Shown here piece by piece: positions 1-64,000 of a stretch of 64,000 nt of DNA; positions within the stretch are counted from its first letter, which is position 1; each line of letters opens with the position of its first letter. Position numbers and translations under genes: made by a program. The DNA is taken from NCBI RefSeq assembly GCF_009695545.1, contig NZ_VUNS01000011.1, positions 1 to 64,000 of the forward strand, written 5' to 3'. The notes below the pieces were generated by a model that ran no database searches, was not told the origin of the DNA, and worked only from the letters and a program-made list of their open reading frames with translations. The stretch comes from Victivallis lenta (GTDB lineage: Bacteria; Verrucomicrobiota; Lentisphaeria; Victivallales; Victivallaceae).

Positions 1-130
1 AAAAGTAGATTGCTTTACAGCTCATGAGTGCATGGGGAAGGGGGAATTTGCTTTGGAAAGGAAGAATTTTTAAGAAAAAGTCAGAAATACCACAAAACGA
101 CTTGACAAAACCTAACATAGAAGGACAGGT

Positions 131-487
131 ATGGCGCAAACCATGAAAATCCGAATTTACGAAACAGACTTTGAAGGCAATCCTGTCGAATGCACCGGGG
201 AGTATTTTTCCGGGAAGACAGCTCTGGATATCGTCAATGCTATGAAAATGAATCCCTTTCAGGCAAGCCAGACTCCGCTGAATTTCATGCGATGGATGCT
301 TGCAAGTATCGGGCAGGAAAAGTTCGCACTCCCTGACGATGAGGAAAAGGCTTCACTCCTGTTTCTCCAGCGTCTTACAACTCTGGGATACGCCACATTT
401 GTACTTGACGCGGATGAGGTTGATCTTGAGCATCCCATTCCGCCGATGCAGGGAAATCCGAAAAAGCAAGTTCCATCTCCAAAATAA
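131..487 (+). CDS. Unrecognised 118-residue protein
   Basis: I do not recognise a family. The protein is small, soluble and has no signal peptide or membrane segment; it opens with a beta-strand-like stretch (MKIRIYETDF) and ends in a Pro/Lys-rich tail. AAGGA at 121-125 sits five bases before the ATG at 131 and supports this start, although an in-frame ATG at 143 is possible. The long antisense frame over 259-1005 crosses two genes and is treated as a shadow. It lies upstream of a DUF3846-like gene, in the type of small-gene cluster often seen on integrative elements. Existence likely, function unknown. Confidence 0.6.
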   Translation: MAQTMKIRIYETDFEGNPVECTGEYFSGKTALDIVNAMKMNPFQASQTPLNFMRWMLASIGQEKFALPDDEEKASLLFLQRLTTLGYATFVLDADEVDLEHPIPPMQGNPKKQVPSPK

Positions 488-603
488 GACTGGAATATAT
501 ATCTGATTATTAATCGGTTGCGACTGGATATAACAACAACCCATGGCATTGTATGCCACACGAACGGAGCATGGGGCTTCGGTCGGAAACCGGAGAGTTT
601 TTT

Positions 604-1032
604 ATGAGAGCAATTTTCATCAACGCCGTCGACCGGAAGGTCGAAGAAATCCAAATCGAAAACGAGCTTCATGCATTTTATGAGCGCATCGGATGCGACA
701 TGATCCAGTGCCTTGATGTCGGAGCGAACCATGTTTTGGTCTGCGACGAGGAAGGCCGCCTCCGGAACTGGAAGGTCGGATTCCGGTGGCCCGGATCCGA
801 AGGAATCGCCGGGAATGCCCTGCTGGTCTGCGTGGACAAGAACGACGACTTCACCGATGCAAAAGTCCCAAGAATTCTGATCGAACGCAACATCAAATTC
901 CTCGACCTGGAAAAGACGCCGCTCCCGCCGCCCGCCTTCGGATGCGCTTTTATCCCGGATTTGAGTCCGGAAAGCATCGAGGCGGCAAGGGCGGAAGCCA
1001 TGCACGATCTCTTACGCAAACGCGGGTGCTGA
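604..1032 (+). CDS. DUF3846-like protein
   Basis: 142 residues. The N-terminal 40 residues (MRAIFINAVDRKVEEIQIEN, then a segment on a possible helix with CDMIQCLDVG) follow the DUF3846 pattern of a strand, a short acidic loop and the phrase E-I-x-I-E-N. The centre has the GNALLVCVD segment also typical of that family. Function of DUF3846 is not known; members are common on plasmids, phages and conjugative elements. The start at 604 is preferred over an upstream one at 553 because GGAGAG at 592-597 is correctly spaced. A hairpin follows the gene. Confidence 0.7.
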   Translation: MRAIFINAVDRKVEEIQIENELHAFYERIGCDMIQCLDVGANHVLVCDEEGRLRNWKVGFRWPGSEGIAGNALLVCVDKNDDFTDAKVPRILIERNIKFLDLEKTPLPPPAFGCAFIPDLSPESIEAARAEAMHDLLRKRGC

Positions 1033-1042
1033 GCATCGGAAA

Positions 1043-1070
1043 GCCGGGGGCTTCCGCTCCCGGCGGTTTT
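1043..1070 (+). terminator. Possible Rho-independent terminator
   Basis: GCCGGG (1043-1048) pairs with CCCGGC (1059-1064) around a 10-base loop, followed by GGTTTT. It sits just after the stop of the DUF3846-like gene. The T-run is short, so termination may be partial. Confidence 0.45.
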
Positions 1071-1179
1071 CACTGGAAAATATCACTTTCTTTCGGGAAA
1101 AAATCGTAGAATGAACTGGATATTCCGAAAAGCCATGCAAATATACGCTCATGGAAAAAATCGCAGGAAAGGAACTGAA

Positions 1180-1611
1180 ATGAAGGGGTTATACGCATAT
1201 TTCGCATACGGAAGCAACCTGCTGCCGGAGAGGTTGTTTCAGCGTTGCCCGACGGCGGTTCCATATGCTCCGGCGATTCTGCCGAACTACCGTCTGACCG
1301 AACGGCTTTATGCCGATGTCGACTATGCACCGGGAGAACAAGTTCACGGGTTTGTATATCTTCTCCGGGCGCATGACGTGGCGCGTCTTGACCGCTACGA
1401 GGGATATCCGCAGATTTACCGCCGTTACACCGTGGATGTGATCCTCGACGACGGGACGGAACTGCCCGCGCTGATTTACGAAATGACTCCGAAAACCAAG
1501 GAAATCCGCAACAGATTACCCTATCCGGAAGAGTATCGGAAGATCTGCCGTGAGGGGGCGAATCTTCACAGAATCAAAAATCATTTTATCAGAAAAAGGA
1601 GGCGCAAATGA
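1180..1611 (+). CDS. Gamma-glutamylcyclotransferase-fold (AIG2-like) protein, first of pair
   Basis: 143 residues. The family signature YFAYGSNL is at the N-terminus, followed by the substrate-loop pattern VHGFVYLLRAHDVARLDRYE and GYPQIYRR, which is typical of GGCT/AIG2-like enzymes where the Glu of LDRYEGY acts as the general base. Such proteins cyclise gamma-glutamyl amines or peptides to 5-oxoproline, but substrate cannot be set here. Start at 1180 is chosen because AGGAAAGG (1165-1172) precedes it; the frame is open to 1111. It overlaps the next gene by four bases (ATGA), so the two are translationally coupled. Confidence 0.85.
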   Translation: MKGLYAYFAYGSNLLPERLFQRCPTAVPYAPAILPNYRLTERLYADVDYAPGEQVHGFVYLLRAHDVARLDRYEGYPQIYRRYTVDVILDDGTELPALIYEMTPKTKEIRNRLPYPEEYRKICREGANLHRIKNHFIRKRRRK

Positions 1612-1976
1612 AAAAAGAAACTGTCCTGATCGCCGCATACGGCACTCTTCGTTCCGGTGAACGGAATGAACGTTTCTGCCGGAATGCCATTTCCCGCAGA
1701 ATCGCAACGATTTCCGGAACACTCTATGACACGGGATGGGGATTCCCGGCATTTGTCCCGAAAGGCGATACCCCGGTCACTGTTGAGCTGATTGCAATCC
1801 CGATCCGAGACTGGGCGGATGTCGACCGGCTGGAAGGCTATCCCCGCCTCTACGATCGTGTTCTGACGGATTTCCGCCTGCCGGACGGTTCGACTGTTCA
1901 GGCATGGATCTACACCATAAACCATCTGCCGGAGCAGGCTAAAGTCATCCCCTCCGGCGACTGGAAAGCGAGGTGA
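1608..1976 (+). CDS. Gamma-glutamylcyclotransferase-fold (AIG2-like) protein, second of pair
   Basis: 122 residues, a distant paralogue of the preceding protein. It carries AAYGTLRSGERN at the N-terminus (the YGTL form of the AIG2 signature) and VDRLEGYPRLYDR with the catalytic-type Glu. Shorter than its neighbour and without its basic C-terminal tail. Its GAAGG-type upstream region lies inside the previous gene, and the ATGA overlap implies coupled expression. Two adjacent diverged copies suggest either hetero-oligomer formation or separate substrates; this is inference. Confidence 0.85.
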   Translation: MKKETVLIAAYGTLRSGERNERFCRNAISRRIATISGTLYDTGWGFPAFVPKGDTPVTVELIAIPIRDWADVDRLEGYPRLYDRVLTDFRLPDGSTVQAWIYTINHLPEQAKVIPSGDWKAR

Positions 1977-1979
1977 ACC

Positions 1980-2189
1980 ATGGAAAAGACTGTCCTTGTT
2001 GAACTGACCTCAAAACAGATCAAGCTGACAGAAGGAATCGTACTGGTGGTGCTGTTCGGAAGCATCGCCGCCGGACTGGGGCTGATGTATCTCTGGTTCC
2101 CGCTCGGTATCGCGATGTTCTGCATCGCTGGAATTGCCTTCCTCGCATTCTGCGGTATCCGCGTCTGGCGGTGGTGGGTGAACGGATAA
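1980..2189 (+). CDS. Small two-helix membrane protein
   Basis: 69 residues. Two hydrophobic stretches are visible, IVLVVLFGSIAAGLGLMYLW and LGIAMFCIAGIAFLAF, separated by a short turn containing Pro. The tail is basic and aromatic (RVWRWWVNG). It starts three bases after the second AIG2-like gene and belongs to the same transcript. No family recognised; small inner-membrane proteins of this kind occur in mobile-element gene clusters. Confidence 0.7.
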   Translation: MEKTVLVELTSKQIKLTEGIVLVVLFGSIAAGLGLMYLWFPLGIAMFCIAGIAFLAFCGIRVWRWWVNG

Positions 2190-2252
2190 TGACAACCCAC
2201 TCCTTCGGAAAGAGGTGGAAAAACAAGCTCCCCCCGCGGGAACCGATACTGC

Positions 2253-2339
2253 ATGCGGGTCTACTTCTTCTGGGATGAGAAAAGCAATCAAGTCGTGGTC
2301 GGATGGCTCCCGTCATATCTCAGCAACCGGATCAGCTGA
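2253..2339 (+). CDS. Short ORF or remnant, 28 residues
   Basis: Open frame from ATG 2253 giving MRVYFFWDEKSNQVVVGWLP and a short tail. The frame is open back to 2193 without another start. The aromatic strand followed by a charged turn and VVVGWLP resembles the end of a small folded protein, so this may be the C-terminal remnant of a decayed gene. No family call. It is the only coding-like segment in the 370-base gap between the membrane protein and the HTH gene. Confidence 0.25.
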   Translation: MRVYFFWDEKSNQVVVGWLPSYLSNRIS

Positions 2340-2397
2340 AAACGCTTCTTCCCCCTGAGCAGAAAAATATTTTCATGCCTGATACTTTCCTGATGAG

Positions 2398-2421
2398 AAA
2401 CTGTCTCGAACAGTTTTTAAA
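2398..2421 (+). terminator. Weak hairpin with T-run
   Basis: AAACTG (2398-2403) pairs with CAGTTT (2411-2416) over a 7-base loop and is followed by TTAAA. It could end the transcript of the small-gene cluster before the restriction-modification operon. Confidence 0.3.
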
Positions 2422-2558
2422 GCCAACAAATACCGATAAATCAATATAAAACCCTATCAAAACCATATATTTTCCATCTGTTCTCCTTGAATATTTCAAT
2501 GGCAGCAGTATGTTACGGGTATGACATTACTCATGGTGAAAATCGTGGAGCAGTCTCA

Positions 2559-2753
2559 ATGATGGATGAAAGATGGCTTTCGGTTGACGAGATCGCAGAA
2601 TATCTTGGAGTCGGCCGGGAAACAATTTACAACTGGATCGAGAAAAGAGCAATGCCAGCCCATAAAGTCGGCAGATGCTGGAAATTCAAGCGGCAGGAAG
2701 TTGATGCCTGGGTGGAGTCCGGAAAAGCTGCCGAAGGGTGTGGTGCGCTATGA
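2559..2753 (+). CDS. Excisionase-type helix-turn-helix DNA-binding protein
   Basis: 64 residues. It is a textbook short MerR/excisionase HTH: RWLSVDEIAEYLGVGRETIY, then NWIEKRAMPAHKVG and WKFKRQEVDAWVES. This fold binds DNA through the first helix pair and the wing. GGAG at 2547-2550 fits a start at 2559; the frame is open back to 2487. The stop overlaps the methyltransferase start (ATGA at 2750-2753). The location at the head of a restriction-modification operon suggests a controller-like role, or it may be a leftover element excisionase; the sequence cannot decide. Confidence 0.85.
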   Translation: MMDERWLSVDEIAEYLGVGRETIYNWIEKRAMPAHKVGRCWKFKRQEVDAWVESGKAAEGCGAL

Positions 2754-3967
2754 TGAAAAAATCAATGGATGATGATATCCTGAGACAGAAAATCATCGCA
2801 CTGCTGAAAGAATCCGGCTCTACCTCGTCGGACAGCGATTTGAACGCGGCTGTCATGAACATGCTGAAAATCCTGCCGCCGCCTGTCGTCAAACTGGATG
2901 CGAAGAATTCCCTTCCGGTCAGTTCATGTCTGCTTGAAAATGAAATCCCGTATCCTCCTCCAAAGAAAGCTGATTTTACTTTCATCGACCTGTTTGCCGG
3001 AATAGGCGGATTCCGTCTTGCATTTCAAAAGGCCGGGGGACGGAGCATTTTCAGTTCGGAATGGGATGAGGCGGCACAAAAGACTTACGAGGCAAATTAC
3101 GGAGAAATTCCCGTCGGCGACATCCGCGCCGTTGACAAAGATGCCATTCCCGCCCATGATGTGCTTTGTGCGGGATTTCCCTGCCAGCCGTTTTCTCTTG
3201 CCGGAGTGTCAAAAAAGAACTCAATGGGACGCGCGACAGGCTTTGAAGATCAGACACAGGGAACGCTGTTTTTTGAAATCAAGGAAATCCTGGCAAGAAA
3301 ACGCCCTGCGGCATTCATGCTTGAAAATGTCAAAAACCTGTTCCGTCACGATCAGGGGAGGACATTTGAAATCATCCGGCATACCCTTGAAGATGTTCTT
3401 GGCTACGTTGTCAACTGGCGGATTGTCGATGGCAGCAAATGGGTCCCGCAGCATCGGGAACGTCTGTTTATTGTCGGATACAACCCTGACCTGATAGACA
3501 TCAGAAAAGAAGATATTTTCATCCCCGTTGAGCCGCTCATTGAGGAGCATTACAAGGCGAAACAGCTCAAGGACATTATTCTGCCTCATGTGGACGGATA
3601 CACACTCGGCCCGGGGACATGGGATACGCTTGAACGTCATAAGGCGCACCACGAGGCGGAAGGAAACGGCTTCGGCTACGGACTGCATCATGTTCCAATC
3701 AAAGAGAATGAAATAACAAGAACCATTTCCGCCCGCTATCACAAGGACGGAGCGGAAATTCTCATTGAGCAGCCGGGGAACCGTCCCCGCCGTCTGACCG
3801 TCGAAGAGGCAATGCAGTTGCAGGGCTATGATCCGGAACATTTCCTGTTCCCCGTCTCCAGGACTCAGGCATACAAACAAATCGGGAACAGCGTTGTATG
3901 GCCCGCGATTCATTCATGCGCATTGGAAATAGCAAGAGTTTTGAGAACCCGGAGAAAAGCAAAATGA
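2750..3967 (+). CDS. dcm: DNA (cytosine-5-)-methyltransferase, Dcm/M.EcoRII type
   Basis: 405 residues. Transfers a methyl group from AdoMet to C5 of cytosine in the host recognition site. Motif I DLFAGIGGFRLAF begins at residue 80; motif IV GFPCQPFS has the catalytic Cys145; motif VI is ENVKNL, motif VIII QHRERLFIVG, motif X QAYKQIGNSVVWP. The 75-residue helical N-terminal extension before motif I is like that of Dcm and M.EcoRII. Site specificity is inferred as CCWGG-like from the EcoRII-type partner and Vsr downstream. ATG at 2750 overlaps the previous stop; a GTG at 2738 is less likely. It overlaps the endonuclease gene by four bases. Confidence 0.95.
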   Translation: MMKKSMDDDILRQKIIALLKESGSTSSDSDLNAAVMNMLKILPPPVVKLDAKNSLPVSSCLLENEIPYPPPKKADFTFIDLFAGIGGFRLAFQKAGGRSIFSSEWDEAAQKTYEANYGEIPVGDIRAVDKDAIPAHDVLCAGFPCQPFSLAGVSKKNSMGRATGFEDQTQGTLFFEIKEILARKRPAAFMLENVKNLFRHDQGRTFEIIRHTLEDVLGYVVNWRIVDGSKWVPQHRERLFIVGYNPDLIDIRKEDIFIPVEPLIEEHYKAKQLKDIILPHVDGYTLGPGTWDTLERHKAHHEAEGNGFGYGLHHVPIKENEITRTISARYHKDGAEILIEQPGNRPRRLTVEEAMQLQGYDPEHFLFPVSRTQAYKQIGNSVVWPAIHSCALEIARVLRTRRKAK

Positions 3968-5181
3968 ACCTTGAAATGCGTTGCAAAAACATTTCTTTGA
4001 CTCGTTTTCTTGAGCTTCTGGATCAGGATAAACTGTTCTGGCTTGTCAAACGTCTTTCCGGAAACGACACGGGAATTACAGGGGGGCACCAGTCCGGGAT
4101 TTACGTCCCCCGCCAGTTTATGGAGGCGGTCGTTCCTGCGGTTGTGACTACGGAGCAATACAACCCGACGCAGGAAATCTCGTGCTATATTCCAAGTCAG
4201 GACTGCCTGAAAACCGGAATTCAGGCGAAATACTACAACAACAAGTATTTTCCTGAAATGAAACTGAAAAAGAAGTATGACGAATTCCGGCTGACCAGAT
4301 GGGTGGGAACTCCATTGCAGGATGTGGAAAACACCGGCAGCATCTGCATCCTTGCCGGAACATGCAGAAACGGGGAAACGGAATTGCTCGGCTGGGTGAG
4401 CAATACGGCGGAAGAAGAGGAGCTCATCGAATACTGGCTTGGCAAAGAAGTGGAGCCGGGACAGATGTATCTATCCTCCGCGTCAGCTGAAAAAAGCGAT
4501 CTGCCTCTTTTGAAACAGCTGCCGGTTTCATGGCTGAAAACATTCCCGACCGGGCGTGATATTTTTGAATTTATCGAAACGCGCTTCCCTCAAAGCTCGT
4601 GGGCAAAGTCCATTGACGAGCTGCTGCTGAAAAGGAGGGCGATGGAATTCGATATCTTTTCCGAGGTTGAGAGACACAATGTTATGCCGAACATCAAAGA
4701 CGGTTTTACATCGGTGGATGAATTCATCAAATATGCCAACAGCGTGGCAAATCGGAGAAAATCCCGTGCCGGGACATCCCTTGAACTGCATCTGGAGAGC
4801 ATCTTTCGGTACGAACAGCTGAAATTTGAAGCTCAGGTCATTACTGAGCAGAACAAAAAGCCGGACTTTATATTCCCTTCGGGGAAGGACTATCACAATC
4901 CGGCATTTCCCAGCGCAAAACTGCATATGCTCGCATCGAAAACCTGTTGCAAGGATCGGTGGCGGCAGGTTATTTCCGAAGCGGACAGAATTGAAAATAA
5001 ACATCTGTTCACCTTGCAGCAGGGTGTTTCTTCAAACCAGCTCGCTGAAATGTACCAGCACGGAATTATATTGGTCGTCCCACAGCCGATAATCACGTCT
5101 TTCCCGGAAGATTACCGTACCAAAATCATGAATTTGACAAATTTCGTTGATTTCATAAAAGAGAGTCAACAAGCTGTGTGA
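3964..5181 (+). CDS. Type II restriction endonuclease, EcoRII-like
   Basis: 405 residues, close to the length of EcoRII. The C-terminal half has the EcoRII-C arrangement: RAGTSLELHLE, then KPDFIFPS with Asp301, and LASKTCCKDRWRQVISEADR with Lys326 and Lys330, matching the D-x(n)-K-x3-K catalytic set of that family. The N-terminal ~170 residues would be the effector-binding domain that makes EcoRII need two sites. GGAG at 3951-3954 supports ATG 3964, which overlaps the methyltransferase stop; an in-frame start at 3898 would overlap it more. Cleavage of unmethylated foreign DNA is the expected role. Exact recognition sequence is inference. Confidence 0.92.
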   Translation: MNLEMRCKNISLTRFLELLDQDKLFWLVKRLSGNDTGITGGHQSGIYVPRQFMEAVVPAVVTTEQYNPTQEISCYIPSQDCLKTGIQAKYYNNKYFPEMKLKKKYDEFRLTRWVGTPLQDVENTGSICILAGTCRNGETELLGWVSNTAEEEELIEYWLGKEVEPGQMYLSSASAEKSDLPLLKQLPVSWLKTFPTGRDIFEFIETRFPQSSWAKSIDELLLKRRAMEFDIFSEVERHNVMPNIKDGFTSVDEFIKYANSVANRRKSRAGTSLELHLESIFRYEQLKFEAQVITEQNKKPDFIFPSGKDYHNPAFPSAKLHMLASKTCCKDRWRQVISEADRIENKHLFTLQQGVSSNQLAEMYQHGIILVVPQPIITSFPEDYRTKIMNLTNFVDFIKESQQAV

Positions 5182-5183
5182 CA

Positions 5184-5603
5184 ATGGATTCCCTGACCAA
5201 AGAAAAACGAAGCTGGAACATGAGCCGGATTCGGTCGAATGACACGACACCGGAACTCGCAGTGCGATCGTTCCTCTTCCGGCACGGATTCCGCTTCCGA
5301 CTTCATGTCAAAAGTCTGCCGGGACATCCCGACATTGTCCTTCCAAAATACAAAACAGTTATTGAGGTTCGCGGTTGTTTTTGGCATCGGCATCCCGGAT
5401 GCCGACAGGCAACCATGCCGTCCTCAAATGTTGAATTCTGGCAGAAGAAATTCAAACAGAATGTCGACAGAGACAAGGAGACGGAAAAACAGCTGAACGA
5501 GCTCGGTTGGAATCTAATCGTGGTTTGGGAATGCGAGCTGAAATCAGATGAATTTCTAAAATCCCTTCCATCCTTAATTCTTAATAAAAGGAATTGCCAA
5601 TGA
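5184..5603 (+). CDS. vsr: Very short patch repair endonuclease Vsr
   Basis: 139 residues. Nicks next to T in T:G mismatches produced by deamination of 5-methylcytosine, so that repair restores C. Family features are all present: SLTKEKRSWNMSRIRSNDTT at the start, TPELAVRSFLFRHGFRFRLH, the metal-binding GHPDIVLPKYKTVIEVRGCF, and zinc ligands WHRHPGC plus the late VVWECE. Gene overlaps the endonuclease stop if GTG 5178 is used; ATG 5184 is the alternative adopted here. Its presence next to a C5 methyltransferase is the classical arrangement and protects the methylated sites from mutation. Confidence 0.95.
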   Translation: MDSLTKEKRSWNMSRIRSNDTTPELAVRSFLFRHGFRFRLHVKSLPGHPDIVLPKYKTVIEVRGCFWHRHPGCRQATMPSSNVEFWQKKFKQNVDRDKETEKQLNELGWNLIVVWECELKSDEFLKSLPSLILNKRNCQ

Positions 5604-6460
5604 ATTATGGGAAATCACTTTCCGAGCAGGAATTAAAATCAATAGCCAGTGTTTTGGGAGCAACAGAAAGCATTCTCTCTAAAGCGAACCTTAAGGATTT
5701 AATGATTCAGGAGAAACTCCACATCGTAGACGACGGATACCGAAGCAACCAATACGTTTATCGATTGGGGCTGAATAAGCGAGATTGGCTTTACAATTGT
5801 TTTGCCGAGACCTGTAATCAAGAGCAGAGTTTCGACAAAATTTATCGTTTTATTGAAGCTGCAATGAATCCAATTAGATATGCTGCTGACTCCGACAGAT
5901 CGAAATATTTTTCACTCAAGGAAGAATTGAATAAAGTTTTGCTTTTAATTGGACTTTTTGTAGATGAAAGAGGTAAACTTTTGCCTACGAAACAAGCCTC
6001 GACTCTTGAGGAGGTTGATGAGCGTGTCAATCACCTTAATGCAGAATTGCAAAAGAGATGCATCCATTACGAAGTGAAAAAGTATTGCAAGAAAGAGCTT
6101 CTTCAAAAGGATTTCTTCGATGCCGTATTTGAGGCGTCAAAAGGGCTTGCTCAACGAGTACGTGAAATTTCTGGCATGCAAGGGGATGGAGGACAACTTT
6201 TTCAACAAGCATTTTCCTTAAAGAATCCAAGTTTATTTTTTAATTCTCTTAGGACTGAGTCCGAGAAAAGTGAATTTACCGGACTGAGCGAGTTACTTCA
6301 GGCTATTTTCCACCTCGTCCGTAATCCCGCAGCCCATACACCTAAAATCAACTGGAAAGTAGAAGAGGAAAAGGCTCTTGACATTCTGACAGTCATTTCA
6401 TTTGCTCATAAGTATCTCGATGAATGTCGTCAGATGCCTGGGAAGTTGACCCAAAAATAG
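5600..6460 (+). CDS. TIGR02391-like protein of the restriction-modification operon
   Basis: 286 residues. The C-terminal third has the TIGR02391 (Ymh-type) pattern: GGQLFQQAFSLKNPSLFFN, ESEKSEFTGLSELLQAIFHL and the conserved VRNPAAHTPK. These proteins are of unknown biochemical function and recur beside restriction, abortive infection and phage genes. The first 170 residues are unrecognised and partly helical. Start ATG 5600 overlaps the Vsr stop by four bases, after AAAAGGA at 5586-5591. Base composition is clearly more AT-rich than the flanking genes, a sign of separate acquisition. Might be an RNA/DNA sensor or accessory defence factor; this is inference. Confidence 0.75.
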   Translation: MNYGKSLSEQELKSIASVLGATESILSKANLKDLMIQEKLHIVDDGYRSNQYVYRLGLNKRDWLYNCFAETCNQEQSFDKIYRFIEAAMNPIRYAADSDRSKYFSLKEELNKVLLLIGLFVDERGKLLPTKQASTLEEVDERVNHLNAELQKRCIHYEVKKYCKKELLQKDFFDAVFEASKGLAQRVREISGMQGDGGQLFQQAFSLKNPSLFFNSLRTESEKSEFTGLSELLQAIFHLVRNPAAHTPKINWKVEEEKALDILTVISFAHKYLDECRQMPGKLTQK

Positions 6461-6491
6461 AAAATAAAAAGTGGCAGGAGCTTCGATAATA

Positions 6492-6860
6492 ATGGGACTT
6501 GATATCTACATCAGCAGAAAAACATCGTCCGGCAAGGAATGCCTTATCCACTGGCACAAATTCGGGCCTCTGGCCGAATGGCTCAGGAAAAAGATTTACG
6601 ATGGGAAACTGGACTGCAATGAGCGCCCCCTGGATTACCTTGCGCTGGTGTCTTTGCACGAAAACTGCGTTGCCGCGCTGGATTCAGAGAATTGGAAAGA
6701 GAAAATGCAGGAACAGCTTTTCCCCGTAAAGTCGGATTTCGCCTGGACGGGGCGGCGTGAACTTGCCTATTTAAAGATGATGGAGGCTATCGCCGAGGAC
6801 ATTGAAGATGTGTCCCAACCGGGAGACGGGGAAGAACTGCTGATTCAGATAACGTATTGA
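6492..6860 (+). CDS. Unrecognised 122-residue protein
   Basis: Begins MGLDIYISRKT and has a HWHKFGPLAEWLR segment; short proteins with this opening are scattered on phages and mobile elements but I cannot name a function. Soluble, acidic C-terminus (GDGEELLIQITY). GGAG at 6477-6480 supports ATG 6492. Stands alone between the restriction operon and the Bro-N gene on the same strand. Confidence 0.6.
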   Translation: MGLDIYISRKTSSGKECLIHWHKFGPLAEWLRKKIYDGKLDCNERPLDYLALVSLHENCVAALDSENWKEKMQEQLFPVKSDFAWTGRRELAYLKMMEAIAEDIEDVSQPGDGEELLIQITY

Positions 6861-6870
6861 GTGATGTACC

Positions 6871-6954
6871 ATGAACCACGAGCAAATCAAGACTATCAAA
6901 CATAAGGTCGTGTATATTAAGGATAGAAGGCATAAAGATGAGCGAAACGGGTAA
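6871..6954 (+). CDS. Possible leader ORF, 27 residues
   Basis: ATG at 6871 opens a strongly basic peptide (MNHEQIKTIKHKVVYIKDRR and a charged tail) that ends 17 bases inside the Bro-N gene. It may be a small coupled leader or simply chance; no homologue recognised. Confidence 0.2.
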   Translation: MNHEQIKTIKHKVVYIKDRRHKDERNG

Positions 6955-7786
6955 AAAATCCCTTGTGGTCTTTCAGGACAAGACTATTCGCCGGACATTG
7001 CACAATGATGAATGGTATTTTGCCGTGGTTGATGTTGTAGCGGTTTTGACGGACAGTGTCAATCCGACGGATTACATCAAAAAAATCCGTCGCCGCGATC
7101 CGATACTCGCGCAAGGGTGGGGACAAATTGTCACCCCCCTTTCCATCGAAACGGCTGGCGGGGTTCAAAAGGTGAACTGTGCCAATGTCAAAGGACTGTT
7201 CCGTATCATCCAGTCCATCCCATCGCCCAAAGCAGAACCGTTCAAGCAGTGGCTGGCGCAAGTTGGCTACGACCGGGTGTTGGAGATCGAAAATCCCGAA
7301 CTCGCCCAGGAACGCATGAAAGAACTCTATGAGCAGAAAGGTTATCCAAAGGATTGGATTGACAAGCGGTTGCGCGGTATCGCCATTCGCCAGAATCTCA
7401 CCGATGAATGGAAAGCGCGAGGTATCACCGATGAACGAGATTTTGCCATCCTTACTGCGGAAATCAGCAAGGCAACTTTCGGTATGACGCCGTCTGCCTA
7501 CAAAATCTACAAAGGATTGAATTCACCGAATCAAAATCTCCGCGACCATATGACAGACCTGGAACTGATTTTCACCATGCTCGGCGAACGTGTCACTACG
7601 GAACTTTCCAAACAGGAAAAACCTACCTCCATGCCGGGACATAAATCGGTGGCGCAACGAGGCGGCAGGGTTGCCGGGAATGCCAGAAAAGAGACGGAAA
7701 AAGAATTAGGGCACTCCATTATATCCGAAGAAAATCATCTCTCCAACGATGAACTGCCTGGAATCGGAGAAGGCGAAGATAAATGA
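6938..7786 (+). CDS. Bro-N domain (phage antirepressor-like) protein
   Basis: 282 residues. The N-terminal ~110 residues form a Bro-N DNA-binding domain: RRTLHNDEWYFAVVDVVAVL, TDSVNPTDYIKKIRRRD, then GLFRIIQSIPSPKAEPFKQW and the end of the domain. The C-terminal part (IDKRLRGIAIRQNLTDEWKA, FGMTPSAYKIYKGL, LRDHMTDLELIF) matches the long Bro proteins common in anaerobic bacteria and related to DinD. GAAGG at 6926-6930 precedes ATG 6938. It overlaps the next gene by four bases, suggesting a two-gene unit. Likely a DNA-binding regulator or antirepressor inherited from a phage. Confidence 0.85.
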   Translation: MSETGKKSLVVFQDKTIRRTLHNDEWYFAVVDVVAVLTDSVNPTDYIKKIRRRDPILAQGWGQIVTPLSIETAGGVQKVNCANVKGLFRIIQSIPSPKAEPFKQWLAQVGYDRVLEIENPELAQERMKELYEQKGYPKDWIDKRLRGIAIRQNLTDEWKARGITDERDFAILTAEISKATFGMTPSAYKIYKGLNSPNQNLRDHMTDLELIFTMLGERVTTELSKQEKPTSMPGHKSVAQRGGRVAGNARKETEKELGHSIISEENHLSNDELPGIGEGEDK

Positions 7787-8439
7787 GTCATAAGCAGGAC
7801 AAAGCCGCCAAACGCAAAGCAAAGCTGAAGGCGCGGAAATTTCACGCTGAGCAACATCGTCTGTACCAGAGCGGACGTATCGCCGATGCGCTCATGGATC
7901 TGTGTGCCGATGTTCTGCCGGAGTATGTCGACGATTCCAGGGGGATCGACCTTGTCGGGCGCAATATTCTCTGGCGCATGGGCATGGTCGCGTGGAATAT
8001 CGCCGTCACCGGCCGCCGGGAGATTGATGAATCCTCTATCAACACGATGAAGCTGGATGAGGAATCCCGGAGGATGGTGCGGGATGAAGTCAACGCGCTT
8101 GTCCGGCTCAAATACAAGAAATATCCTGATCTCCGGACCTCCATTTCAAATGTATCCGCTGTCAATGCCGCCGGAGTTGCAAAGCTGAAAGTTGTTCTCG
8201 GCGATACATTCCCTGCTGTGTCCATTCCTGATTTTACCGATGAATCCGGACTTCTTACACCGGAACAACTTCTTGCCAAACGCAAGGCATTGGGACTCTC
8301 GCAGGTTAAGTTTGCCGCCGCGCTCAACGTTTCCGTGAAGAAGGTCTCCGCATGGGAGCATGGGAAGGCCGAACCAAGTGAGGATGAAATAGAAAAGATA
8401 GCCGCTCTTTTTCGTGAGAAAGTTTGCTGCAACAAATGA
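7783..8439 (+). CDS. XRE-type HTH regulator with unknown N-terminal domain
   Basis: 218 residues. The C-terminal ~60 residues are an XRE-type helix-turn-helix: LTPEQLLAKRKALGLSQVKF, AAALNVSVKKVSAWEHGKAE. The N-terminal ~150 residues start with a lysine-rich stretch (DKAAKRKAKLKARKFHAEQH) and are helical and unrecognised. It overlaps both neighbours by four bases (Bro-N upstream, Y-family polymerase downstream), so the three are probably co-expressed. An antitoxin-like or SOS-linked repressor of this operon is plausible, but this is inference. Confidence 0.75.
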   Translation: MSHKQDKAAKRKAKLKARKFHAEQHRLYQSGRIADALMDLCADVLPEYVDDSRGIDLVGRNILWRMGMVAWNIAVTGRREIDESSINTMKLDEESRRMVRDEVNALVRLKYKKYPDLRTSISNVSAVNAAGVAKLKVVLGDTFPAVSIPDFTDESGLLTPEQLLAKRKALGLSQVKFAAALNVSVKKVSAWEHGKAEPSEDEIEKIAALFREKVCCNK

Positions 8440-9938
8440 ATGACCGCGTTTACATAGCGATTGACCTGAAATCCTTTTATGCCTCGGTGGAGTGCGCCGA
8501 CCGGAAACTCGACCCGTTGACGACCAATCTTGTGGTTGCCGACCAGTCCCGGACGGACAAGACGATCTGTCTCGCGGTTTCCCCGGCGCTGAAAGCCTGC
8601 GGCATCCCCGGACGGCCGCGCCTGTTCGAAGTGGTGCAGAAGGTCCGGCAGGTCAACGCCCAGCGGCAGCGCATCGCGCCGGGACACCGATTCAGCGGCA
8701 AGTCCGTGAGCGCCCCGGAACTGGCGGCGAACCCGTCTTTGGAACTGGACTACATCGTCGCCGTGCCGCGCATGGCACGTTACATCGAGGTCAGCTCTCA
8801 GATTTACGACATCTACCTGAAATACGTCTCACCGGACGACATTCACGTCTATTCCATCGACGAAGTGTTCATCGATGCGACCCCGTATTTGAAACTCTAC
8901 AAACTCTCTGCCTGCGATTTTGCCGTGAAGCTGATCCGAGAAGTCCTCGCCGCCACCGGGATCACTGCGACTGCGGGGATCGGCACGAATCTGTATCTTG
9001 CCAAAGTCGCAATGGATATTGTGGCAAAACACATTCCTGCAGACGAAAACGGGGTTCGAGTCGCCGAACTGGACGAGCAGTCCTACCGGGAGAAACTCTG
9101 GACGCACCGACCGCTGACAGACTTCTGGCGAGTTGGCAAAGGTTACGCCGCTAAACTGGAATCCCTGGGGCTGCGGACAATGGGCGATGTCGCCCGGATG
9201 TCGGTCAAGTGCGAGGATGTCCTTTACCGGACCTTCGGCGTCAATGCGGAACTGCTGATCGACCATGCCTGGGGCTGGGAACCGGTCACCATTGCGGAGA
9301 TCAAGGCATACAAACCGGAGAACAACAGCATCAGTTCCGGTCAGGTGCTGCAGGACCCGTATGAATTCGACAAAGGGAAACTGGTCGCCCGTGAGATGAC
9401 CGACCAGCTGGTGCTCGATCTCGTGGAAAAACATCTCGTGACCGATCAGCTGGTCCTGACCGTGGGATATGACGCCTCCAATCTGACCGATTCGGACCGC
9501 CGCATGAGATATGCCGGGCCGGTTCGAATCGACCATTACGGCAGAGAGATTCCCAAGGAGGCACACGGCTCGGTTAACCTTGATCGCTTCACCTCATCCG
9601 GCAGAATTATTACGGATGCCATGATGAAACTGTTCGACCGCCGCGTCGATCCGAATCTGCTGGTTCGGCGCATCACCGTTGTGGCGGCGCACGTCCTTAA
9701 CGAGAAGGATGTCCCCGCCGCCCCGGAGGAACAGCCCGATCTCTTTACGGATTACGAGGCTCTGGAAAAACAGAAAGCGGCGGAACAGGCGGAGCTGGAC
9801 AAGGAGAAGCGTCTTCAGCAGGCAGTTCTCAACATCAAAAAACGTATGGGAGCGAATGCCATCCTCAAGGGCATGAATCTGGAGAAAGGCGCGACAGGCA
9901 AGGTGCGGAACGAACAGATAGGAGGACATCGGAAATGA
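8436..9938 (+). CDS. Y-family DNA polymerase (UmuC/DinB-like)
   Basis: 500 residues. Error-prone translesion polymerase. Visible motifs: AIDLKSFYASVECADRKLDP at the N-terminus with the first catalytic Asp, HVYSIDEVFIDATPYLKLY with the second acidic pair, TATAGIGTNLYLAKVAMDI, and FWRVGKGYAAKLESLGLRTM of the thumb. The length and the C-terminal tail (coiled charged segment with KKRMGANAILKGMN) fit the UvrX/YqjW-type polymerases of mobile elements rather than chromosomal DinB. It overlaps both neighbours and is followed by a YolD-like gene, the usual partner. Probably damage-induced mutagenesis. Confidence 0.92.
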   Translation: MNDRVYIAIDLKSFYASVECADRKLDPLTTNLVVADQSRTDKTICLAVSPALKACGIPGRPRLFEVVQKVRQVNAQRQRIAPGHRFSGKSVSAPELAANPSLELDYIVAVPRMARYIEVSSQIYDIYLKYVSPDDIHVYSIDEVFIDATPYLKLYKLSACDFAVKLIREVLAATGITATAGIGTNLYLAKVAMDIVAKHIPADENGVRVAELDEQSYREKLWTHRPLTDFWRVGKGYAAKLESLGLRTMGDVARMSVKCEDVLYRTFGVNAELLIDHAWGWEPVTIAEIKAYKPENNSISSGQVLQDPYEFDKGKLVAREMTDQLVLDLVEKHLVTDQLVLTVGYDASNLTDSDRRMRYAGPVRIDHYGREIPKEAHGSVNLDRFTSSGRIITDAMMKLFDRRVDPNLLVRRITVVAAHVLNEKDVPAAPEEQPDLFTDYEALEKQKAAEQAELDKEKRLQQAVLNIKKRMGANAILKGMNLEKGATGKVRNEQIGGHRK

Positions 9939-10366
9939 ACAGTCCTTATGCCGACATCATCCACTTGCCGCACCACGTCTCGCAGAACCATCCGCAGATG
10001 CCGATGCTCGACAGAGCCGCACAGTTCGCGCCATTTGCCGCGCTGACGGGATATGATGACAGTATTGCTGAGGCCGGACGGCTCACGACGGAACGCCGGG
10101 AACTAAGTGAACAGGAACAGAACGAACTTAACAGGAGATTCGATTTCCTGATAAGCAGGTTGAAAGGTTCCTCCGAGGTGGATATAGTACACTTCGTTCC
10201 GGACGTGCGAAAACCCGGCGGAGAATATCAAACGACTACGGGATCAATAAAGAATATATCTCTTCCAGAACGAATCATAACTTTGGATACCGGGGTGATC
10301 ATTCATCTGGATGATATTTCGTATATTGGCGGATCAATTTTCTCCGAAATGATGGAGGATTCGTGA
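9935..10366 (+). CDS. YolD-like partner protein of the Y-family polymerase
   Basis: 143 residues. The opening MNSPYADIIHLPHHVSQNHP and RAAQFAPFAALTGYDDSIAE is characteristic of the small proteins encoded directly after UvrX-type polymerases; the C-terminal half is the YolD-like beta fold with DTGVIIHLDDISYIGG. YolD proteins are thought to act like UmuD-type partners that regulate the polymerase. ATGA overlap with the polymerase stop shows translational coupling. Function assignment rests on context and family pattern. Confidence 0.75.
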   Translation: MNSPYADIIHLPHHVSQNHPQMPMLDRAAQFAPFAALTGYDDSIAEAGRLTTERRELSEQEQNELNRRFDFLISRLKGSSEVDIVHFVPDVRKPGGEYQTTTGSIKNISLPERIITLDTGVIIHLDDISYIGGSIFSEMMEDS

Positions 10367-10461
10367 AATGTTGTTACCGCTTTTAGCAGAGAGGCTCATT
10401 CAATTTTAACATATGATTGAAACAGAATTCGCTGATTGTGCGTAATTTCAAGAGGTGAAAA

Positions 10462-11115
10462 ATGGCTGCGGCAATGAGGATCTATCATGCGGGGGATCTT
10501 TTTGATTTCAAACATCTTTCTGGCAACCGCCTGCTGAGCGATGCTGTTCAAAAGGTCTCCCATGGCTTTTATCAGACGATTCTGCCCCAGGATACAGAAG
10601 GGAACCAGCTTCGCAACACCAGTATCCGGAATGGTGATCTGAAACTGGTCATGAGCTGTCATCTGGCTCTTTTTAATTTTGACGGAACAGATCTTGACTC
10701 CGGAACCGTGGTCGAGTTTATGATCACCAAGATGCTGGATATTCCTTGTGTCCTCCTGCGGACGGACTTCCGAAATGCCGGGGATCAAACAGTCTCCAGC
10801 GATCCATGGAATTTGATGTGTTCGGATTACCCCCGCTCATTGACAGTGCGGATCCATGCTATGAATCTCTATCATCAGTACGTATCCGGTCCGGATGGTT
10901 TAAGCGCTTATCTGGGCGAGATCGCCACACAGGTCATTTCCGGATTTGATCGTGTTCGCACCATGCCTTCCTTGTTTCAAGGCGATTTGGCAAAAGCGGA
11001 AAAAATCTATTCCTGGGTTGCCGAGGCCTGTGGAAATGAACTGGGCAAGGTAATGACAAAAGAGCGGATTGAGCAGATTGTCAGAGAAAAAGCAGAACTG
11101 GATTTGCTCTCATAA
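10462..11115 (+). CDS. Nucleoside 2-deoxyribosyltransferase-like protein
   Basis: 217 residues. Starts with the fold signature IYHAGDLFDFKHLSGNRLLS, followed by LPQDTEGNQLRNTSIRNGDL, a motif like LALFNFDGTDLDSGTVVEFM with the Glu that acts as nucleophile in nucleoside deoxyribosyltransferases, and the DIPCVLLRTDFR strand. Members exchange or hydrolyse the N-glycosidic bond of deoxynucleosides or nucleotides. AAGAGGTG precedes the ATG at 10462. It stands 95 bases after the YolD-like gene. Role could be nucleotide salvage or nucleotide-depleting defence; the sequence does not separate these. Confidence 0.8.
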   Translation: MAAAMRIYHAGDLFDFKHLSGNRLLSDAVQKVSHGFYQTILPQDTEGNQLRNTSIRNGDLKLVMSCHLALFNFDGTDLDSGTVVEFMITKMLDIPCVLLRTDFRNAGDQTVSSDPWNLMCSDYPRSLTVRIHAMNLYHQYVSGPDGLSAYLGEIATQVISGFDRVRTMPSLFQGDLAKAEKIYSWVAEACGNELGKVMTKERIEQIVREKAELDLLS

Positions 11116-11209
11116 TTTAAGCGCATGAATGGCGATATAAAGTACAGTTTTCTGTAATACAAATAACCGTTCACGCCTATGCGGATGAAGCACTCAGAGA
11201 AGAACTGAA

Positions 11210-11902
11210 ATGAGTTATACAGAGTATCATGACACGTTGAGCAAATTCGTCCGGCTGCGTGTGCGTCCCTCAACTCTTCCTGCTTTCGGCTTCCATAGCG
11301 AAGACGGATTCGGCTGGTTATATACAGTTCCCATTGATGGTACGCCCCTTGAATGCCACGTATCCATCTCCGCCAAGGGAGTTGTCTCCGAGAGGGTGCT
11401 GGACTCCGAGTCCGGGGATGAATACACCCTGTATCGAGTGGCAAATGCAAACGGGAGGTTTGTCGGTCTGGTGCGTAAAGCGGTCACATCGCTCCTGAAA
11501 CGGCTAGCCGCATCCTGCTTTGAGCGGAATGTCTTTATCCAAAATCAGAGCCGTGAACTGCTTGAAACTGTCAGGAGTCAGTGGGGAGAAGAACTTGAAT
11601 TCCTCTGGGAAGACAGTCCTGAATCTGCTGTACTGCGCAGGGCGGACACGGGGAAATGGTATGCAGTGATGATGCGGCTTCCCAAACGGAAATTCGGTCT
11701 GGCGGATGATTCCATATCGGAGTTTATTCTCCTGCGCATACCAAATGAAAAAAGAGATACAACTCTCGCCGACAGGCGTTTCCTGTCTGCCTTCCATATG
11801 AACAAGCGGACGTGGTTCGCTATTCAGCTGGACGGGCATATGAAGATTACGGAAATTCTACACTTGGTCGAATGTTCACGAGATCAGGCAGTCAAAAAGT
11901 GA
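11210..11902 (+). CDS. MmcQ/YjbR-like protein with N-terminal extension
   Basis: 230 residues. The C-terminal ~110 residues match the MmcQ/YjbR (CyaY-like DNA-binding) family: GKWYAVMMRLPKRKFGLADD, a strand with FILLRIPNEK, and the terminal FHMNKRTWFAIQLDGHMKIT with EILHLVECS. The first ~90 residues (TLPAFGFHSEDGFGWLYTVP) form an extra beta-rich region sometimes found on these proteins. Biochemical role is unknown; the family has a double-wing DNA-binding fold. The gene ends 16 bases before the antisense IS66-type remnant. Confidence 0.75.
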   Translation: MSYTEYHDTLSKFVRLRVRPSTLPAFGFHSEDGFGWLYTVPIDGTPLECHVSISAKGVVSERVLDSESGDEYTLYRVANANGRFVGLVRKAVTSLLKRLAASCFERNVFIQNQSRELLETVRSQWGEELEFLWEDSPESAVLRRADTGKWYAVMMRLPKRKFGLADDSISEFILLRIPNEKRDTTLADRRFLSAFHMNKRTWFAIQLDGHMKITEILHLVECSRDQAVKK

Positions 11903-11917
11903 TCTCCCGTGTAAAGA

Positions 11918-12202
11918 CTACAGCTCAGCCGATCTTTTTTTTGCAAGATCAACAACGTCAATCTGCCGCCCATCAAGATTTCTCCGGCAATGGAAACTCC
12001 TACGATGTATTTCCCCAATGCTTTCTTTCGACGATTCCGGGTCGCTCACATCATCCTGGCGTGCCTTTTCCAACACTCGGATCCAGCGACGTGTACTTTC
12101 GTAAGGAAGTTCTTTCAGTTCGCTGTATTCTTGAATCGTCAGACCGCTGTCCCAATATTCGGACAGTTGCGCCTCCCAATAATCTCGTCCTTCGCGTCCC
12201 AT
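11918..12202 (-). pseudogene. IS66-type accessory ORF remnant, copy 1
   Basis: 94 residues, starting MGREGRDYWEAQLSEYWDSG and continuing LTIQEYSELKELPYESTRRW, the HTH-like N-terminal part of IS66-family OrfA/TnpA accessory proteins. The C-terminal beta strand that normally ends the family (I-x-I-x-x-G-F-D-x-x-T-L) is missing and replaced by an unrelated tail, so this looks decayed. No IS66 TnpB or TnpC gene is present nearby. It is a diverged duplicate of the next feature, offset by about 375 bases. Confidence 0.65.
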
Positions 12203-12253
12203 GCCGTCCTCCCATTATTACGGTTTGTGGAAGAACATACCACACTGTCTGAC

Positions 12254-12577
12254 TCAAATCCAGATGGGGCTGGCTGGGCGCTTACCGGACAGCGTAGTGC
12301 CGTCAAAACCTTTTGCCACTGCAATTTCTATGCCGTCAATCAGCAGCCGAATCCCTGAGTTATCATTCGCATTGGTCTGCAAAGGCTTGATCTCTACCAG
12401 CTCCAGCGATTCCGATTCGCCCGTATCGGCCTGGCGCGCCTTTTGTAACACTCGGATCCAACGACGTACACTTTCGTAAGGCAGCTCTTTCAAGTCACTG
12501 TACTCTTGGATCGTCAAACCGCTGTCCCAATACTCCGAAAGTTGCTCTACCCAATAATCCCGTCCTTCGCGTCCCAT
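12254..12577 (-). pseudogene. IS66-type accessory ORF remnant, copy 2
   Basis: 107 residues. Same N-terminus as the neighbouring copy (MGREGRDYWVEQLSEYWDSG), here keeping the later family segment GIRLLIDGIEIAVAKGFDGT followed by a frame that runs into non-homologous sequence (SGKRPASPIWI). The coding copy is preceded on its own strand by GGGAGGAAT. Lack of the other two IS66 genes means it cannot transpose by itself. The pair, with similar 5' flanks, looks like a tandem duplication inside an old insertion. Confidence 0.65.
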
Positions 12578-12766
12578 GTATTCCTCCCATTATTCTGGTT
12601 TGTGGAAGAACATAACACGCATGCAATCTCAAATCCAGATGTAGCTCACCGGGCGGTTACCGGTGTTGTCTGCATCGGCCTCCCGCGCCTGCCGGTTGAT
12701 TCTTTTCCCCTCAGAAGAGCGGAGAAAAAACAGAAAACGTCCGAGAGCTCAACCCGGGAAAGAATT

Positions 12767-12802
12767 GTGCGGGGGGCTCCACTCTCGTGGTTCCCCCCGC
12801 AC
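12767..12802. terminator. Strong hairpin downstream of the xylanase gene
   Basis: GTGCGGGGGG (12767-12776) pairs with CCCCCCGCAC (12793-12802). An inner CCAC/GTGG stem closes a TCTC tetraloop. It lies 37 bases past the stop of the minus-strand GH10 gene and probably ends that transcript, though the following T-run on the minus strand is weak. Confidence 0.55.
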
Positions 12803-12838
12803 ACCGGATTCTCCGCGAAACGTCGTTGCGAAAAAGCG

Positions 12839-14176
12839 TTATTCCGAAAGGGCAAACGGATACTCATTCTCTCCGCGCGGAGTCAGCGAGACATGCTCGC
12901 ATGTTCCGAGAAACTTCAGATCGTATTCGCCGTAAAAACCGTTCCAGACAGCTTCCCCGTTCTCATCCGTGGCGACAGTGGTTTCCGTGTGCCATTCGTG
13001 ATTGATGAGCGAATCCAAAATCCGGTAAGAGGGTTTTTCAGTGAAATCCGGACCGATGAGGCCGGCATTGAATCGGCTTTCATCACCATAGGCAGTTCCG
13101 TCGCATAGATTCCAGTAAACGATGGACTGGCAGTTTTTCTGGCTGAACCAGACCCGGTAGAAGTTTCTCAGAAGTTCCCCCTGTATCTCCCGGGCAATGT
13201 CCCGGGGAAACTCCGGGTAGCACGGCAAGGAAATTTCCGAAATGTGGAGCGGAAGATTCAACTGCCCGAGCTGATCCATCACCTGCAGGAGATGGGCCGG
13301 ATCAAAGAAACTTCCGGTTTCCATTCTCACCGCACTCTCCACATCCCCGTACAAATGGAACTGCAGGCCTAGCCCGTCCAGTTTGGCGCCGCGCCTCAGG
13401 AGGCGGTCAGCGAGAAGAAACATGGGCGAACTGTCATGAGCGAAGGACCGGAAAGAGATATCGGTTCCGTCGTTGTAGATGAATTCGTCCATGACGGGAA
13501 AATATTTTTCCGCCATTTGAAAGGTTTGATACACATAATCCGGCGGGACGGTCGCATCGCCGATGGTCGGACATTTCCGCGGATGATAGGTGAATGATTC
13601 GTTGACCACATCCCATTTCCGGATTCTTGTTCCATAGCGGCGGCCAAGTTCCATGATCCGTTTTTCCAACAGGAACATGACCTCGCGGGAATCCTTCGGA
13701 AGCCACGAAGGGACAAAGTTGTCGCAGAAGATCCAATGTCCCTTCGGCGCAATCCGGTTCTCCTCGCACCAGTCGATCACGAGATCTGCGGGCGGTCGAC
13801 GTTCCATCACAGGACTGTCCGCGGAATAGCGGAATTCCCCCCGCTCCGGTTCTGTCGAATCCCAGAAAAGCGGGACAACCGCCTCATTGAAAACCCTGCG
13901 GAAGAACTCTTCGTATGCCGCATTCTTCTCGTTGTCGGAAAAGTCTTTCAGTTTGAAGGCATTGCATCCGAATTTAAAATCGTGTCCCGTCTGGCGGATC
14001 CTGATTTCGCAATTTTTCAGCGGCCTTCCGGCGCGATCTTTCAGAAGGATCGTTCCCCATCCCATGCGATTGCGCTTGATATCCAGCTCCACGCGTTCCC
14101 ATGTTCCGGCTTTCGGATGTTCAAATTTGCGCAGCAGTTGTCTGGCCAAATCGCGTGATTTTTTTTCGTCGAACAT
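12839..14176 (-). CDS. Family GH10 endo-beta-1,4-xylanase-like glycosidase, cytoplasmic
   Basis: 445 residues. Expected to hydrolyse beta-1,4-xylan or xylo-oligosaccharides with retention. The (beta/alpha)8 GH10 pattern is clear: the acid/base motif KWDVVNES with Glu193, FHLYGDVE and the nucleophile motif HISEIS with Glu314, plus a closing WNLCDGTAYGD strand. About 60 residues before the barrel form a small beta domain; a C-terminal domain of ~60 residues follows (DENGEAVWNGFYGEYDL). No signal peptide is seen, so it should act on imported oligosaccharides. ATG 14176 follows GGGAGGA (14181-14187). Divergently transcribed from an AraC regulator. Confidence 0.9.
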   Translation of the reverse strand: MFDEKKSRDLARQLLRKFEHPKAGTWERVELDIKRNRMGWGTILLKDRAGRPLKNCEIRIRQTGHDFKFGCNAFKLKDFSDNEKNAAYEEFFRRVFNEAVVPLFWDSTEPERGEFRYSADSPVMERRPPADLVIDWCEENRIAPKGHWIFCDNFVPSWLPKDSREVMFLLEKRIMELGRRYGTRIRKWDVVNESFTYHPRKCPTIGDATVPPDYVYQTFQMAEKYFPVMDEFIYNDGTDISFRSFAHDSSPMFLLADRLLRRGAKLDGLGLQFHLYGDVESAVRMETGSFFDPAHLLQVMDQLGQLNLPLHISEISLPCYPEFPRDIAREIQGELLRNFYRVWFSQKNCQSIVYWNLCDGTAYGDESRFNAGLIGPDFTEKPSYRILDSLINHEWHTETTVATDENGEAVWNGFYGEYDLKFLGTCEHVSLTPRGENEYPFALSE

Positions 14177-14308
14177 AGATTCCTCCCAACTTGTTTCAGA
14201 AAAATCAAACCTGTGACTTCCGAATACTATATCACTGAAATATTTGAAAAAAAGTGAAATCACGGTATATTATATTTGAAAATGCGGAATGACATTTGGT
14301 AAATCATC
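14177..14308. promoter_or_regulatory. Divergent intergenic region between GH10 and AraC genes
   Basis: A 132-base AT-rich gap with start codons facing outwards. TATATCACTGAAATATTTG and TATATTATATTTG segments could supply -10 elements in both directions, and it is the natural site for AraC-type operator binding. I could not define individual boxes with confidence. Confidence 0.4.
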
Positions 14309-15229
14309 ATGTTGAAATTCGATTCCCTTCAGACACTTTTTTCAGATCTGAATCCGAAGTGTTATTACAGCAGCGGGCGGACACGTTATTACCAGAGAGA
14401 ACACCACGACATTTTACGCTGGCGGCAATCTTCGGAGGAGATGGAGAAGATGCTGCTCCGCTGTACGCTGTATTGCAGAACACGCTCATGGGTCGGGGAT
14501 TACCACCGCAGAGAGTATCCGCCCTTTCTGAACATCGGTCTGATTCATTCCGGAGAAACAGCCATCCGGAGCGGAGGCCGATGTTACCTGGCCAAACCCG
14601 GAGATCTTTTTTTTCTTGCTCCGGAAACGAAATATGAACTGTTGACTCCCCGCAGCTGCGAGCGATCTGCGCTTCTGATTTCCGGACCGGTTCTGGAGTC
14701 GATTCTGCGTGAGGGGGAAGGAACTCGAAGCCCGTTTTTTTCAGCCGGGGATGCAGCGGTCGCGGAACGGTGGTTTGATCGAATGAATGTTCTTCTTCCG
14801 GAATCATTTCGGCTTCCGGTCTGCCGGGAAATTTCGGGTCTCTGTTTCGAACTGCTCCAATATCTGAGTTGTCCGGCTCAGAAACCGGCCCTGCCCGCCA
14901 TCCTGCAAAATGTTTTGGAAAAACTCAGACAGGATTACGGAAAATCCATTGAGATGAAATCTCTCGCTGATTCTTCCGGAATCAGTGTTTCCACGCTGAC
15001 CCGCCTGTTCAAACAACATCTCGGGAAAACTCCGCACCAGTATCTGATCGGACTGCGGATGCGTCAGGCGGCACGTCTGCTGGAACAAAACTCATTTTCC
15101 GTGAAGGAAATCGCCGGACTGGTCGGCTACGGAAACGCCTTGAACTTCTCCACGGAATTCCGGAAATTTTTCGGAAGATCTCCTCGAAGCTGGAGAACAG
15201 CAGGTTCTTCTCCGACAAGCCGCCGCTGA
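14309..15229 (+). CDS. AraC-family transcriptional regulator
   Basis: 306 residues. The C-terminal ~100 residues are a double HTH of the AraC type: LADSSGISVSTLTRLFKQHL, GKTPHQYLIGLRMRQAARLL, FSVKEIAGLVGYGNALNFST and EFRKFFGRSPRSW. The N-terminal part is a cupin-like sensing domain (CYLAKPGDLFFLAPETKYEL). Such regulators sense sugars and activate carbohydrate genes. Head-to-head orientation with the GH10 gene makes that gene the likely target. Start as given is the first ATG of the frame after the AT-rich gap. Confidence 0.88.
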   Translation: MLKFDSLQTLFSDLNPKCYYSSGRTRYYQREHHDILRWRQSSEEMEKMLLRCTLYCRTRSWVGDYHRREYPPFLNIGLIHSGETAIRSGGRCYLAKPGDLFFLAPETKYELLTPRSCERSALLISGPVLESILREGEGTRSPFFSAGDAAVAERWFDRMNVLLPESFRLPVCREISGLCFELLQYLSCPAQKPALPAILQNVLEKLRQDYGKSIEMKSLADSSGISVSTLTRLFKQHLGKTPHQYLIGLRMRQAARLLEQNSFSVKEIAGLVGYGNALNFSTEFRKFFGRSPRSWRTAGSSPTSRR

Positions 15230-15268
15230 AGATCGCCCGACAGGGAATCAACATTCCCGCAAAGCGCC

Positions 15269-15585
15269 GACGGCGATGATGTAATCGCCGGATTCATCAA
15301 ACCGGCCATTGAAAGTCCGGTACTTTGCGGCTGCGGATACTCGAGTGCCTCGATCTGCATGGCGAATCGACGGTCAGCGAGATCATCTCCGGAGTCTCCG
15401 GTCCGCAGAGCGCGGTTTCGCAGCATCTGAACAAGATGCGTCTGGCCGGGATCGTCGCATGCCGCCGTGAGGGCCGGCAGATCTTCTATCGGATCGCGGC
15501 GGTCAATGCGGTTACGATTTTGAACTGTCTGCGCAGCAAATACCGTTCTCTGCGCGAATCCGGTTCTCCGGAAGCGCGGACGTAA
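15269..15585 (+). pseudogene. ArsR-type HTH fragment with probable frameshift
   Basis: The frame from 15325 (TTG) gives 86 residues with the ArsR winged-helix: RLRILECLDLHGESTVSEII, QSAVSQHLNKMRLAGIVACR, REGRQIFYRI. The usual helix before the RLRIL segment is missing in this frame, but it appears in the frame just upstream (15269-15322), reading DDVIAGFIKPAIESPV. A one- or two-base indel near 15322-15325 would join them. No upstream ATG is found in that frame. Probably a decayed regulator, or a sequencing error. It ends 33 bases before the convergent GH2-like gene. Confidence 0.5.
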
Positions 15586-15617
15586 AAGATACGCGCCTCC
15601 GGAGAGAATCATCCGGT

Positions 15618-18600
15618 TCAGTATTGCCGGATCCAGTCCGGATTGTAGTTGTAGTCGCGGTCGCCGCCGGGGTAGAGCCGCTTCCAGAAGCTCGTGACGC
15701 CGTCGGTGTTGGAGAGCTGGATTGCGGCGTCGACGAGTCCGCCGGGTTTCTTCCGGCTCTCGACCCGGATGACGAGCGTGTTTTCTCCCGGCTTGAGCAA
15801 TCCGTCCGGAATCCGGTAGACGCGGCGGCCTGCGGCGGAGGAGCCGATCTCTTTTCCGTTCAGGAAAGTGCGGTCTGAGCTGTTGATGGTTCCGAGTTCG
15901 GCGCGCATGTTCTTCGCCGTGGCCTGTTCCGCGGTCAGTTTGAAGCGCAGCCGGTAGAAGCTCACCCCAGCGTAGTCGCGTTCGAGAAACGCCTCGTAAC
16001 CGACTCCGGGCCGGACCGATTCGCCGCCGAGTGTCTGCTGACCGCTGAGCCATTTGCCGGAACCGTCGAACCCGGACTGCCGGTTTTCGGCGAGTCCCTC
16101 GTCATTCGGGTCGAGCGAGAACTCCCAGCGCAGATTTCGTAGCGGAATCGTGAGACTGCGATCCGGCAGATAGGGCGATGCGCTGTTCGCCAGGGCCGCG
16201 CCGTGTGACGTCAGCACTGCGGAGATCAGACGGGCATATTTCGCAGCGGCCATTTTCCCCGTGTCGAAGCTCTCCGGCGTGAGCGAACTGAAGAAGTAGC
16301 TGCCGCAGCCATGGTTCACCCGGACCAGAACCGCCGGGGAGGTCGCGTCCGCACTCTTCGGAAACCTGGAAAATTCCGGCAGTTCGGGTTTGCCGCGCCA
16401 GTAGAGTTCGCATTCGCTCCATCCCTCCATCCAGTTTCCGTTTCCGGGAGTGAGCGTGACTGCTTTTTCCGTCTTCGCGGAGCGTTTCATTTCCATCGGG
16501 AACGGCAGCCACGAACCGTACCAGTTCCCGCCAGTGTGCAGATAGAGAATCTTCCCGCCGTTGTAGACGTAGTCGGAGAGTTGGAGACTCCGTTTTTCGA
16601 GCTCCTTCCAGTCGGGGTCGGAGAGGATCAGCAGCCGGAGCGAGGCGAGGTTTTCGAGGTCGCTTTCGCGATAGCGGACGCCGAATTTGTCGAGCAGCGC
16701 TCTGCCTTTTTCTCCTCCGGAGAACCCGACCTCCCCATATGCCGGGCGACGTTCGGCGAGATAGTCGATCATGCGGCAGAACACGGTGGTCGCAACCGGG
16801 TCGAGCAGCAGTCGTTCGCCGATTTCGAGCTGAGAGCCGATCCAACCGCCGTTCGGGCCGCGGTACTCCAGCAGCGGCGTCTGATAGAGGTCGAAGCCGC
16901 TGACCAGCAGCGACAGGAGGTTTCCGGTCTGCGGGCGGCGGAAGACGTTGGCCGCGACCATGCCGCGGTTGCCCCAGTCGGTCCAGGAGGCGTTCGACCA
17001 GACGTGTCCCGGTTCGGCGATGCCGTAGGCCGGATCCAGCGAGTGACTGCCGCGCCAGTAGGAGAAATCCACGTCGGAAAATCCCTCCAGCACGGGGTGT
17101 GAGGGGGCGTTGATGAACGCCTGACGGCTGCGGATTTTCATCAGCTCCGGCGAGGCGTTCCGGGGCTGTTCCATCACGAGTGTCCGGATTCCGCGTTTGT
17201 CGGCGAGCGCGGAGAAGTCGGGCAGGTCCTTCCGGTCGCGGATTGCGCCGGGAGCGACCACGAGCGGCAGCGCCGGGTCGAGCCGGTCGAATGTATTGAC
17301 CGGGACGATCTCGTAGCCGAGCTGTTTCAGCGCCGAAACGAATTCCGGCTTTCCGCCGTAGAGCGCTATTTTCCGGACGGCCGGGAGAACCTGCGGGAAG
17401 AGCTGGATCTTCTGCGCGGCGGCGAGTTCCGGCGCATCGGGCGCATCGGAAAGATACCGCACATGCAAAGTATACTCCCGCCGGACGCCCGTTTTCGGCA
17501 GCTTCAGCTCGAATGGAACGATCTTTTGGGTGAACGGGGCGAGTCGCAGCGGCAATTCGGTTTTCGCCGCCGCCGCGCCGGAACCGTCGAGCAGGACGAT
17601 TTCGACCGTGCCGTCCAGCGTTTTTTCTCCCATGTGGATGACGCCGAATCCCTTGCGGAGTGTCTCCCCGCTCCAGAAGGCGTGGTCGTCCTCGTAGTAA
17701 TCCCTGCCCGCTCCGACGATTTTGCAGATGGTTTTTTTCATCGCCTGCCGGAACGGGGTCGAAACGAGATTCGGGCGGAAATCGAGCTCCGGTCCGAACG
17801 GATCGAAGAGCGGCAGCACATGGGAGCCGATCAGCGATTCCGGTTTCACGCCGGGCCGCGTCAGGTCGCCGTCGAGCCGCGGGGCGGGCGGGCATGAGCG
17901 CGCCGCCGTGAGAAAGCGGCCCGAAACATACTCGAACGGCGCGAGGCCGGAGAGCCCGTCGTACCGCCAGAAAAAGACCGTCCGGTTCACCGATTCGGCC
18001 AGAATCTTCGCGTAGAAGTCGGCAATGAAATCGTATTCCAGGTTTTGATCAAACCCGTCGTGTCCGGAGCCGGCGGCGAGCAGGTCGTTGCGGGCGCCGT
18101 CCCAGGCGAATGTCGCCGTGACGGTTTTTTCGCGGTAGGCGGCGGGCCCGAGGATGCGCGCGGCGTTCTCCAGCCAGTAGTAGAACTCCGGCTTGTTGCG
18201 GATCTGACCCCACAGATTCAGATGGGCGTAGGAGCCGTGGTACGGAATGGCGTATTCTCCACAGTAGACCGTTACGGCGCGCTCTTTCGAGTAACGCTCG
18301 AAAAACGCCGCCAGTTCCGCGAACGGCGCGCCCCAGGTGTGATAGAGGTGGATTCCGTAGGCATTTTTCACATGGCCGGAGGCGCCGGTCAGCACTTCGG
18401 CGTCCGGGAAATATTCGTGCACGTGATCGGCGACGAGATTGAGTTTCTCCGAGCGGATCGTCGGATCGCCGGGAAGATTCGGATCGCCGCCGCTGCGGAG
18501 TTCCTCCGTGCCGTCCGGCAGGCGGTAGAGATGCTCCTTCGCGTTTCTCGACATCGCGGTGTAGGCCGGATTGTTCGCACTTGCCGACATCTGATAATAG

Positions 18601-19934
18601 ATGTTGATCAGAACGGCCGCCACCGACGGGTGATTGTCGAACCGGCCGGAGTCGACAGCCTCCCGCGCGAGCGAACGCCACAGGGCGAGGCACTCTTCGG
18701 CGGTGTGCGTGTTGTACTCGTCGTAGGTGAGCTCGATCCGCTCGATGCAGAGGAACCCCTCCTCGTCGGCGATGTCGTAGAAGGAGGCGGCATTCATGCG
18801 CTGCGTGTAGGCCGCGTTGATGCCGAAGAGCTTCATCAGCCGGATGCTCTTGCGCGTCATGTTTTCCATCGTGTGCCACAACGGGGCCCACATTCCCTGC
18901 CACGAGGAGTCGGTGTTGACCATGACCGGTTTGCCGTTCAGCAGGAACCGGCCGTTTTCGGCGGTCAGTTCGCGGAATCCGAAGCGCAGCGTGGCTGCGT
19001 CGACGATGCCGGCCCCGTTCGACGTGAGGCGGCAGTCGAGGTAGTAGAGGTTCGGTTCGTCGACGCTCCAGAGCTTCGGCGTGACGTAGTCGAGCGTGAC
19101 TGTCGGAGCGAAGGGACGGCGTTCGGTGTGGACCGTCTCCCCGGTCGCGGCGTCGCGGAAGGTGAATTCCAGCGTGCCGTCGAACGATTCCGGCAGCGTG
19201 CCACCGTGGAAGTCGATCCGCAGTTTCCGCGCCTTTACAAAAGTAAATACCCGGGGATTTCCGAAGTTCCGCAACGGCCGCGTGCAGAGCCAGACGTTGT
19301 CCTGAAGTCCGGCGCGAGCCGCATCTCCCGGCAGATCTTCCGGTGAGGTCGCGACGTAAATCGTATTTTTCTCCCCTTCCGGACGCAGATACCGCGTGAT
19401 GTCGACCTGGAAGGCGGGAGTGTTGCATTTGAGGCGCGGCTGATGTTCGGGCAGGGGAACGCGCTGTCCGTTCACGACCACGATTCCTTTCGTGTAGAGC
19501 GCGTCAAATTTCAGAAGCGTCTGCCGTCCGGCGCTCTCCGGTGGCGTGGCGAACTCCCGGAAATACCACCCCTGGCGATAGTCGTTGTACGATTTGCCGC
19601 GCACTTTTTCGACGGCCCGTCCGTCGCTTGTGCGGAAGAAGTTGCACATCGCTCCCATCCTCCAGAAACCCGGCACGAGAAAGTATCCCCACTCCTCCGA
19701 AAGCGGCGGAGGGGTCTCCTGTTCCTTTTCGCAGAGCGTGAATCTCCAGAAGCCGTTGAGGCTGATGTCGGTGCGCTCTCCGGCGGTTTTGCGGAACGCC
19801 TTTGAGAGATCCTGATCGTGGAGTTTCTCCGGCGCGACGCGCGCAATGCGCGTCTCCGGGAAGTAAACGTGATCCGCTCCGGCTGCGGCAAGCGTCCCGA
19901 GAAGGAGCGCGGAAAACAAAGCTCGAATCATCAA
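15618..19934 (-). CDS. Very large secreted GH2-like glycosidase-related protein
   Basis: 1438 residues, with a signal peptide (IRALFSALLLGTLAAAGAD). Order: a GH2 sugar-binding jelly roll (SLNGFWRFTLCEKE to about 250), an immunoglobulin-like domain, and a TIM barrel (ENGRFLLNGKPVMVNTDSSW, GINAAYTQRMN). Next come a glutamine-amidotransferase-like domain (SALKQLGYEIVPVNTFDRLD, VVAPGAI) and a C-terminal jelly roll with FLNGKEIG and GENTLVIRVES. In the barrel the acid/base position, normally GNE after HPSV, is INIYYQ (residues 444-448), with Tyr at the Glu position; the candidate nucleophile Glu560 is in YCGEYA. So it is either atypical or non-catalytic. Last gene of the minus-strand operon. Confidence 0.85.
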   Translation of the reverse strand: MMIRALFSALLLGTLAAAGADHVYFPETRIARVAPEKLHDQDLSKAFRKTAGERTDISLNGFWRFTLCEKEQETPPPLSEEWGYFLVPGFWRMGAMCNFFRTSDGRAVEKVRGKSYNDYRQGWYFREFATPPESAGRQTLLKFDALYTKGIVVVNGQRVPLPEHQPRLKCNTPAFQVDITRYLRPEGEKNTIYVATSPEDLPGDAARAGLQDNVWLCTRPLRNFGNPRVFTFVKARKLRIDFHGGTLPESFDGTLEFTFRDAATGETVHTERRPFAPTVTLDYVTPKLWSVDEPNLYYLDCRLTSNGAGIVDAATLRFGFRELTAENGRFLLNGKPVMVNTDSSWQGMWAPLWHTMENMTRKSIRLMKLFGINAAYTQRMNAASFYDIADEEGFLCIERIELTYDEYNTHTAEECLALWRSLAREAVDSGRFDNHPSVAAVLINIYYQMSASANNPAYTAMSRNAKEHLYRLPDGTEELRSGGDPNLPGDPTIRSEKLNLVADHVHEYFPDAEVLTGASGHVKNAYGIHLYHTWGAPFAELAAFFERYSKERAVTVYCGEYAIPYHGSYAHLNLWGQIRNKPEFYYWLENAARILGPAAYREKTVTATFAWDGARNDLLAAGSGHDGFDQNLEYDFIADFYAKILAESVNRTVFFWRYDGLSGLAPFEYVSGRFLTAARSCPPAPRLDGDLTRPGVKPESLIGSHVLPLFDPFGPELDFRPNLVSTPFRQAMKKTICKIVGAGRDYYEDDHAFWSGETLRKGFGVIHMGEKTLDGTVEIVLLDGSGAAAAKTELPLRLAPFTQKIVPFELKLPKTGVRREYTLHVRYLSDAPDAPELAAAQKIQLFPQVLPAVRKIALYGGKPEFVSALKQLGYEIVPVNTFDRLDPALPLVVAPGAIRDRKDLPDFSALADKRGIRTLVMEQPRNASPELMKIRSRQAFINAPSHPVLEGFSDVDFSYWRGSHSLDPAYGIAEPGHVWSNASWTDWGNRGMVAANVFRRPQTGNLLSLLVSGFDLYQTPLLEYRGPNGGWIGSQLEIGERLLLDPVATTVFCRMIDYLAERRPAYGEVGFSGGEKGRALLDKFGVRYRESDLENLASLRLLILSDPDWKELEKRSLQLSDYVYNGGKILYLHTGGNWYGSWLPFPMEMKRSAKTEKAVTLTPGNGNWMEGWSECELYWRGKPELPEFSRFPKSADATSPAVLVRVNHGCGSYFFSSLTPESFDTGKMAAAKYARLISAVLTSHGAALANSASPYLPDRSLTIPLRNLRWEFSLDPNDEGLAENRQSGFDGSGKWLSGQQTLGGESVRPGVGYEAFLERDYAGVSFYRLRFKLTAEQATAKNMRAELGTINSSDRTFLNGKEIGSSAAGRRVYRIPDGLLKPGENTLVIRVESRKKPGGLVDAAIQLSNTDGVTSFWKRLYPGGDRDYNYNPDWIRQY

Positions 19935-19962
19935 ATCATCTTCTCCATAAAGAGGTTCTGGT

Positions 19963-20526
19963 TTATCGGATCTCCGCCGGATCGAAAAATTTCCCCTCCG
20001 GCACGATCAGTGCCCGCAACGTGTTGCCGACGCTGTACAGCACGATCAGCTCCTTGGGCTTGTTTTTCGCCGGATCGGAACCCGCGAACTGGTTGTTGAC
20101 GCCCGCCTTTTTCTTCTCCGCCATCATGGTTTTGACGGTTTTGAGCATATCGGCGGTTTTCGAGCCGTACCCGTAGGTGGCGCTGTAAACGGTGAGCGCT
20201 TCCGTGACCGGATAATCACCGCCTGTGCGGACGATGATCGGGGCGGAGTATTCGCCGACGGAAAGAGTGCGTTCTTCGCCGTTGACCCGGATTGTCGCAA
20301 TCAGCTCCTTGGTTTTCATGCGGGCGGGGTCGCCGAGGATGGCCGTGGCGTTTTTCGCGCTCAGTACGAGGAATTTTCCTTCGCGCAGCCGTCCGGAAAC
20401 AAATGCCGTCGCGTCGCATTTCCGGTCGCCCGCGCCCCAGGTCGCGCGAACCACTTCAAGCGGAAGATCCGCGGCGGAAACGAGGAGGGCGGCGAACAGG
20501 GCCGCAAGAATCGTGTGGAGTTTCAT
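19963..20526 (-). CDS. Small exported protein with two similar halves (DUF3395-like)
   Basis: 187 residues with a signal peptide (KLHTILAALFAALLVSAAD). The mature part has two similar halves, the first with VRATWGAGDRKCDAT, the motif LGDPARMKTKELIATIRVNG, the second with VYSATYGYGSKTADM and GSDPAKNKPKELIVLYSVGN. This YGxGxxxxD ... DPAxxKxKEL pattern is that of DUF3395-type domains. Function unknown; possibly carbohydrate or surface binding. ATG 20526 is chosen over the GTG at 20535. It lies between the prepilin-like gene and the GH2-like gene, and is probably part of the same transcript and used outside the cytoplasm. Confidence 0.7.
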   Translation of the reverse strand: MKLHTILAALFAALLVSAADLPLEVVRATWGAGDRKCDATAFVSGRLREGKFLVLSAKNATAILGDPARMKTKELIATIRVNGEERTLSVGEYSAPIIVRTGGDYPVTEALTVYSATYGYGSKTADMLKTVKTMMAEKKKAGVNNQFAGSDPAKNKPKELIVLYSVGNTLRALIVPEGKFFDPAEIR

Positions 20527-20577
20527 TTCATTCACTTTCTCTGGTTGGGGTTGGGGATTCTGTCGGGGAAACGGGGG

Positions 20578-21336
20578 TTACCAGGTCCATTCGAGCGTGC
20601 TGTTCCACCAGTTCCCCTTGTTCCAGTTTTCATACTGCTCGGTGCGGGTGGCGGCGTTCGCGTGGCCGTCCGCCCAGGACATGTTGATTCGCTGCGGGTT
20701 GTGCGCGGCCCACGAGAGCGCCATCCAGCCCTCCTGGCCGGAAGCTCCGAGATTGAAGCGCATGACATAAGGGTCGAGTGTCGGCACGCGCCCCTCCATC
20801 AGAAGCGGAAACTTCGAAGGACTCTTGATCTTCTTGAACAGCAGAGTCGTGATGTCACCCTCCTTGACACGCGGACTGGAATTGTCCTCCCCCGAACATT
20901 TCGTTCCGTCCGAGAAGAAGCAGTCGACGTTGATCGGATAACAGAATCGGCGTACCTGATCCTCGACGTCCGTGACGGATGGATGCGGCCCGGCCTTCGG
21001 ACAGCGGCTGAGCTGTTCCGATTCCGGCAGCACGTTTGTTTTAACCATGACGCTCATGTAGGTGATGCCGCCGTTCAGTCCCTGCGTAATGATCGCATCC
21101 CCGTTCGACAGACTGTAGGTGATGATGCCGGTGGTGATCTGTTTCATGTTGTTGAGGCAGGAGATGCTGCGGCTCCGTTCGCGCGCCTGGTTCAGCGCGG
21201 GCAGCAGCATCGAAGCGAGAATCGCAATGATCGCAATCACCACGAGGAGCTCGATGAGCGTGAAGAGGCTGCTGCGGTTCGTTTGGGCGGCGGAGAAGCG
21301 GCGGCGTTTGTTTTCGTACTGTTGTCTCTGTTTCAT
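20578..21336 (-). CDS. Prepilin-like (type II secretion pseudopilin N-terminus) DUF1559-type protein
   Basis: 252 residues. The basic leader ends in [20 protein letters not shown], the N-methylation motif with Glu at position +5 of the mature helix, followed by [20 protein letters not shown], which is the hallmark of the very abundant pseudopilin-like proteins in Lentisphaerota and Planctomycetota. The C-terminus contains the usual [16 protein letters not shown] (H-x-G type) segment. Likely exported and assembled or anchored at the cell surface. One such protein per glycosidase cluster is typical of these bacteria; a part in polymer capture is inference. ATG 21336 is the second of two in-frame ATGs. 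Confidence 0.85.
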
Positions 21337-21360
21337 TTGGATCTCCATGGTTCGGGGTTG

Positions 21361-24300
21361 TTATTCCGACAAGGGTTGAAAACGGGGGGACTCATCCCGG
21401 TGCGGCGCGGGAGGCTTCAGCTCTCTGCTCGGGGAGGCGACGACGGTTGCGATCCTGACTTCGCTCAGCAGCCCGAACGACTTCAGATGCCGGGCACCGG
21501 GAGAGGCATAGTTGAAATCCGACGGATCGACCATGTCGCCGGGATCCGCGCCGAATGGACCGAACGAGTTGCGGCGGCTTCCGTAGACGGTGATCTCGAT
21601 GAGGTTGCGGCCGGGTTTGAGCTCTTTTCCCAGATTCAGCCGTTCCGGATGCAGCAGCGCAATGCGGGGTTCTCCGCCGTTCACGGCGATGCCGATGGCC
21701 GTACCGCGCCATTCCGGAATCCACGGAAATGCCGGCGTGCCGGCCGGTTCGTTCCACTCGAACTCGAAACTGCAGTTCATGTTTCCGGAGTAGTACGGGT
21801 AACCCTGCATTCCCCAGTCGCCCGGCGATACCGTCCGCACCGGAAGGGTCAGCTCGTTCTCGAAGACGCCGAACTCCCCGAGCAGATAGACCGCCTCGAA
21901 TCCACTCATGTCTCCGCAGTAGCGACAGCTCAGTTCGAGGATGTTTTCTCCCATTCGCAGCGCATCCGGCGGGAGCGGCGTCATCCGCAAACTCGCGTCG
22001 CACCAGAAGCCGCTGTCCCGGAATTCGACCGGACGGCCGTTCAGCACAATTTCATATCGATCCGCCTCTTCGAGCGCGAGCGAAATCTTCTCCGGTTTTT
22101 CGCGGCAGTCGAAGCGGAAACGCAGGGTCGCACCGACGCAGCGGCTGCTCTTTCTCATCTGCCGCTGCTTCCATGGTTGAACCATCTCGTGACTGCGTTC
22201 GGGTTCTCCGAGCAGCCGTCGCGCCGCCGCGTCCGCCTCGCGCACATGGCCGTATCCGGCAACCGCGCCGCCGAAGGAGTATTCCGCAAAATCGAGCACG
22301 AGAACATTCGGCTCGTCCGGCTGAACGAACCATGGCCCGGAGGAGTGATGCAGAATTTTCACGGATTCCGCCGGGGGAAGGGGGGCTTCCGCAGCTTTGG
22401 CCGCTTCCTCTCCGGCAGTTGCAAAGAGCCGTGATTCGAGCCGTCCGAAATTCGTTTCGAACTCCCACCAGCCGTTCCGGAAAAACGCATTCACTCTGCG
22501 GCGCGTCCCGGTCGTCGGATCGAGTTCGAGCGGAATGCGGGCGGGATCCCCCTTCCAGCGGATGAACGCACGCGGGATCGTCAGCGTCCGTTCGTCGGCG
22601 CTCTTCGCATCCATGTCGCTCCCGAGCGGCAGCGGACAGCCCGTGTTGCAGAGGAAAAGCCGCCGTTCCCCGTTTTCCCCACACACCTCGTTGAAGAGGA
22701 GCGGCTCGACGAAGTTTCCATTTCCGTCGCGCACGGAGACGGTTTGCTCGGCAGCGAGTGCCGCCGGCAGTTCTGCGAGCGTCACGGGACGGAACTTCTG
22801 ATAAATGCGGCCCGCGTCGGGGTGGGGGAGCGCGTCGACGAACCCGGGAGCCGCTCCGAGATAGACGACTTTCCCTCCGGCATCGGCGAATTGTTCGAGC
22901 AGTTTCAGGGTCGTTGAGCGGATCGTCCGGAGTTCCGGCACCACCGCTGCGACGTAGGAGGCGCAGCCGACGCGCAGGTTTTTCCCATCGACGCTCCCGA
23001 TTTCGGAGAGCATCGCCTCGTCGCCGTAGTCGAACGCAAGTTTAGCGCGCAGCAGCATGTTGCGCAGGCGCGGCAGTCGGCGGCTTTCGCTTTCGTAATC
23101 GGCCCGCGTGCAGGCTGTGAGCGGCTTCCAGAACCAGGTCGATTCGAGCGGATGCACAACCAGGATCGGCCGCACCGGATTTCCCGAACCGAGCAGAGTG
23201 CCGATGGATGCAATGTGATCCTGCAGGATTTTTTCCACGCGGAAGTAAGGCGATTGGTAGTGGATGCTCGGCGGATAGTCCCGCTTCGCCTCGCCCCGGA
23301 GCGTATAGAACGCCAGATGGCTGCAGAATTGTGTGACCCCGAGCGCAAGCTGCCACTCCATGCACGCCTTCTGCGCATAGAGCGGATAATCCCAGCCGGT
23401 TCCGGCGAACGACTCGCTCAACACCCGGCGGCCGCCGTTCTGATGCGCGACCGAGGCGGTCTGGAGCATCGCGTCGTAGATGAGCTGATGGTCGCTGAGC
23501 AGATCGACCCCCGGAATATCCATGTGCCGCACGAACCGCATGGCCGAACCGCAGTTCCGGGTCTGGGTGATGACGTTCTCCTCGCCGAACACGTGTCCGG
23601 TGTAGAGCAGTCCGTGTCTGCGGCACCATTCGGCCGCCTGCACGGCGAAGGCCGATTCCAGCAGTTCCGTCCGGAGATTCGCCATCAGGTAACGGATTCG
23701 CGAACAGCTTTCGCCTTCGACTTCGAAAAAAAGTTCCGGCAGGTGATCGAATAGATCGATGCCGTATCGTTGTGCGAATTTCCGCTCCATCGCCTCCGTC
23801 CAGTTTGAACAGTTCGGTTCGTCCGAGAAGAGGCCGGGGATGACGCCGCCGAATTCCGCGCCGCATTCGCGTGCGTACCGTTCGTGTGTCATGCGGATGA
23901 ACTGCCGGATGCCTTCGGCATTCATCATGTCGGAATAGTATCCGCCGTTGTTCCATGAGTTCGCCCGGTCGAACCGCACGTGAAAACGGAGGAACGACTC
24001 CCCCTCGCGCAGTTCGTCGCCGCGCTGGAGACGGCGGCAGTTGCGGAGCATACTGCCGCGGAGTTCTCCGGCGAACCAGGCCAGATCGTTCCGGCGGTAG
24101 CGCGGAGTTTCAAGCCGTTCGACTTCCAGCGTGCGTCTGCGGAAACGGCGGTTCCGGCCGATTTCGCCGGAGCCGGAGCCGGAGGCATAACGGTCTTCGT
24201 CGTAGAGCCATGCTTCGAGCCCCGTGCGGCGCGCCTCGTCGATGCAGGTGCGGACGGCGTCGAACCACTCCGCGCAGAGATATCCGGTGTCGAGCCCGGT

Positions 24301-24441
24301 GCGGGCGTGCATGAAAAATCCGCCGTACCCCATCTCCCGGAAAATCCGGATCTGGCGGCGCAGCTCCCCGCTGTCGAGCCTGCCGTTCCACGCCCAGAAC
24401 GGCAGCGTGCGGCAGGAGCCGGTGGAAATCGAAACGTTCAT
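21361..24441 (-). CDS. GH106-like glycoside hydrolase (alpha-L-rhamnosidase-type)
   Basis: 1026 residues, no signal peptide. The N-terminal TIM barrel matches GH106-like proteins: PFWAWNGRLDSGELRRQIRI, MGYGGFFMHARTGLDTGYLC, WLYDEDRYASGSGSGEI, FSDEPNCSNWT and a HMDIPGVDLLSDHQ segment. The middle (VLSESFAGTGWDYPLYAQKA, ALGVTQFCSHLAFYTLRG) keeps the residues that form the family active site. A C-terminal jelly-roll part (FEFEWNEPAGTPAFPWIPEW) is GH2-like. ATG 24441 has AGGAAG upstream and overlaps the regulator stop by four bases. Rhamnose-containing glycan is the inferred substrate, acting in the cytoplasm or by non-classical export. Confidence 0.85.
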   Translation of the reverse strand: MNVSISTGSCRTLPFWAWNGRLDSGELRRQIRIFREMGYGGFFMHARTGLDTGYLCAEWFDAVRTCIDEARRTGLEAWLYDEDRYASGSGSGEIGRNRRFRRRTLEVERLETPRYRRNDLAWFAGELRGSMLRNCRRLQRGDELREGESFLRFHVRFDRANSWNNGGYYSDMMNAEGIRQFIRMTHERYARECGAEFGGVIPGLFSDEPNCSNWTEAMERKFAQRYGIDLFDHLPELFFEVEGESCSRIRYLMANLRTELLESAFAVQAAEWCRRHGLLYTGHVFGEENVITQTRNCGSAMRFVRHMDIPGVDLLSDHQLIYDAMLQTASVAHQNGGRRVLSESFAGTGWDYPLYAQKACMEWQLALGVTQFCSHLAFYTLRGEAKRDYPPSIHYQSPYFRVEKILQDHIASIGTLLGSGNPVRPILVVHPLESTWFWKPLTACTRADYESESRRLPRLRNMLLRAKLAFDYGDEAMLSEIGSVDGKNLRVGCASYVAAVVPELRTIRSTTLKLLEQFADAGGKVVYLGAAPGFVDALPHPDAGRIYQKFRPVTLAELPAALAAEQTVSVRDGNGNFVEPLLFNEVCGENGERRLFLCNTGCPLPLGSDMDAKSADERTLTIPRAFIRWKGDPARIPLELDPTTGTRRRVNAFFRNGWWEFETNFGRLESRLFATAGEEAAKAAEAPLPPAESVKILHHSSGPWFVQPDEPNVLVLDFAEYSFGGAVAGYGHVREADAAARRLLGEPERSHEMVQPWKQRQMRKSSRCVGATLRFRFDCREKPEKISLALEEADRYEIVLNGRPVEFRDSGFWCDASLRMTPLPPDALRMGENILELSCRYCGDMSGFEAVYLLGEFGVFENELTLPVRTVSPGDWGMQGYPYYSGNMNCSFEFEWNEPAGTPAFPWIPEWRGTAIGIAVNGGEPRIALLHPERLNLGKELKPGRNLIEITVYGSRRNSFGPFGADPGDMVDPSDFNYASPGARHLKSFGLLSEVRIATVVASPSRELKPPAPHRDESPRFQPLSE

Positions 24442-25559
24442 CGTTGTTCTTCCTGCATCGTTGTAAAGCGTGAGAGGCTTTTTCTCCACTGTCCGGGAGT
24501 GCAGCCGTATTTTTCCTTGAATACCTCAAAAAACGCCCCGAGCGTCGGAAAACCGGCGCCTTCGGCGATCTGTTTCATGGTGAAATTCCCCATCCTCAGC
24601 ATGGCGTCGGCCTGTTTGAGCCGCAGTTCGAGCAGGATCTGTTTGGGGGAGGCCCGGAATTCCGAGGCGAAGAGTTTGTAGAGCGCCGAGTCGGAAAGTC
24701 CGAACCGGAGCGCAAGCGAATGGATCGGCAGCCGCTGTTCAAGATGGCCTCTCATATAATCGACGATCTCCCGGATGCGCGGTTCGCCGCGGACGGCGAA
24801 ATCCATGCTTTCGCGTTCGATCGGGATCGGGGCGGGGGGGATGAAGATTCCGTTTTTGTCGGGTTTTCCGCCGTCGATGAGCCGGTCGAGCTCCTCCGCC
24901 GCGCACCGGCCGATCTGGTAGAGGCGGCTGTCGATGCTCGAAAGCGAAATCGCCGGCGCATGGCAGACGCAGTCGTCGTTGCCCACGCCGAGTACCGAGA
25001 GTTCCGAGGGAACGGCGATGCCGCTCAGCAGCGCGGAGTTGATGACGTCGGATGCGTCCCAGTCGTTCTCCGCGAAAACCGCGCACGGCTTCGGCAGCCG
25101 GACGAGCCACCCGGGGAGTTTCTCCGGCGCGTTCGTCGAGAGCCGGGCGCAGCGGCCGACCCCGTGCTTTTTGAGCGTTTCGCCGAAACTCTTCCCGCGC
25201 GGTGAGGCGCTGTACACGCCGAAGTTTTCATAGCCGCACCGGATGAAATACTCCGCGGCGAGTCTGCCGATGGCGGCGTCATCCTCCCGCACGAGAGTGT
25301 AAGGAAGGGTCGGGCCTTTCAGCGGAACCAGCGAAACCAGTTTCCAGTCGACTCCTGAAACGGTTTTCCGCGCGAAAAGGTCCGGATAGAGCACTCCGGC
25401 GATGACGCCGTCGCCGCGCCATTCGCGCAGCGCCTTGCGGACGTCCCCCGCGTGCCAGAGAATCAGATGCCAGTTGCGTGTGCGGGCATAATCGACCACG
25501 CCGTGGACCAGCTGTCCGACCTGCCACTCCACCATCAGCATCACGCGTTTGACGATCAT
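24438..25559 (-). CDS. XylR-type regulator (LacI-like sensor fused to AraC HTH)
   Basis: 373 residues. The N-terminal ~250 residues are a LacI/periplasmic-binding-like sensor (VDYARTRNWHLILWHAGDVR, GRLAAEYFIRCGYENFGVYS, VLGVGNDDCVCHAPAISLSS) and the C-terminal ~100 an AraC double HTH (HSLALRFGLSDSALYKLFAS, MKQIAEGAGFPTLGAFFEVF). This layout is that of XylR, which binds a sugar and activates catabolic genes. It is the first gene of the minus-strand operon, after a good promoter, and overlaps the GH106-like gene by four bases, so it probably controls its own operon. Confidence 0.9.
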   Translation of the reverse strand: MIVKRVMLMVEWQVGQLVHGVVDYARTRNWHLILWHAGDVRKALREWRGDGVIAGVLYPDLFARKTVSGVDWKLVSLVPLKGPTLPYTLVREDDAAIGRLAAEYFIRCGYENFGVYSASPRGKSFGETLKKHGVGRCARLSTNAPEKLPGWLVRLPKPCAVFAENDWDASDVINSALLSGIAVPSELSVLGVGNDDCVCHAPAISLSSIDSRLYQIGRCAAEELDRLIDGGKPDKNGIFIPPAPIPIERESMDFAVRGEPRIREIVDYMRGHLEQRLPIHSLALRFGLSDSALYKLFASEFRASPKQILLELRLKQADAMLRMGNFTMKQIAEGAGFPTLGAFFEVFKEKYGCTPGQWRKSLSRFTTMQEEQR

Positions 25560-25589
25560 ATTGGGAATCTCCTGTTCTGTTGCTTATCA

Positions 25590-25618
25590 ATTATACCACA
25601 AAACCCTTTTTTTTCCAA
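25590..25618 (-). promoter_or_regulatory. Sigma-70-type promoter of the glycosidase operon
   Basis: On the minus strand TTGGAA (25613-25618) and TATAAT (25590-25595) are separated by exactly 17 bases. Transcription would start about 24 bases before the XylR-type start codon at 25559. Confidence 0.65.
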
Positions 25619-25789
25619 TTCCGAAAACTGTAAATCTTATCCTGATTTCGGTAATTATTCGCATTGTGAAAAATTGCTCGTAACAGTATTGTTTCCCGGA
25701 GATTACAGCAGTTCTTCCGGATGGGAAACAAGAAATGAAAATCGTAGTTGTGCGGTTGGATAAACGATTGCTTTTCTCGTTTTTTTTGG

Positions 25790-26897
25790 GCGGATTTCCC
25801 GCTTATCATTTTCGATTACGGCAACCGTTTTTACGACGGCGGCAGCTATCCGGTTTCCGACGAAGCGGTTGAGGGGGTCACGCGCTATTGCGAGACGATC
25901 GTCCGCAACGCGGGCGACCGGGTCAAACTTTATCAGGTCTGGAACGAGTGGGACGGCGGTTGCGGCATGTGCGGTTTCGGACGCGGTACGCCGGCGGGGT
26001 ACGTACGTCAAGCTGATGAAGACCGTCTATCCGCGACTGAAGAAAATCGTCCCGGACGCGATCATCATCAGCAACTTCGTCTGCACGGGCGGGAAATTTC
26101 TGGAGGAGACGTTCCGTTTCGGTGTTCTTGATTTCTGCGACGGCATCGGATTTCATACCTACAATTGCAACAGGCGGTTCCAGACTCCCGTTGATGAGTG
26201 GCTCACGCAGATGAGGAATCTCCGGACTCTGATCCGCAAGTATAACGACGGCAAAGACAAACTGGTCTTTATCACGGAAATGGGGGGCAATCAGCGGAAT
26301 TCATTCGGCAGTACCGAGGAGGAGAGTGCGATTCGGCTGGCACGCCTTTATTTGCATGCCCGGACATTGCCGTTCCTGAAGGGGATCTGGTGGTATGATT
26401 TCCAGGATGACAGGTGGAATGCCTCGCATAACGAAAATAATTTCGGGCTGGTTCGGGCCGACCTGACCCCAAAACGGCCCTATTTTGCGATGAAGTCGCT
26501 GGCTGCCCGGCTCGTCCGCGCCGAACTTGTCGGCAGCGAAACACGGGATGGATTGCTGTTGTTGCATGACGGCAAAGAGCAGTTTCTGGCTGCGGTCATT
26601 CAGAAGCCGGGAGTCGATCTGCAACTGATTTTTGAAAACGGCGGGCTGGCGTCTGAACCGCTGACGCTGGAACTGGTCGGTTCCGCGGCGCTGACACGTC
26701 CCTGGGGATTCCGGGACTGGACGGCGTGAAAGAATCAGGTCGTCCCGAACCGGCTCTCCGTGACGCTCGGCGAAATGCCGCTCCTGATTTCCGGAAATGT
26801 TCGGGCGGTTCGGCTTGCGGAGGTGCGACCTCATGCGTTCGACCGGACGAAATTTGTGAAATCCGTGCATTGCTGTCCGGTAAAAATTTCAGCATAG
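25790..26897 (+). pseudogene. Broken clan GH-A glycosidase (GH39/GH5-like)
   Basis: Three segments in different states. Frame A (to about 26002) reads LIIFDYGNRFYDGGSYPVSD and LYQVWNEWDGG, with the acid/base-type Glu in WNEW. Frame B (26003-26729) reads KLMKTVYPRLKKIVPDAIII and VFITEMGG, with the nucleophile-type Glu. The shift is explained by a duplicated GTAC at 25999-26006. After a TGA at 26727-26729 the same frame continues NRLSVTLGEMPLLISGNVRA to a stop at 26895. The N-terminal third of the gene is missing. Once probably a secreted or cytoplasmic glycosidase of the same cluster; now non-functional. Confidence 0.75.
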
Positions 26898-27118
26898 GAA
26901 CTCGTTGAAAAGTTCAAGTTGTTCGGGAGAATTCCAGTCTGGCGGCTTCGTAATGGTCTTGCGGTTCAATGCGAGGATTTCGAGCAGGGAAAGATTTTGC
27001 ATAAGCGTATCGCGGATTCGATTCGTTAATTCCGTGAGGCTGAGTTTGAATCCATGCAGGAATTTGATGTATGCAACCAAAAGATAATGGATAATCGCAA
27101 CATAGATTTGCGTCATGG
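26889..27118 (-). pseudogene. IS4-family transposase, C-terminal fragment
   Basis: On the minus strand the frame reads AMTQIYVAIIHYLLVAYIKF, LSLTELTNRIRDTLMQNLSL and ends WNSPEQLELFNEFLC. This is the very typical end of DUF4372-type IS4-family transposases (MTQIYVALIAYLLLAYIKF). Upstream sequence from about 27118 is antisense to the IS1595 remnant and has no IS4 similarity, so the rest of the gene is lost at this junction. Confidence 0.7.
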
Positions 27119-27937
27119 CCGAATGGCTTTGTATGCCCCAAATGTGGAGCGCATAGCATGTGGAATATGAAAAGCGGAAGGATTCTATGCAGCAAATGTC
27201 GTCATCAACAATATTTGTTGCAAGGAACTGTTTTTCAAGATAGCCATATTCCACTGATTACATGGTTTCGCGCCATATGGTATATTTGCTCACAGAAGAA
27301 TGGAGCAAGCGCACTGGGGTTGCAACGAGTGCTGGGTCTTGGAAGTTATCGCACGGCTTGGCTGATGTTGCATAAACTGCGACGTGCAATGGTTCGCCCA
27401 AGACGAGATTGCCTTTCTGGCGTTGTTGAGGTTGACGAAACATATATTGGCGGGGTTCACGAAGGAAAGCGCGGACGCGGTGCCGATGGAAAGAGTATCG
27501 TGATGGTCGCGGCAGAATGTGATGGCAAGGGAACTGGACGTATCCGTTTGCTACGAATCAATGGTGTTGATTCTCTAACATTGACTTCGGCAGTTTCGGA
27601 ACTTGTCTTTCCGGGGTCGAAAATCCTTACCGATGAGTGGGGAGGATATAACAGCCTTTCAAAAAATGGATATATCCACGAGATTCATGTGGTGTCTGGA
27701 GAAATCCTGCCCCGTTGTCATCGGGCAATAAGTCTGTTGAAACGATGGATATTGGGTACACTGCAAGGATCAATAGCTCCTGAGCATTTGCAAGATTATC
27801 TGAATGAATTTACGTTTCGCTACAACAGAAGGAAATCAAAATCAAGGGGGCTGCTATTCTATCGTCTACTTCAATATGCTGTGGAAACTGCACCTGTCAC
27901 ATACGATGAAATCAAAATAGCACAACCTGTAGGGTAA
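27119..27937 (+). pseudogene. IS1595-family transposase, 5'-truncated
   Basis: From 27158 an ATG gives 259 residues, but the frame is open from 27095 and the family zinc ribbon starts upstream: PNGFVCPKCGAHSMWNMKSG, then CSKCRHQ. The DDE part is intact: SGVVEVDETYIGGVHEGKRG, SKILTDEWGGYNSLSKNG, and H-x-x-x-N-type end of the fold with LNEFTFRYNRRKSKS. No start codon exists before the zinc ribbon, so about 20 residues are missing. The break coincides with the IS4 fragment. GGTTGTGTCAAGTGCATACC just after the stop may be the right terminal repeat. Confidence 0.75.
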
Positions 27938-27943
27938 GGTTGT

Positions 27944-28607
27944 GTCAAGTGCATACCCCAGTTTGAAAATATCACATCACAAGCGGTACATAAAAAATTT
28001 ATGCAATGGTCACGAGCTGGATTTTTTCAAAAGCTTTGGCACGCTGGTCTTATGGAGTATGACGAGATGGAAGGGATTGCATGGGAATGGCAGTCGGCGG
28101 ATGGTTCTCATGGAAAAGCGCCATTGGCGCAAGAACTTGCCGGAGCAAACCCAACAGACCGAGGTAAGCAAGGAAGCAAAAAAAAATCTACTCGTAGACG
28201 CAGTTGGCATCCCGTTGTCGATCGTCGTAACCGGAGCCAACAGGCATGATGCAGCCGTTCTTGATGAATTACTCAAGGAGCGTATGAAGCCCCTGGATTT
28301 TGAGCATTATGAACACATTACTCAAAATGTTTGCTTGGATGCCGGATATGTCGGAAAAGCGGATGTTGCGTCAAGACATGGCATGGTGCCGCATATTCGA
28401 CCTCGCGGAGAAGAAAAGAAGGCAATTGAACTGCATGGATTTCGTCCTAAACGATGGATTGTCGAGGTTGCACATTCGTGGTTCAACCGATTCAGAAAAA
28501 TTCATGTCAGATACGAAAAAACCGCCTGCGCATACAATGCCTTGCTGTACTTGGCAGCTATGATGATAACGATGAATAAAATTATGGCAATTTATCCTCC
28601 GTTATGA
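27944..28607 (+). pseudogene. IS5-family transposase, 5'-truncated and frameshifted
   Basis: Frame 1 (ATG 28001) reads WSRAGFFQKLWHAGLMEYDE, GIAWEWQSADGSHGKAPLAQ and NPTDRGKQGSKKK; frame 2 continues NLLVDAVGIPLSIVVTGANR, HDAAVLDELL and VEVAHSWFNRFRKIHVRYEK. The junction is a run of nine A at 28178-28186; with eight A the two parts would be one frame. The N-terminal ~70 residues of a normal IS5 transposase are absent. Either broken, or rescued by slippage on the A-run. Confidence 0.7.
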
Positions 28608-28640
28608 TATTATTAGTTGATAAGTTCTACAGCATCCGGC

Positions 28641-29789
28641 ATGCCGGAGAGAGCGATTACAGAAATGAACAGCAAACAAGTGAACGAGACGACGATACGG
28701 CTGAACGCCTTTATGCGTGATGTCAAAGACGGAAATTTGCGAACCATTCTGAAAAACATGCAGTCCATGCTGGACTACCATGCGGAAAAAATTCGAATTT
28801 ATGAGGAACATCTGTCGGAGCTAACGGGGAAAGCCCGACTGGAACTGACTGATTCGGATAAACGCCGTTTGGCTCAAAAGGGCAAAGCGTTGAACGACTA
28901 CCTGCTGGCGGCGGTTGAACCGACATGGGCTCCGGGGACATTGCGGGGCTGGTACAATTCTCTGGTCGGCGCAAAATACAACAGCGTCAGAGATGGACAA
29001 AAGAAGCGTGGACGCAAACCGATCTCGCAGGAAATCGTGGACGAAGTCTTGAAGCTGGCTAAAAACAATCCGGACTGGGGTTATGACCGTATTGCGGGAG
29101 TCATGAAATATCTGAAATACGATGTCAGCGCAACGACGGTTCGCCACATTCTCGATGACAACGGAATTGTTCCGGATCCGGAACGGAGACTGCGCGGAGA
29201 CTGAGATCAGTTTATTGAGACGCAGCAGTACTCCACCGCTTCGATCGATTATGCTCAGGTGGAACGGCTGACTCCATTCGGACTGGTTCGAGAGAGTCTA
29301 CTGTTTTTCATGGACATTGGCAGCCGTGAAGTTCGGCTTGGCGGCATCGTTCATGCGCCGGACAGCAACTGGACAACGCAAATAGCCAGAAATATGTGCG
29401 ATATGTGGGATGGCTTTCTTCTCGGCAAGAAGTATCTGATTCACGACCGCGACAGCCTTTTCAATAAGCGGTTCGATTCCGTTTTTGAATCCATCAGGAT
29501 TACCATCAAGAAATTGCCGCCGTTTACGCCGCAGATGAATGCACGGATGGAAAACTTTATCCGAGCAATCAAGACAGAGTGTCTTGACAAAATGATCATT
29601 ACGTCTGAAACGCAGTTGCGGCTGGTCGTAAAAGAATACCTCGAATACTGGAATCATTACCGCCCGCACTCCGGTCTCGGCGGTGCGATGGTCAAACCCT
29701 ATCCGCAGGACATGAATGCTCCGATAAAAGAGGTTTCATTCCTGGGCGGTTTGCTCCATGGTTATCGACGAGAACAAGCCGCTGCGTGA
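28641..29789 (+). pseudogene. rve/DDE-type integrase-like transposase with in-frame stop
   Basis: One continuous frame from 28641 to 29789 interrupted by a TGA at 29202-29204. First part: NPDWGYDRIAGVMKYLKYDV, SATTVRHILDDNGIVPDPER. Second part: an rve catalytic core with LFFMDIGSREVRLGGIVHAP, YLIHDRDSLFNKRFDSVFES, MNARMENFIRAIKTECLDK and YLEYWNHYRPHSGLG. The first 160 residues are the HTH half. The stop falls where the family has a Trp-like position, so a single TGG to TGA change may have killed it. Last remnant before the prophage end. Confidence 0.7.
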
Positions 29790-29960
29790 GCGTAAAGAAT
29801 TTATGCACCCCCGTTACACGCGCGCGAGGAACAATAACAGGAAGGCTCTGCGACATCGGCTCAATCCGGCTCGAAAACGGAACCAGAACCGGAGATTTGG
29901 GAGAATATTTTGAGGTCAATTCCTCGTCCCTCTGGCGTTGAATTTTGGGTTTCTTTTAGG

Positions 29961-31547
29961 CTATTCTTTCTCTATAAAAGTCCGGAGAATTTTTCGAGAG
30001 GGTAAAATTGCTCCTCCTTTTGAGACTCGAAAAATTCGCCATTTTGAGGTGGAGAGAATTTTTCTAAAAAATAAAAAAATGCTCCACCATTTGTTACTCT
30101 TAGACGAACACGACGGGAACTTGAAGAAGAACCGGTAGTGTTCGTTTTTTTCATTTTGGATTTTATCGAGGTAGGTTTTATATACCATCTTCAGCATTTC
30201 CGGATCATGTGACGCATTTGCAGCCTGCACCAGACGTTCAAGCATCGAAATAACTGTTCCGGCCATATCGAATGATGCGCTGTCGATTTGGCTTTTCTGG
30301 TCTTCATAAAACGCAAGTTTTCCGGTCAGACGCTCCACTTCTTGACTGATTGCACCGATTTTCTTGTCCAGCACCGTCAATGTTGCTGGCGATAGATTGT
30401 CATTCACCAGCAGTGCGATTAATTTGTCCTGCTCGGCTTTTGCGGTACGCAGTGCGATACGGACGTTTTCTTCGGATGGTTTGATTTCCTCTTCCAGATA
30501 TTTCCGGCGTTCCCGCTCCACCTCTTCACATGCTACTCTGATGGCAACCGGATCGGGTTTTATGTCTCTGATGCGGTCCAACGCAGCTTCTTCCAAACGT
30601 TCCGCGGAAACCCGTGTTTTGCAATTTATGGTATCTGTACACTGGTAATAGTGATATTTCCCGCTTCGGCTGTTCGCGCTGGCGGGGGTCATGAGCCGCC
30701 CGCAATGGCAGTATACAAGACCGGTCAGAAGATAGTTATATTTTTGTGCCTTCGGACGTGGACCGTCTTTTTTCTCTGCTCGTTTTTCCTGAACACGCTG
30801 GAATAAATCAGGGTCGATGATAGCATCATGTTTACCGGGCACACATAGACCGCCCCATTCAAGTTTACCGATGTAATTTTGGTCCTGCAGCAGCCGGAAG
30901 AATTGCGCCCGGTTGATTTCCGGGTATTTGTGCATTAAGTCAATCGGCCGTATATCTGCTGCATAGGATTCAAAAATATCCCGGACAATGGCCGCTTTCC
31001 GGGGATCAATATAAAGAGTATTATCTTTGTGACTGCGACGGCAGTAACCGAACGGTACGCGGCCGGACGGCCAGTAACCATTGCGGGCAAGATTCAGCAT
31101 TCTATCCCGTGTTCCTTTTGCGGATATCTTGCGCGCATACTGGTTGACATGGGTAATAATTCCCATAAGCAATTCACCGTGCAATGTTGAAAAATCAAAA
31201 TCCGGCTCCGTGGCGCTGGCAAATCGTTTCCCTTTACTGCCCAAAAGCTCCATGATATAGTACATGTCTTTTGGGGCGCGGGTCAGACGGGACAGGTTAT
31301 AGACACATAGACAATCCCATTCAACAGTGCCGGTTTCCAGTTCGTCAATTACTCCTTGAAACGCCGGACGATGCATATCTTTTCCGCTGGCGAATTCGTC
31401 GGATACCACCTTGACTACTTCTCCATGCTGCCCGCGTATAAATTCCTGGCAATATTCAATCTGCATCGGAATTGACGTATCGCCTTCAAAATCGCTGCCG
31501 CGAGGACTTACGCGGGCATAGATCAAATATTTCTGGACTTTATCCAT
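29961..31547 (-). CDS. Large serine recombinase (prophage integrase)
   Basis: 528 residues. N-terminal resolvase catalytic domain: YLIYARVSPRGSDFEGDTSI, with the nucleophilic Ser in YARVS, CLCVYNLSRLTRAPKDMYYI; then recombinase domain (GYWPSGRVPFGYCRRSHKDN) and zinc ribbon (LTGLVYCHCGRLMTPAS, CTDTINCKTRV), followed by a coiled coil. It mediates integration and excision between attP and attB. The final ~50 residues (after KNEHYRFFFKFPS) are aromatic/basic, low complexity and coincide with repeated hairpins, so the original stop may have lain earlier. Encoded in a lysogeny operon after repressor and lipoprotein, overlapping by one base. Confidence 0.9.
   Translation of the reverse strand: MDKVQKYLIYARVSPRGSDFEGDTSIPMQIEYCQEFIRGQHGEVVKVVSDEFASGKDMHRPAFQGVIDELETGTVEWDCLCVYNLSRLTRAPKDMYYIMELLGSKGKRFASATEPDFDFSTLHGELLMGIITHVNQYARKISAKGTRDRMLNLARNGYWPSGRVPFGYCRRSHKDNTLYIDPRKAAIVRDIFESYAADIRPIDLMHKYPEINRAQFFRLLQDQNYIGKLEWGGLCVPGKHDAIIDPDLFQRVQEKRAEKKDGPRPKAQKYNYLLTGLVYCHCGRLMTPASANSRSGKYHYYQCTDTINCKTRVSAERLEEAALDRIRDIKPDPVAIRVACEEVERERRKYLEEEIKPSEENVRIALRTAKAEQDKLIALLVNDNLSPATLTVLDKKIGAISQEVERLTGKLAFYEDQKSQIDSASFDMAGTVISMLERLVQAANASHDPEMLKMVYKTYLDKIQNEKNEHYRFFFKFPSCSSKSNKWWSIFLFFRKILSTSKWRIFRVSKGGAILPSRKILRTFIEKE
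29984..30150. repeat. Cluster of three hairpins in the recombinase 3' end
   Basis: 29984-30014: GGAGAATTTT against AAAATTGCTCC with one bulge. 30048-30088: GGTGGAG against CTCCACC with related arms. 30104-30145: ACGAACAC against GTGTTCGT followed by TTTTTT. The first two are similar in sequence. They overlap the coding tail of the recombinase and lie where an attachment site would be expected. Confidence 0.45.
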
Positions 31548-31855
31548 TATTTCGCCCGGAATCTTTCTTGAAATTCATCATACTTCTTCATGATATCCGA
31601 TAAAGTCATGCCGTCGAATTTTTTGCATACTTCGTTCATGTCAATAGCTTTTCCTTGCAGCGCAGCAGGTCCGGTTTCCTGCATAATCATCATTGTTATT
31701 GTTGCGGCAACTTTTTTTCGGTCATCTTCGCTTAGCTTCTGTGTCATTTTCTGCAAAGACGATTTGAAAGCATCTTCGCTGCTGCCATTCAGAGTATCGC
31801 GCCCGCAACCGGCAAGAAGCATCATTGTTGCGACTAGTAATATAACTCTTTTCAT
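31547..31855 (-). CDS. Small lipoprotein of the lysogeny operon (DUF6694-like)
   Basis: 102 residues. Lipoprotein signal MKRVILLVATMMLLAGCGRD with lipobox LAGC; the mature part begins TLNGSSEDAFKSSLQKMTQK, a pattern like DUF6694 lipoproteins found on prophages. No catalytic motif seen. It lies between repressor and recombinase, overlapping both (four bases and one base), so it is expressed in the lysogen. A prophage-encoded membrane-anchored protein made from the repressor transcript is a good candidate for superinfection exclusion or lysogenic conversion; this is inference. Confidence 0.75.
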   Translation of the reverse strand: MKRVILLVATMMLLAGCGRDTLNGSSEDAFKSSLQKMTQKLSEDDRKKVAATITMMIMQETGPAALQGKAIDMNEVCKKFDGMTLSDIMKKYDEFQERFRAK

Positions 31856-32571
31856 TTTTCGCTTTCCTTTTGTTTCTGCAGCCAAGTTTCCCAAAAATGA
31901 TGTATCCCATGTTCACGCATTGCGATATCAATAGCATCTTCATTACGCAAGGATTCTTTAATCGGCCATATCCAAAACCAATCGCGGGACATTTTTTCCA
32001 AGATAATTGGCGGGCAGCCTTCATTTTCATTGATCGATAACAGGGCAAAACGGGTTTCGTCAAGATCGACAAACACTTTGAACACTGGTTCGGAATAATC
32101 TGCCAGCGTTGCAATCACTCGTTGACCGGTTCGCGGTACTTCGTCACGACCAACTAAGACCCTTGTACCTGGTGGATACCACGGCATCATAGATACGCCC
32201 GTAATCAGGACTGCAAAATCGCCCGGTTTGGCAGTTGAAAAATAGGAAAATTCGTTTGTTCCCAGCTCGGCCAGCTTATCTCCGAAAGGATGGGTTGCCG
32301 GCTGCATTTCCATTGCTTGAGCTACAGACAAAAGCGGAACGGCCACAAAATCACACTTTGACAGGAGCGTTACACTATCTTTTATATAAGGTTTTAATAG
32401 TGGTTCGATACGCTGCCATGTGTCATCTTCAAAGTAATTGATTTTACCTTTTAAGATGCGTCCGATGTGCATTCTGCTTAAGCCTAGTTTGTCGGCTAGG
32501 GCTGCATCTGATTTCATGCCGGCCCGCATTCGCCGGATAGCGTTTGATAGTGTTAAGTCAATCATTTTCAT
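31852..32571 (-). CDS. Prophage repressor, XRE HTH plus S24 LexA-like peptidase
   Basis: 239 residues. N-terminal HTH (SDAALADKLGLSRMHIGRIL); C-terminal S24 domain with TGVSMMPWYPPG, where Ser127 is the nucleophile, and EPVFKVFVDLD with the general-base Lys165. It keeps lytic genes off and, like lambda CI, is expected to self-cleave when activated RecA is present. The divergent promoter region and two matching operators (32665-32684, 32892-32911) are next to it on the + strand side. First gene of the minus-strand lysogeny operon. Confidence 0.9.
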   Translation of the reverse strand: MKMIDLTLSNAIRRMRAGMKSDAALADKLGLSRMHIGRILKGKINYFEDDTWQRIEPLLKPYIKDSVTLLSKCDFVAVPLLSVAQAMEMQPATHPFGDKLAELGTNEFSYFSTAKPGDFAVLITGVSMMPWYPPGTRVLVGRDEVPRTGQRVIATLADYSEPVFKVFVDLDETRFALLSINENEGCPPIILEKMSRDWFWIWPIKESLRNEDAIDIAMREHGIHHFWETWLQKQKESEK

Positions 32572-32649
32572 AGCGTTATCCTCCGGCTATTTACTTTTTA
32601 TACAATATCATAACTTTTATAGATTACAAATTTTTATAAAAAAGATTTT

Positions 32650-32679
32650 TTGAACCCTTGATTTTGTAACATGTATAGG
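32650..32679 (+). promoter_or_regulatory. Candidate early promoter
   Basis: TTGAAC at 32650-32655 and TATAGG at 32674-32679 are 18 bases apart. The -10 element lies inside the first operator, so the repressor would block it. Confidence 0.45.
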
Positions 32680-32684
32680 TTACA
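32665..32684. promoter_or_regulatory. Operator 1, TGTAAC-N8-GTTACA
   Basis: Perfect 6-bp inverted half sites around an 8-base spacer ATGTATAG. Same arms and the same TATAG core occur in operator 2. Lies between repressor and first early gene. A second small palindrome, TGTATT/AATACA, is at 32686-32701. Confidence 0.7.
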
Positions 32685-32710
32685 TTGTATTTTGTAATAC
32701 AGGAGGTGAT

Positions 32711-32896
32711 ATGAACAAGAAACAGCGGCAACCGGCAAGAGAAAAAACGGTTAAAATCAGTGTCAATGTACATCGTGAGCTGAAAATCAGAGCGGTACGG
32801 GACAATCGGAACATCCATCTTGATTTAACAGATGATATAATCATGCTCGGAATCGAAGAATACGACCGGAGCCGAAAAAATTTGCCTTCAATGTAA
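32711..32896 (+). CDS. Small ribbon-helix-helix-like protein
   Basis: 61 residues. REKTVKISVNVHRELKIRAV followed by a helix-turn-helix segment IHLDLTDDIIMLGIEEY fits an Arc/MetJ-type RHH DNA-binding protein: a strand, then two helices. AGGAGGTG at 32701-32708 is a strong ribosome binding site. It is the first gene of the early operon, opposite the CI-like repressor, i.e. at the Cro position. Likely a regulator of the early switch, though not Cro-like in fold. Confidence 0.65.
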   Translation: MNKKQRQPAREKTVKISVNVHRELKIRAVRDNRNIHLDLTDDIIMLGIEEYDRSRKNLPSM

Positions 32897-32911
32897 CGCA
32901 TATAGGTTACA
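32892..32911. promoter_or_regulatory. Operator 2, TGTAAC-N8-GTTACA
   Basis: Second copy with identical 6-bp arms and spacer GCATATAG. It overlaps the end of the RHH gene stop and precedes the next ATG by three bases, so binding here could repress an internal promoter or block elongation. Confidence 0.65.
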
Positions 32912-32913
32912 TT

Positions 32914-33135
32914 ATGAATGGAGCTATTATCCCTAAAATAAGACAATTGACCGTTGAGGATTATCCTGGCATTACAGATGCAGAGCGTTACCCATATGCT
33001 ACTCCGGAGCAAATCGCAATGGGAAAACAGATTGCACGGTCAATACTGAAATTTGTACGGGAACATCCCGAGCAAGTTGAACATTACCGGACAGCGCCGG
33101 AAGCTACTGTTAAAAGTCTACTGCAAAGGGTCTAA
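32914..33135 (+). CDS. Unrecognised 73-residue early prophage protein
   Basis: Begins MNGAIIPKIRQLTVEDYPGI and ends in a helical TPEQIAMGKQIARSILKFVR region. No known family. It is translated from an ATG three bases downstream of operator 2, without a clear Shine-Dalgarno, which points to transcripts starting near this site. Position between the RHH gene and the recombination genes. Confidence 0.55.
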   Translation: MNGAIIPKIRQLTVEDYPGITDAERYPYATPEQIAMGKQIARSILKFVREHPEQVEHYRTAPEATVKSLLQRV

Positions 33136-33141
33136 AAAAGA

Positions 33142-33687
33142 ATGGAAAATAATCTGATTGTAAAAAATGAATTATGGCGGGACCTGTGCGCGATTCAAGC
33201 AGAATTGGAAGTTCCGAAGGACCGGAACAATGCGTTCGGCGGCTTCAAGTATCGCAAGTGTGAGGACATTTTGCGTGCCGTCAAACCGTTGCTTCATGCG
33301 CACGGAATCATCATTTTGCTGTCGGACGAAATTGTCCAGTTCGGGGAATGGGTGTTTGTCAAGGCGACAGCAACCATCCAGCGTGGGGATGCGGTAATCA
33401 GTTGCACCGCCTACGCCCGGCACGCCGACGAACGCAAAGGCATGGATGCGGCTCAAGTGACCGGTTCGGCATCGAGCTACGCCCGCAAATATGCGCTTTC
33501 CGGCCTGTTCGGAATCAGCGATACCGACGACCCCGACGACCCGCCGCAAGCCGCGCCCGGCATCGCTCCGGCTCCCATGTCGCAGATTGTGCGCCCGGCT
33601 GCTCCCGGTCCGGTCCCCGGTAAAACCGTTTTGCCCGGCGTTCGCACGCCGCTTCCCGGAATGCCCGCAACCAACCAGACGAGGTGA
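33142..33687 (+). CDS. erf: ERF-family single-strand annealing protein
   Basis: 181 residues. Core 30-130 matches the ERF superfamily: NNAFGGFKYRKCEDILRAVK, HGIIILLSDEI, and GMDAAQVTGSASSYARKYAL, LSGLFGISDTDDPDDPP. These proteins pair complementary single strands during phage recombination and concatemer formation. A Pro-rich flexible tail follows (APAPMSQIVRPAAPGPVPG). Adjacent exonuclease and nuclease genes complete a recombination module. Confidence 0.88.
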   Translation: MENNLIVKNELWRDLCAIQAELEVPKDRNNAFGGFKYRKCEDILRAVKPLLHAHGIIILLSDEIVQFGEWVFVKATATIQRGDAVISCTAYARHADERKGMDAAQVTGSASSYARKYALSGLFGISDTDDPDDPPQAAPGIAPAPMSQIVRPAAPGPVPGKTVLPGVRTPLPGMPATNQTR

Positions 33688-33689
33688 TT

Positions 33690-34355
33690 ATGTTTTATGT
33701 GTTCGATATCGAGACCATGCCGGACAGCAGCAAAATTTCCCTGCTGCCGGAACCGGAAGTCAAGCTTGGCAACCTGAAAGACGAAACCAAGATTGCCGAA
33801 AAGAAAGCCGAGGCGCGCGCCGAGCAGATTGCGAAAATGGCGTTGAATCCGCTGTATGGCCGGATCATCTGCGCGGTTTTCTCCGCTCCGGGCGTGAATG
33901 GGGAACTTGAAAGCTACCGCCTGACCGCCGGCGATGATGACGAAGAGGAAGCGGCCCTGATTGCCGGCTGTTTCGACGTTCTTCGGCAGGACGGCGCGCG
34001 TTTGGTAACGTGGAACGGCATGTGTTTCGATGTGCCGTTTCTGTTCAAGCGCGCGGCGATTCTCGGCGTGCCGTTGCACGATGTGCCGGTCTTGCCGTTC
34101 TGGTGCAAACGCTATTCGACCGGTCCCCATATCGACTTGATGCAGGTTTGGAGCAACTGGAATTCGCAGCAGTATGCAAAGCTCGATGACGTGGCCGGAG
34201 TTTGCGCCGACGACCATAAAATCAAGATCGATTTCCGCGATTTTCCGGAACTGGTCAAGACCGAGGATGGGCGCAACCGGATTGCCGACTACTGCGAACA
34301 GGATGTTCGGCTCACTTACCGTAATTTTCAGAAGTTCAACGGGGTTTTGTTTTAA
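33690..34355 (+). CDS. DnaQ-like 3'-5' exonuclease (PolB-exonuclease type)
   Basis: 221 residues. Motif I YVFDIETMPD, motif II LVTWNGMCFDVPFLF, and motif III near DGRNRIADYCEQDVRLTYRN supply the acidic DEDD residues. The layout fits stand-alone PolB-type exonucleases found in phages. It follows the ERF gene by two bases after GAGG; a GTG at 33684 overlapping the ERF stop is the alternative start. It probably generates single strands for annealing or proofreads. Confidence 0.85.
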   Translation: MFYVFDIETMPDSSKISLLPEPEVKLGNLKDETKIAEKKAEARAEQIAKMALNPLYGRIICAVFSAPGVNGELESYRLTAGDDDEEEAALIAGCFDVLRQDGARLVTWNGMCFDVPFLFKRAAILGVPLHDVPVLPFWCKRYSTGPHIDLMQVWSNWNSQQYAKLDDVAGVCADDHKIKIDFRDFPELVKTEDGRNRIADYCEQDVRLTYRNFQKFNGVLF

Positions 34356-34382
34356 CCCCACAACCAGAAGAAAGGGTTTCTT

Positions 34383-34991
34383 ATGTTCAAGGCAGAGGGT
34401 ACGTATGATGTGGTGATTACTCGGGCGATTCTCGGGGAATCGAAATTCTGCAAAGACGCTGGCGCATTCGACGTGTGTATCGAGGTGCAGGATGCGAACG
34501 GAGTTTCGGACTGGTGGCGCGGGGAGTATTCCAACCGTCCCGGTGTCGGCAATGCCGCCGGCAAAGTTCAGTGGGAAATGACGATGGCGACGCTGACGAA
34601 AATCGGCCTCCCGTCCGACAACCTGTTTGAGCATCTGCAGGCCGATGCGGACGGCACCGCGACAATTCCAGCGCTGGTTGGCATCCAGACGACCGCGACC
34701 GTCAAGACGACCGAGCGGGACGGCAAGATTTATCACAATGTCCAGTATCTCGGTGACGGCGGCGGCCCGAAGGGGATGAATCTCGGAAACCTGCTTGCCA
34801 TGTACGGCATGGCCGCGCAGCCGGTCCAGCAGCAGCCGATTCAGCAGCCGGCAGCGCAACCCGCTGCTATGCCGCAGCCCACCGCGCAGCCGGTCCAGCA
34901 GCCGGCACAACCGGCAGTCATGCCGGGAACAATCCCGGCGTTTCCGGGCAAGGCCGCTCCGAACGGTCCGTTTGCGAACCTGAAGAGGTAG
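34383..34991 (+). CDS. Prophage protein with Gln/Pro-rich tail, possibly ssDNA-binding
   Basis: 202 residues. The N-terminal ~130 residues (MFKAEGTYDVVITRAILGES, DVCIEVQDANGVSDWWRGEY) look beta-rich and resemble DUF669-type phage proteins in the same genetic position. Then a Q/P/A-rich linker (PVQQQPIQQPAAQPAAMPQP and on) ends in the short hydrophobic tip GPFANLKR, a layout like single-strand binding proteins whose C-terminal tip recruits partners. Family not certain. Lies between exonuclease and ERCC4 nuclease. Confidence 0.6.
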   Translation: MFKAEGTYDVVITRAILGESKFCKDAGAFDVCIEVQDANGVSDWWRGEYSNRPGVGNAAGKVQWEMTMATLTKIGLPSDNLFEHLQADADGTATIPALVGIQTTATVKTTERDGKIYHNVQYLGDGGGPKGMNLGNLLAMYGMAAQPVQQQPIQQPAAQPAAMPQPTAQPVQQPAQPAVMPGTIPAFPGKAAPNGPFANLKR

Positions 34992-34996
34992 CCGCA

Positions 34997-35458
34997 ATGG
35001 GGGAGTTCCGAATCGTTATTGATACGCGGGAGCAAACCCCGTGGAGCTTCCCCCCGGAAATTTCGGTCGAAATCGGGACCTTGAAAACCGGAGATTATGC
35101 GCTGGCTGGCGATGATGCGTTCGCCATCGAACGCAAGTCGAAGGACGATTTTTTAGGGACGGTTTCGACCGGTTGGGGGCGGTTCTGCCGGGAACTGAAC
35201 CGGATGGAGGCGGCCGGCTTCCCGGCAAAGCCGGTGATTGTTGAGTGTGATTTTTCGGCGTTCTGCTTTTCGGAGCGCAACGGGGAAATCATTCCGCCGG
35301 ATCATGAACACTACAAACTGACCCCGCAATTCGTCATGAAGCGGATCGGGCAGCTTACCGCGCGCGGAGCGGCGGTTATTTTCGCCGGGAATCCGGAATT
35401 TGCATCAGCGCTGGCGCTGGCAATCCTGAAAGAACGGCATGAGGCATTGAATCAATGA
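34997..35458 (+). CDS. ERCC4-domain nuclease
   Basis: 153 residues. FRIVIDTREQTPWSF with Asp and Glu, and FAIERKSKDDFLGTVSTG give the ERCC4/XPF signature (V-D-x-R-E-x-x-P ... E-R-K). Stand-alone phage versions cut branched DNA. Its start follows GAGGTAG; the stop overlaps the RecD2 N-terminal gene by four bases. It belongs to the recombination module. Confidence 0.88.
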   Translation: MGEFRIVIDTREQTPWSFPPEISVEIGTLKTGDYALAGDDAFAIERKSKDDFLGTVSTGWGRFCRELNRMEAAGFPAKPVIVECDFSAFCFSERNGEIIPPDHEHYKLTPQFVMKRIGQLTARGAAVIFAGNPEFASALALAILKERHEALNQ

Positions 35459-36336
35459 AAACGATTGAAGCGAAAATTATACAAATTCTTTGGCCGCGGC
35501 TCGGCGTGGATAATCCGCGCTCTTGGTATCGCCTGGAATGCCAGACCGAAACCGGCACGATGATTTGCACCGGTACAATCAAATGGCGGCCGACCGAAAA
35601 CGAGCTGTTGAAGCTGACCGGAGATTTTGAAGTCTGGAAGGGGCAGCAGTGTTTCAAGTTCGCGGAGGCGCGGCCGAACGTACCGGAGAACCCGCGCGCG
35701 CAGCTCTCGTATGTCGTTGAACGCACCCGGGGCATGGGTCCGGCGACCGAGGCGGCAATATGGGACAGTCTCGGCGACGGCTGGCGCAAACTGTCCCCGA
35801 AAGAGGCGGAGGCGCTGAAAATCCGGCCGGACGTATACGAGATTTTCAAGCAGCAACTTGATTCGCTGGTCCGCGACAAGGAGAAATGCGACGCAATTTC
35901 GTACCTGATCGGCCGCGGCTGCTCAAATGCACTGGCGTGCGCGGCGTGGGAGGCGTGGGAAACGGACGCGGTCGGGATCGTCAATTCCGACTGTTACCGG
36001 CTGGCCGACTTGTCCGGGTTCGGCTTTGCTGATGTGGACGGCAAAGTTCGGCTGTCTTACGACATCGGGGACGAAGACCCGCGCCGGATCAAAGCGGCGA
36101 TCATCTACGCCATGCGGCAACTTACCGGCTCCGGTTCAACGGTGATTTCCTGGGTGGAACTGGTGCAGAAACTCGGAGAGCTGAAAATCAACCTGCAGCT
36201 TGCACAAGCGGCGGTTGGCAACATGTTCGACGATTTTACGTTGCGCGGGTTCGCCGGCGAAGAGATGGTTGCGCTCGGCTTCCATTACAACGCCGAAACC
36301 GAAATACTGAACTATTTAGGGGGGAAGCATGAGTAA
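35455..36336 (+). CDS. RecD2-like N-terminal (OB/HhH) protein, separate from helicase core
   Basis: 293 residues. Pattern of the region before the motor in RecD2/RecD-like helicases: OB part (TGTMICTGTIKWRPTENELL, LTGDFEVWKGQQCF), then a helix-hairpin-helix region (YVVERTRGMGPATEAAIWDS) and a winged segment (LADLSGFGFADVDGKVRLSY, DPRRIKAAIIYAMRQL). No Walker motifs. The matching helicase core is encoded two genes on at 36493, with a 55-residue ORF between. In usual RecD2 they form one polypeptide. Likely forms a two-subunit helicase. Confidence 0.75.
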   Translation: MKTIEAKIIQILWPRLGVDNPRSWYRLECQTETGTMICTGTIKWRPTENELLKLTGDFEVWKGQQCFKFAEARPNVPENPRAQLSYVVERTRGMGPATEAAIWDSLGDGWRKLSPKEAEALKIRPDVYEIFKQQLDSLVRDKEKCDAISYLIGRGCSNALACAAWEAWETDAVGIVNSDCYRLADLSGFGFADVDGKVRLSYDIGDEDPRRIKAAIIYAMRQLTGSGSTVISWVELVQKLGELKINLQLAQAAVGNMFDDFTLRGFAGEEMVALGFHYNAETEILNYLGGKHE

Positions 36337-36496
36337 ATGTGGAAAACTGTGTGAAGTGTACAGCCGGGTTTGCGGCTATTTCCGGCCGGTTGCGAACTGG
36401 AACAAGGGCAAACAGGAGGAATTCAAGGAGCGCCGGCCGTTCGATGTACCGGGAAAAACGGCGACTGAGAAGCCCGGAAAGGATGCTGAAAAATGA
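36329..36496 (+). CDS. 55-residue protein like the NrdD C-terminal tail
   Basis: Overlaps the upstream stop by eight bases and the helicase start by four. It reads MSKCGKLCEVYSRVCGYFRP, then VANWNKGKQEEFKERRPFD. This closely resembles the end of class III anaerobic ribonucleotide reductases (YSRV-GYxRPVxxWNxGKxxEFxxR), including a paired Cys that in NrdD is part of the zinc site, but there is no enzyme attached and no glycyl-radical loop (RxCGY is altered). Function unknown: domain-sized decoy, inhibitor or helicase linker are possibilities. Confidence 0.65.
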   Translation: MSKCGKLCEVYSRVCGYFRPVANWNKGKQEEFKERRPFDVPGKTATEKPGKDAEK

Positions 36497-37698
36497 GTTT
36501 TCAGCTCGATCAATCGCAATTGGCCGCGGTCCGGTTCGCCGCCGGGAACCGGTTTTCGATCATCAACGGCGGGGCCGGATGCGGCAAGACGACGATCATC
36601 AAGGAGATCGTCAAAACGCTGCGGAGCAACGGCAAGGCTGTCGGGCTTTGCGCGCCGACCGGCAAGGCGGCCGCCCGGCTGAAAGAGGCGACCGGCACGC
36701 CGACCGCAACCGTTCATTCCCTGCTCGGTTACGATGGGGCGATGTACAACGAGCCGCCGTTTCCGGGCAAAACAATCATCATCGACGAATCGAGCATGAT
36801 GGATTCATGCTTGTTGGCGGAGGTGGTCAAGCGGGAACCGGAACGGCTGATTCTGGTGGGGGATCAGGCGCAGTTGACGCCGGTTGGAGCGGGGCAGCCG
36901 TTTCACGACATCATCGACTTTTTTCCGGAACACGTCCGGACGCTGACCACCTGTTACCGCAACACGGAAGCCGTATTCAAGGCCGCGTCCGCCATCCGGC
37001 GCGGCGAAATGCCGCTGCTGCACGACAAATCAGACAATGAGGTTTGGGACGTGTACGACAGCGGAGAAGCGGAAATTACGCAGCAGGTAATCCTTGAGTG
37101 GGTAAAAAAAGGCGTTTTCAATTTTGAAACTGATATCATTCTGGCACCGAAAAACGGAGAGCGCAACAAGGAAACCGGCCTGTTTCCGGCCTGTACCGTC
37201 AACCGCCTGAACGAAGAAATTATCAAGATCGTGAATCCGCGCTCCTCTGCCGAGGCACGGAAATTTCTGCCTGGCGACCGGGTAATCAACACGAAAAACA
37301 ATCCGGACAAGGATATCTGGAACGGCACGACCGGCACCGTTCACGCTATCGACGAAGACGGCAAATTGTGGTTAAGGCTGGATATCCCGATTACCGACCC
37401 GAACCGGCCCGAAGAGGTGAAAGACCTGGTATTGCTGAATAGGGACGAACAATCGCACCTGTCGCACGCTTACGCGCTGACGGTCCACAAATCGCAGGGC
37501 AGCCAATACCGGCAGGTCTGTTTCGTCTGCCTGATGCGCGACCGGTTTATCCTGAACCGTTCGCTTGCCTATACCGCCGTCACGCGCACGAAACAGCGCT
37601 GCATCGTTGCCGGGCAGGTATTTGCACTGGCGCAGTCGATGCAGCGGGAGAAGTCAAAGCAGACGGTAATTCAAATTCTGGCCGGAAAGAGAGGATAA
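36493..37698 (+). CDS. RecD2-like SF1 helicase core
   Basis: 401 residues. Walker A is IINGGAGCGKTTIIKEI, motif Ib GLCAPTGKAAARLKEATG, Walker B IIIDESSMMD, motif III LVGDQAQLTPVGAGQPF, motif IV TTCYRNT, later HAYALTVHKSQGSQYRQVC and LAYTAVTRTKQRCIVAG. All seven motifs for ATP-driven 5'-3' unwinding are visible. It starts with the motor directly, lacking the RecD2 N-terminal domain, which is separately encoded upstream. Part of the prophage replication-recombination module. Confidence 0.88.
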   Translation: MSFQLDQSQLAAVRFAAGNRFSIINGGAGCGKTTIIKEIVKTLRSNGKAVGLCAPTGKAAARLKEATGTPTATVHSLLGYDGAMYNEPPFPGKTIIIDESSMMDSCLLAEVVKREPERLILVGDQAQLTPVGAGQPFHDIIDFFPEHVRTLTTCYRNTEAVFKAASAIRRGEMPLLHDKSDNEVWDVYDSGEAEITQQVILEWVKKGVFNFETDIILAPKNGERNKETGLFPACTVNRLNEEIIKIVNPRSSAEARKFLPGDRVINTKNNPDKDIWNGTTGTVHAIDEDGKLWLRLDIPITDPNRPEEVKDLVLLNRDEQSHLSHAYALTVHKSQGSQYRQVCFVCLMRDRFILNRSLAYTAVTRTKQRCIVAGQVFALAQSMQREKSKQTVIQILAGKRG

Positions 37699-37703
37699 AA
37701 TGA

Positions 37704-38105
37704 ATGGAGAGAATCAGAGTTCGGCTTGGAAGAGAGCTTTTCAGGGTTATGCGCGGTTACTGTACGTACTGCGAAACGGCACTTTCGACGACGTTCCGGC
37801 GGTTGATCGAGGAAAACCGCGCGCAGATCGACGGCGGAAAAAGCGCCGTGGAATTTCTGGACGCCAACAGAGTTTCCACAACCGGCGGCGGAAGTCCGGA
37901 AATTGCCGTTCCCGGCATGACGGCACGGGCGTATGAAACACCGGACTATCTGCGCGCGGTTGTACACGCCAACCGGAACCGCCTCCGGATCACACCGGAG
38001 CAGCGCCGCGCGAAGCTGGACCGGGATATCGCCAGACTAGACCGGCAAATCGCGCAGGAATTCGCAGAACTTCAAAAACAACCATATATCATTGAGGGAG
38101 AATAG
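37704..38105 (+). CDS. Unrecognised early prophage protein
   Basis: 133 residues. Begins MERIRVRLGRELFRVMRGYC and ends with a charged helical segment (PEQRRAKLDRDIARLDRQIA) that predicts a coiled coil. A frame starting at ATG 37700 competes but ends early; the 37704 frame runs up to the sliding clamp start and fits the operon better. No family recognised. It lies directly between helicase and clamp genes, so a clamp- or helicase-associated role is possible. Confidence 0.55.
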   Translation: MERIRVRLGRELFRVMRGYCTYCETALSTTFRRLIEENRAQIDGGKSAVEFLDANRVSTTGGGSPEIAVPGMTARAYETPDYLRAVVHANRNRLRITPEQRRAKLDRDIARLDRQIAQEFAELQKQPYIIEGE

Positions 38106-38108
38106 ACC

Positions 38109-39275
38109 ATGAAAAATTGTTTCAAGCTGATCGACGAAACCGCCAAGCAATTGCCGATGAACACCGCCGCCGCCGCGGTTTTCAACCGTGTTGTACTGCT
38201 GGATGCACTGAAACGAGTTGCGCCGGCAACCTGCCGGAAAAGCAGCGTTTTGCCGATTCTGCAAAACGTCCTGTTCAACGTGCAGAAGGACGGCAGCGCA
38301 ATAATTACCGCGACGAATCTTGAATTGTCGGTTTCGGTGACGCTGGCGACCGAGGCCCGCCGGAACGTAATTTTTACAGTACCGTTTGCGCCGTTGCTGA
38401 AAGCGGTTCGTCTGATGCGTTGCGACCGAATCGGATTTTTACCGGGCGAAAACACGGTTGTTTTTGAATCCGGCTCCGTGTCAGTAACGGCGCATACCTG
38501 CCCGGCGGCCGATTATCCGCAGATGGAAAGCGTACTGAAAATGTCCATCCGCAACACGATCAGCGACAGCGTGCAGTTTTTCGACGACCTGGCACGGGCG
38601 CAGAAGTGTACATCGCAGGATGATTCGCGCCGGGCGTTGACCGGCGTATATCTGAAAAAGGAGTATGGGCGGGCGGTTGTTACCGGAACGGACGGCAAGC
38701 GACTGCTGATTATCGAAAGCACGGAAATGGCCGGCGACGATGTGAATCCGGCAATCCTGCCGGGGAAATTCATTCCCGCACTGAAAACCGCGTTTGCGGG
38801 GAAGGGAGGTGCATTGACGGTGGATTTTTACGAATCGCATATCGTGATGGAAAGCTCGAATATCCGGGTTGCACTGAAAAAGATCGAAGGGAGTTACCCG
38901 AATGCCAAACAGGTTATTCCGGTCATTCTGCCCGAGAAACTGCACATTTCCGCGTTTGTGCTGGAATGGCTGATCAATTGCGCGGAGTTGGTCAGGGATG
39001 AAAACAATTATCTGGAAATGTACCTGAAACCCGGCCGGCTCGAACTCAAAACGGAAAGTTGCAGTGTGGATGCAATCGGGGCCGCATTCTGCAACCTTGA
39101 ATCGAATGACTACGCCGGGGACCGGGAATTTCATTTCACGTTCAATCCCGATTTTTTGCGAATGGCGACGCTGGCCGGCGACGACCTTACTATCAGTTTT
39201 CAGGACCCGCTTTCTCCTGTCATGTTCAGCAGCCCCGGCCGTTGCTATGTCCTGATGCCGATCCGCAAGAAGTGA
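38109..39275 (+). CDS. dnaN: Prophage-encoded DNA polymerase III beta (sliding clamp) homologue
   Basis: 388 residues, close to the usual length. Three-domain clamp pattern: LPILQNVLFNVQKDGSAIIT with TNLELSVSV, TGVYLKKEYGRAVVTGTDGK with RLLIIE, and the terminal SPVMFSSPGRCYVLMPIRKK (YVLMP[MI]R signature). Full-length second and third domains carry the motif that binds polymerase partners. The ring would tether polymerase to DNA. Host bacteria have their own clamp, so this one would redirect polymerases or nucleases on prophage DNA. Confidence 0.9.
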   Translation: MKNCFKLIDETAKQLPMNTAAAAVFNRVVLLDALKRVAPATCRKSSVLPILQNVLFNVQKDGSAIITATNLELSVSVTLATEARRNVIFTVPFAPLLKAVRLMRCDRIGFLPGENTVVFESGSVSVTAHTCPAADYPQMESVLKMSIRNTISDSVQFFDDLARAQKCTSQDDSRRALTGVYLKKEYGRAVVTGTDGKRLLIIESTEMAGDDVNPAILPGKFIPALKTAFAGKGGALTVDFYESHIVMESSNIRVALKKIEGSYPNAKQVIPVILPEKLHISAFVLEWLINCAELVRDENNYLEMYLKPGRLELKTESCSVDAIGAAFCNLESNDYAGDREFHFTFNPDFLRMATLAGDDLTISFQDPLSPVMFSSPGRCYVLMPIRKK

Positions 39276-39282
39276 AAACAGT

Positions 39283-40095
39283 ATGAAACATATCGTTTGT
39301 TATTCTGGCGGTATTGAGTCCGCGTTGGCAGCTATTGAGGTAGTCCGAAAGTACGGCCGCAAAAACGTCATACTGGTGAATCATAACATTTGTACCGAGG
39401 CCGAGGACCCCGATATCAAAGACTACAAATATAACATCGCCGACTATCTCGGTCTTAACATCGAATTCGTGACGGCGCAGGAGACGTTCCCGCATTTAGA
39501 CCCGATCAAAACTTGTATAGAAATTCGAGCGTTCAAGGTGGGAAAGGGGCGTGAGCTGTGTACTGCCAAACTCAAAACGGAGCCTTTCATGCGCTGGCTC
39601 TCTACCCATTACCGCCCGGACGAGTGTGTCATCTATTACGGGTTCACCAGTTTTGAAAACAACCGTTGTGCCCGACGAATCGAGGCGATGTGTAAGGCGG
39701 GCTGGAGACTGGATTTTCCGCTGCTATGGTGGGATCGAACGATTTACGATACTGCCGAAATCGGTATTCCGCGTCCTGAACATTATCAGATATGGCAGCA
39801 CGGAAACTGTATTGGCTGTTTGAAAGCAGGATGGCTGCATTGGTACTGCGTGTACGTCCACCGCCGCGACCGCTGGGAGCTGGCGAAGAAAGCTGAAAAG
39901 GAAATCGGTTATACGATCAACCGACGCAACAATCTCCCCTGTCTTCTGATCGAACGCGAAGAGGAATTTGAAGTGTTACGCCGCGCCGGGCTTCCGGCAA
40001 CTGAATGGATACCGAGCGGCAAATTTTGGAGCATGGCGCGCAATCTGCTGAAGAACAATCAACCGGAATTTAACTTTAAAGAGGATTTGAGATGA
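39283..40095 (+). CDS. PP-loop ATPase of the PAPS-reductase type
   Basis: 270 residues. IVCYSGGIESALAAIEVV has the PP-loop SGG-x-S motif that binds ATP pyrophosphate; the later GRELCTAKLKTEPFMRWL and CIGCLKAGWLHWYCVYVHRR contain the Cys residues typical of PAPS reductase/DndC-like enzymes, possibly for a metal or Fe-S site. Phage members are often annotated as phosphoadenosine phosphosulfate reductases, but the true reaction is unknown and may modify nucleic acid. It overlaps the HAD gene by four bases. Confidence 0.8.
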   Translation: MKHIVCYSGGIESALAAIEVVRKYGRKNVILVNHNICTEAEDPDIKDYKYNIADYLGLNIEFVTAQETFPHLDPIKTCIEIRAFKVGKGRELCTAKLKTEPFMRWLSTHYRPDECVIYYGFTSFENNRCARRIEAMCKAGWRLDFPLLWWDRTIYDTAEIGIPRPEHYQIWQHGNCIGCLKAGWLHWYCVYVHRRDRWELAKKAEKEIGYTINRRNNLPCLLIEREEEFEVLRRAGLPATEWIPSGKFWSMARNLLKNNQPEFNFKEDLR

Positions 40096-40604
40096 GCGAA
40101 GGGTGGATTGGGGTTGACCTTGACGGAACGTTGGCAGAGTATGATGGTTGGAAAGGTGTAGAACACATTGGAAAACCTATTCCAAGTATGGTGGAACGGG
40201 TGAAAGCATGGATTATCGAAGGGAAAGACGTTCGCATCTTCACCGCCCGCGTATGCATGTCTCAGTCAAAAAAAGATTTTACCACAGCATATGAAGCTAT
40301 AGCGGCATGGTGTCGCAAATACATTGGCAAGGAACTTAAAATCACCGCAGAAAAGGATTGGAAAATGATAAAGTTGTGGGATGACAGGTGCGTAAGTGTC
40401 ATCCCAAATACCGGAGAGATCATCCCTTTGGATTCTAATGAACGTGTAAAGGAGCTGGAAGCCGAGCGCGACCGGCTCCGGAAGGCACTGAAAGAAGTTC
40501 TGAACTGTGAAGTTGTAACGGACACTGGAGATTATTCTAAAGGCGGTACTGGATTCGATTGTAATGAAGTAAAAGAAATTATACGCGGGGCGCTGGCGGA
40601 ATGA
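40092..40604 (+). CDS. HAD-like phosphatase with coiled-coil tail
   Basis: 170 residues. Motif I GVDLDGTLAEYDGW with Asp9 and Asp11 of the HAD nucleophile pair; FTARVCMSQSKKDF (motif II-like Thr); KLWDDRCVSV with motif IV acidic pair. The C-terminal 60 residues contain ERVKELEAERDRLRKALKEV, shared with another gene 760 bases on. The HAD part resembles small phage phosphatases or nucleotide hydrolases. Coupled to the PP-loop gene by a four-base overlap. Confidence 0.75.
   Translation: MSEGWIGVDLDGTLAEYDGWKGVEHIGKPIPSMVERVKAWIIEGKDVRIFTARVCMSQSKKDFTTAYEAIAAWCRKYIGKELKITAEKDWKMIKLWDDRCVSVIPNTGEIIPLDSNERVKELEAERDRLRKALKEVLNCEVVTDTGDYSKGGTGFDCNEVKEIIRGALAE
40451..40477 (+). repeat. 27-base repeat, copy 1
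   Basis: Identical 27-base segment, beginning GGAGCTGGAAGCCGAGCGCG, recurs at 41213-41239 inside another gene. It encodes the coiled-coil ELEAERDRL. Confidence 0.8.
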
Positions 40605-40687
40605 GGTCGAAGCGAGCAAAGGAGTGGCGGATGAACCGGAATGCGGGGAATGGGGAGTTTGAAACTATGGTTGGAGATATAGAATGA
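40601..40687 (+). CDS. Tiny coupled ORF
   Basis: 28 residues (MRSKRAKEWRMNRNAGNGEF and a short end). ATG overlaps the HAD stop by four bases and its own stop overlaps the next ATG by four. It may carry ribosomes between genes. Whether the peptide has a role is unknown. Confidence 0.35.
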   Translation: MRSKRAKEWRMNRNAGNGEFETMVGDIE

Positions 40688-40986
40688 ATGAAACGACATG
40701 GGGGAAAGTGCATCGATTACAGTGTGACTTGGATTATCTTTTGCAGGAGCGTGATAGTAAGCCGGAACAAGTAAATGCGAAACACGCATGGGATATGATC
40801 CTGCGGTACAGCATACGGGAATTGCAGGACATCAAAGAATTGGTCACGCAAAATACCGAGCAGATGGATCGGCTTTATAATGCGATGAGAAACGTTCTTC
40901 AGGTACTTGATGAAGCAGCTCAACAGGAACCGCAGGTTATTGATTTCCCCGGATTGACAAAACAAATACGCGAGGCGTTGAAATGA
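40684..40986 (+). CDS. Unrecognised 100-residue prophage protein
   Basis: Mostly helical (MNETTWGKVHRLQCDLDYLL, SIRELQDIKELVTQNTEQMD), probably coiled coil. No catalytic motif. Its ATG overlaps the tiny ORF stop, and its stop overlaps the next gene start by four bases, part of a chain of translationally coupled small early genes. Family unknown. Confidence 0.55.
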   Translation: MNETTWGKVHRLQCDLDYLLQERDSKPEQVNAKHAWDMILRYSIRELQDIKELVTQNTEQMDRLYNAMRNVLQVLDEAAQQEPQVIDFPGLTKQIREALK

Positions 40987-41363
40987 GAGAAGAAATGAAA
41001 CCATGCCGTCGTTGCGGTCTAGATGTATCCTCGGATGGTATTGAAGTTACGCAAACTGCTACTGGTACATACACTGCAAGATTCGAGTGTCCGGACTGTG
41101 GAGAAGTGGCGGAAACGTGTATGCGACATTCTTCCGAAGATTTCGCAATCGCTGATGTGATTGATGATTGGAACCGGCGTTGGATTGATCCTGCTCTAAC
41201 CGCTCGAATCGCGGAGCTGGAAGCCGAGCGCGACCGGCTGCGGGAGGCGCTGCAGGAAATCATTAGTTGCCAACCGGAGATGTGCCTTGCCCGGTATTGT
41301 TGTCGTAAGTGTGAAAGTATGGCAGGAATTGCGCGTAAGGCGCTGAAAGGAGCGGGAGAATGA
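40983..41363 (+). CDS. Lar-type zinc-ribbon protein with coiled coil
   Basis: 126 residues. The start MKPCRRCGLD, then FECPDCGEV and AIADVIDDWNRRW fit the Lar/restriction-alleviation-like zinc ribbons (CxxC ... CxxC ... WNRR) that are common in phages. The second half has AELEAERDRLREALQEIISC and a CCRKC cluster. The coiled-coil part is shared at DNA level with the HAD gene. Alleviation of host restriction is the role of related proteins; for this one it is inference. Confidence 0.65.
   Translation: MREEMKPCRRCGLDVSSDGIEVTQTATGTYTARFECPDCGEVAETCMRHSSEDFAIADVIDDWNRRWIDPALTARIAELEAERDRLREALQEIISCQPEMCLARYCCRKCESMAGIARKALKGAGE
41213..41239 (+). repeat. 27-base repeat, copy 2
   Basis: Second exact copy of the segment at 40451-40477, again in frame for ELEAERDRL. 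Flanking bases diverge, with similarity trailing into the following codons. Confidence 0.8.
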
Positions 41364-41665
41364 AATGTCCGAAGTGTGGGTCCGAGCATATTTCTCAGGA
41401 ACGTCGAATCGATGGTGATGCCATTTGCATGGACTGCCACCATCGCGGAAAGCCGGAGGAGTTCCGCCAGAAAACCAACTTTGAAAAGATGACCGCCAGC
41501 CCGGAAGCGCTGGCGGAAGAAATGGTGTTTGAAGCCATAAAGGGAATATGGCGATACAGGATCGGCGAGAAAATATCGATGCAGGCTTTTCGCAGCAGAT
41601 GGGAAGCGGAACGAGACGCGGTCGAATATCTCAAGCAGGAGGTGGAAAATGAGCAGCATTCTTGA
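41360..41665 (+). CDS. Small zinc-ribbon protein
   Basis: 101 residues. MKCPKCGSEHISQERRI with ICMDCHHRGK gives a CxxC...CxxC ribbon; a helical remainder follows (KTNFEKMTASPEALAEEMVF). Overlaps upstream stop by four bases and the next gene by seventeen. No specific function recognised. Confidence 0.6.
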   Translation: MKCPKCGSEHISQERRIDGDAICMDCHHRGKPEEFRQKTNFEKMTASPEALAEEMVFEAIKGIWRYRIGEKISMQAFRSRWEAERDAVEYLKQEVENEQHS

Positions 41666-41945
41666 CCGTTGCGCGGAAGTAGAGGCGGAGCGCCGGAAAT
41701 GTTGCGGAAAGGAACGAGAAACGATGGAAAATGAAAAAGGAGAGGTTTTTTCTGGAAGGTATTGTGGGAATAACAATGAACAATGCAGCTATCTGCTTGG
41801 TGATGCTACTGGATTTATACGTTCAAGATGCACCAAATATAAGAAAATCGTAAGACCATATAAATCTTCATATTGTATAAAGTGCAAGGAATGTAAGGCG
41901 CTAAGGCGAGCGGAAGAACAGGGAAAATACGATGAAATTTTATGA
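41649..41945 (+). CDS. Cys-rich early prophage protein
   Basis: 98 residues with ten Cys, including KCCGKE, YCGNNNEQC, RCTKYKK and YCIKCKECK. The composition suggests metal binding; no named family. The start ATG lies within the previous gene and the stop overlaps the primase gene start by fourteen bases. It may be a primase accessory protein by position, which is inference. Confidence 0.55.
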   Translation: MSSILDRCAEVEAERRKCCGKERETMENEKGEVFSGRYCGNNNEQCSYLLGDATGFIRSRCTKYKKIVRPYKSSYCIKCKECKALRRAEEQGKYDEIL

Positions 41946-44325
41946 TTACTCACAAATCAAGGCTGCTGCCGATTGTGTAGCCGTGGCGCGTGACTTCCTG
42001 GGGCTGCAACTGTCCCCGGAGGGGCGTTGCGCGGCGACGTGGCGCGGCGGCGCTAATCCCGAATCGGTTTCGATTAACCGCGACGGCTGGCACGATTTCG
42101 GGACGGAGGAATCCGGCAGCGTTATCGACCTGGTTGCGCGTGTCCGCTGTTCCGGGAATCTCGCGGAGGCACAAGAGCTTTTAGGGAACTATTTACACCT
42201 GTCTCCAACAATGGCGACGAAGGCCGGCTGCATCGAATCCGGAGAGAGGTACGATAAGTTAATTGCAGCAGGATATCACGAGGTCAAACGGTACAACTAT
42301 ACCGACGCCGCCGGCGTGCTGGTGAATCAGGTCGTCCGGCTGGAACATCCAACGCAAAAAAAGGAGTTTCTGCAATGCACACCGCGCGGGTGGGGATTGC
42401 GTGACGTTATCCCGCCGCTGTACAATCTGCCGATGCTGCGCTCCTCCTCCTGGGCGTTGCTGGTCGAGGGCGAAAAGGACGCGGACAATCTGATCGCGTT
42501 CAATTTGCCCGCCACCACCGTCTGCGGAGGCGCTAAAAAATGGCGGGACGAATACACGCAGGAGTTCGACGACAAGGATGTGGCAATCCTGCCCGACAAT
42601 GACGACGCAGGCCGCGCCCATGCCCGTTTGATTGCTCATAAATTAGTCGCGCGCGCGCGTGTGAAGTCGGTTCGGATCGTGCCGACCAGCAGCGCCCCGA
42701 AAGGCGACGTTTCCGACTTCTTCGCTGAGGGGCGTACCTGGGATGATGTCGCCGCCCTGATTGCCGCCGCGCCCGCCTTAACCGCCGCAGAGCTGGCCGA
42801 CGCGGTCGATGACTACAATATCGAGGAAGCGAAAGCGGCGAATTCTGTTCCGTTCCGCAACTTCACGCCGACCGTTCAGGAGCAGCCCGGAGGCCGAAAA
42901 AAGACAATCAAATCGCCGCGGCAGATCAATAAACTGATCGACGACGTGAACCGGCGGTTTCTCGGCTTCCCGCGTAAAGTCGGCGAAAAATTGTTCGACC
43001 ATGACCGCGATACCCGGCGGATTGTCTATGTCGAGCGCCAGACGGCATTTTTTGCATGGATTCAGCGCAAATCCGGCCAGTTGATCGAATGGTCAAGAGA
43101 GGAAGGATGCGTGACCAAAGAAGAGCTTTTCGAGGGTGTATTTGCTGCCGCACGCCGCTATGAAGCAATCAGTCATGTTCCGGACTGGCCGCGCCGGGAT
43201 GATGTGTACTATGCTTATTCTGAACTGCCGAAGCCGGACCCGGAACACAAATATTTTGAAAAGCTGGTCAGCTTCTTTGAGCCGGTAAACGATTGCTACC
43301 GGGTATTGCTGAAAGCGATGATTACCGCGCCTTTGTTTTACATTCGCGGCGTGCCGCGGCCGGTATGGATCGTCGATTCTGTGGACGGAGCCGGAAGCGG
43401 CAAAACAAAACTGGTCGAGGCTATCGCGGAACTGTACGGAGCCGCGCCGATATCGACCAACGAGAACGAAATCAAAAAGCAGTATACAGACCTTGTAAAA
43501 CGGGTGGTTTCGAGCGCCGGCCGGCAATCGCGCATTCTGCTGCTGGATAACGTGACCGGTTCGTTCACCTGTCCCGAGCTGGCGGACATGGCGACCAAAA
43601 CCGATATTTCCGGCCGGCCGGCCTACGGCAGCGGGGAGGAAGTCAGACCGAATAACCTGGTCTATGTCATTACCGCGAATTCCGCGAACGTGGACAATGA
43701 TATCGCAAGCCGGGCATACTATGTGTACGTCAGGCGGCCTGCCTATTCCGTGAACTGGTTGCGTGATTTATTCGACTACATCCGCGAATACCGCTTGAAT
43801 ATTCTGGTCGATTTGATCGATATTCTTGAACACCACAGGCCGTTCGGCCTGCCGCCCGTGACCCGGTGCCCGGAGTTCGAGACGATGATTTTACAGACGC
43901 ATTGCCGTGACACCGACGAATACAGCAACGTCATAAAGCTGATCACGCAGGACAAAGCCGAAACCAACGTTGAGGAAGAGCGCGCGAAACAAGTGGAAGA
44001 GGTATTGCGCTATCATCTGATCGAGGTTCAGAGCGTGCCGCGGATTAATCCTGACACTGACCGCGTTTTCATTCGCTCCGAGGTGCTGGAAGCATGGTTG
44101 AAGCGGGAGAACGCTTTCAAGGATGACCGCAATATCGTGCAGACTGTCCGGAATCTGGCGAACGTCGGCTTGCTGCAGACGATTGATAAAAAGGTCAGGC
44201 GCTACCCGTGGAGAGGTAATCCGCGCTCCGGCGTACTTTGGAATCCGCCATGTAGCGGAAACGAAGAAATTATCACTATCGGCAGAATCGGCAGCGGAAA
44301 AATAGGTGTTGTAATCGAGATATAA
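41932..44325 (+). CDS. Primase-helicase (Toprim plus P-loop helicase)
   Basis: 797 residues. N-terminal ~80 residues look like a CHC2-type primase domain (GLQLSPEGRCAATWRGGANP, SINRDGWHDFGTEESGSVID) but without the zinc Cys. Then Toprim (SSWALLVEGEKDADNLIAFN, VAILPDNDDAGRAHA) for primer synthesis. The C-terminal half has Walker A DSVDGAGSGKTKLVEAIAEL and RILLLDNVTGSFT plus VITANSANVDNDIASRAYYV of an SF3/AAA-like motor. Acts at the prophage origin, and iteron-like repeats follow the gene. Confidence 0.85.
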   Translation: MKFYDYSQIKAAADCVAVARDFLGLQLSPEGRCAATWRGGANPESVSINRDGWHDFGTEESGSVIDLVARVRCSGNLAEAQELLGNYLHLSPTMATKAGCIESGERYDKLIAAGYHEVKRYNYTDAAGVLVNQVVRLEHPTQKKEFLQCTPRGWGLRDVIPPLYNLPMLRSSSWALLVEGEKDADNLIAFNLPATTVCGGAKKWRDEYTQEFDDKDVAILPDNDDAGRAHARLIAHKLVARARVKSVRIVPTSSAPKGDVSDFFAEGRTWDDVAALIAAAPALTAAELADAVDDYNIEEAKAANSVPFRNFTPTVQEQPGGRKKTIKSPRQINKLIDDVNRRFLGFPRKVGEKLFDHDRDTRRIVYVERQTAFFAWIQRKSGQLIEWSREEGCVTKEELFEGVFAAARRYEAISHVPDWPRRDDVYYAYSELPKPDPEHKYFEKLVSFFEPVNDCYRVLLKAMITAPLFYIRGVPRPVWIVDSVDGAGSGKTKLVEAIAELYGAAPISTNENEIKKQYTDLVKRVVSSAGRQSRILLLDNVTGSFTCPELADMATKTDISGRPAYGSGEEVRPNNLVYVITANSANVDNDIASRAYYVYVRRPAYSVNWLRDLFDYIREYRLNILVDLIDILEHHRPFGLPPVTRCPEFETMILQTHCRDTDEYSNVIKLITQDKAETNVEEERAKQVEEVLRYHLIEVQSVPRINPDTDRVFIRSEVLEAWLKRENAFKDDRNIVQTVRNLANVGLLQTIDKKVRRYPWRGNPRSGVLWNPPCSGNEEIITIGRIGSGKIGVVIEI

Positions 44326-44347
44326 GCAAAAATGTTTTCAAATGCCG

Positions 44348-44551
44348 TGTTGCAGGTTGCAGCAGTTGAAGCAAACAATAAGGAAAAGTTTTCGGAAATG
44401 ATATGTAGCAAGTTGTAGCAATTGAAGCGCTACCAGCGGCGACAAGGGTGCTTCAACGCAAGCACCAAGGCAAAAAGATCGATTTTAAGTTCAGCTTCAA
44501 ACTGCAACATATCTTTTTCTATATAGAGATGTATTACGTACTTATTACGTA
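44348..44551. other. Candidate replication origin with iteron-like repeats
   Basis: Downstream of the primase-helicase gene. Two 25-base imperfect direct repeats (44348-44372 and 44404-44428; 21 of 25 identical) end in TTGAAGC. Two inverted copies of this heptamer lie at 44450-44456 and 44494-44500. Two direct copies of TATTACGTA follow at 44532-44540 and 44543-44551. The stretch is AT-rich and has no long gene. Origin function is inference. Confidence 0.45.
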
Positions 44552-44617
44552 TCTATGAAAAGCCACATTAATACGCACATAGCTATGAAGTCTATGTTGC
44601 ACACGAGGCCGGGGAAA

Positions 44618-44902
44618 ATGATAAAGCAAAAATTGCAAGCAATTGTCGGGGCCGAGCGGCGGAACGTTCCGCAATGCAATTGGCCGAATTACGATATTGA
44701 AACCGCCGACTATATCGACGCGATTGTCGAGGAACCGGAACAGTTCGAGGTTTTGACCGCGAAACTGTGGCAGCGGATTCAACGGTACAAGACCGCCGAC
44801 CTGTCGCACATTCCGCCGGCGCTGCTGCGGTATGAGGGCGAAACAATGCAGGAATATTTGAACCGCTGCTATGATGTGGCGGGCTATGTGGGAGGGCTGT
44901 AA
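44618..44902 (+). CDS. Unrecognised prophage protein
   Basis: 94 residues from ATG 44618 (MIKQKLQAIVGAERRN), chosen because GGGGAAA precedes it; longer starts exist at 44555 and 44585. Helical, acidic middle (DYIDAIVEEPEQFEVLTAKL). Two bases before the PD-(D/E)XK gene. No family recognised. Confidence 0.55.
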   Translation: MIKQKLQAIVGAERRNVPQCNWPNYDIETADYIDAIVEEPEQFEVLTAKLWQRIQRYKTADLSHIPPALLRYEGETMQEYLNRCYDVAGYVGGL

Positions 44903-44903
44903 C

Positions 44904-45662
44904 ATGCCGGGAACGCAACAAGGAACACATCCGGCCGGCCGGGTGATTACGTTCGATGAGGGGCCGCACACATATATTGACGACCGCGGCGATTCGTACA
45001 CCAGCTTTACACGGCTGATTCATAACTATTTTCCGCAGTTCGAGGCCGAAAAAGTAGCGTCCAGAATTGCCAAGAAGCGCGGCAAGACTGTTCCGGAGCT
45101 GTTGCAGGAATGGGCCGATGCCGGAGAAGATGCGAGCGATTACGGGACCCGCACGCATGAGAACTGCGAATATCGCATGAAGGGAATGCCGGAGCCGAAC
45201 ACAGCCAGAGACGAACGGGAGCGCGCCACCTTCGCCAATGCCGTTGCTGTGGTAGATTATCTGAAGTCGAAATACCAGTTCATCGCCGCAGAGAAGATTC
45301 TGTTTTCGCCGCGCTGTCTGGTCGCCGGAACGGTCGATTTGCTGATGGCGGATTGTAATGTGTTGTGGATTCTCGATTACAAGACCAACAAGGCAATCAA
45401 GCGTACCGGGTACGGCATGGGACTGGGGCCGCTGGCGCATCTGGTCAATTGCAATTTTGAGCATTATGCGATGCAATTGTCATTGGCTGAAGTTGTCGCC
45501 AAACTGGAGGGATATATCCCGCGTGATACGATATGCCGCCGGGCGCTGATTCATTTTCCGCCGATGGCTGCGCCGGAATTCATCGAGACGCCGAACCGGT
45601 CCGGCGAGTGTTACGAAATGCTGATTGATTACGTTTCAAACTATAACCGCGTACCGTTTTAG
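44904..45662 (+). CDS. PD-(D/E)XK nuclease (RecB/Cas4-like)
   Basis: 252 residues. Motifs: GTRTHENCEY with His85, FIAAEKILFS with Glu130, GTVDLLMAD with Asp145, ILDYKTNKAI with Asp158 and Lys160, and YAMQLSLAEV with Gln191. This is the PDDEXK_1 pattern of phage recombination exonucleases. Frame is open upstream to 44871, but ATG 44904 fits best. Probably processes DNA ends in replication or packaging. Confidence 0.85.
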   Translation: MPGTQQGTHPAGRVITFDEGPHTYIDDRGDSYTSFTRLIHNYFPQFEAEKVASRIAKKRGKTVPELLQEWADAGEDASDYGTRTHENCEYRMKGMPEPNTARDERERATFANAVAVVDYLKSKYQFIAAEKILFSPRCLVAGTVDLLMADCNVLWILDYKTNKAIKRTGYGMGLGPLAHLVNCNFEHYAMQLSLAEVVAKLEGYIPRDTICRRALIHFPPMAAPEFIETPNRSGECYEMLIDYVSNYNRVPF

Positions 45663-45671
45663 GAGGACCGA

Positions 45672-46220
45672 ATGAGTTGCAATAAAATCTATGACCGGCG
45701 GCACACTGAATGCGCTGGCTGCCCGGATACATCTGAATGTCAATTGCATAACGTTTGTACATGCTATGGGGGGTACAGCAATGCCGCGGATGCGTGCAAA
45801 GCCTGCGCGAATCGTGAATATTGCCAAGCTGCCAAAGATGAAAAATTTCATGCCAAGCGACATGGAGAACCGTCTATCAGTCTGATTGATGTGGAATATT
45901 CGTCACAAGAAGCAAGTCCGCAGGAAGTAAGCCGGGAAAGTGAAGTATTGAATCGGCTGTTTGAATGTTGTAATCACAATCCGTTGACCATAGCAATAGC
46001 AATAGCGCGTCACGGTGGTATGAGTTATGCCGAAATTGCGCGCGCGCTCGGGACATCGAAACAACGTGTTTATTGGAGGATTACGAAAGTCAGAAATTCG
46101 GCGTTGGTGGCTTATTTGTGCGGCCAGCGTTCCAGCAAGCACCGCAATAGTGCAATCAAGGTCAGTACGATAGAAGATCAGGAAAGAACCGGCAAAAAGG
46201 TACTTCCTGGAGATAAATAA
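45672..46220 (+). CDS. Cys-rich HTH protein, possible late regulator
   Basis: 182 residues. The first 60 hold ten Cys (ECAGCPDTSECQLHNVCTCY, ACKACANREYCQ) and should bind metal; the C-terminal half has an HTH like region 4 of sigma factors (GGMSYAEIARALGTSKQRVY). Strong RBS AGGAGG at 45661-45666. It precedes the packaging genes, a usual location for a late transcription activator. Family not assigned. Confidence 0.6.
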   Translation: MSCNKIYDRRHTECAGCPDTSECQLHNVCTCYGGYSNAADACKACANREYCQAAKDEKFHAKRHGEPSISLIDVEYSSQEASPQEVSRESEVLNRLFECCNHNPLTIAIAIARHGGMSYAEIARALGTSKQRVYWRITKVRNSALVAYLCGQRSSKHRNSAIKVSTIEDQERTGKKVLPGDK

Positions 46221-46290
46221 AAAAAAGTGGGCTAGGGCGGTTCGCTATTTCTCTATTTTTCAACATCAAAAAATTTTGGGTCAAAGCAAT

Positions 46291-47289
46291 ATGGCATTAT
46301 TTGAAATACAGCCGCGGCGGACACTGAACGGAACCGGCGGCGTTGCGGTAGCGGAAAATGAGACGGTCCGGGTTTGCGGTCCGCTGTTGAAATTAAAAAA
46401 CGCAATTGGAACGCTTGAACGCGGGAAAAATATTCATTTTGTGACGGCGGGTAGTTGGGCGCTGCATGACTTGGTGAAATACCTGTTGACGCAGACGGGA
46501 CCGGCTGATTTGTTGGCATTCACTTGGAGCCTGACAATTCCGGCAGCGGTAACATTAATACGGCAGCAGGAAGCCGGAAATTTGCGGAATATGTCGTTTA
46601 TCGTCGATGCAAAAATGAGCAAATGGTCTGCGGCCGCGCTGTCGATTCTGACGAAACATTGTGACAGGATTGTCCGTACTGCGAATCATGCGAAAGGCTT
46701 TTTATTGAGCAATGCGGAATGGCGCGTATCGGTAATCAGTTCTGCGAATTTCAGCAATAACCCGCGTATTGAGGGCGGATGTATCAGCACAAATCCGGTT
46801 GTTTTCGATATGCACCGGGAATGGATCGAACAGCTTTTGCACGACGGGGACCCGTTCCGGGCGGAGACAGAGCCGCTGCCGGTTCAAGCGGCTGCAGGAC
46901 CAGACAAGACTTTGTTTTTGATTCGCGGTTTGCCGGGTTCGGGAAAATCGACACTGGCGCACATGCTGACGGATACGGTTTTTGAGAATGACGATTTTTT
47001 CACTGTGGGCGGAAATTATCTGTTTTCAGCGCGGGAACTGCCGCGGGCGGCGGCGACCTGTTACAACAATGTCCGTGATGCAATGGAAGAAGGGCGGCCG
47101 CGCATCGCGGTTGCAAATGTGTTTGCGGAGGCGGCGGGAATGGACCGTTATATTCAGTTGGCCGGCGCAATGGGTTATGCGGTCGTGTCTCTGATTGTGG
47201 AAAATCGCAGCGCGCGCGAAAATATCCACAGTGTGACGCCGGCGGCCATAGATGGAATGAAGCGGCGTTTTGAGGTAAAACTATGCTGA
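46291..47289 (+). CDS. PLD-like domain fused to P-loop polynucleotide-kinase-like domain
   Basis: 332 residues. The N-terminal ~185 residues look like a phospholipase-D-type fold with a single HKD-like motif: NHAKGFLLSNAEW (His133, Lys135) then VISSANFSNNPRIEGG, matching H-x-K ... S-x-N with a missing acidic residue. The C-terminal ~130 are an AAA_33/NEDD4BP2-type kinase: FLIRGLPGSGKSTLA, FENDDFFTVGG and NIHSVTPAAIDGMKRRFE. A possible nucleic-acid end-processing enzyme. Start at ATG 46291; the frame extends to 46276. Placed before the terminase genes. Confidence 0.75.
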   Translation: MALFEIQPRRTLNGTGGVAVAENETVRVCGPLLKLKNAIGTLERGKNIHFVTAGSWALHDLVKYLLTQTGPADLLAFTWSLTIPAAVTLIRQQEAGNLRNMSFIVDAKMSKWSAAALSILTKHCDRIVRTANHAKGFLLSNAEWRVSVISSANFSNNPRIEGGCISTNPVVFDMHREWIEQLLHDGDPFRAETEPLPVQAAAGPDKTLFLIRGLPGSGKSTLAHMLTDTVFENDDFFTVGGNYLFSARELPRAAATCYNNVRDAMEEGRPRIAVANVFAEAAGMDRYIQLAGAMGYAVVSLIVENRSARENIHSVTPAAIDGMKRRFEVKLC

Positions 47290-47543
47290 CGGAAAAGAAC
47301 TTGCAAGATATTGAGGAATGCGGAGCGCGCCAGTTTACCGAGGAAGAGACTTGTATCATTGCAGACGTATCGGAAAAGGAATACGAGTGTAATCCGGAGG
47401 CGCGGCGGCGTTATCGGCGGGGGATGCTGAAAGCGCAATTTGAGGTGCGCGAAACAGTGCGGAAGATGGCCGCGGAAGGTGTGCCGCAGATGGTGAAAAT
47501 CTTTCAAAGCTACATTGACCGAATCGAATTTCCGGAGGAATAA
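47283..47543 (+). CDS. Small prophage protein next to terminase
   Basis: 86 residues, helical, acidic N-terminus (MLTEKNLQDIEECGARQFTE), with RRRYRRGMLKAQFEVRETVR in the middle. The ATG overlaps the fusion gene stop by seven bases; two bases separate it from the next gene. Could be a packaging accessory protein or part of a small terminase. Family unknown. Confidence 0.55.
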   Translation: MLTEKNLQDIEECGARQFTEEETCIIADVSEKEYECNPEARRRYRRGMLKAQFEVRETVRKMAAEGVPQMVKIFQSYIDRIEFPEE

Positions 47544-47545
47544 AG

Positions 47546-48079
47546 ATGGCATTGACCCGAGTAAAACGCAGCGGCGAACCGCGCCGGAAAGCGTCTTTGC
47601 CTCCGCCGGTCAAAGCGTCGGTCAAAGCGATGACGAAAAAAGAGTTTGCCGATTGGACCGGCAAGAGCCTGCCGGCGGTCCGGAAGTTATGCGACAAAGG
47701 CCGGTTCTTTTTGGACGGATTCGGAGAATTTGAAGCGGTCAAGACCGGCACATCAAAAACCGCGCCGCTGGAAATCCGACCGGTTGAAGCTGCCCCGGTT
47801 GAACAGCATACGCGCCGGGGAACGGAGAATCTGTCATTTGCGGAACTGAAAGCGCGGAAGCTCGAAGCGGAAATCCGGCACTTGGAGCAACGCACGCTTG
47901 ACCGTCAGGAAACCATAGAGCGCAATTTTGAAGCGGAAATCATTGAAAAGCTGATTGATGCGCTGCAACCATTGAAGGATGCTTTTGTAAAATGCAAATT
48001 AACTCCGGAACAGACCAGTTTAATCACCGGCGCGCTGAACGAATCATTGCAGCAGTTAGAAAGATCGTTGATACAATAA
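47546..48079 (+). CDS. Probable terminase small subunit (Nu1-like)
   Basis: 177 residues. A winged HTH-like segment is visible: MTKKEFADWTGKSLPAVRKL, CDKGRFFLDGFGEFE. A coiled-coil helix follows (LKARKLEAEIRHLEQRTLDR). The design matches Nu1-type small terminases, which recognise the packaging site and feed DNA to the large subunit. It overlaps TerL by 88 bases if TerL starts at 47992. Confidence rests on position and fold pattern. Confidence 0.65.
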   Translation: MALTRVKRSGEPRRKASLPPPVKASVKAMTKKEFADWTGKSLPAVRKLCDKGRFFLDGFGEFEAVKTGTSKTAPLEIRPVEAAPVEQHTRRGTENLSFAELKARKLEAEIRHLEQRTLDRQETIERNFEAEIIEKLIDALQPLKDAFVKCKLTPEQTSLITGALNESLQQLERSLIQ

Positions 48080-49809
48080 CGCCGATTGCATACATGCGCC
48101 CGGTCGAATACTGCGAAGCCGTGGTCAATTTGAGTGCAGACAAGACGGCTGCGGCCTCCGGGTTGATTCGCATTCGGGACGTAACTCCGTATCTGGTGGA
48201 CCCGATCAACTATTTTGAGCATCACGGAAAATGCAAAGAGACGTGCCAAGCGGTCGAACAGACCGCCAAATCGACCGGCTGGAAGATGGGCGCGATGTGG
48301 CGCTTGCGCCATATGCCGTCACCGGCTGCAATTCTGTATCAGAACGAGGATGTAGGGAAAAAGATTGTCCGCGACAGCTTTTTGCCGATGCTTCGATGTG
48401 AACCGGATTATCGGCGCGCTGTTCCGGAACGTGCCAACGAGAACCCGAAATTTCTTGATTTGCCGGATGCACCGGTCTACCTGATGAGTGCGGAACAGGC
48501 GATTATTTCTATCCCGCTCGGGCTGATTGTCGGGGACGAAATCAATAAATGGCGGCAGGAAAAAGCGAACCGCAACAAGAAGAAAATCACGTCGGATGAA
48601 GATTACCAAGTCTCGAAGCTGAAAGACATGGACAAACGGACCCGGACGTTTTACGACAGCTTGCGGGTTTTGGTCTGTTCGCCGGAGGGAAAAAACGCGC
48701 CGATTACAACCGAGTTTAAACAATCGAGCATGGGTTACTTTCATTGCCGTTGTGTGGAATGCGGAGAACTGGCGTTCAATTCCACAATGCCGGAGGATTA
48801 TTTTTCCTACGAGGCGACAGACGGAACGGTGAACCGCGCGACGATTCGCTTAACCTGCCCGAAATGCGGCCATGTTCATACCGAAGCCGACAAAATTATG
48901 ATCACTCGCGGCGGCGCATATGTTCACGAGCATCCGGAGCGGTTCGATTATCACGCCGGTTTCTGTTGGGGAGCGCTGGCGGCGCAGTTTCCCGGCGTTG
49001 ACTGGCTGGAAATCTGTCAGGCAATCGAGAATGCGAAGAACTCGAACAGCTACGAAACACAGGCATATTTATGCAACTCCATCAAGGGAGTTGAGTTTGT
49101 GCCGACTGTCGTAACCGGAGAAAAAATCAGTGTTGTACGCAGCCACTTTATACCGGAGTTGCCACCGGATGTGTTTTTCTCGGCGGTTTATATGGGGGTG
49201 GACACGCAGGAAGTCGGTTATTGGTGGCAGGTATGGGGCATTGATCTGGCCGGTAACTGGTATACGCTGGATTATGGTTTTGCGTGGGACGATCAAGCGG
49301 TAATCGATGCTTGGAATCGGGAATATTGCGGCATTCGCCCGATGGCCGGAATCATCGATGAAGGCGGCCACCGAAAACCGGATGTAGATAATCTGCTGGC
49401 GTTGCTCGGCAGCGGCTTTTTCAAGTATAAGGGGGAAGGCGGAAATCGCAAGGAAAATTACCGGATATCGGAACAGGATGAATTTTTGATTCTGGCGATG
49501 GCGAAACGTTATCAGGCGCGTTTGCTGTATCTGATTTACAGCCAGCATCGGAAAAATAATCATTACTGGTTCATCGTGTGTCCGATCAAGAAGACATTCA
49601 CACAGCAGATGGCAAGCGTGCAAGCGCCGGCCGGAGACCCGGAAGCGGATTTTGAGGAATGGACCCCATACGATCGGCAGCATGATTTATTTGATGCAGG
49701 AAAAATGATTCTGCTTATTCATGATTTTGCGTGTAATGAATTCCCATCGTCATTTTGGCGACGGCCGGCCGGTTATTCGGAACCGCAACCGGCGGCGGTT
49801 CTGGTCTGA
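47992..49809 (+). CDS. Terminase large subunit, GpA family
   Basis: 605 residues. N-terminal ATPase: a relaxed Walker A near VEQTAKSTGWKMGAMWR (residues 88-105) and the GpA Walker B IVGDEINKW. A zinc-ribbon follows (HCRCVECGELAF, LTCPKCGHVH). The C-terminal RNase-H-type nuclease starts YMGVDTQEVGYWWQVWGIDL. GpA enzymes cut concatemers and drive packaging. Start 47992 overlaps the small subunit; start at 48094 (MRPVEYCEAV) is a real alternative. Followed by the first copy of the intergenic element. Confidence 0.85.
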   Translation: MQINSGTDQFNHRRAERIIAAVRKIVDTITPIAYMRPVEYCEAVVNLSADKTAAASGLIRIRDVTPYLVDPINYFEHHGKCKETCQAVEQTAKSTGWKMGAMWRLRHMPSPAAILYQNEDVGKKIVRDSFLPMLRCEPDYRRAVPERANENPKFLDLPDAPVYLMSAEQAIISIPLGLIVGDEINKWRQEKANRNKKKITSDEDYQVSKLKDMDKRTRTFYDSLRVLVCSPEGKNAPITTEFKQSSMGYFHCRCVECGELAFNSTMPEDYFSYEATDGTVNRATIRLTCPKCGHVHTEADKIMITRGGAYVHEHPERFDYHAGFCWGALAAQFPGVDWLEICQAIENAKNSNSYETQAYLCNSIKGVEFVPTVVTGEKISVVRSHFIPELPPDVFFSAVYMGVDTQEVGYWWQVWGIDLAGNWYTLDYGFAWDDQAVIDAWNREYCGIRPMAGIIDEGGHRKPDVDNLLALLGSGFFKYKGEGGNRKENYRISEQDEFLILAMAKRYQARLLYLIYSQHRKNNHYWFIVCPIKKTFTQQMASVQAPAGDPEADFEEWTPYDRQHDLFDAGKMILLIHDFACNEFPSSFWRRPAGYSEPQPAAVLV

Positions 49810-49848
49810 TTTTGACGTTTCGCCCCTTTCTGAAAAGGGGGGATTTTC
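49810..49848 (+). promoter_or_regulatory. Intergenic element copy 1 (TTTTGACGTTT type)
   Basis: Starts directly after the TerL stop: TTTTGACGTTTCGCCC, followed by CCCCTTT/AAAGGGG hairpin arms around CTGA and a T-run before the next ATG. One of four similar elements in the late operon. Promoter, processing site or leader; undetermined. Confidence 0.6.
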
Positions 49849-50064
49849 ATGTTTGCGGAAGACGTGTTGCATGATATTGAACAAATGATTTGCGGCCGGG
49901 CGACCGATGCAGTCAAGAAACGTACCGTTGACGGGGTTTCGCTGGAATATTACAGCATCGAAGAACTGTTGATTCTGCGCGACAAGTTCAAATATCTGGC
50001 GGCGGCTGAATCCGGCGAAGCGCCGCAGCTCCCCGGACAAGTCTTTTTGGAATTCCGGGGGTAA
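49849..50064 (+). CDS. gpW-like head-tail connector protein
   Basis: 71 residues. The size and location between terminase and portal, together with VDGVSLEYYSIEELLILRDK, fit gpW family proteins, which seal the portal and allow tail joining. The start is set by the end of the upstream repeat element. One base separates it from the portal gene. Confidence 0.65.
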   Translation: MFAEDVLHDIEQMICGRATDAVKKRTVDGVSLEYYSIEELLILRDKFKYLAAAESGEAPQLPGQVFLEFRG

Positions 50065-50065
50065 T

Positions 50066-51631
50066 ATGTTGAATTGGATTCGTGATTATTTCAAACGGAC
50101 GGAACCGGCGGAGCCGGCGGAACGTTCCTTTATCGGTGCGGAGGTGAACCGCTTCAATCAAGATTTTCTGATGGAAGCGATCCGGACCAATGAGGATATT
50201 CGGCGCAATTTGCCGAATTTGCGTAACCGCAGCCGGGAGCTGTCGAAAAACAATGGCGACTACCGCAAGTACCTGCGGATGTGCGAACGCAATATCGTCG
50301 GGCCGAACGGGATTTTGCTGCAAACGATTGTCCGTCTGAAAAACGGCAAGCTCGACAAGATGGCGAACCAATGGATTGTAAAACGTTGGGCCGACTTCTG
50401 TATGAAAGGAAACTGTACCGCAAACCGCCGGCAGGGAATGCGGCGGCTGATGAAAAATATTGTCCGTTGCTGGCGGATTGATGGAGAGGTGTTTTTGCGG
50501 CGGCTACCGAACTTCAACAACCGCCATCGTTACGCATTCCAGTTGCTCGACCCGGCAGCCTGTCCGGTTACGCTGAATCAGGTATTGCCGAACGGGAACC
50601 GAATTGTTATGGGCGTGGAGCTGGACCCGTGGGATGCGCCTGTCGCCTACTATTTCTACTCCCGCAGCAATGTCGATTCGTCGATGGGGCAGTATTACGA
50701 TCCGATTTATGCACCGACACAGCGGATCGACGGGGAAGCGTATGTCCGGCTGCCGGTGGAGGAGATCAACCACTTTTATGATGATGAGCTTGTCGGGCAG
50801 GTTCGCGGCTTCCCGTTCGGCCAAGCGGCGATGCAGGAAATTTATCTACTGAACAGCTATGTCTATGCCGAACTTGTCGCTGCGGATGCGGCCAGTAAAA
50901 AGCTCGGCAAAATCGTCAATAAAAAACTGCCGTCGCAGTACGGCGGCCGGAATGCGGATGGCACGCAGAAAGAAGCGCCGATTCAGCGCGTGAAGACCGA
51001 AGCCGGCAGTTTTGATTTGCTGACGGGTGATTGGGATATTCTGACTTACGACCCGCAGCACCCGGCTGCGAATTTCCCGCCCTTCATCAAGGCGATGAAT
51101 CGCAAAGTTGCGAACGGTCTTGACGTTGCTTACAACGGTTTTGCAAACGACCTGGAAAGTGTGAATTTTTCGTCGATGCGCGGCGGCGTACTGGATGAGC
51201 GTGATGCGTGGATGGACCAGCAGCAAACAATCATCGAAGATATTTTGGATGTAGAATTTCCGCTTTGGCTGCAGGTTCAATTACTGCTGCCGGATTCGCC
51301 CTATGAGCCGTTTGCATTTGAGCGGTTGAACGCGGCGCAATGGCTGCCGCGGCGCTGGTCCTGGGTAGACCCGGAACGTGACGCGCAAAGCAAGTTGTCA
51401 CAGGTTGCGTTAGGAGCGACGACCCCGCAGGATATTGCCGCCGAACTCGGAAACAATTTTGACGATAATATCGAGCAGATCAAAGAGGCGGTTTCCGCCC
51501 TCGGCCCGATACGGGAATATCTGTCAATCATCAAAGACCTGAAAGGCGTGTTCGATAAATCGCAGGACCTGAAACCGGACAATGTCATTCCCCCGAAAAA
51601 CGATGAAAACGACGACGCGGAACAGAAATGA
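50066..51631 (+). CDS. Portal protein, lambda family
   Basis: 521 residues. Lambda-type portal pattern: RSRELSKNNGDYRKYLRMCE (NNP-like region), NIVGPNGILLQTIVRLKN, VKRWADFCMKGNCTANRRQG, IDGEVFLRRLPN, PVEEINHFYDDELVGQVRGF. It forms the dodecameric gate for DNA. The C-terminal acidic tail (NDENDDAEQK-like) is typical. Upstream gpW-like and downstream S78 protease genes match. Confidence 0.88.
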   Translation: MLNWIRDYFKRTEPAEPAERSFIGAEVNRFNQDFLMEAIRTNEDIRRNLPNLRNRSRELSKNNGDYRKYLRMCERNIVGPNGILLQTIVRLKNGKLDKMANQWIVKRWADFCMKGNCTANRRQGMRRLMKNIVRCWRIDGEVFLRRLPNFNNRHRYAFQLLDPAACPVTLNQVLPNGNRIVMGVELDPWDAPVAYYFYSRSNVDSSMGQYYDPIYAPTQRIDGEAYVRLPVEEINHFYDDELVGQVRGFPFGQAAMQEIYLLNSYVYAELVAADAASKKLGKIVNKKLPSQYGGRNADGTQKEAPIQRVKTEAGSFDLLTGDWDILTYDPQHPAANFPPFIKAMNRKVANGLDVAYNGFANDLESVNFSSMRGGVLDERDAWMDQQQTIIEDILDVEFPLWLQVQLLLPDSPYEPFAFERLNAAQWLPRRWSWVDPERDAQSKLSQVALGATTPQDIAAELGNNFDDNIEQIKEAVSALGPIREYLSIIKDLKGVFDKSQDLKPDNVIPPKNDENDDAEQK

Positions 51632-51668
51632 TTTTTGACGTTTTTCCCGAAACCATAAAGAGGTGTTT
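51632..51668 (+). promoter_or_regulatory. Intergenic element copy 2
   Basis: After the portal stop: TTTTTGACGTTTTTCCCGAA followed by ACCATAAAGAGG, which also holds the ribosome site for the protease gene. TTGACG and CATAAA could serve as promoter boxes but spacing is short (13). Confidence 0.6.
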
Positions 51669-52241
51669 ATGATGAAACTGAAAATCAAATCGGAGTTTCG
51701 TTCATTCGAGATATCCGCGGTAGACCCGGAGAAGCGGACCGCAACATTTGCCGCGTCCAGTGAATTTCCGGTTGAGCGATACGATTACGCCCGGAATGAA
51801 ACGTACCTTGAAATCTTGTCGCATGATCCGGGTGATGTGGATTTGTCGCGCATGATCGGCGCGCCGGTTCTGGACGGACACGGTGGGGACGTGATCGGCG
51901 TGGTGGAGAATGCCGAATTGATCGATAAGCGCATGGTGGTCAGCGTCCGTTATTCCGATGCGACGGAGCGCGCCCGCGAAATATTCAAAGATATCTGCGA
52001 CGGCATTCGGCGCAATGTGTCAATCGGATACATCAAAACTGCGGTTCGATCCTGCACGAAAGACCAGCAGAACCGGCGGACGGTCCGGTTTGCGTGGCAG
52101 CCTTACGAAGTGAGCAACGTATCTATTCCGGCGGACCCGACTGTCGGAATCGGCCGCGATGCGGAACAGCCGGTTTTCCGTGAATTGGAATTGCCGGAAC
52201 CGGAACGGAAAAACAAACAGAACCTTATCATTTTAACCTGA
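51669..52241 (+). CDS. Prohead protease, S78 (HK97) family
   Basis: 190 residues. SAVDPEKRTATFAASSEFPV near the start, GAPVLDGHGGDVIGVVENAE with the catalytic His, and GIRRNVSIGYIKTAVRS with the Ser. It processes the capsid scaffold at maturation. Start chosen at ATG 51669, after element copy 2. It lies right before the major capsid gene, as in HK97. Confidence 0.85.
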   Translation: MMKLKIKSEFRSFEISAVDPEKRTATFAASSEFPVERYDYARNETYLEILSHDPGDVDLSRMIGAPVLDGHGGDVIGVVENAELIDKRMVVSVRYSDATERAREIFKDICDGIRRNVSIGYIKTAVRSCTKDQQNRRTVRFAWQPYEVSNVSIPADPTVGIGRDAEQPVFRELELPEPERKNKQNLIILT

Positions 52242-52255
52242 CAGGAGATAACAGA

Positions 52256-53659
52256 ATGAAGCTTACCAAAGAAGTGCGTGACATGCTGATCGCGGCCGGC
52301 ATGGACAAGAACGCCAGCGACGAAGAGGCGCGCCAGTTCGCCGCGGACAATGGCATCAAGATTGTCGATTGCCGCGGCACGCAGGAAACTGACATGACGC
52401 GGGCAATTGACCTGCTGGCGCTCGGCCGGCAGCGCGGCATGTTCGACGAAGTTTCCAAGATGCTGCGCGACGGCAAGAGCAACGAGGAAATCTATACAGC
52501 GTTGCTCGAACGCTCCGGAGCGAAGCCGGCCGGAACCGCCGAAATCGGCCTGACCGACAAGGACAAGCGGCAGTATTCGATTTGCCGGGCGATTCACGCA
52601 GCCGCGTCGCAGAACTGGGATCTTGCGCCGTTCGAGCGGGAGGTGTCGGAGGCCGCCGCCAAGCACATGAAAATGGAATCGCGCGGCTTTTTCGTGCCGA
52701 TGGACATTCTTTCGCACAACAGCGGCGCGCGTATCGAACATGTCATGGATGTTCGTGCCAGTGATTTGACCGCGGGGACCGCGGCAAACGGCGGGAACAC
52801 GGTTGCGACCGAGCTGCTGATGGGCGACTTTATCGACATGCTGCGAAAGCGCCTGGTGCTGTCCCGCCTGGGAGTGCGCTACCTTACCGGCTTGCGCGGC
52901 AGTATCGCCATTCCGAAGCAGACTGCCGGGGCCGCCAGCTATTTTGTTGCGGAAGACGGCAACATCACCGGCAGCGGCCAGAAGTTCGCGCAGATTGCTA
53001 TGTCTCCGAAAACGGTTGGCGCGATGACCAGCTTTTCGCGGCTGCTGACGATTCAGTCCAGTTTGGCGGTCGAACAGTTCGTTCGCGCTGATTTGGCTAT
53101 GGCGCTGGCGGAAGGGATCGAAACCGCGGCGTTGAACGGCACCGGAACCGACAATCAGCCGCTCGGCCTGTTGAAGCGGACCGGAACAAACGTGGTTGCA
53201 ATCGGCACCAATGGCGGCGCGCTGACATGGAAAGACGTGGTTGCGATGGAAACCGAGGTTGCCGACGACAATGTCTTCGACGATGGGACGATGGCTTATC
53301 TGTTCAATGCCCGTACCCGCGGCGCATTGAAAACGACCGAGAAATTTGCCAACACCGGCAAGGAGATTTACCAGCCGGGGATGAATCGCGGCGAAGGGGA
53401 GGTCAACGGCTATCTTGCCGCCGTGTCGAATATTCTGCCGAAAAACGGCACGAAGGGAACCGGAACCGGACTTTCGACCGGCGTGTTCGGCCGCTGGTCC
53501 GACCAGATCATCGGTCTTTGGGGCGTGCTTGACCTGCTGGTCGATCCGTACAGCAGCGCGCAGAATGGCGGCGCGCGCGTGGTGGCGCTGCAGAGCTTCG
53601 ACACGACGGTTCGTTACGAGGAATCGTTCTGTCTCTGCTCGGATATCGTCACGGCGTAA
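52256..53659 (+). CDS. Major capsid protein, HK97 fold
   Basis: 467 residues. The N-terminal ~150 residues (helical, KLTKEVRDMLIAAGMDKNAS) would be the delta/scaffold domain cut off by the protease. The rest has HK97-fold segments: TAANGGNTVATELLMGDFID, YLTGLRGSIAIPKQTAGAAS, TSFSRLLTIQSSLAVEQFVR, NGTGTDNQPLGLL, YLFNARTRGALKTTEKFANT. RBS GGAG at 52242-52247. A strong terminator follows, which makes sense for the most abundant protein. Confidence 0.9.
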   Translation: MKLTKEVRDMLIAAGMDKNASDEEARQFAADNGIKIVDCRGTQETDMTRAIDLLALGRQRGMFDEVSKMLRDGKSNEEIYTALLERSGAKPAGTAEIGLTDKDKRQYSICRAIHAAASQNWDLAPFEREVSEAAAKHMKMESRGFFVPMDILSHNSGARIEHVMDVRASDLTAGTAANGGNTVATELLMGDFIDMLRKRLVLSRLGVRYLTGLRGSIAIPKQTAGAASYFVAEDGNITGSGQKFAQIAMSPKTVGAMTSFSRLLTIQSSLAVEQFVRADLAMALAEGIETAALNGTGTDNQPLGLLKRTGTNVVAIGTNGGALTWKDVVAMETEVADDNVFDDGTMAYLFNARTRGALKTTEKFANTGKEIYQPGMNRGEGEVNGYLAAVSNILPKNGTKGTGTGLSTGVFGRWSDQIIGLWGVLDLLVDPYSSAQNGGARVVALQSFDTTVRYEESFCLCSDIVTA

Positions 53660-53679
53660 CGAGGAATCTTTCCGAAAGC

Positions 53680-53714
53680 CCCGTTCCCGTTCCTGTCGGG
53701 GCGGGGCTTTTTTT
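53680..53714 (+). terminator. Rho-independent terminator after the capsid gene
   Basis: AAGCCCCG pairs with CGGGGCTT across a loop containing CCGTTCCTGTCGGGG, and is followed by TTTTTTT. The strongest terminator of the prophage; it reduces expression of downstream tail genes relative to the capsid. Confidence 0.75.
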
Positions 53715-53728
53715 CAGGAGAAAATAGA

Positions 53729-54037
53729 ATGAAACAGAAAAGAAAAGCAAACCCGGAGTTGACGTTTCAAGTGTACAAGTTCGGAATTCATGTAAAATGT
53801 CATGCCGGGGATTATTTTTACGTCGTTCAGGCATTGGACGAAAAACACGCGGCGCTCAATTTCCGTGCGGAAGGGAAACCCGGCCGGATTCTGACCATTG
53901 AGCGACTGGAAGCCGTCAAGCCGCCGGCCGACAGCAAGCCGGACGCGCCGCCGCCCGCCGACAAGTTGCCGGACCCGCCGGACAAGCTGCCGCCGGAGGA
54001 AACCGGGGAGAACGGCGACGATGATGCGGCGGAATGA
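53729..54037 (+). CDS. Prophage structural-region protein with Pro-rich tail
   Basis: 102 residues. The N-terminal ~60 residues form a small beta domain (HVKCHAGDYFYVVQALDEKH, KPGRILTIERLE). The C-terminal ~40 are Pro/Asp/Lys-rich (PPADSKPDAPPPADKLPDPP). Unassigned; the position fits a capsid-associated or decoration protein. Overlaps the next gene by 17 bases. Confidence 0.55.
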   Translation: MKQKRKANPELTFQVYKFGIHVKCHAGDYFYVVQALDEKHAALNFRAEGKPGRILTIERLEAVKPPADSKPDAPPPADKLPDPPDKLPPEETGENGDDDAAE

Positions 54038-54314
54038 TATTTTCACGCCGGATATGACCGTCAAGGCGGAATGGGACGGCAAGAAATATGATTGCATTGC
54101 CGGCGGCGTGGACCGCGGAAAACGGCAGTTTGCCGAAGCGACGTTGGAGAATACGACTTCGACCGCGCGTTTCTGGCTTGCCGATTTTCCGAGCGGGCCG
54201 CCGGCTATCGGGGACCGGTTGACGATCAGCGGAGAGGTGTTCCGGATTCTGGATTCACACCGGTTCGGGCCGTTCATCAAATATGCGCTCGGGGGAGAAT
54301 ATGGCCGTAAGTGA
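54021..54314 (+). CDS. Head-tail connector-like protein
   Basis: 97 residues from ATG 54021 (MMRRNDIFTPDMTVKAEWDG). It has a beta-barrel-like pattern and the phrase AIGDRLTISGEVFRILDSHR, which is typical of the head-tail joining (stopper) proteins found in siphophages. Overlaps the next gene by fourteen bases. Family assignment is tentative. Confidence 0.6.
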   Translation: MMRRNDIFTPDMTVKAEWDGKKYDCIAGGVDRGKRQFAEATLENTTSTARFWLADFPSGPPAIGDRLTISGEVFRILDSHRFGPFIKYALGGEYGRK

Positions 54315-54999
54315 TATTATGCTCGATATCGATACGCGGGAATTTGAAGAGGCTATCGACGAATGCGCGGCGGAAACCCGGATCGATGATTATATGGAGC
54401 TTACCGCCAACGCGCAACGGTATCTGGTTGCCGTGGTGAAACACCTGCCGGAGCGGACCGGCAATCTGCGAAGCGCGGCTATTCCGGTATGGCGCTATCT
54501 GCGAATTCCCGGCCGGCCGTTGACCAATTTGGAAGAGGGGCAGAAAATCGCGGAATGGATCGAGAAGAAAACCGGCCGCCGGCGCTCCGCTAAACTGATG
54601 AGCCGCGGCGTATTCGAGGACCGGCGCAACGATCCGAACGAGCCGAGCTTTAAATATGAGCTGTTTGCGGCGGAGTGGCGCGGCCGGAACAAGGAAGACC
54701 GCAGCGCGGCGGCTATTTCCAAAGCGCTTCAATCCGGTTTGCTCGGCGTACAGGATTTGAAAAAAGTCGGAATCCTGATGGCCGGAGGCACGACCTACGC
54801 GGCATTATGGGGCTACCTGGTCGATTTGTTTTCTGCGACTTCGGCCGGTCGAAGTTGGCTGATCAACAATGAATCGGGCTATTGGAAGCCGTACAGCACC
54901 TTTTTCAAGGGAAATCGCAAGCAGATCAATGCGGCAACGCCGGAATTCAAATGGAGCGGCCGGCACGCTAAGACGCTGGCGAAACACAGCGGGAAATGA
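54301..54999 (+). CDS. Probable neck/tail completion protein (gp10-like)
   Basis: 232 residues. The start MAVSDIMLDIDTREFEEAID and ELTANAQRYLVAVVKHLPER with TGNLRSA resemble HK97-gp10/minor tail proteins at this locus; the C-terminal part (FFKGNRKQINAATPEFKWSG) is extra. Start ATG 54301, after GGGGGAGAAT. One base before the next gene. Confidence 0.6.
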   Translation: MAVSDIMLDIDTREFEEAIDECAAETRIDDYMELTANAQRYLVAVVKHLPERTGNLRSAAIPVWRYLRIPGRPLTNLEEGQKIAEWIEKKTGRRRSAKLMSRGVFEDRRNDPNEPSFKYELFAAEWRGRNKEDRSAAAISKALQSGLLGVQDLKKVGILMAGGTTYAALWGYLVDLFSATSAGRSWLINNESGYWKPYSTFFKGNRKQINAATPEFKWSGRHAKTLAKHSGK

Positions 55000-55000
55000 C

Positions 55001-55426
55001 ATGAAAACTTTGAATTTTGAATTTCAGCTTGAAACGGACCTGTTGAAACTGTTCGACTTTGCCGTCCCGAATCAATACACCTGGTCGATGCTTCCACCGA
55101 AACCGAAATATCCATCACTTGTCGTTCGTTGTGACCGGACGGAGCCGGAACGGGGTTTCGGGGATGCGGGCGTTCATTCGGCCGACATGCTGGTCCATAT
55201 TCAGACCTATCGCGCAGATGACAAGCAGGGGATCGAGCTGCAACGGCTGCTGAATCAGGCGCGCGGCGTGCTGCTTGCGCCCCGGCTGGCGGAACGGCTG
55301 AACGCGGTAAGTGGATGTACGATTTTTGCAGCGGTGAATCTGGAAGGGTATGAAAACCCGGACTCCGAAATCCGAAGCTATACGCTGCAATTGCAAGTAA
55401 AATTTTCTCCGACAAAAGCGGACTGA
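55001..55426 (+). CDS. Probable tail terminator-like protein
   Basis: 141 residues from ATG 55001. NFEFQLETDLLKLFDFAVPN at the start, PSLVVRCDRTEPERGFGDAG in the middle and SYTLQLQVKF at the end match the size and beta pattern of DUF3168-type tail terminators, which cap the tail tube. The frame open from 54869 is not used. Followed by intergenic element copy 3. Confidence 0.55.
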   Translation: MKTLNFEFQLETDLLKLFDFAVPNQYTWSMLPPKPKYPSLVVRCDRTEPERGFGDAGVHSADMLVHIQTYRADDKQGIELQRLLNQARGVLLAPRLAERLNAVSGCTIFAAVNLEGYENPDSEIRSYTLQLQVKFSPTKAD

Positions 55427-55471
55427 TTTTGACGTTTTTCCCGAATCTATAAACAAGAAGGAGATTTTATT
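55427..55471 (+). promoter_or_regulatory. Intergenic element copy 3
   Basis: TTTTGACGTTTTTCCCGAAT, then CTATAAACAAGAAGGAG before ATG 55472. Matches element copy 2 almost exactly over the first 17 bases. Confidence 0.6.
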
Positions 55472-55834
55472 ATGGCAGGTGAAAGCAAAGTCGTGATTGT
55501 CGGCCTGACGGAAGGGCCGGTTTGGGGGTGTCCCGATTTGTCGTGGGGCAAGGGTCAGAGTTTGGATGTCGATCACAACGGCGATTCAAAGACGATGGAG
55601 GATGGACAGGGCCAGACCGTCGCCAAAGCCTACTACAATAACAAGGAAACTGTCAGCTATACGGTTAAAGTAGCCGGACAGGTCCCCGGCTTGAAACGCG
55701 GTAATGTGCTGCAGGTGGACGGCAAGCCGTACATCCTCGACAGTTGGAAAGACGGGAAGAAATCCGGTGACTTTCAGGAATACACCTTGAATCTCGAATC
55801 GTTCGAGAGCATCACGGTTACGGCGGGGGCATAA
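55472..55834 (+). CDS. Probable major tail (tube) protein
   Basis: 120 residues. Position after the tail terminator and before the chaperone matches the tube protein; beta-rich (VVIVGLTEGPVWGCPDLSWG, ETVSYTVKVAGQVPGLKRGN, EYTLNLESFESITVTAGA). Shorter than usual (about 130-200), so the assignment is by context. Preceded by AGAAGGAG and its own upstream element, consistent with high expression. Confidence 0.6.
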   Translation: MAGESKVVIVGLTEGPVWGCPDLSWGKGQSLDVDHNGDSKTMEDGQGQTVAKAYYNNKETVSYTVKVAGQVPGLKRGNVLQVDGKPYILDSWKDGKKSGDFQEYTLNLESFESITVTAGA

Positions 55835-55836
55835 TC

Positions 55837-56316
55837 ATGGCGGAAACAAGATTGCCGGCGGGCGTTGATCCGATGGACCCGAAAATCATTGAAGAGATGC
55901 GTTCCGGCGCTGATCGGGTGGAGGCGGAGAACCGGCCGCCTGATTCTCTGGTGGAGGCACAGGACTTGACCGACACGCAGACGATTGCGGGTTTTCGCTG
56001 CCGGCCGATGTCGGCGGGGCTGTTTGCGCTGCTGGAACTGGTGAAAGCGCCGATTCTGTCATCCGATGCGGAAAAAGAGGGCGATATGCTGGACATGATG
56101 GTTATTATGTTCCTGCTGCTGTCCGATACGACCGACGATGAATTGGTCGAACTGGCCGAAGCTGGCTATCCGGTCTTGCGCCGGGCTACTCTGAAATGGT
56201 CGTTCAAGCTGGATATGGCAACGATGAGCGAAATTCAAGCCGCGTTACCGGTAATGCTCGAACGCTTTCAGAGCGCAATGGATTTATACGGCGGGGATGG
56301 TGATAAAAAAAAATAA
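55837..56316 (+). CDS. Tail assembly chaperone, short form (gpG-like)
   Basis: 159 residues. Helical (MLDMMVIMFLLLSDTTDDEL, RRATLKWSFKLDMATMSEIQ), Asp-rich, without enzymatic motifs. It ends in nine A (56305-56313) giving KKK-stop. The tail tape measure gene follows, so this is the gpG-type chaperone that coats the tape measure during tail assembly. A slip on the A-run makes the longer GT product described separately. Starts two bases after the tail protein. Confidence 0.7.
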   Translation: MAETRLPAGVDPMDPKIIEEMRSGADRVEAENRPPDSLVEAQDLTDTQTIAGFRCRPMSAGLFALLELVKAPILSSDAEKEGDMLDMMVIMFLLLSDTTDDELVELAEAGYPVLRRATLKWSFKLDMATMSEIQAALPVMLERFQSAMDLYGGDGDKKK

Positions 56317-56588
56317 GCAACTGGATTATCGATTACAGTGATATTCTGATTTCTGAATATCATTGGAGCCGGGAATATGTAATTTGGCGGCTGCCGTTTG
56401 CGACGGGGATTAAATATATCGCGTCAATCAGCGACCGTCTGACCGGTAAAAATCGACTTGAAGAGCGCTACCGGGAAAAGCTTCTGGAAGCGCTCGCAAT
56501 TTATCAGGAAGATTTTAACGAGCGTCACGGCTTAGGGAGAAAAATAATAGATGGCAAGTGCAGTTCTGACCGGAGTGACGAAACTTAA
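56313..56588 (+). CDS. -1 frameshift extension of the tail chaperone (gpT-like)
   Basis: Reading in the -1 frame from the A-run gives ISNWIIDYSDILISEYHWSR, VIWRLPFATGIKYIASISDR, and a helical remainder to a stop at 56586-56588, 91 residues, overlapping the tape measure start by 38 bases. There is no start codon in a suitable place. The Trp/Tyr-rich part is like T domains of other siphophages. It is joined to the short form by slippage on A-AAA-AAA. Expressed at a low ratio. Confidence 0.75.
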   Translation: MSNWIIDYSDILISEYHWSREYVIWRLPFATGIKYIASISDRLTGKNRLEERYREKLLEALAIYQEDFNERHGLGRKIIDGKCSSDRSDET

Positions 56589-58662
56589 CATTTCCGGTAT
56601 GCAAAAAGGGTTCAAAGAACTCAAAAAAACAGTGCAGCAGTTTCGGAAAGAGGTGGTACAGCCGTTTTCCGAAGCTGCCGGCGCATTGATGAGTTTTACG
56701 AAAAAAGCGCTTATTGCGGGGGCGGCCGTGGCTGGAATCGGCATCAAGGAGGCATTCGGAGATGAACAGGCGATTGTACAGTTTCAGGCGCTCGGAATGT
56801 CGATTCAGGACGCGAAAAAACGGTATGATGAACTGTCGAAACTGGCGCGCTCCCGCGGAGGCTCGCTTTTTCCTACCGGAACCTGGGCGGAGGCATCGCA
56901 GACGTTGCGGAACATGGGCGGAGCGGCATTGGACAATAACCAGATGCTTACGCTGCTCGGGGATGCTTCCGCCAAAAGCCGGCGGCCGTTGCTGGACGTG
57001 ACGAAAACAGTTGGAGAGTTTTACGCGAAATTGTCCGGCGGCCAGAAGATCACCGAAACAGCGATTAAAATGTTTCGGGACGGCATTATCTCCGAAGCTG
57101 CGATGAAAAAAATCGTACAGGCGGAAAAGGCCGGTCAATCGCAAGCGGTCATCTGGCGGATGGTGACGACGGAATTAGGGCGTTCCGGCGGCGCTATGGC
57201 GCTGATGGCCTCGACCGGTTCAGCGCAGTTTACGCGCCTCCGTACCGTGATCGGGCAGACCTTCGGAACCGTTTTTGAAAAGATGGCGGACCGTGTAAAA
57301 GATGTGTTGTACCGGATCAATGAAACGCTTGACCGGCTGTTGTCGAACGGCACATTTGCACGATGGGGGCAGACGATTGGAGAATGGACGGAAAAAATCG
57401 TCAACAGTGCATGGCGCATTATTCTTGCCTGGCGGAATCTTGATGAAAACACCCGCACGCAGCTTACAAGTTTGCTCGGCGGATTTGTGGCGTTCCTGGT
57501 GGCGTGGAAAACCGGCTTTCTGTCTGCTATGGTGAACGGCATGATTGGACTTGGCACATTCATCGCGGGACACTTTGCGCTTATCCTCGGCATTGTCGCG
57601 GCGTTTGCAACGGCATTTCTCGGTTACAATCTCGGTAAAACGATTTATGAAAGTTTGTCGCCTGGCGGACAGGGAATGTTACAAAAATTCATGGCTTCTT
57701 TGATGGGTTTTGTTGACCTGATGAAAGCATGTTTTGTGACATTGTGGGAAATGGCGAAAGTTACCGGTGAAAATATTTGGGCGGCCATTACTGGCAAGGG
57801 AACCAATTTTTCCGGTGATTTTGATAACGTTATCGACAAATTCAAAAAGGAATACAACCGGATTCTGGATCAATACGGCCAGATTTCCCGCGATATCGAC
57901 AAGGACACCGAAAAGCAGGACAAGAACAACGACGGTAGTAGTTTTGCAGACCGTTTTCTCGAAAACTTTCAGAAAAATTTCGATCCGAAAAAATGGTGGG
58001 ACGATTTTAAAAAGTTCGGGGAAGGGATGATACCGGACAGCCTGAAAGAATTTTTCAAGCAGTTGCAGACAATGCAGGGTATTAAATTCCCGAAAATGCC
58101 GGAAGTGAAACCGCTGGACCAACAGTTGAATACAAAAGGCGTATTGCGCGATTTGTATATGATGTCCCGGTACACTTTGCGTGGCATCTATTCCATGCTG
58201 CCGCGGCCGCCTCGGAAAATAGTGAAAGAGGATACGCCGAGAGACACAAAAACGCAGACGCCGGGAAAGCCGGGCGCGCCGGAGAAGCCGAATACGCCGC
58301 CAGCAGTAACTTCGGATAATGAAAATCAAGTCACGTTGGCAAAAGTGGATGCAACGCTTTCTGATATCTGGTCTAAGCTGGACACTCCTATCGGCATTCT
58401 GGCGGAAATCCGGGATTCGGTTCGGCGTATTCAGGATGCAGCCGGGGCGTTGCCGCATCTGCCGTCACCTGGGGAAGCGGTAGCAGCCGCCAAGCGCGGC
58501 AGTGTCGATAATGTTCCGGCCGGCAGGAACCCCGGCGATGTTCAGCAGCAGGACCATACCGGGGAAGTTGTTGCCCGGCTCGACACTTCAAATCAGCTTC
58601 TATCGCAGATCGGGACCGGAGTAAACCGGCTCGGCGGAAAATTAACACCATGTTGGGGATGA
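56551..58662 (+). CDS. Tail tape measure protein
   Basis: 703 residues. Starts MASAVLTGVTKLNISGMQKG, with helical N-terminus, then hydrophobic segments (LLGGFVAFLVAWKTGFLSAM, GTFIAGHFALILGIVAAFAT) typical of tape measure proteins, coiled segments and a Pro-rich linker (KTQTPGKPGAPEKPNTPPAV). Length implies a tail of about 105 nm under the usual 0.15 nm per residue rule. Position after the chaperone supports the call. Confidence 0.85.
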   Translation: MASAVLTGVTKLNISGMQKGFKELKKTVQQFRKEVVQPFSEAAGALMSFTKKALIAGAAVAGIGIKEAFGDEQAIVQFQALGMSIQDAKKRYDELSKLARSRGGSLFPTGTWAEASQTLRNMGGAALDNNQMLTLLGDASAKSRRPLLDVTKTVGEFYAKLSGGQKITETAIKMFRDGIISEAAMKKIVQAEKAGQSQAVIWRMVTTELGRSGGAMALMASTGSAQFTRLRTVIGQTFGTVFEKMADRVKDVLYRINETLDRLLSNGTFARWGQTIGEWTEKIVNSAWRIILAWRNLDENTRTQLTSLLGGFVAFLVAWKTGFLSAMVNGMIGLGTFIAGHFALILGIVAAFATAFLGYNLGKTIYESLSPGGQGMLQKFMASLMGFVDLMKACFVTLWEMAKVTGENIWAAITGKGTNFSGDFDNVIDKFKKEYNRILDQYGQISRDIDKDTEKQDKNNDGSSFADRFLENFQKNFDPKKWWDDFKKFGEGMIPDSLKEFFKQLQTMQGIKFPKMPEVKPLDQQLNTKGVLRDLYMMSRYTLRGIYSMLPRPPRKIVKEDTPRDTKTQTPGKPGAPEKPNTPPAVTSDNENQVTLAKVDATLSDIWSKLDTPIGILAEIRDSVRRIQDAAGALPHLPSPGEAVAAAKRGSVDNVPAGRNPGDVQQQDHTGEVVARLDTSNQLLSQIGTGVNRLGGKLTPCWG

Positions 58663-58663
58663 T

Positions 58664-59365
58664 ATGATGAGCAGTACAGTGGTAGGACATAAGTTTGACA
58701 CGCCGGTTTCGATGGCCGGTTATCCGTTGAAACGACGGGACGAAAACGGAATCTGGCAGAAAGAAGAGCGTTTCCGCATTCAGACCGGTTTGCAGGGAAA
58801 TTACATTCCGGCGCATGGAAGTACCAATTCCGAAGGGATGGTAATCAATGGAGTTGAAATCAATGAAGGTTTGGAGGGCTTTCCGGGAATCAGCGAAGTT
58901 GCATTGACATGGAAATATCCGGACATCAATTCGACATGGAACGGATCGAGCAATGAATATGGAACGACCTACGAATCTGACGCGACCCGCGCCGAAAAAC
59001 GTATCGAAGAACACCCGGATTGGCCGACATTGAGCGCCGACGACCAGACAACACTAAAAGGAGCTTTTTCAACGTTCGTACTTGTTACAATCACTTACCG
59101 GAAAATTCAGAAAAAGAAAAAGTCATCGTTCCGGTTTACCGAAGAAGAAATTGTCGGCAATGTGAACCAGACGGAAGCGCCGTCAGGATTGAGCGGCGCG
59201 ACTGCTGCCAAGTGGATGAATTACGGAAAAAGTATCCGGTTCATTAAGGGGGATTCGGTCGAAATAACCGAAAGTTGGCAATATGACTGGTTCAACTGGA
59301 AAGGAGCCGTTACGCCGACCATGAAACTGACCGATATTGTAAGTTGGGTGAAAAGGAAAAAATAA
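58664..59365 (+). CDS. Tail-tip region protein, unrecognised
   Basis: 233 residues. Contains SFRFTEEEIVGNVNQTEAPS and a beta-rich C-terminus with ESWQYDWFNWKGAVTPTMKL. Starts one base after the tape measure stop (58662). Aromatic-rich, without known motifs. Position suggests a distal tail protein. Family unknown. Confidence 0.5.
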   Translation: MMSSTVVGHKFDTPVSMAGYPLKRRDENGIWQKEERFRIQTGLQGNYIPAHGSTNSEGMVINGVEINEGLEGFPGISEVALTWKYPDINSTWNGSSNEYGTTYESDATRAEKRIEEHPDWPTLSADDQTTLKGAFSTFVLVTITYRKIQKKKKSSFRFTEEEIVGNVNQTEAPSGLSGATAAKWMNYGKSIRFIKGDSVEITESWQYDWFNWKGAVTPTMKLTDIVSWVKRKK

Positions 59366-59366
59366 G

Positions 59367-59747
59367 ATGTTGACTCCGCCTTTGGTGCCGCGCTCTGGCG
59401 ACCCTCTGGAAGCGTCCTGGGCCGCGCAATTGATTCAATGGATCAAAGATGCAGTTATACCGCGCAGCGACGGTGTAACGACCCGTGTTGACGGGAATAT
59501 CATTACTGCGCTCGGCGGAAGTGGAGAAGCCGTTACGCAGAACATTGAACCGAATGTTCCTGTTAGAATCAATGGTGGAAATTCCCTGTCCGGTTATGCT
59601 GTCACGGTTTTCGGTAACGGGCTTGACCAGCCGGCAACAGGACAAGCAACTTTGTTTTTGGTTCAGACAAATTTACAGGCCGATGCACTGTTGCCGGGGG
59701 AAATTGTGCTTGCAAGTCGCAGCTATATGCAGGTTATCGGGGGCTGA
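59367..59747 (+). CDS. Small tail-region protein
   Basis: 126 residues. Starts MLTPPLVPRSGDPLEASWAA; later EPNVPVRINGGNSLSGYAVT and ALLPGEIVLASRSYMQVI form a beta-rich domain. Sits one base after the previous gene. No family recognised. Confidence 0.5.
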   Translation: MLTPPLVPRSGDPLEASWAAQLIQWIKDAVIPRSDGVTTRVDGNIITALGGSGEAVTQNIEPNVPVRINGGNSLSGYAVTVFGNGLDQPATGQATLFLVQTNLQADALLPGEIVLASRSYMQVIGG

Positions 59748-59749
59748 TT

Positions 59750-60916
59750 ATGGCATATATTCTGTTGAAACCGCCGGTTCCCTATTTCAAGATCAAGGGA
59801 CCGAATGGCGTGGAAACTGTGGAATATGCTTCAATATGCAACGATTACACAATGCCATACGTCCAAACAAACGGCAGCTTAGTGCATTACAAATCATCAT
59901 ATTGGGGTGGGCGTTACGTGTTGAGCCAGCTTCGCTATCTTTACCCGGCGTTATCGGTAAATGGTAGTTTTTATCCGTGGTACTTCACTGGGAAAGAAAC
60001 ATATCAATATACGAGTTGTCCAGATATCCCGGACAATTCCAGTTGGAGCGCCAGTTATTGGGGAACCATCGGCGAAATGGATATTACAATGCAAAGCCCG
60101 TATCCCGGCTTTTCTGATGCTATGGCCGGAAGTACAATCCGGATACCGGTTGAATTTATCAAAAAATTCAACGACGGTAATTTCGTCTGCGATGCTGAAA
60201 TGATCGGAGAAACGACAACGCCGGTTATCGTATATCTGAATGTGGAGGCATATTTGCTGGATAACGAGCGGTACGGCAGCAAAGACTATGATTTTGAACG
60301 GAAAGCCAGTGAGGAGGAACGCGCCGGTCTGTATCGCTGGTGTGCAGTGAGAAACGGCCAGAAATATGAAAATGCGGCACCGTATGCGATTGGCAATCCG
60401 GTACATGGAATCACATCCGGTAAACTGAAAGAGAAGTTTGCTGGCGGTTTCTGGAATGGGGGGAATGGCGGCTATTCCAATATTTCCGGCGTTACCGAAG
60501 ATGGAAAGCTGATCGGGACTGTCAGTTTCCGGCAAACCAATATTCAGTTAGAGGTTGATTCGCCGTTGATTTATCAGGCATTCCAGAACGCCAATGCAGC
60601 AGGAACAAAATTTGAAATACCGTGGCTGCAAAATGGCGTACAATACTTTATCGGGCTGTCCCCGGCTGATTTCACCAGCATCGAAGTATTGCAGCAGTTG
60701 AAAGGTCCGGTTTACGCTTTTTCCGGTTACATCAACAGCGATTTCGGCAATATGAAAACCACTTGGACCGGGGTAAATCTGAAGGACGGTGGCGCTTCCG
60801 GTGAAACGCTGATTACTGATTATGTCGGTCACACGTTGCGCTCGTATCATAATTGGGAAAGCACTCCCGGAAAATCTCCCGTTTACCTGGCCAATATCCA
60901 ACAATTCAAGGTTTGA
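59750..60916 (+). CDS. Large tail-region protein, unrecognised
   Basis: 388 residues, Tyr/Trp/Asn/Gly-rich. Segments include SYWGGRYVLSQLRYLYPALS, AYLLDNERYGSKDYDFERKA and PVHGITSGKLKEKFAGGFWN. Starts two bases after the small tail gene. Looks extracellular or virion-type; function unknown. Successive genes share the composition. Confidence 0.5.
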   Translation: MAYILLKPPVPYFKIKGPNGVETVEYASICNDYTMPYVQTNGSLVHYKSSYWGGRYVLSQLRYLYPALSVNGSFYPWYFTGKETYQYTSCPDIPDNSSWSASYWGTIGEMDITMQSPYPGFSDAMAGSTIRIPVEFIKKFNDGNFVCDAEMIGETTTPVIVYLNVEAYLLDNERYGSKDYDFERKASEEERAGLYRWCAVRNGQKYENAAPYAIGNPVHGITSGKLKEKFAGGFWNGGNGGYSNISGVTEDGKLIGTVSFRQTNIQLEVDSPLIYQAFQNANAAGTKFEIPWLQNGVQYFIGLSPADFTSIEVLQQLKGPVYAFSGYINSDFGNMKTTWTGVNLKDGGASGETLITDYVGHTLRSYHNWESTPGKSPVYLANIQQFKV

Positions 60917-60917
60917 T

Positions 60918-62003
60918 ATGTTGCTTTCTACACGATGTGCATTCAATTTGCAGCGGTATAATATTTCCCAGACGCTGTTTTTGTACCTGGAACGCCGAAA
61001 GGGGCAAAAAGATCGCGGTTGGATCGGCAATACGGATAATGGTGTTTTCTGGCCGCTTGATCAATATTTTGCCGATGTGTGCCGCGGAAGTTATCTGTTG
61101 GAACGGAACGGCAGATATTACCGTTTCATTGCGGATGACGAAACCGCCCGGCGGCGGATCGGTAACAACAACTTTTACAAGGGACAGCAGAATTACGATT
61201 GCAAGGAACTTGGCTTGACCTTGCGGAATTGCAGCAATCAGGCGGATCGCTACCACACGGCGACCGGTTGGACGCTTGTGCCGACCGCGCATAAGTGGGA
61301 CAATGTTTTTTATACTGCGGATTATACACAAAAATACGACCCCTACAACAGTCGGTATTGGCCGGTTGTCATGGATGAAAATTGCTGGTTGTACAATCAA
61401 AACAGTAACCGCTATGAAAATGTAGCGAAGAAAGACCCGTTTACGCAGGTGGTATACAACAATACCGGAACAGGATATTATGCAGTTGCCACCGGCACGG
61501 ACAAGAAAAAGTATTTAAAGTGGATGAATCCATTTTCAAAATATATTGAATTGCCGCCGCCGCCCGGTTACGGGGAACAGGAGTTGTATGATAGTATCGG
61601 CGTTCCATACTGGCAGGATACGAGCGACGAAAACAGTTATATCACGATTACGCGAAATTACCTGGCTGACGGGACATGGGAACCGCTGTGCCTTTCCTCT
61701 TATCCCGGCAATATCGATGCCGCGTTAGGCGTGACGGGCTTTTATTCCTTTTGGTATAAAGATGAGGTAATCTATTGGGGGGATTCGGTCGATTCGGCAA
61801 CCTATTTCCGTTGCGGACAGTCGCTTGAAAATTATACGGATTTGGTTTTCGAGCTGGTCAAAGACAAAAATGACAAGCGGGAATTCAAGCGCAGCCGGAT
61901 TGTTGTTGAATTCAAGGGTTCCAGCTATAACATTGATTCAATTATCGGCCGGAGCAGCTATAAAGAAACGTTTTACATTGCGGGTACGGGTGTGGTGTTA
62001 TGA
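60918..62003 (+). CDS. Large tail-region protein, unrecognised
   Basis: 361 residues from ATG 60918 (MLLSTRCAFNLQRYNISQTL), one base after the previous stop. Tyr-rich: RYENVAKKDPFTQVVYNNTG, FYSFWYKDEVIYWGDSVDSA. Likely virion protein of the tail tip or fibre base. No known motif; overlaps the next gene by four bases. Confidence 0.5.
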   Translation: MLLSTRCAFNLQRYNISQTLFLYLERRKGQKDRGWIGNTDNGVFWPLDQYFADVCRGSYLLERNGRYYRFIADDETARRRIGNNNFYKGQQNYDCKELGLTLRNCSNQADRYHTATGWTLVPTAHKWDNVFYTADYTQKYDPYNSRYWPVVMDENCWLYNQNSNRYENVAKKDPFTQVVYNNTGTGYYAVATGTDKKKYLKWMNPFSKYIELPPPPGYGEQELYDSIGVPYWQDTSDENSYITITRNYLADGTWEPLCLSSYPGNIDAALGVTGFYSFWYKDEVIYWGDSVDSATYFRCGQSLENYTDLVFELVKDKNDKREFKRSRIVVEFKGSSYNIDSIIGRSSYKETFYIAGTGVVL

Positions 62004-63001
62004 AAATATTCGGGATTGATGAAACGTTGGATTGGTCAGAAGAGGCGCTGAACCCGCGTGACTGCCGTTATTGGAACTGGTTATGGGCAGCATTGCAGGA
62101 ACGTTGCGCGGTGATTCAGCGCAACGATTTACAATCAAGCATCAAGCAGATGGGAGAACCGTTTACGCCCGGTTGTCCGATGAACTTCAACAAAATCGAT
62201 ATGCTGGAAACCAGTTTGATTACCGCCGCGCAAAACTATGCGTCACCGGACTATATCAATGATGACATGATCGGGGATCAAAATATCTGGCTGCGTTCCC
62301 CATTGTATTCGTATAATGATTTGTGCAATGAATGCGGCTATCATTTCGGCATGTATTCGGCGCGCTGGATGAGACCGGCTGCGTTAAAACATAAAATGCT
62401 GATGCTGAAAAAGCTGGTTCAAATGATGCGGTATTATTGGGATGACAGCAACATGTGCGGGACGGTGGAAAATCCGAATATTGCGATTCACATGAAGCGT
62501 ACCGACCCGAATAAAATCACGTCATATCCGATTACGTTTCATGACGCAATCACCAAGACCACAGATTATTACGAGACCGGCTTTTTCGGTTTCGGCCTGA
62601 TGTATAAATACGTTGTTGCAAATCAAGGCAACATCAATTGGAGCGCATATGGGACGTGTGAAATTACCGCGAAATTCAACCGGTACTGCTACGCATTCGA
62701 TTATGTACTATACGTAATCAGCAGCCAATGCAAATTCAACAATCCGGGCGGCGGGTGGGGGGTGAACGGGAACTATAAAGATAACCTTTACCCGTGGGAG
62801 CCGGATAAGAAAGTGTGGGAACTTGCTGCCGGATCATGGCCGGCCGGAGAACGCTTTTTCTATCATGCCGACATGCCGCCGGAGAAATGGCCGGGCAAGC
62901 GGATTACTGCCCCGGAAACAATCAGACAAGAAGCTGTACAATACGTATATGCGGACGTTTACGGGTTGCTTGACTTTAAAAAATCCATGACTTATTTTTG
63001 A
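62000..63001 (+). CDS. Large tail-region protein, unrecognised
   Basis: 333 residues. MKIFGIDETLDWSEEALNPR, WLRSPLYSYNDLCNECGYHF, MKRTDPNKITSYPITFHDAI. Similar composition to its neighbours, with several Cys. Its stop overlaps the start of intergenic element copy 4. Function unknown; probably baseplate or fibre. Confidence 0.5.
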   Translation: MKIFGIDETLDWSEEALNPRDCRYWNWLWAALQERCAVIQRNDLQSSIKQMGEPFTPGCPMNFNKIDMLETSLITAAQNYASPDYINDDMIGDQNIWLRSPLYSYNDLCNECGYHFGMYSARWMRPAALKHKMLMLKKLVQMMRYYWDDSNMCGTVENPNIAIHMKRTDPNKITSYPITFHDAITKTTDYYETGFFGFGLMYKYVVANQGNINWSAYGTCEITAKFNRYCYAFDYVLYVISSQCKFNNPGGGWGVNGNYKDNLYPWEPDKKVWELAAGSWPAGERFFYHADMPPEKWPGKRITAPETIRQEAVQYVYADVYGLLDFKKSMTYF

Positions 63002-63034
63002 CGTTTCGCCCCCTCCTAAAAAGGGGGCTTTTTC
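62996..63034 (+). promoter_or_regulatory. Intergenic element copy 4
   Basis: TTTTGACGTTTCGCCCCCTC, then a hairpin GCCCCC/GGGGGC around TCCTAAAAA and TTTTT, just before ATG 63035. The hairpin looks like a terminator, yet it sits in the leader of the fibre gene. Best matches copy 1. Confidence 0.6.
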
Positions 63035-64000
63035 ATGTTGTATGCCAACGTGGATACCAAACATTTCGTTCCGATTCCCGGTAATAACAATGTACAGCAG
63101 CCGGAGCAGCGGGACCAGATTATCTATGGGATGCGTGTCGCACTTCGGTTCAAGTTCTGCAATGACGACGGAACGCCGTTTGTCCTGAATGATTCTGATA
63201 CGTTCTGTTGCGGCGGCGATATCAATTTCATCCATGACGATGATTTGATGTTTTACGCCGGGCACGATGATTGCCGGATCGTGTCGGCGGCGGATGGGGA
63301 AATCGAAGTCATGGTTGATTCGACTTCCGATGTGTTCGGGGCCAAAGCTAACCATAGCAATACCCTGATGTATATTCAGGTGAAGCGACACCGCGCCGGC
63401 GACCTCTTGGGCGAAACACTGTTGCAGGATACTGTTTATGCACAACCGGCAGTCATGACAACCGAGGGTGCGCCGACTGCCGCACAGCCGGAGTACACAC
63501 CGACTGCCGGAATGCTGGCAATCATGCGCGCCGGAGAGGAAACGCAATTCGCTGTTGCTGCTGATGCGCCGGATTCGGAATGGAGCGGAGACGCGACCGC
63601 GGAAAGCCGTTGGAAGCGCTCGCGCAATCGTGCTGCCGGCGGGGAATGGAGCGACCCGGAACCGTTGCTCGGCGGACCGCAGGGCGACACCGGGCCGAAA
63701 GGCGACAAGGGCGACAAGGGCGACAAAGGCGATATCGGACCACAGGGGCCGAAAGGGGAACCGGGCAAGGACGGTGCAGACGGTGCAGACGGTGCAGACG
63801 GTGCAGACGGTGCAGACGGTGCCAGTTTCTATACCTACATTGCTTATGCGACCGCCGCGACCGGCGCAGGCTTCTCATTGTCTCCGTCCGGCAGGAAATA
63901 CCGTGCCGAGATCGTTTCACCCGTGCCGCTGGACCCGCCGCAATTGGGTGACTTCTCCGGAGCTGAATGGGTGAAATTTGCGGGCGATGACGGTAAGAAT
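63035..64000 (+). CDS. Tail fibre with collagen-like repeats, cut by the window edge
   Basis: 322 codons to the end of the window, open at the 3' side. N-terminal ~170 residues (MLYANVDTKHFVPIPGNNNV, DDDLMFYAGHDDC, RAGDLLGETLLQDT) may attach to the tail; residues 214-263 form Gly-X-Y repeats (GPKGDKGDKGDKGD and GKDGADGADGADGAD), which trimerise as a collagen-like rod, as in many phage fibres. The last part (FYTYIAYATAATGAGFSLSP) is the start of a receptor-binding or pyocin-knob-like head. Preceded by element copy 4. Confidence 0.75.
   Translation, partial: MLYANVDTKHFVPIPGNNNVQQPEQRDQIIYGMRVALRFKFCNDDGTPFVLNDSDTFCCGGDINFIHDDDLMFYAGHDDCRIVSAADGEIEVMVDSTSDVFGAKANHSNTLMYIQVKRHRAGDLLGETLLQDTVYAQPAVMTTEGAPTAAQPEYTPTAGMLAIMRAGEETQFAVAADAPDSEWSGDATAESRWKRSRNRAAGGEWSDPEPLLGGPQGDTGPKGDKGDKGDKGDIGPQGPKGEPGKDGADGADGADGADGADGASFYTYIAYATAATGAGFSLSPSGRKYRAEIVSPVPLDPPQLGDFSGAEWVKFAGDDGKN
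63770..63823 (+). repeat. Six tandem 9-base units coding Asp-Gly-Ala
   Basis: GACGGTGCA repeated five times and a sixth unit ending GCC, all in frame with the collagen-like segment. Just upstream three GGCGACAAG units code Gly-Asp-Lys. Such arrays can change length by slippage. Confidence 0.85.

Follow-up and report, generated by a model that had tools for sequence, protein, structure and literature searches.

A prophage of Victivallis lenta encodes a single protein in which a phospholipase D (PLD)-type nuclease is joined to a T4-kinase-like domain, and this join is real, rare and conserved. The gene lies in the window, as we call the whole stretch of 64,000 nucleotides analysed, which is part of a 5.5-Mb genome and whose prophage is also an IMG/VR record. 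On the forward strand, positions 46291–47289 encode 332 residues, or five more if translation were to begin at the in-frame TTG at 46276. We propose, giving the idea about an even chance, that the fusion is a DNA-packaging accessory enzyme, namely a PLD nuclease which acts with the terminase and carries a Pnk-type ATP-binding domain. The motifs that an earlier note on this DNA had listed for the protein are all present in the translation: HAK at residues 133–135, SSAN at 150–153, GLPGSGKS at 213–220 and NIHSVTPAAIDGMKRRFE near the C-terminus.

Structure prediction of both halves bore out the earlier assignment of a PLD fold to residues 1–185 and of a kinase to the remainder, placing the two domains at residues 44–187 and 204–332. 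The AlphaFold2 model, a monomer computed from a 68-row alignment made solely from the window and the fetched loci, has a mean pLDDT of 85.6 and a pTM of 0.68. The protein also divides cleanly in family searches, with residues 36–206 matching phrog_16945 ('endonuclease', E 2.5e-21) and residues 204–329 matching phrog_2071 ('ATPase', E 6.5e-31). Against Pfam, the kinase half alone was matched (AAA_33, above the cut-off), and the phrog_16945-type PLD family is absent from that library.

Superimposing the N-terminal domain (46420–46851, +) with VIA-align yielded a Z-score of 14.4 to Helicobacter pylori NucT (6ehi; rmsd 2.5 Å, 137 residues aligned) and of 14.0 to Salmonella Nuc (1byr), with 135–137 residues aligned across the two structures. 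Searched by sequence against the PDB, the PLD family gave no clear match; the fold is assigned from structure alone. Existing annotations of the family read endonuclease, NucT-like nuclease and even polyphosphate kinase, and nothing else. NucT and Nuc are single-motif PLD nucleases, whose family motifs H-x-K and S-x-N are those of the fusion's PLD half. However, these two are cellular nucleases with neither a kinase half nor a terminase link, whereas the fusion has both. The active-site stretch (46687–46773, +) comprises H133-A-K135, S151-A-N153, N157 and E161. In an alignment of 21 relatives, H133, K135, N153, N157 and E161 are invariant and S151 is nearly so; the Asp of HxKxxxxD is missing, its position being taken by S140.

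The C-terminal domain (46900–47286, +), of T4-Pnk/NEDD4BP2 type with its P-loop at 46927–46950 (+), superimposes on Clostridium thermocellum Pnk (4gp7; Z 14.2, rmsd 2.9, 129 residues aligned) and on T4 Pnk (2ia5; Z 14.0) in VIA-align, and profile comparison via hhalign matched it to T4 Pnk at 96.6% probability. Fold and P-loop are common to the fused kinase and the kinase domains of both enzymes; nevertheless, T4 Pnk has its kinase joined to a phosphatase, and the fusion has it joined to a nuclease.

A search for the same fusion elsewhere, as the earlier note had advised, found it in one further Victivallales genome and on four viral contigs. These five further divergent loci, with the two domains in the same order, are G119/L023 (RGIG6748, a sheep-rumen Victivallales MAG of the same class as the window genome) and the contigs L021, L022, L045 and L046; their proteins are 35%–46% identical to that of the window. 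Finding the join again at five other loci, all divergent, excludes a local frameshift, and the six divergent intact copies, with one clade per half, likewise rule out a gene-calling artefact. The six fused kinases fall on one side of a branch with an SH-aLRT of 92 in a quick, unrooted tree of 83 kinase domains, and the six fused PLDs do so with an SH-aLRT of 98 in an unrooted tree of 34 PLD domains. As each half forms a single clade, one old fusion event is the simplest reading. Between L045 and L046, the two closest copies, dN/dS is 0.048 for the PLD half and 0.036 for the kinase half, with dS near saturation.

Across 50,697 phage records, no match spans 80% of the fusion protein, and the top BFVD matches cover one half each, which sets aside the idea of a common annotated family. 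Of 388 genomes from the phylum, two carry the fusion, the window genome and RGIG6748, and plasmids hold the kinase half only, with no joined form. This rarity is an estimate, since the scans were pattern-based or sampled. The earlier note did not know the architecture as a described phage system; we found it in no family library, phage record or paper searched. A literature search, with most subscription journals outside its range, found neither the fusion nor the link between this PLD family and terminases described in any paper. The parts are known families, and the join and the general PLD–terminase link are undescribed as far as the literature and libraries searched show.

Column by column, the six fused kinases were compared with 44 stand-alone kinases picked by similarity to the window kinase; the scan pattern partly imposes the conservation of the P-loop, the other columns being free of such bias. 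Conservation extends to the fused kinases at R212, the P-loop, N276, E304-N305-R306, H313 and M323. Several other residues are lost. H254 and T279, present in 44 of 44 stand-alone kinases, and W282, present in 43, are replaced in all six fusions. Three more residues found in every stand-alone kinase are E283, replaced in five fusions (RGIG6748 retains Glu), R326, replaced in five and retained only by the window copy, and T277, replaced in four. The window kinase itself departs from the stand-alone invariants at the H254, T277, T279, W282 and E283 positions. The G-x-Y-x-F segment is also lost in the fused kinase of RGIG6748, and L026, a distant Victivallales kinase, varies at some of the same positions too. 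The phrog_2071 stand-alone NEDD4BP2-type phage kinases, of about 127 residues, share the P-loop and are about 38%–50% identical to the fused kinase; however, they keep the equivalents of H254, T279, W282, E283 and R326, which the fused kinases mostly do not. Aligned by hhalign, D35, R38 and D85 of T4 Pnk correspond to D234, F237 and N276 of the window kinase. In T4 Pnk, D35 is the general base, and R38 and D85 are essential. The D35 equivalent is kept in five of the six fusions, L023 having an Asp nearby, whereas R38 and D85 are not conserved in the fusion.

These replacements bear on two other readings of the protein. In the first, which we consider unlikely, the kinase half would no longer be a nucleic-acid enzyme and would serve as an ATP-binding switch or structural module, gating the PLD half or coupling it to ATP use by the terminase. 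It would account for a P-loop that persists while several stand-alone-invariant residues have changed in every fusion, and for the strong purifying selection seen in one pair (L045/L046); however, D234, N276, E304-N305-R306 and H313 are kept in all fusions or nearly all, seemingly beyond the needs of ATP binding.

The second, also improbable in our judgement, is that the two halves process ends as a pair: the PLD would cleave, and the kinase would phosphorylate 5'-OH groups, at the same ends of DNA or RNA, either for packaging or for undoing damage by host nucleases. By structure match, both folds are those of nucleic-acid end enzymes, and the P-loop and D234 persist as described. The losses of H254, T279, W282, E283 and R326, together with F237 and N276 in place of the T4 R38 and D85, nevertheless argue against such a pair. 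Moreover, PLD nucleases of the Nuc/BfiI type leave 5'-phosphates, and hence need no kinase. A precedent for pairing a nuclease with a PNK domain is human N4BP2 (B3BP), which, like the fusion, holds both kinds of domain in one protein (PMC6598757). Its nuclease, however, is of the Smr type, and the protein is eukaryotic and homologous to Cue2, a nuclease of mRNA quality control (PMC6598757), whereas the fusion has a PLD. In jumbo-phage RNA repair, kinases accompany RNA ligases (PMC7824862); in contrast, neither RNA_ligase nor DNA_ligase_A_M had a match in five fusion records, two of which are about 4 kb long. An RNA repair cassette is disfavoured by this result, which covers those two families, with T4 Rnl1-type ligases and RtcB outside the test, in records of which several are short fragments. 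Because stand-alone-invariant residues are lost and the two tested ligase families were not found, the label '5'-end kinase' is doubtful. The pairing of a nuclease with a 5'-kinase, put forward in the earlier note, thus finds no support here, and the PLD family adjoins terminases in many phages without such a kinase. An ATP-dependent module or a kinase with a changed substrate, the latter suggested by the replaced residues, is as likely as a 5'-end kinase, itself doubtful.

The position of the gene next to the terminase is as the earlier note had it: the fusion is followed by an 86-residue ORF, a 177-residue TerS-like ORF and a GpA-type large terminase (TerL). Upstream, positions 45672–46220 (+) encode a regulator of 182 residues resembling HTH proteins and sigma region 4 in family matches, and sigma-like ORFs take the same upstream position in some other fusion loci. 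The 86-residue ORF (47283–47543, +) overlaps the stop of the fusion and encodes a helical, TerS-like HTH partner which is conserved beside PLD or PLD–kinase genes; of 24 records that bear a PLD, 15 encode a homologue of it. Its model (pLDDT 87) shows an HTH and long helices. The small terminase of Sf6 ranks first among its solved matches, yet the match is weak (Z 5.2 over 53 residues), and we set aside calling the partner a proven TerS. The next ORF (47546–48079, +), of 177 residues with an N-terminal HTH, is a probable small terminase of Nu1/Cox-like type, weakly matching phrog_57 (terminase small subunit, E 0.0026) and phrog_575 (Cox-like, E 0.002). TerL (47992–49809, +) matches GpA_ATPase (E 8e-19), GpA_nuclease (E 1.3e-4) and phrog_15 (E 6.5e-18), and a portal protein (50066–51631, +; phrog_21, E 1.3e-65) marks the head-gene block.

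The same partner, of about 86–115 residues, follows all six fusions, and then comes TerL or TerS–TerL where the contig is long enough. In L021, one ORF (935–1545, +) is inserted between fusion and partner, encoding a membrane protein that we take to resemble a queuosine-precursor transporter. In L166, which lacks the PLD gene, the partner immediately precedes a 766-residue ORF of terminase size; therefore, the partner probably goes with the terminase, the PLD gene being accessory. In L138 (4989–5837), a PLD is in frame with the partner via a one-base indel relative to L136. We set this aside as evidence of interaction, given that it is a one-base indel in one metagenomic contig and possibly an error.

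The place beside the terminase extends to stand-alone relatives of the PLD half, which were gathered on protein similarity alone, with their neighbours ignored. Where the surroundings can be read, the PLD gene almost always sits a short way upstream of TerL or of an ORF resembling a small terminase; L037, L040 and L125 are very distant or truncated loci with unreadable surroundings. In Gordonia phages, PLD is gene 1, and TerS and TerL are genes 5–6, whereas in Corynebacterium phage phi16 PLD is gene 1 with TerS and TerL next. PLD adjoins a gene annotated as TerS, with TerL after it, in a Microcystis phage, and TerS stands next to it in Arthrobacter phage Kuleana; a scan with the Microcystis PLD found nothing useful. 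Contigs without annotation show the PLD ORF, then a small ORF that usually overlaps it or starts within a few bases of its end, and then a large ORF. The large ORF matched a terminase PHROG (phrog_15, 38 or 2) in eight of ten cases tested, those of L126 and L143 giving no match, and the small ORFs fall into several types by sequence. Since the TerL PHROGs and the adjacent small proteins differ, the PLD link follows packaging and not one gene block. The phrog_16945 or 'NucT-like' nucleases of Gordonia and Arthrobacter phages are of the same family and hold the same place upstream of the terminase, although they stand alone without a kinase, whereas the window copy is fused. A second, more distant PLD subfamily occurs in Victivallales and relatives (L012, L013, L014 and L037); its checked loci, L017 and L018, have an ORF of about 63 residues and then one of about 780, the latter being TerL in L018. 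The TerLs of L015 (6611–8794, −) and L018 (6005–8341, −) look chimeric, with an N-terminal half matching phrog_38 and a C-terminal half matching phrog_15 (GpA type).

Among the records with a stand-alone PLD, only phi16 has a phrog_2071 match. ORF101 of phi16 (L158:3025–4119), its last gene, joins the start of a P-loop kinase (AAA_33) to a RapZ C-terminal domain, and is the neighbour of PLD, as gene 1, across the genome end. By eye, we take its Cys/His-rich tail to look like HNH; it has no Pfam match. Concerning HNH genes proper, PF01844 has no match in 20 of 27 PLD records and is present in Arthrobacter phages, in which this PLD gene and the HNH gene both lie near a genome end. Because Arthrobacter phages carry both, PLD is not simply a replacement for HNH, and the notion of a plain substitute does not hold cleanly.

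Because the place of the PLD gene is stable across unrelated terminase types, a packaging role is favoured over a defence role. Of the two uses that the earlier note had suggested, packaging gains support from the synteny, and the countering of nick-based defence finds none here; the synteny can, however, reflect transcription timing instead of function. The weakest alternative, a cargo gene for anti-defence or lysogeny which landed near the terminase by chance, fits the accessory nature of the gene, missing from L166 with its same partner, and its absence from most genomes of the phylum, but seems very improbable, as cargo genes usually move while this one keeps its place in nearly all readable PLD relatives across hosts and terminase types, and as no PADLOC family covers most of the fusion, the only matches being weak ones to the P-loop region of the kinase half (best E 0.0021). 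Elsewhere in the prophage, a PAPS-reductase-like protein (39283–40095, +) matches PADLOC SspD (E 1.2e-9) and adjoins a sliding-clamp-like protein (38109–39275). Outside the prophage, a C5-methyltransferase, a 427-residue ORF and a Vsr-like endonuclease (2738–5603, +) presumably form a type II restriction-modification locus.

The packaging accessory enzyme that we favour would work as follows. The N-terminal half, a predicted single-motif PLD nuclease of NucT/Nuc type, expected to be a metal-free homodimer, would work together with both terminase subunits, small and large, to cut, nick or trim DNA. Its model would be the HNH proteins in HK97-type cos cleavage, of which gp74 stimulates the reaction in vitro (PMC11331095). 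Like the PLD half, gp74 is a small nuclease encoded beside the terminase, although its HNH fold is unrelated to the PLD fold. The C-terminal T4-Pnk-type P-loop domain would bind ATP, and may either modify a substrate that it recognises unlike its stand-alone relatives, or make the nuclease/terminase complex ATP-dependent. Such a protein probably arose from a single event that attached a free-standing phage kinase to the terminase-linked PLD gene; the phages concerned are known in this analysis from hosts of the Victivallales.

More tentatively, the terminase-linked PLD family could possibly be a second widespread packaging nuclease, unrelated to HNH, which in Victivallales phages would have come under the control of ATP or phosphorylation via a captured kinase domain. 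HNH proteins came to be seen as a common component of phage packaging machinery from the position of their genes next to the terminase. If a PLD family likewise keeps to that neighbourhood among phages with unrelated terminases, it would add a second component of this kind, a proposal open to direct test, and the fusion would show whether control of packaging nucleases by ATP or a kinase is possible.
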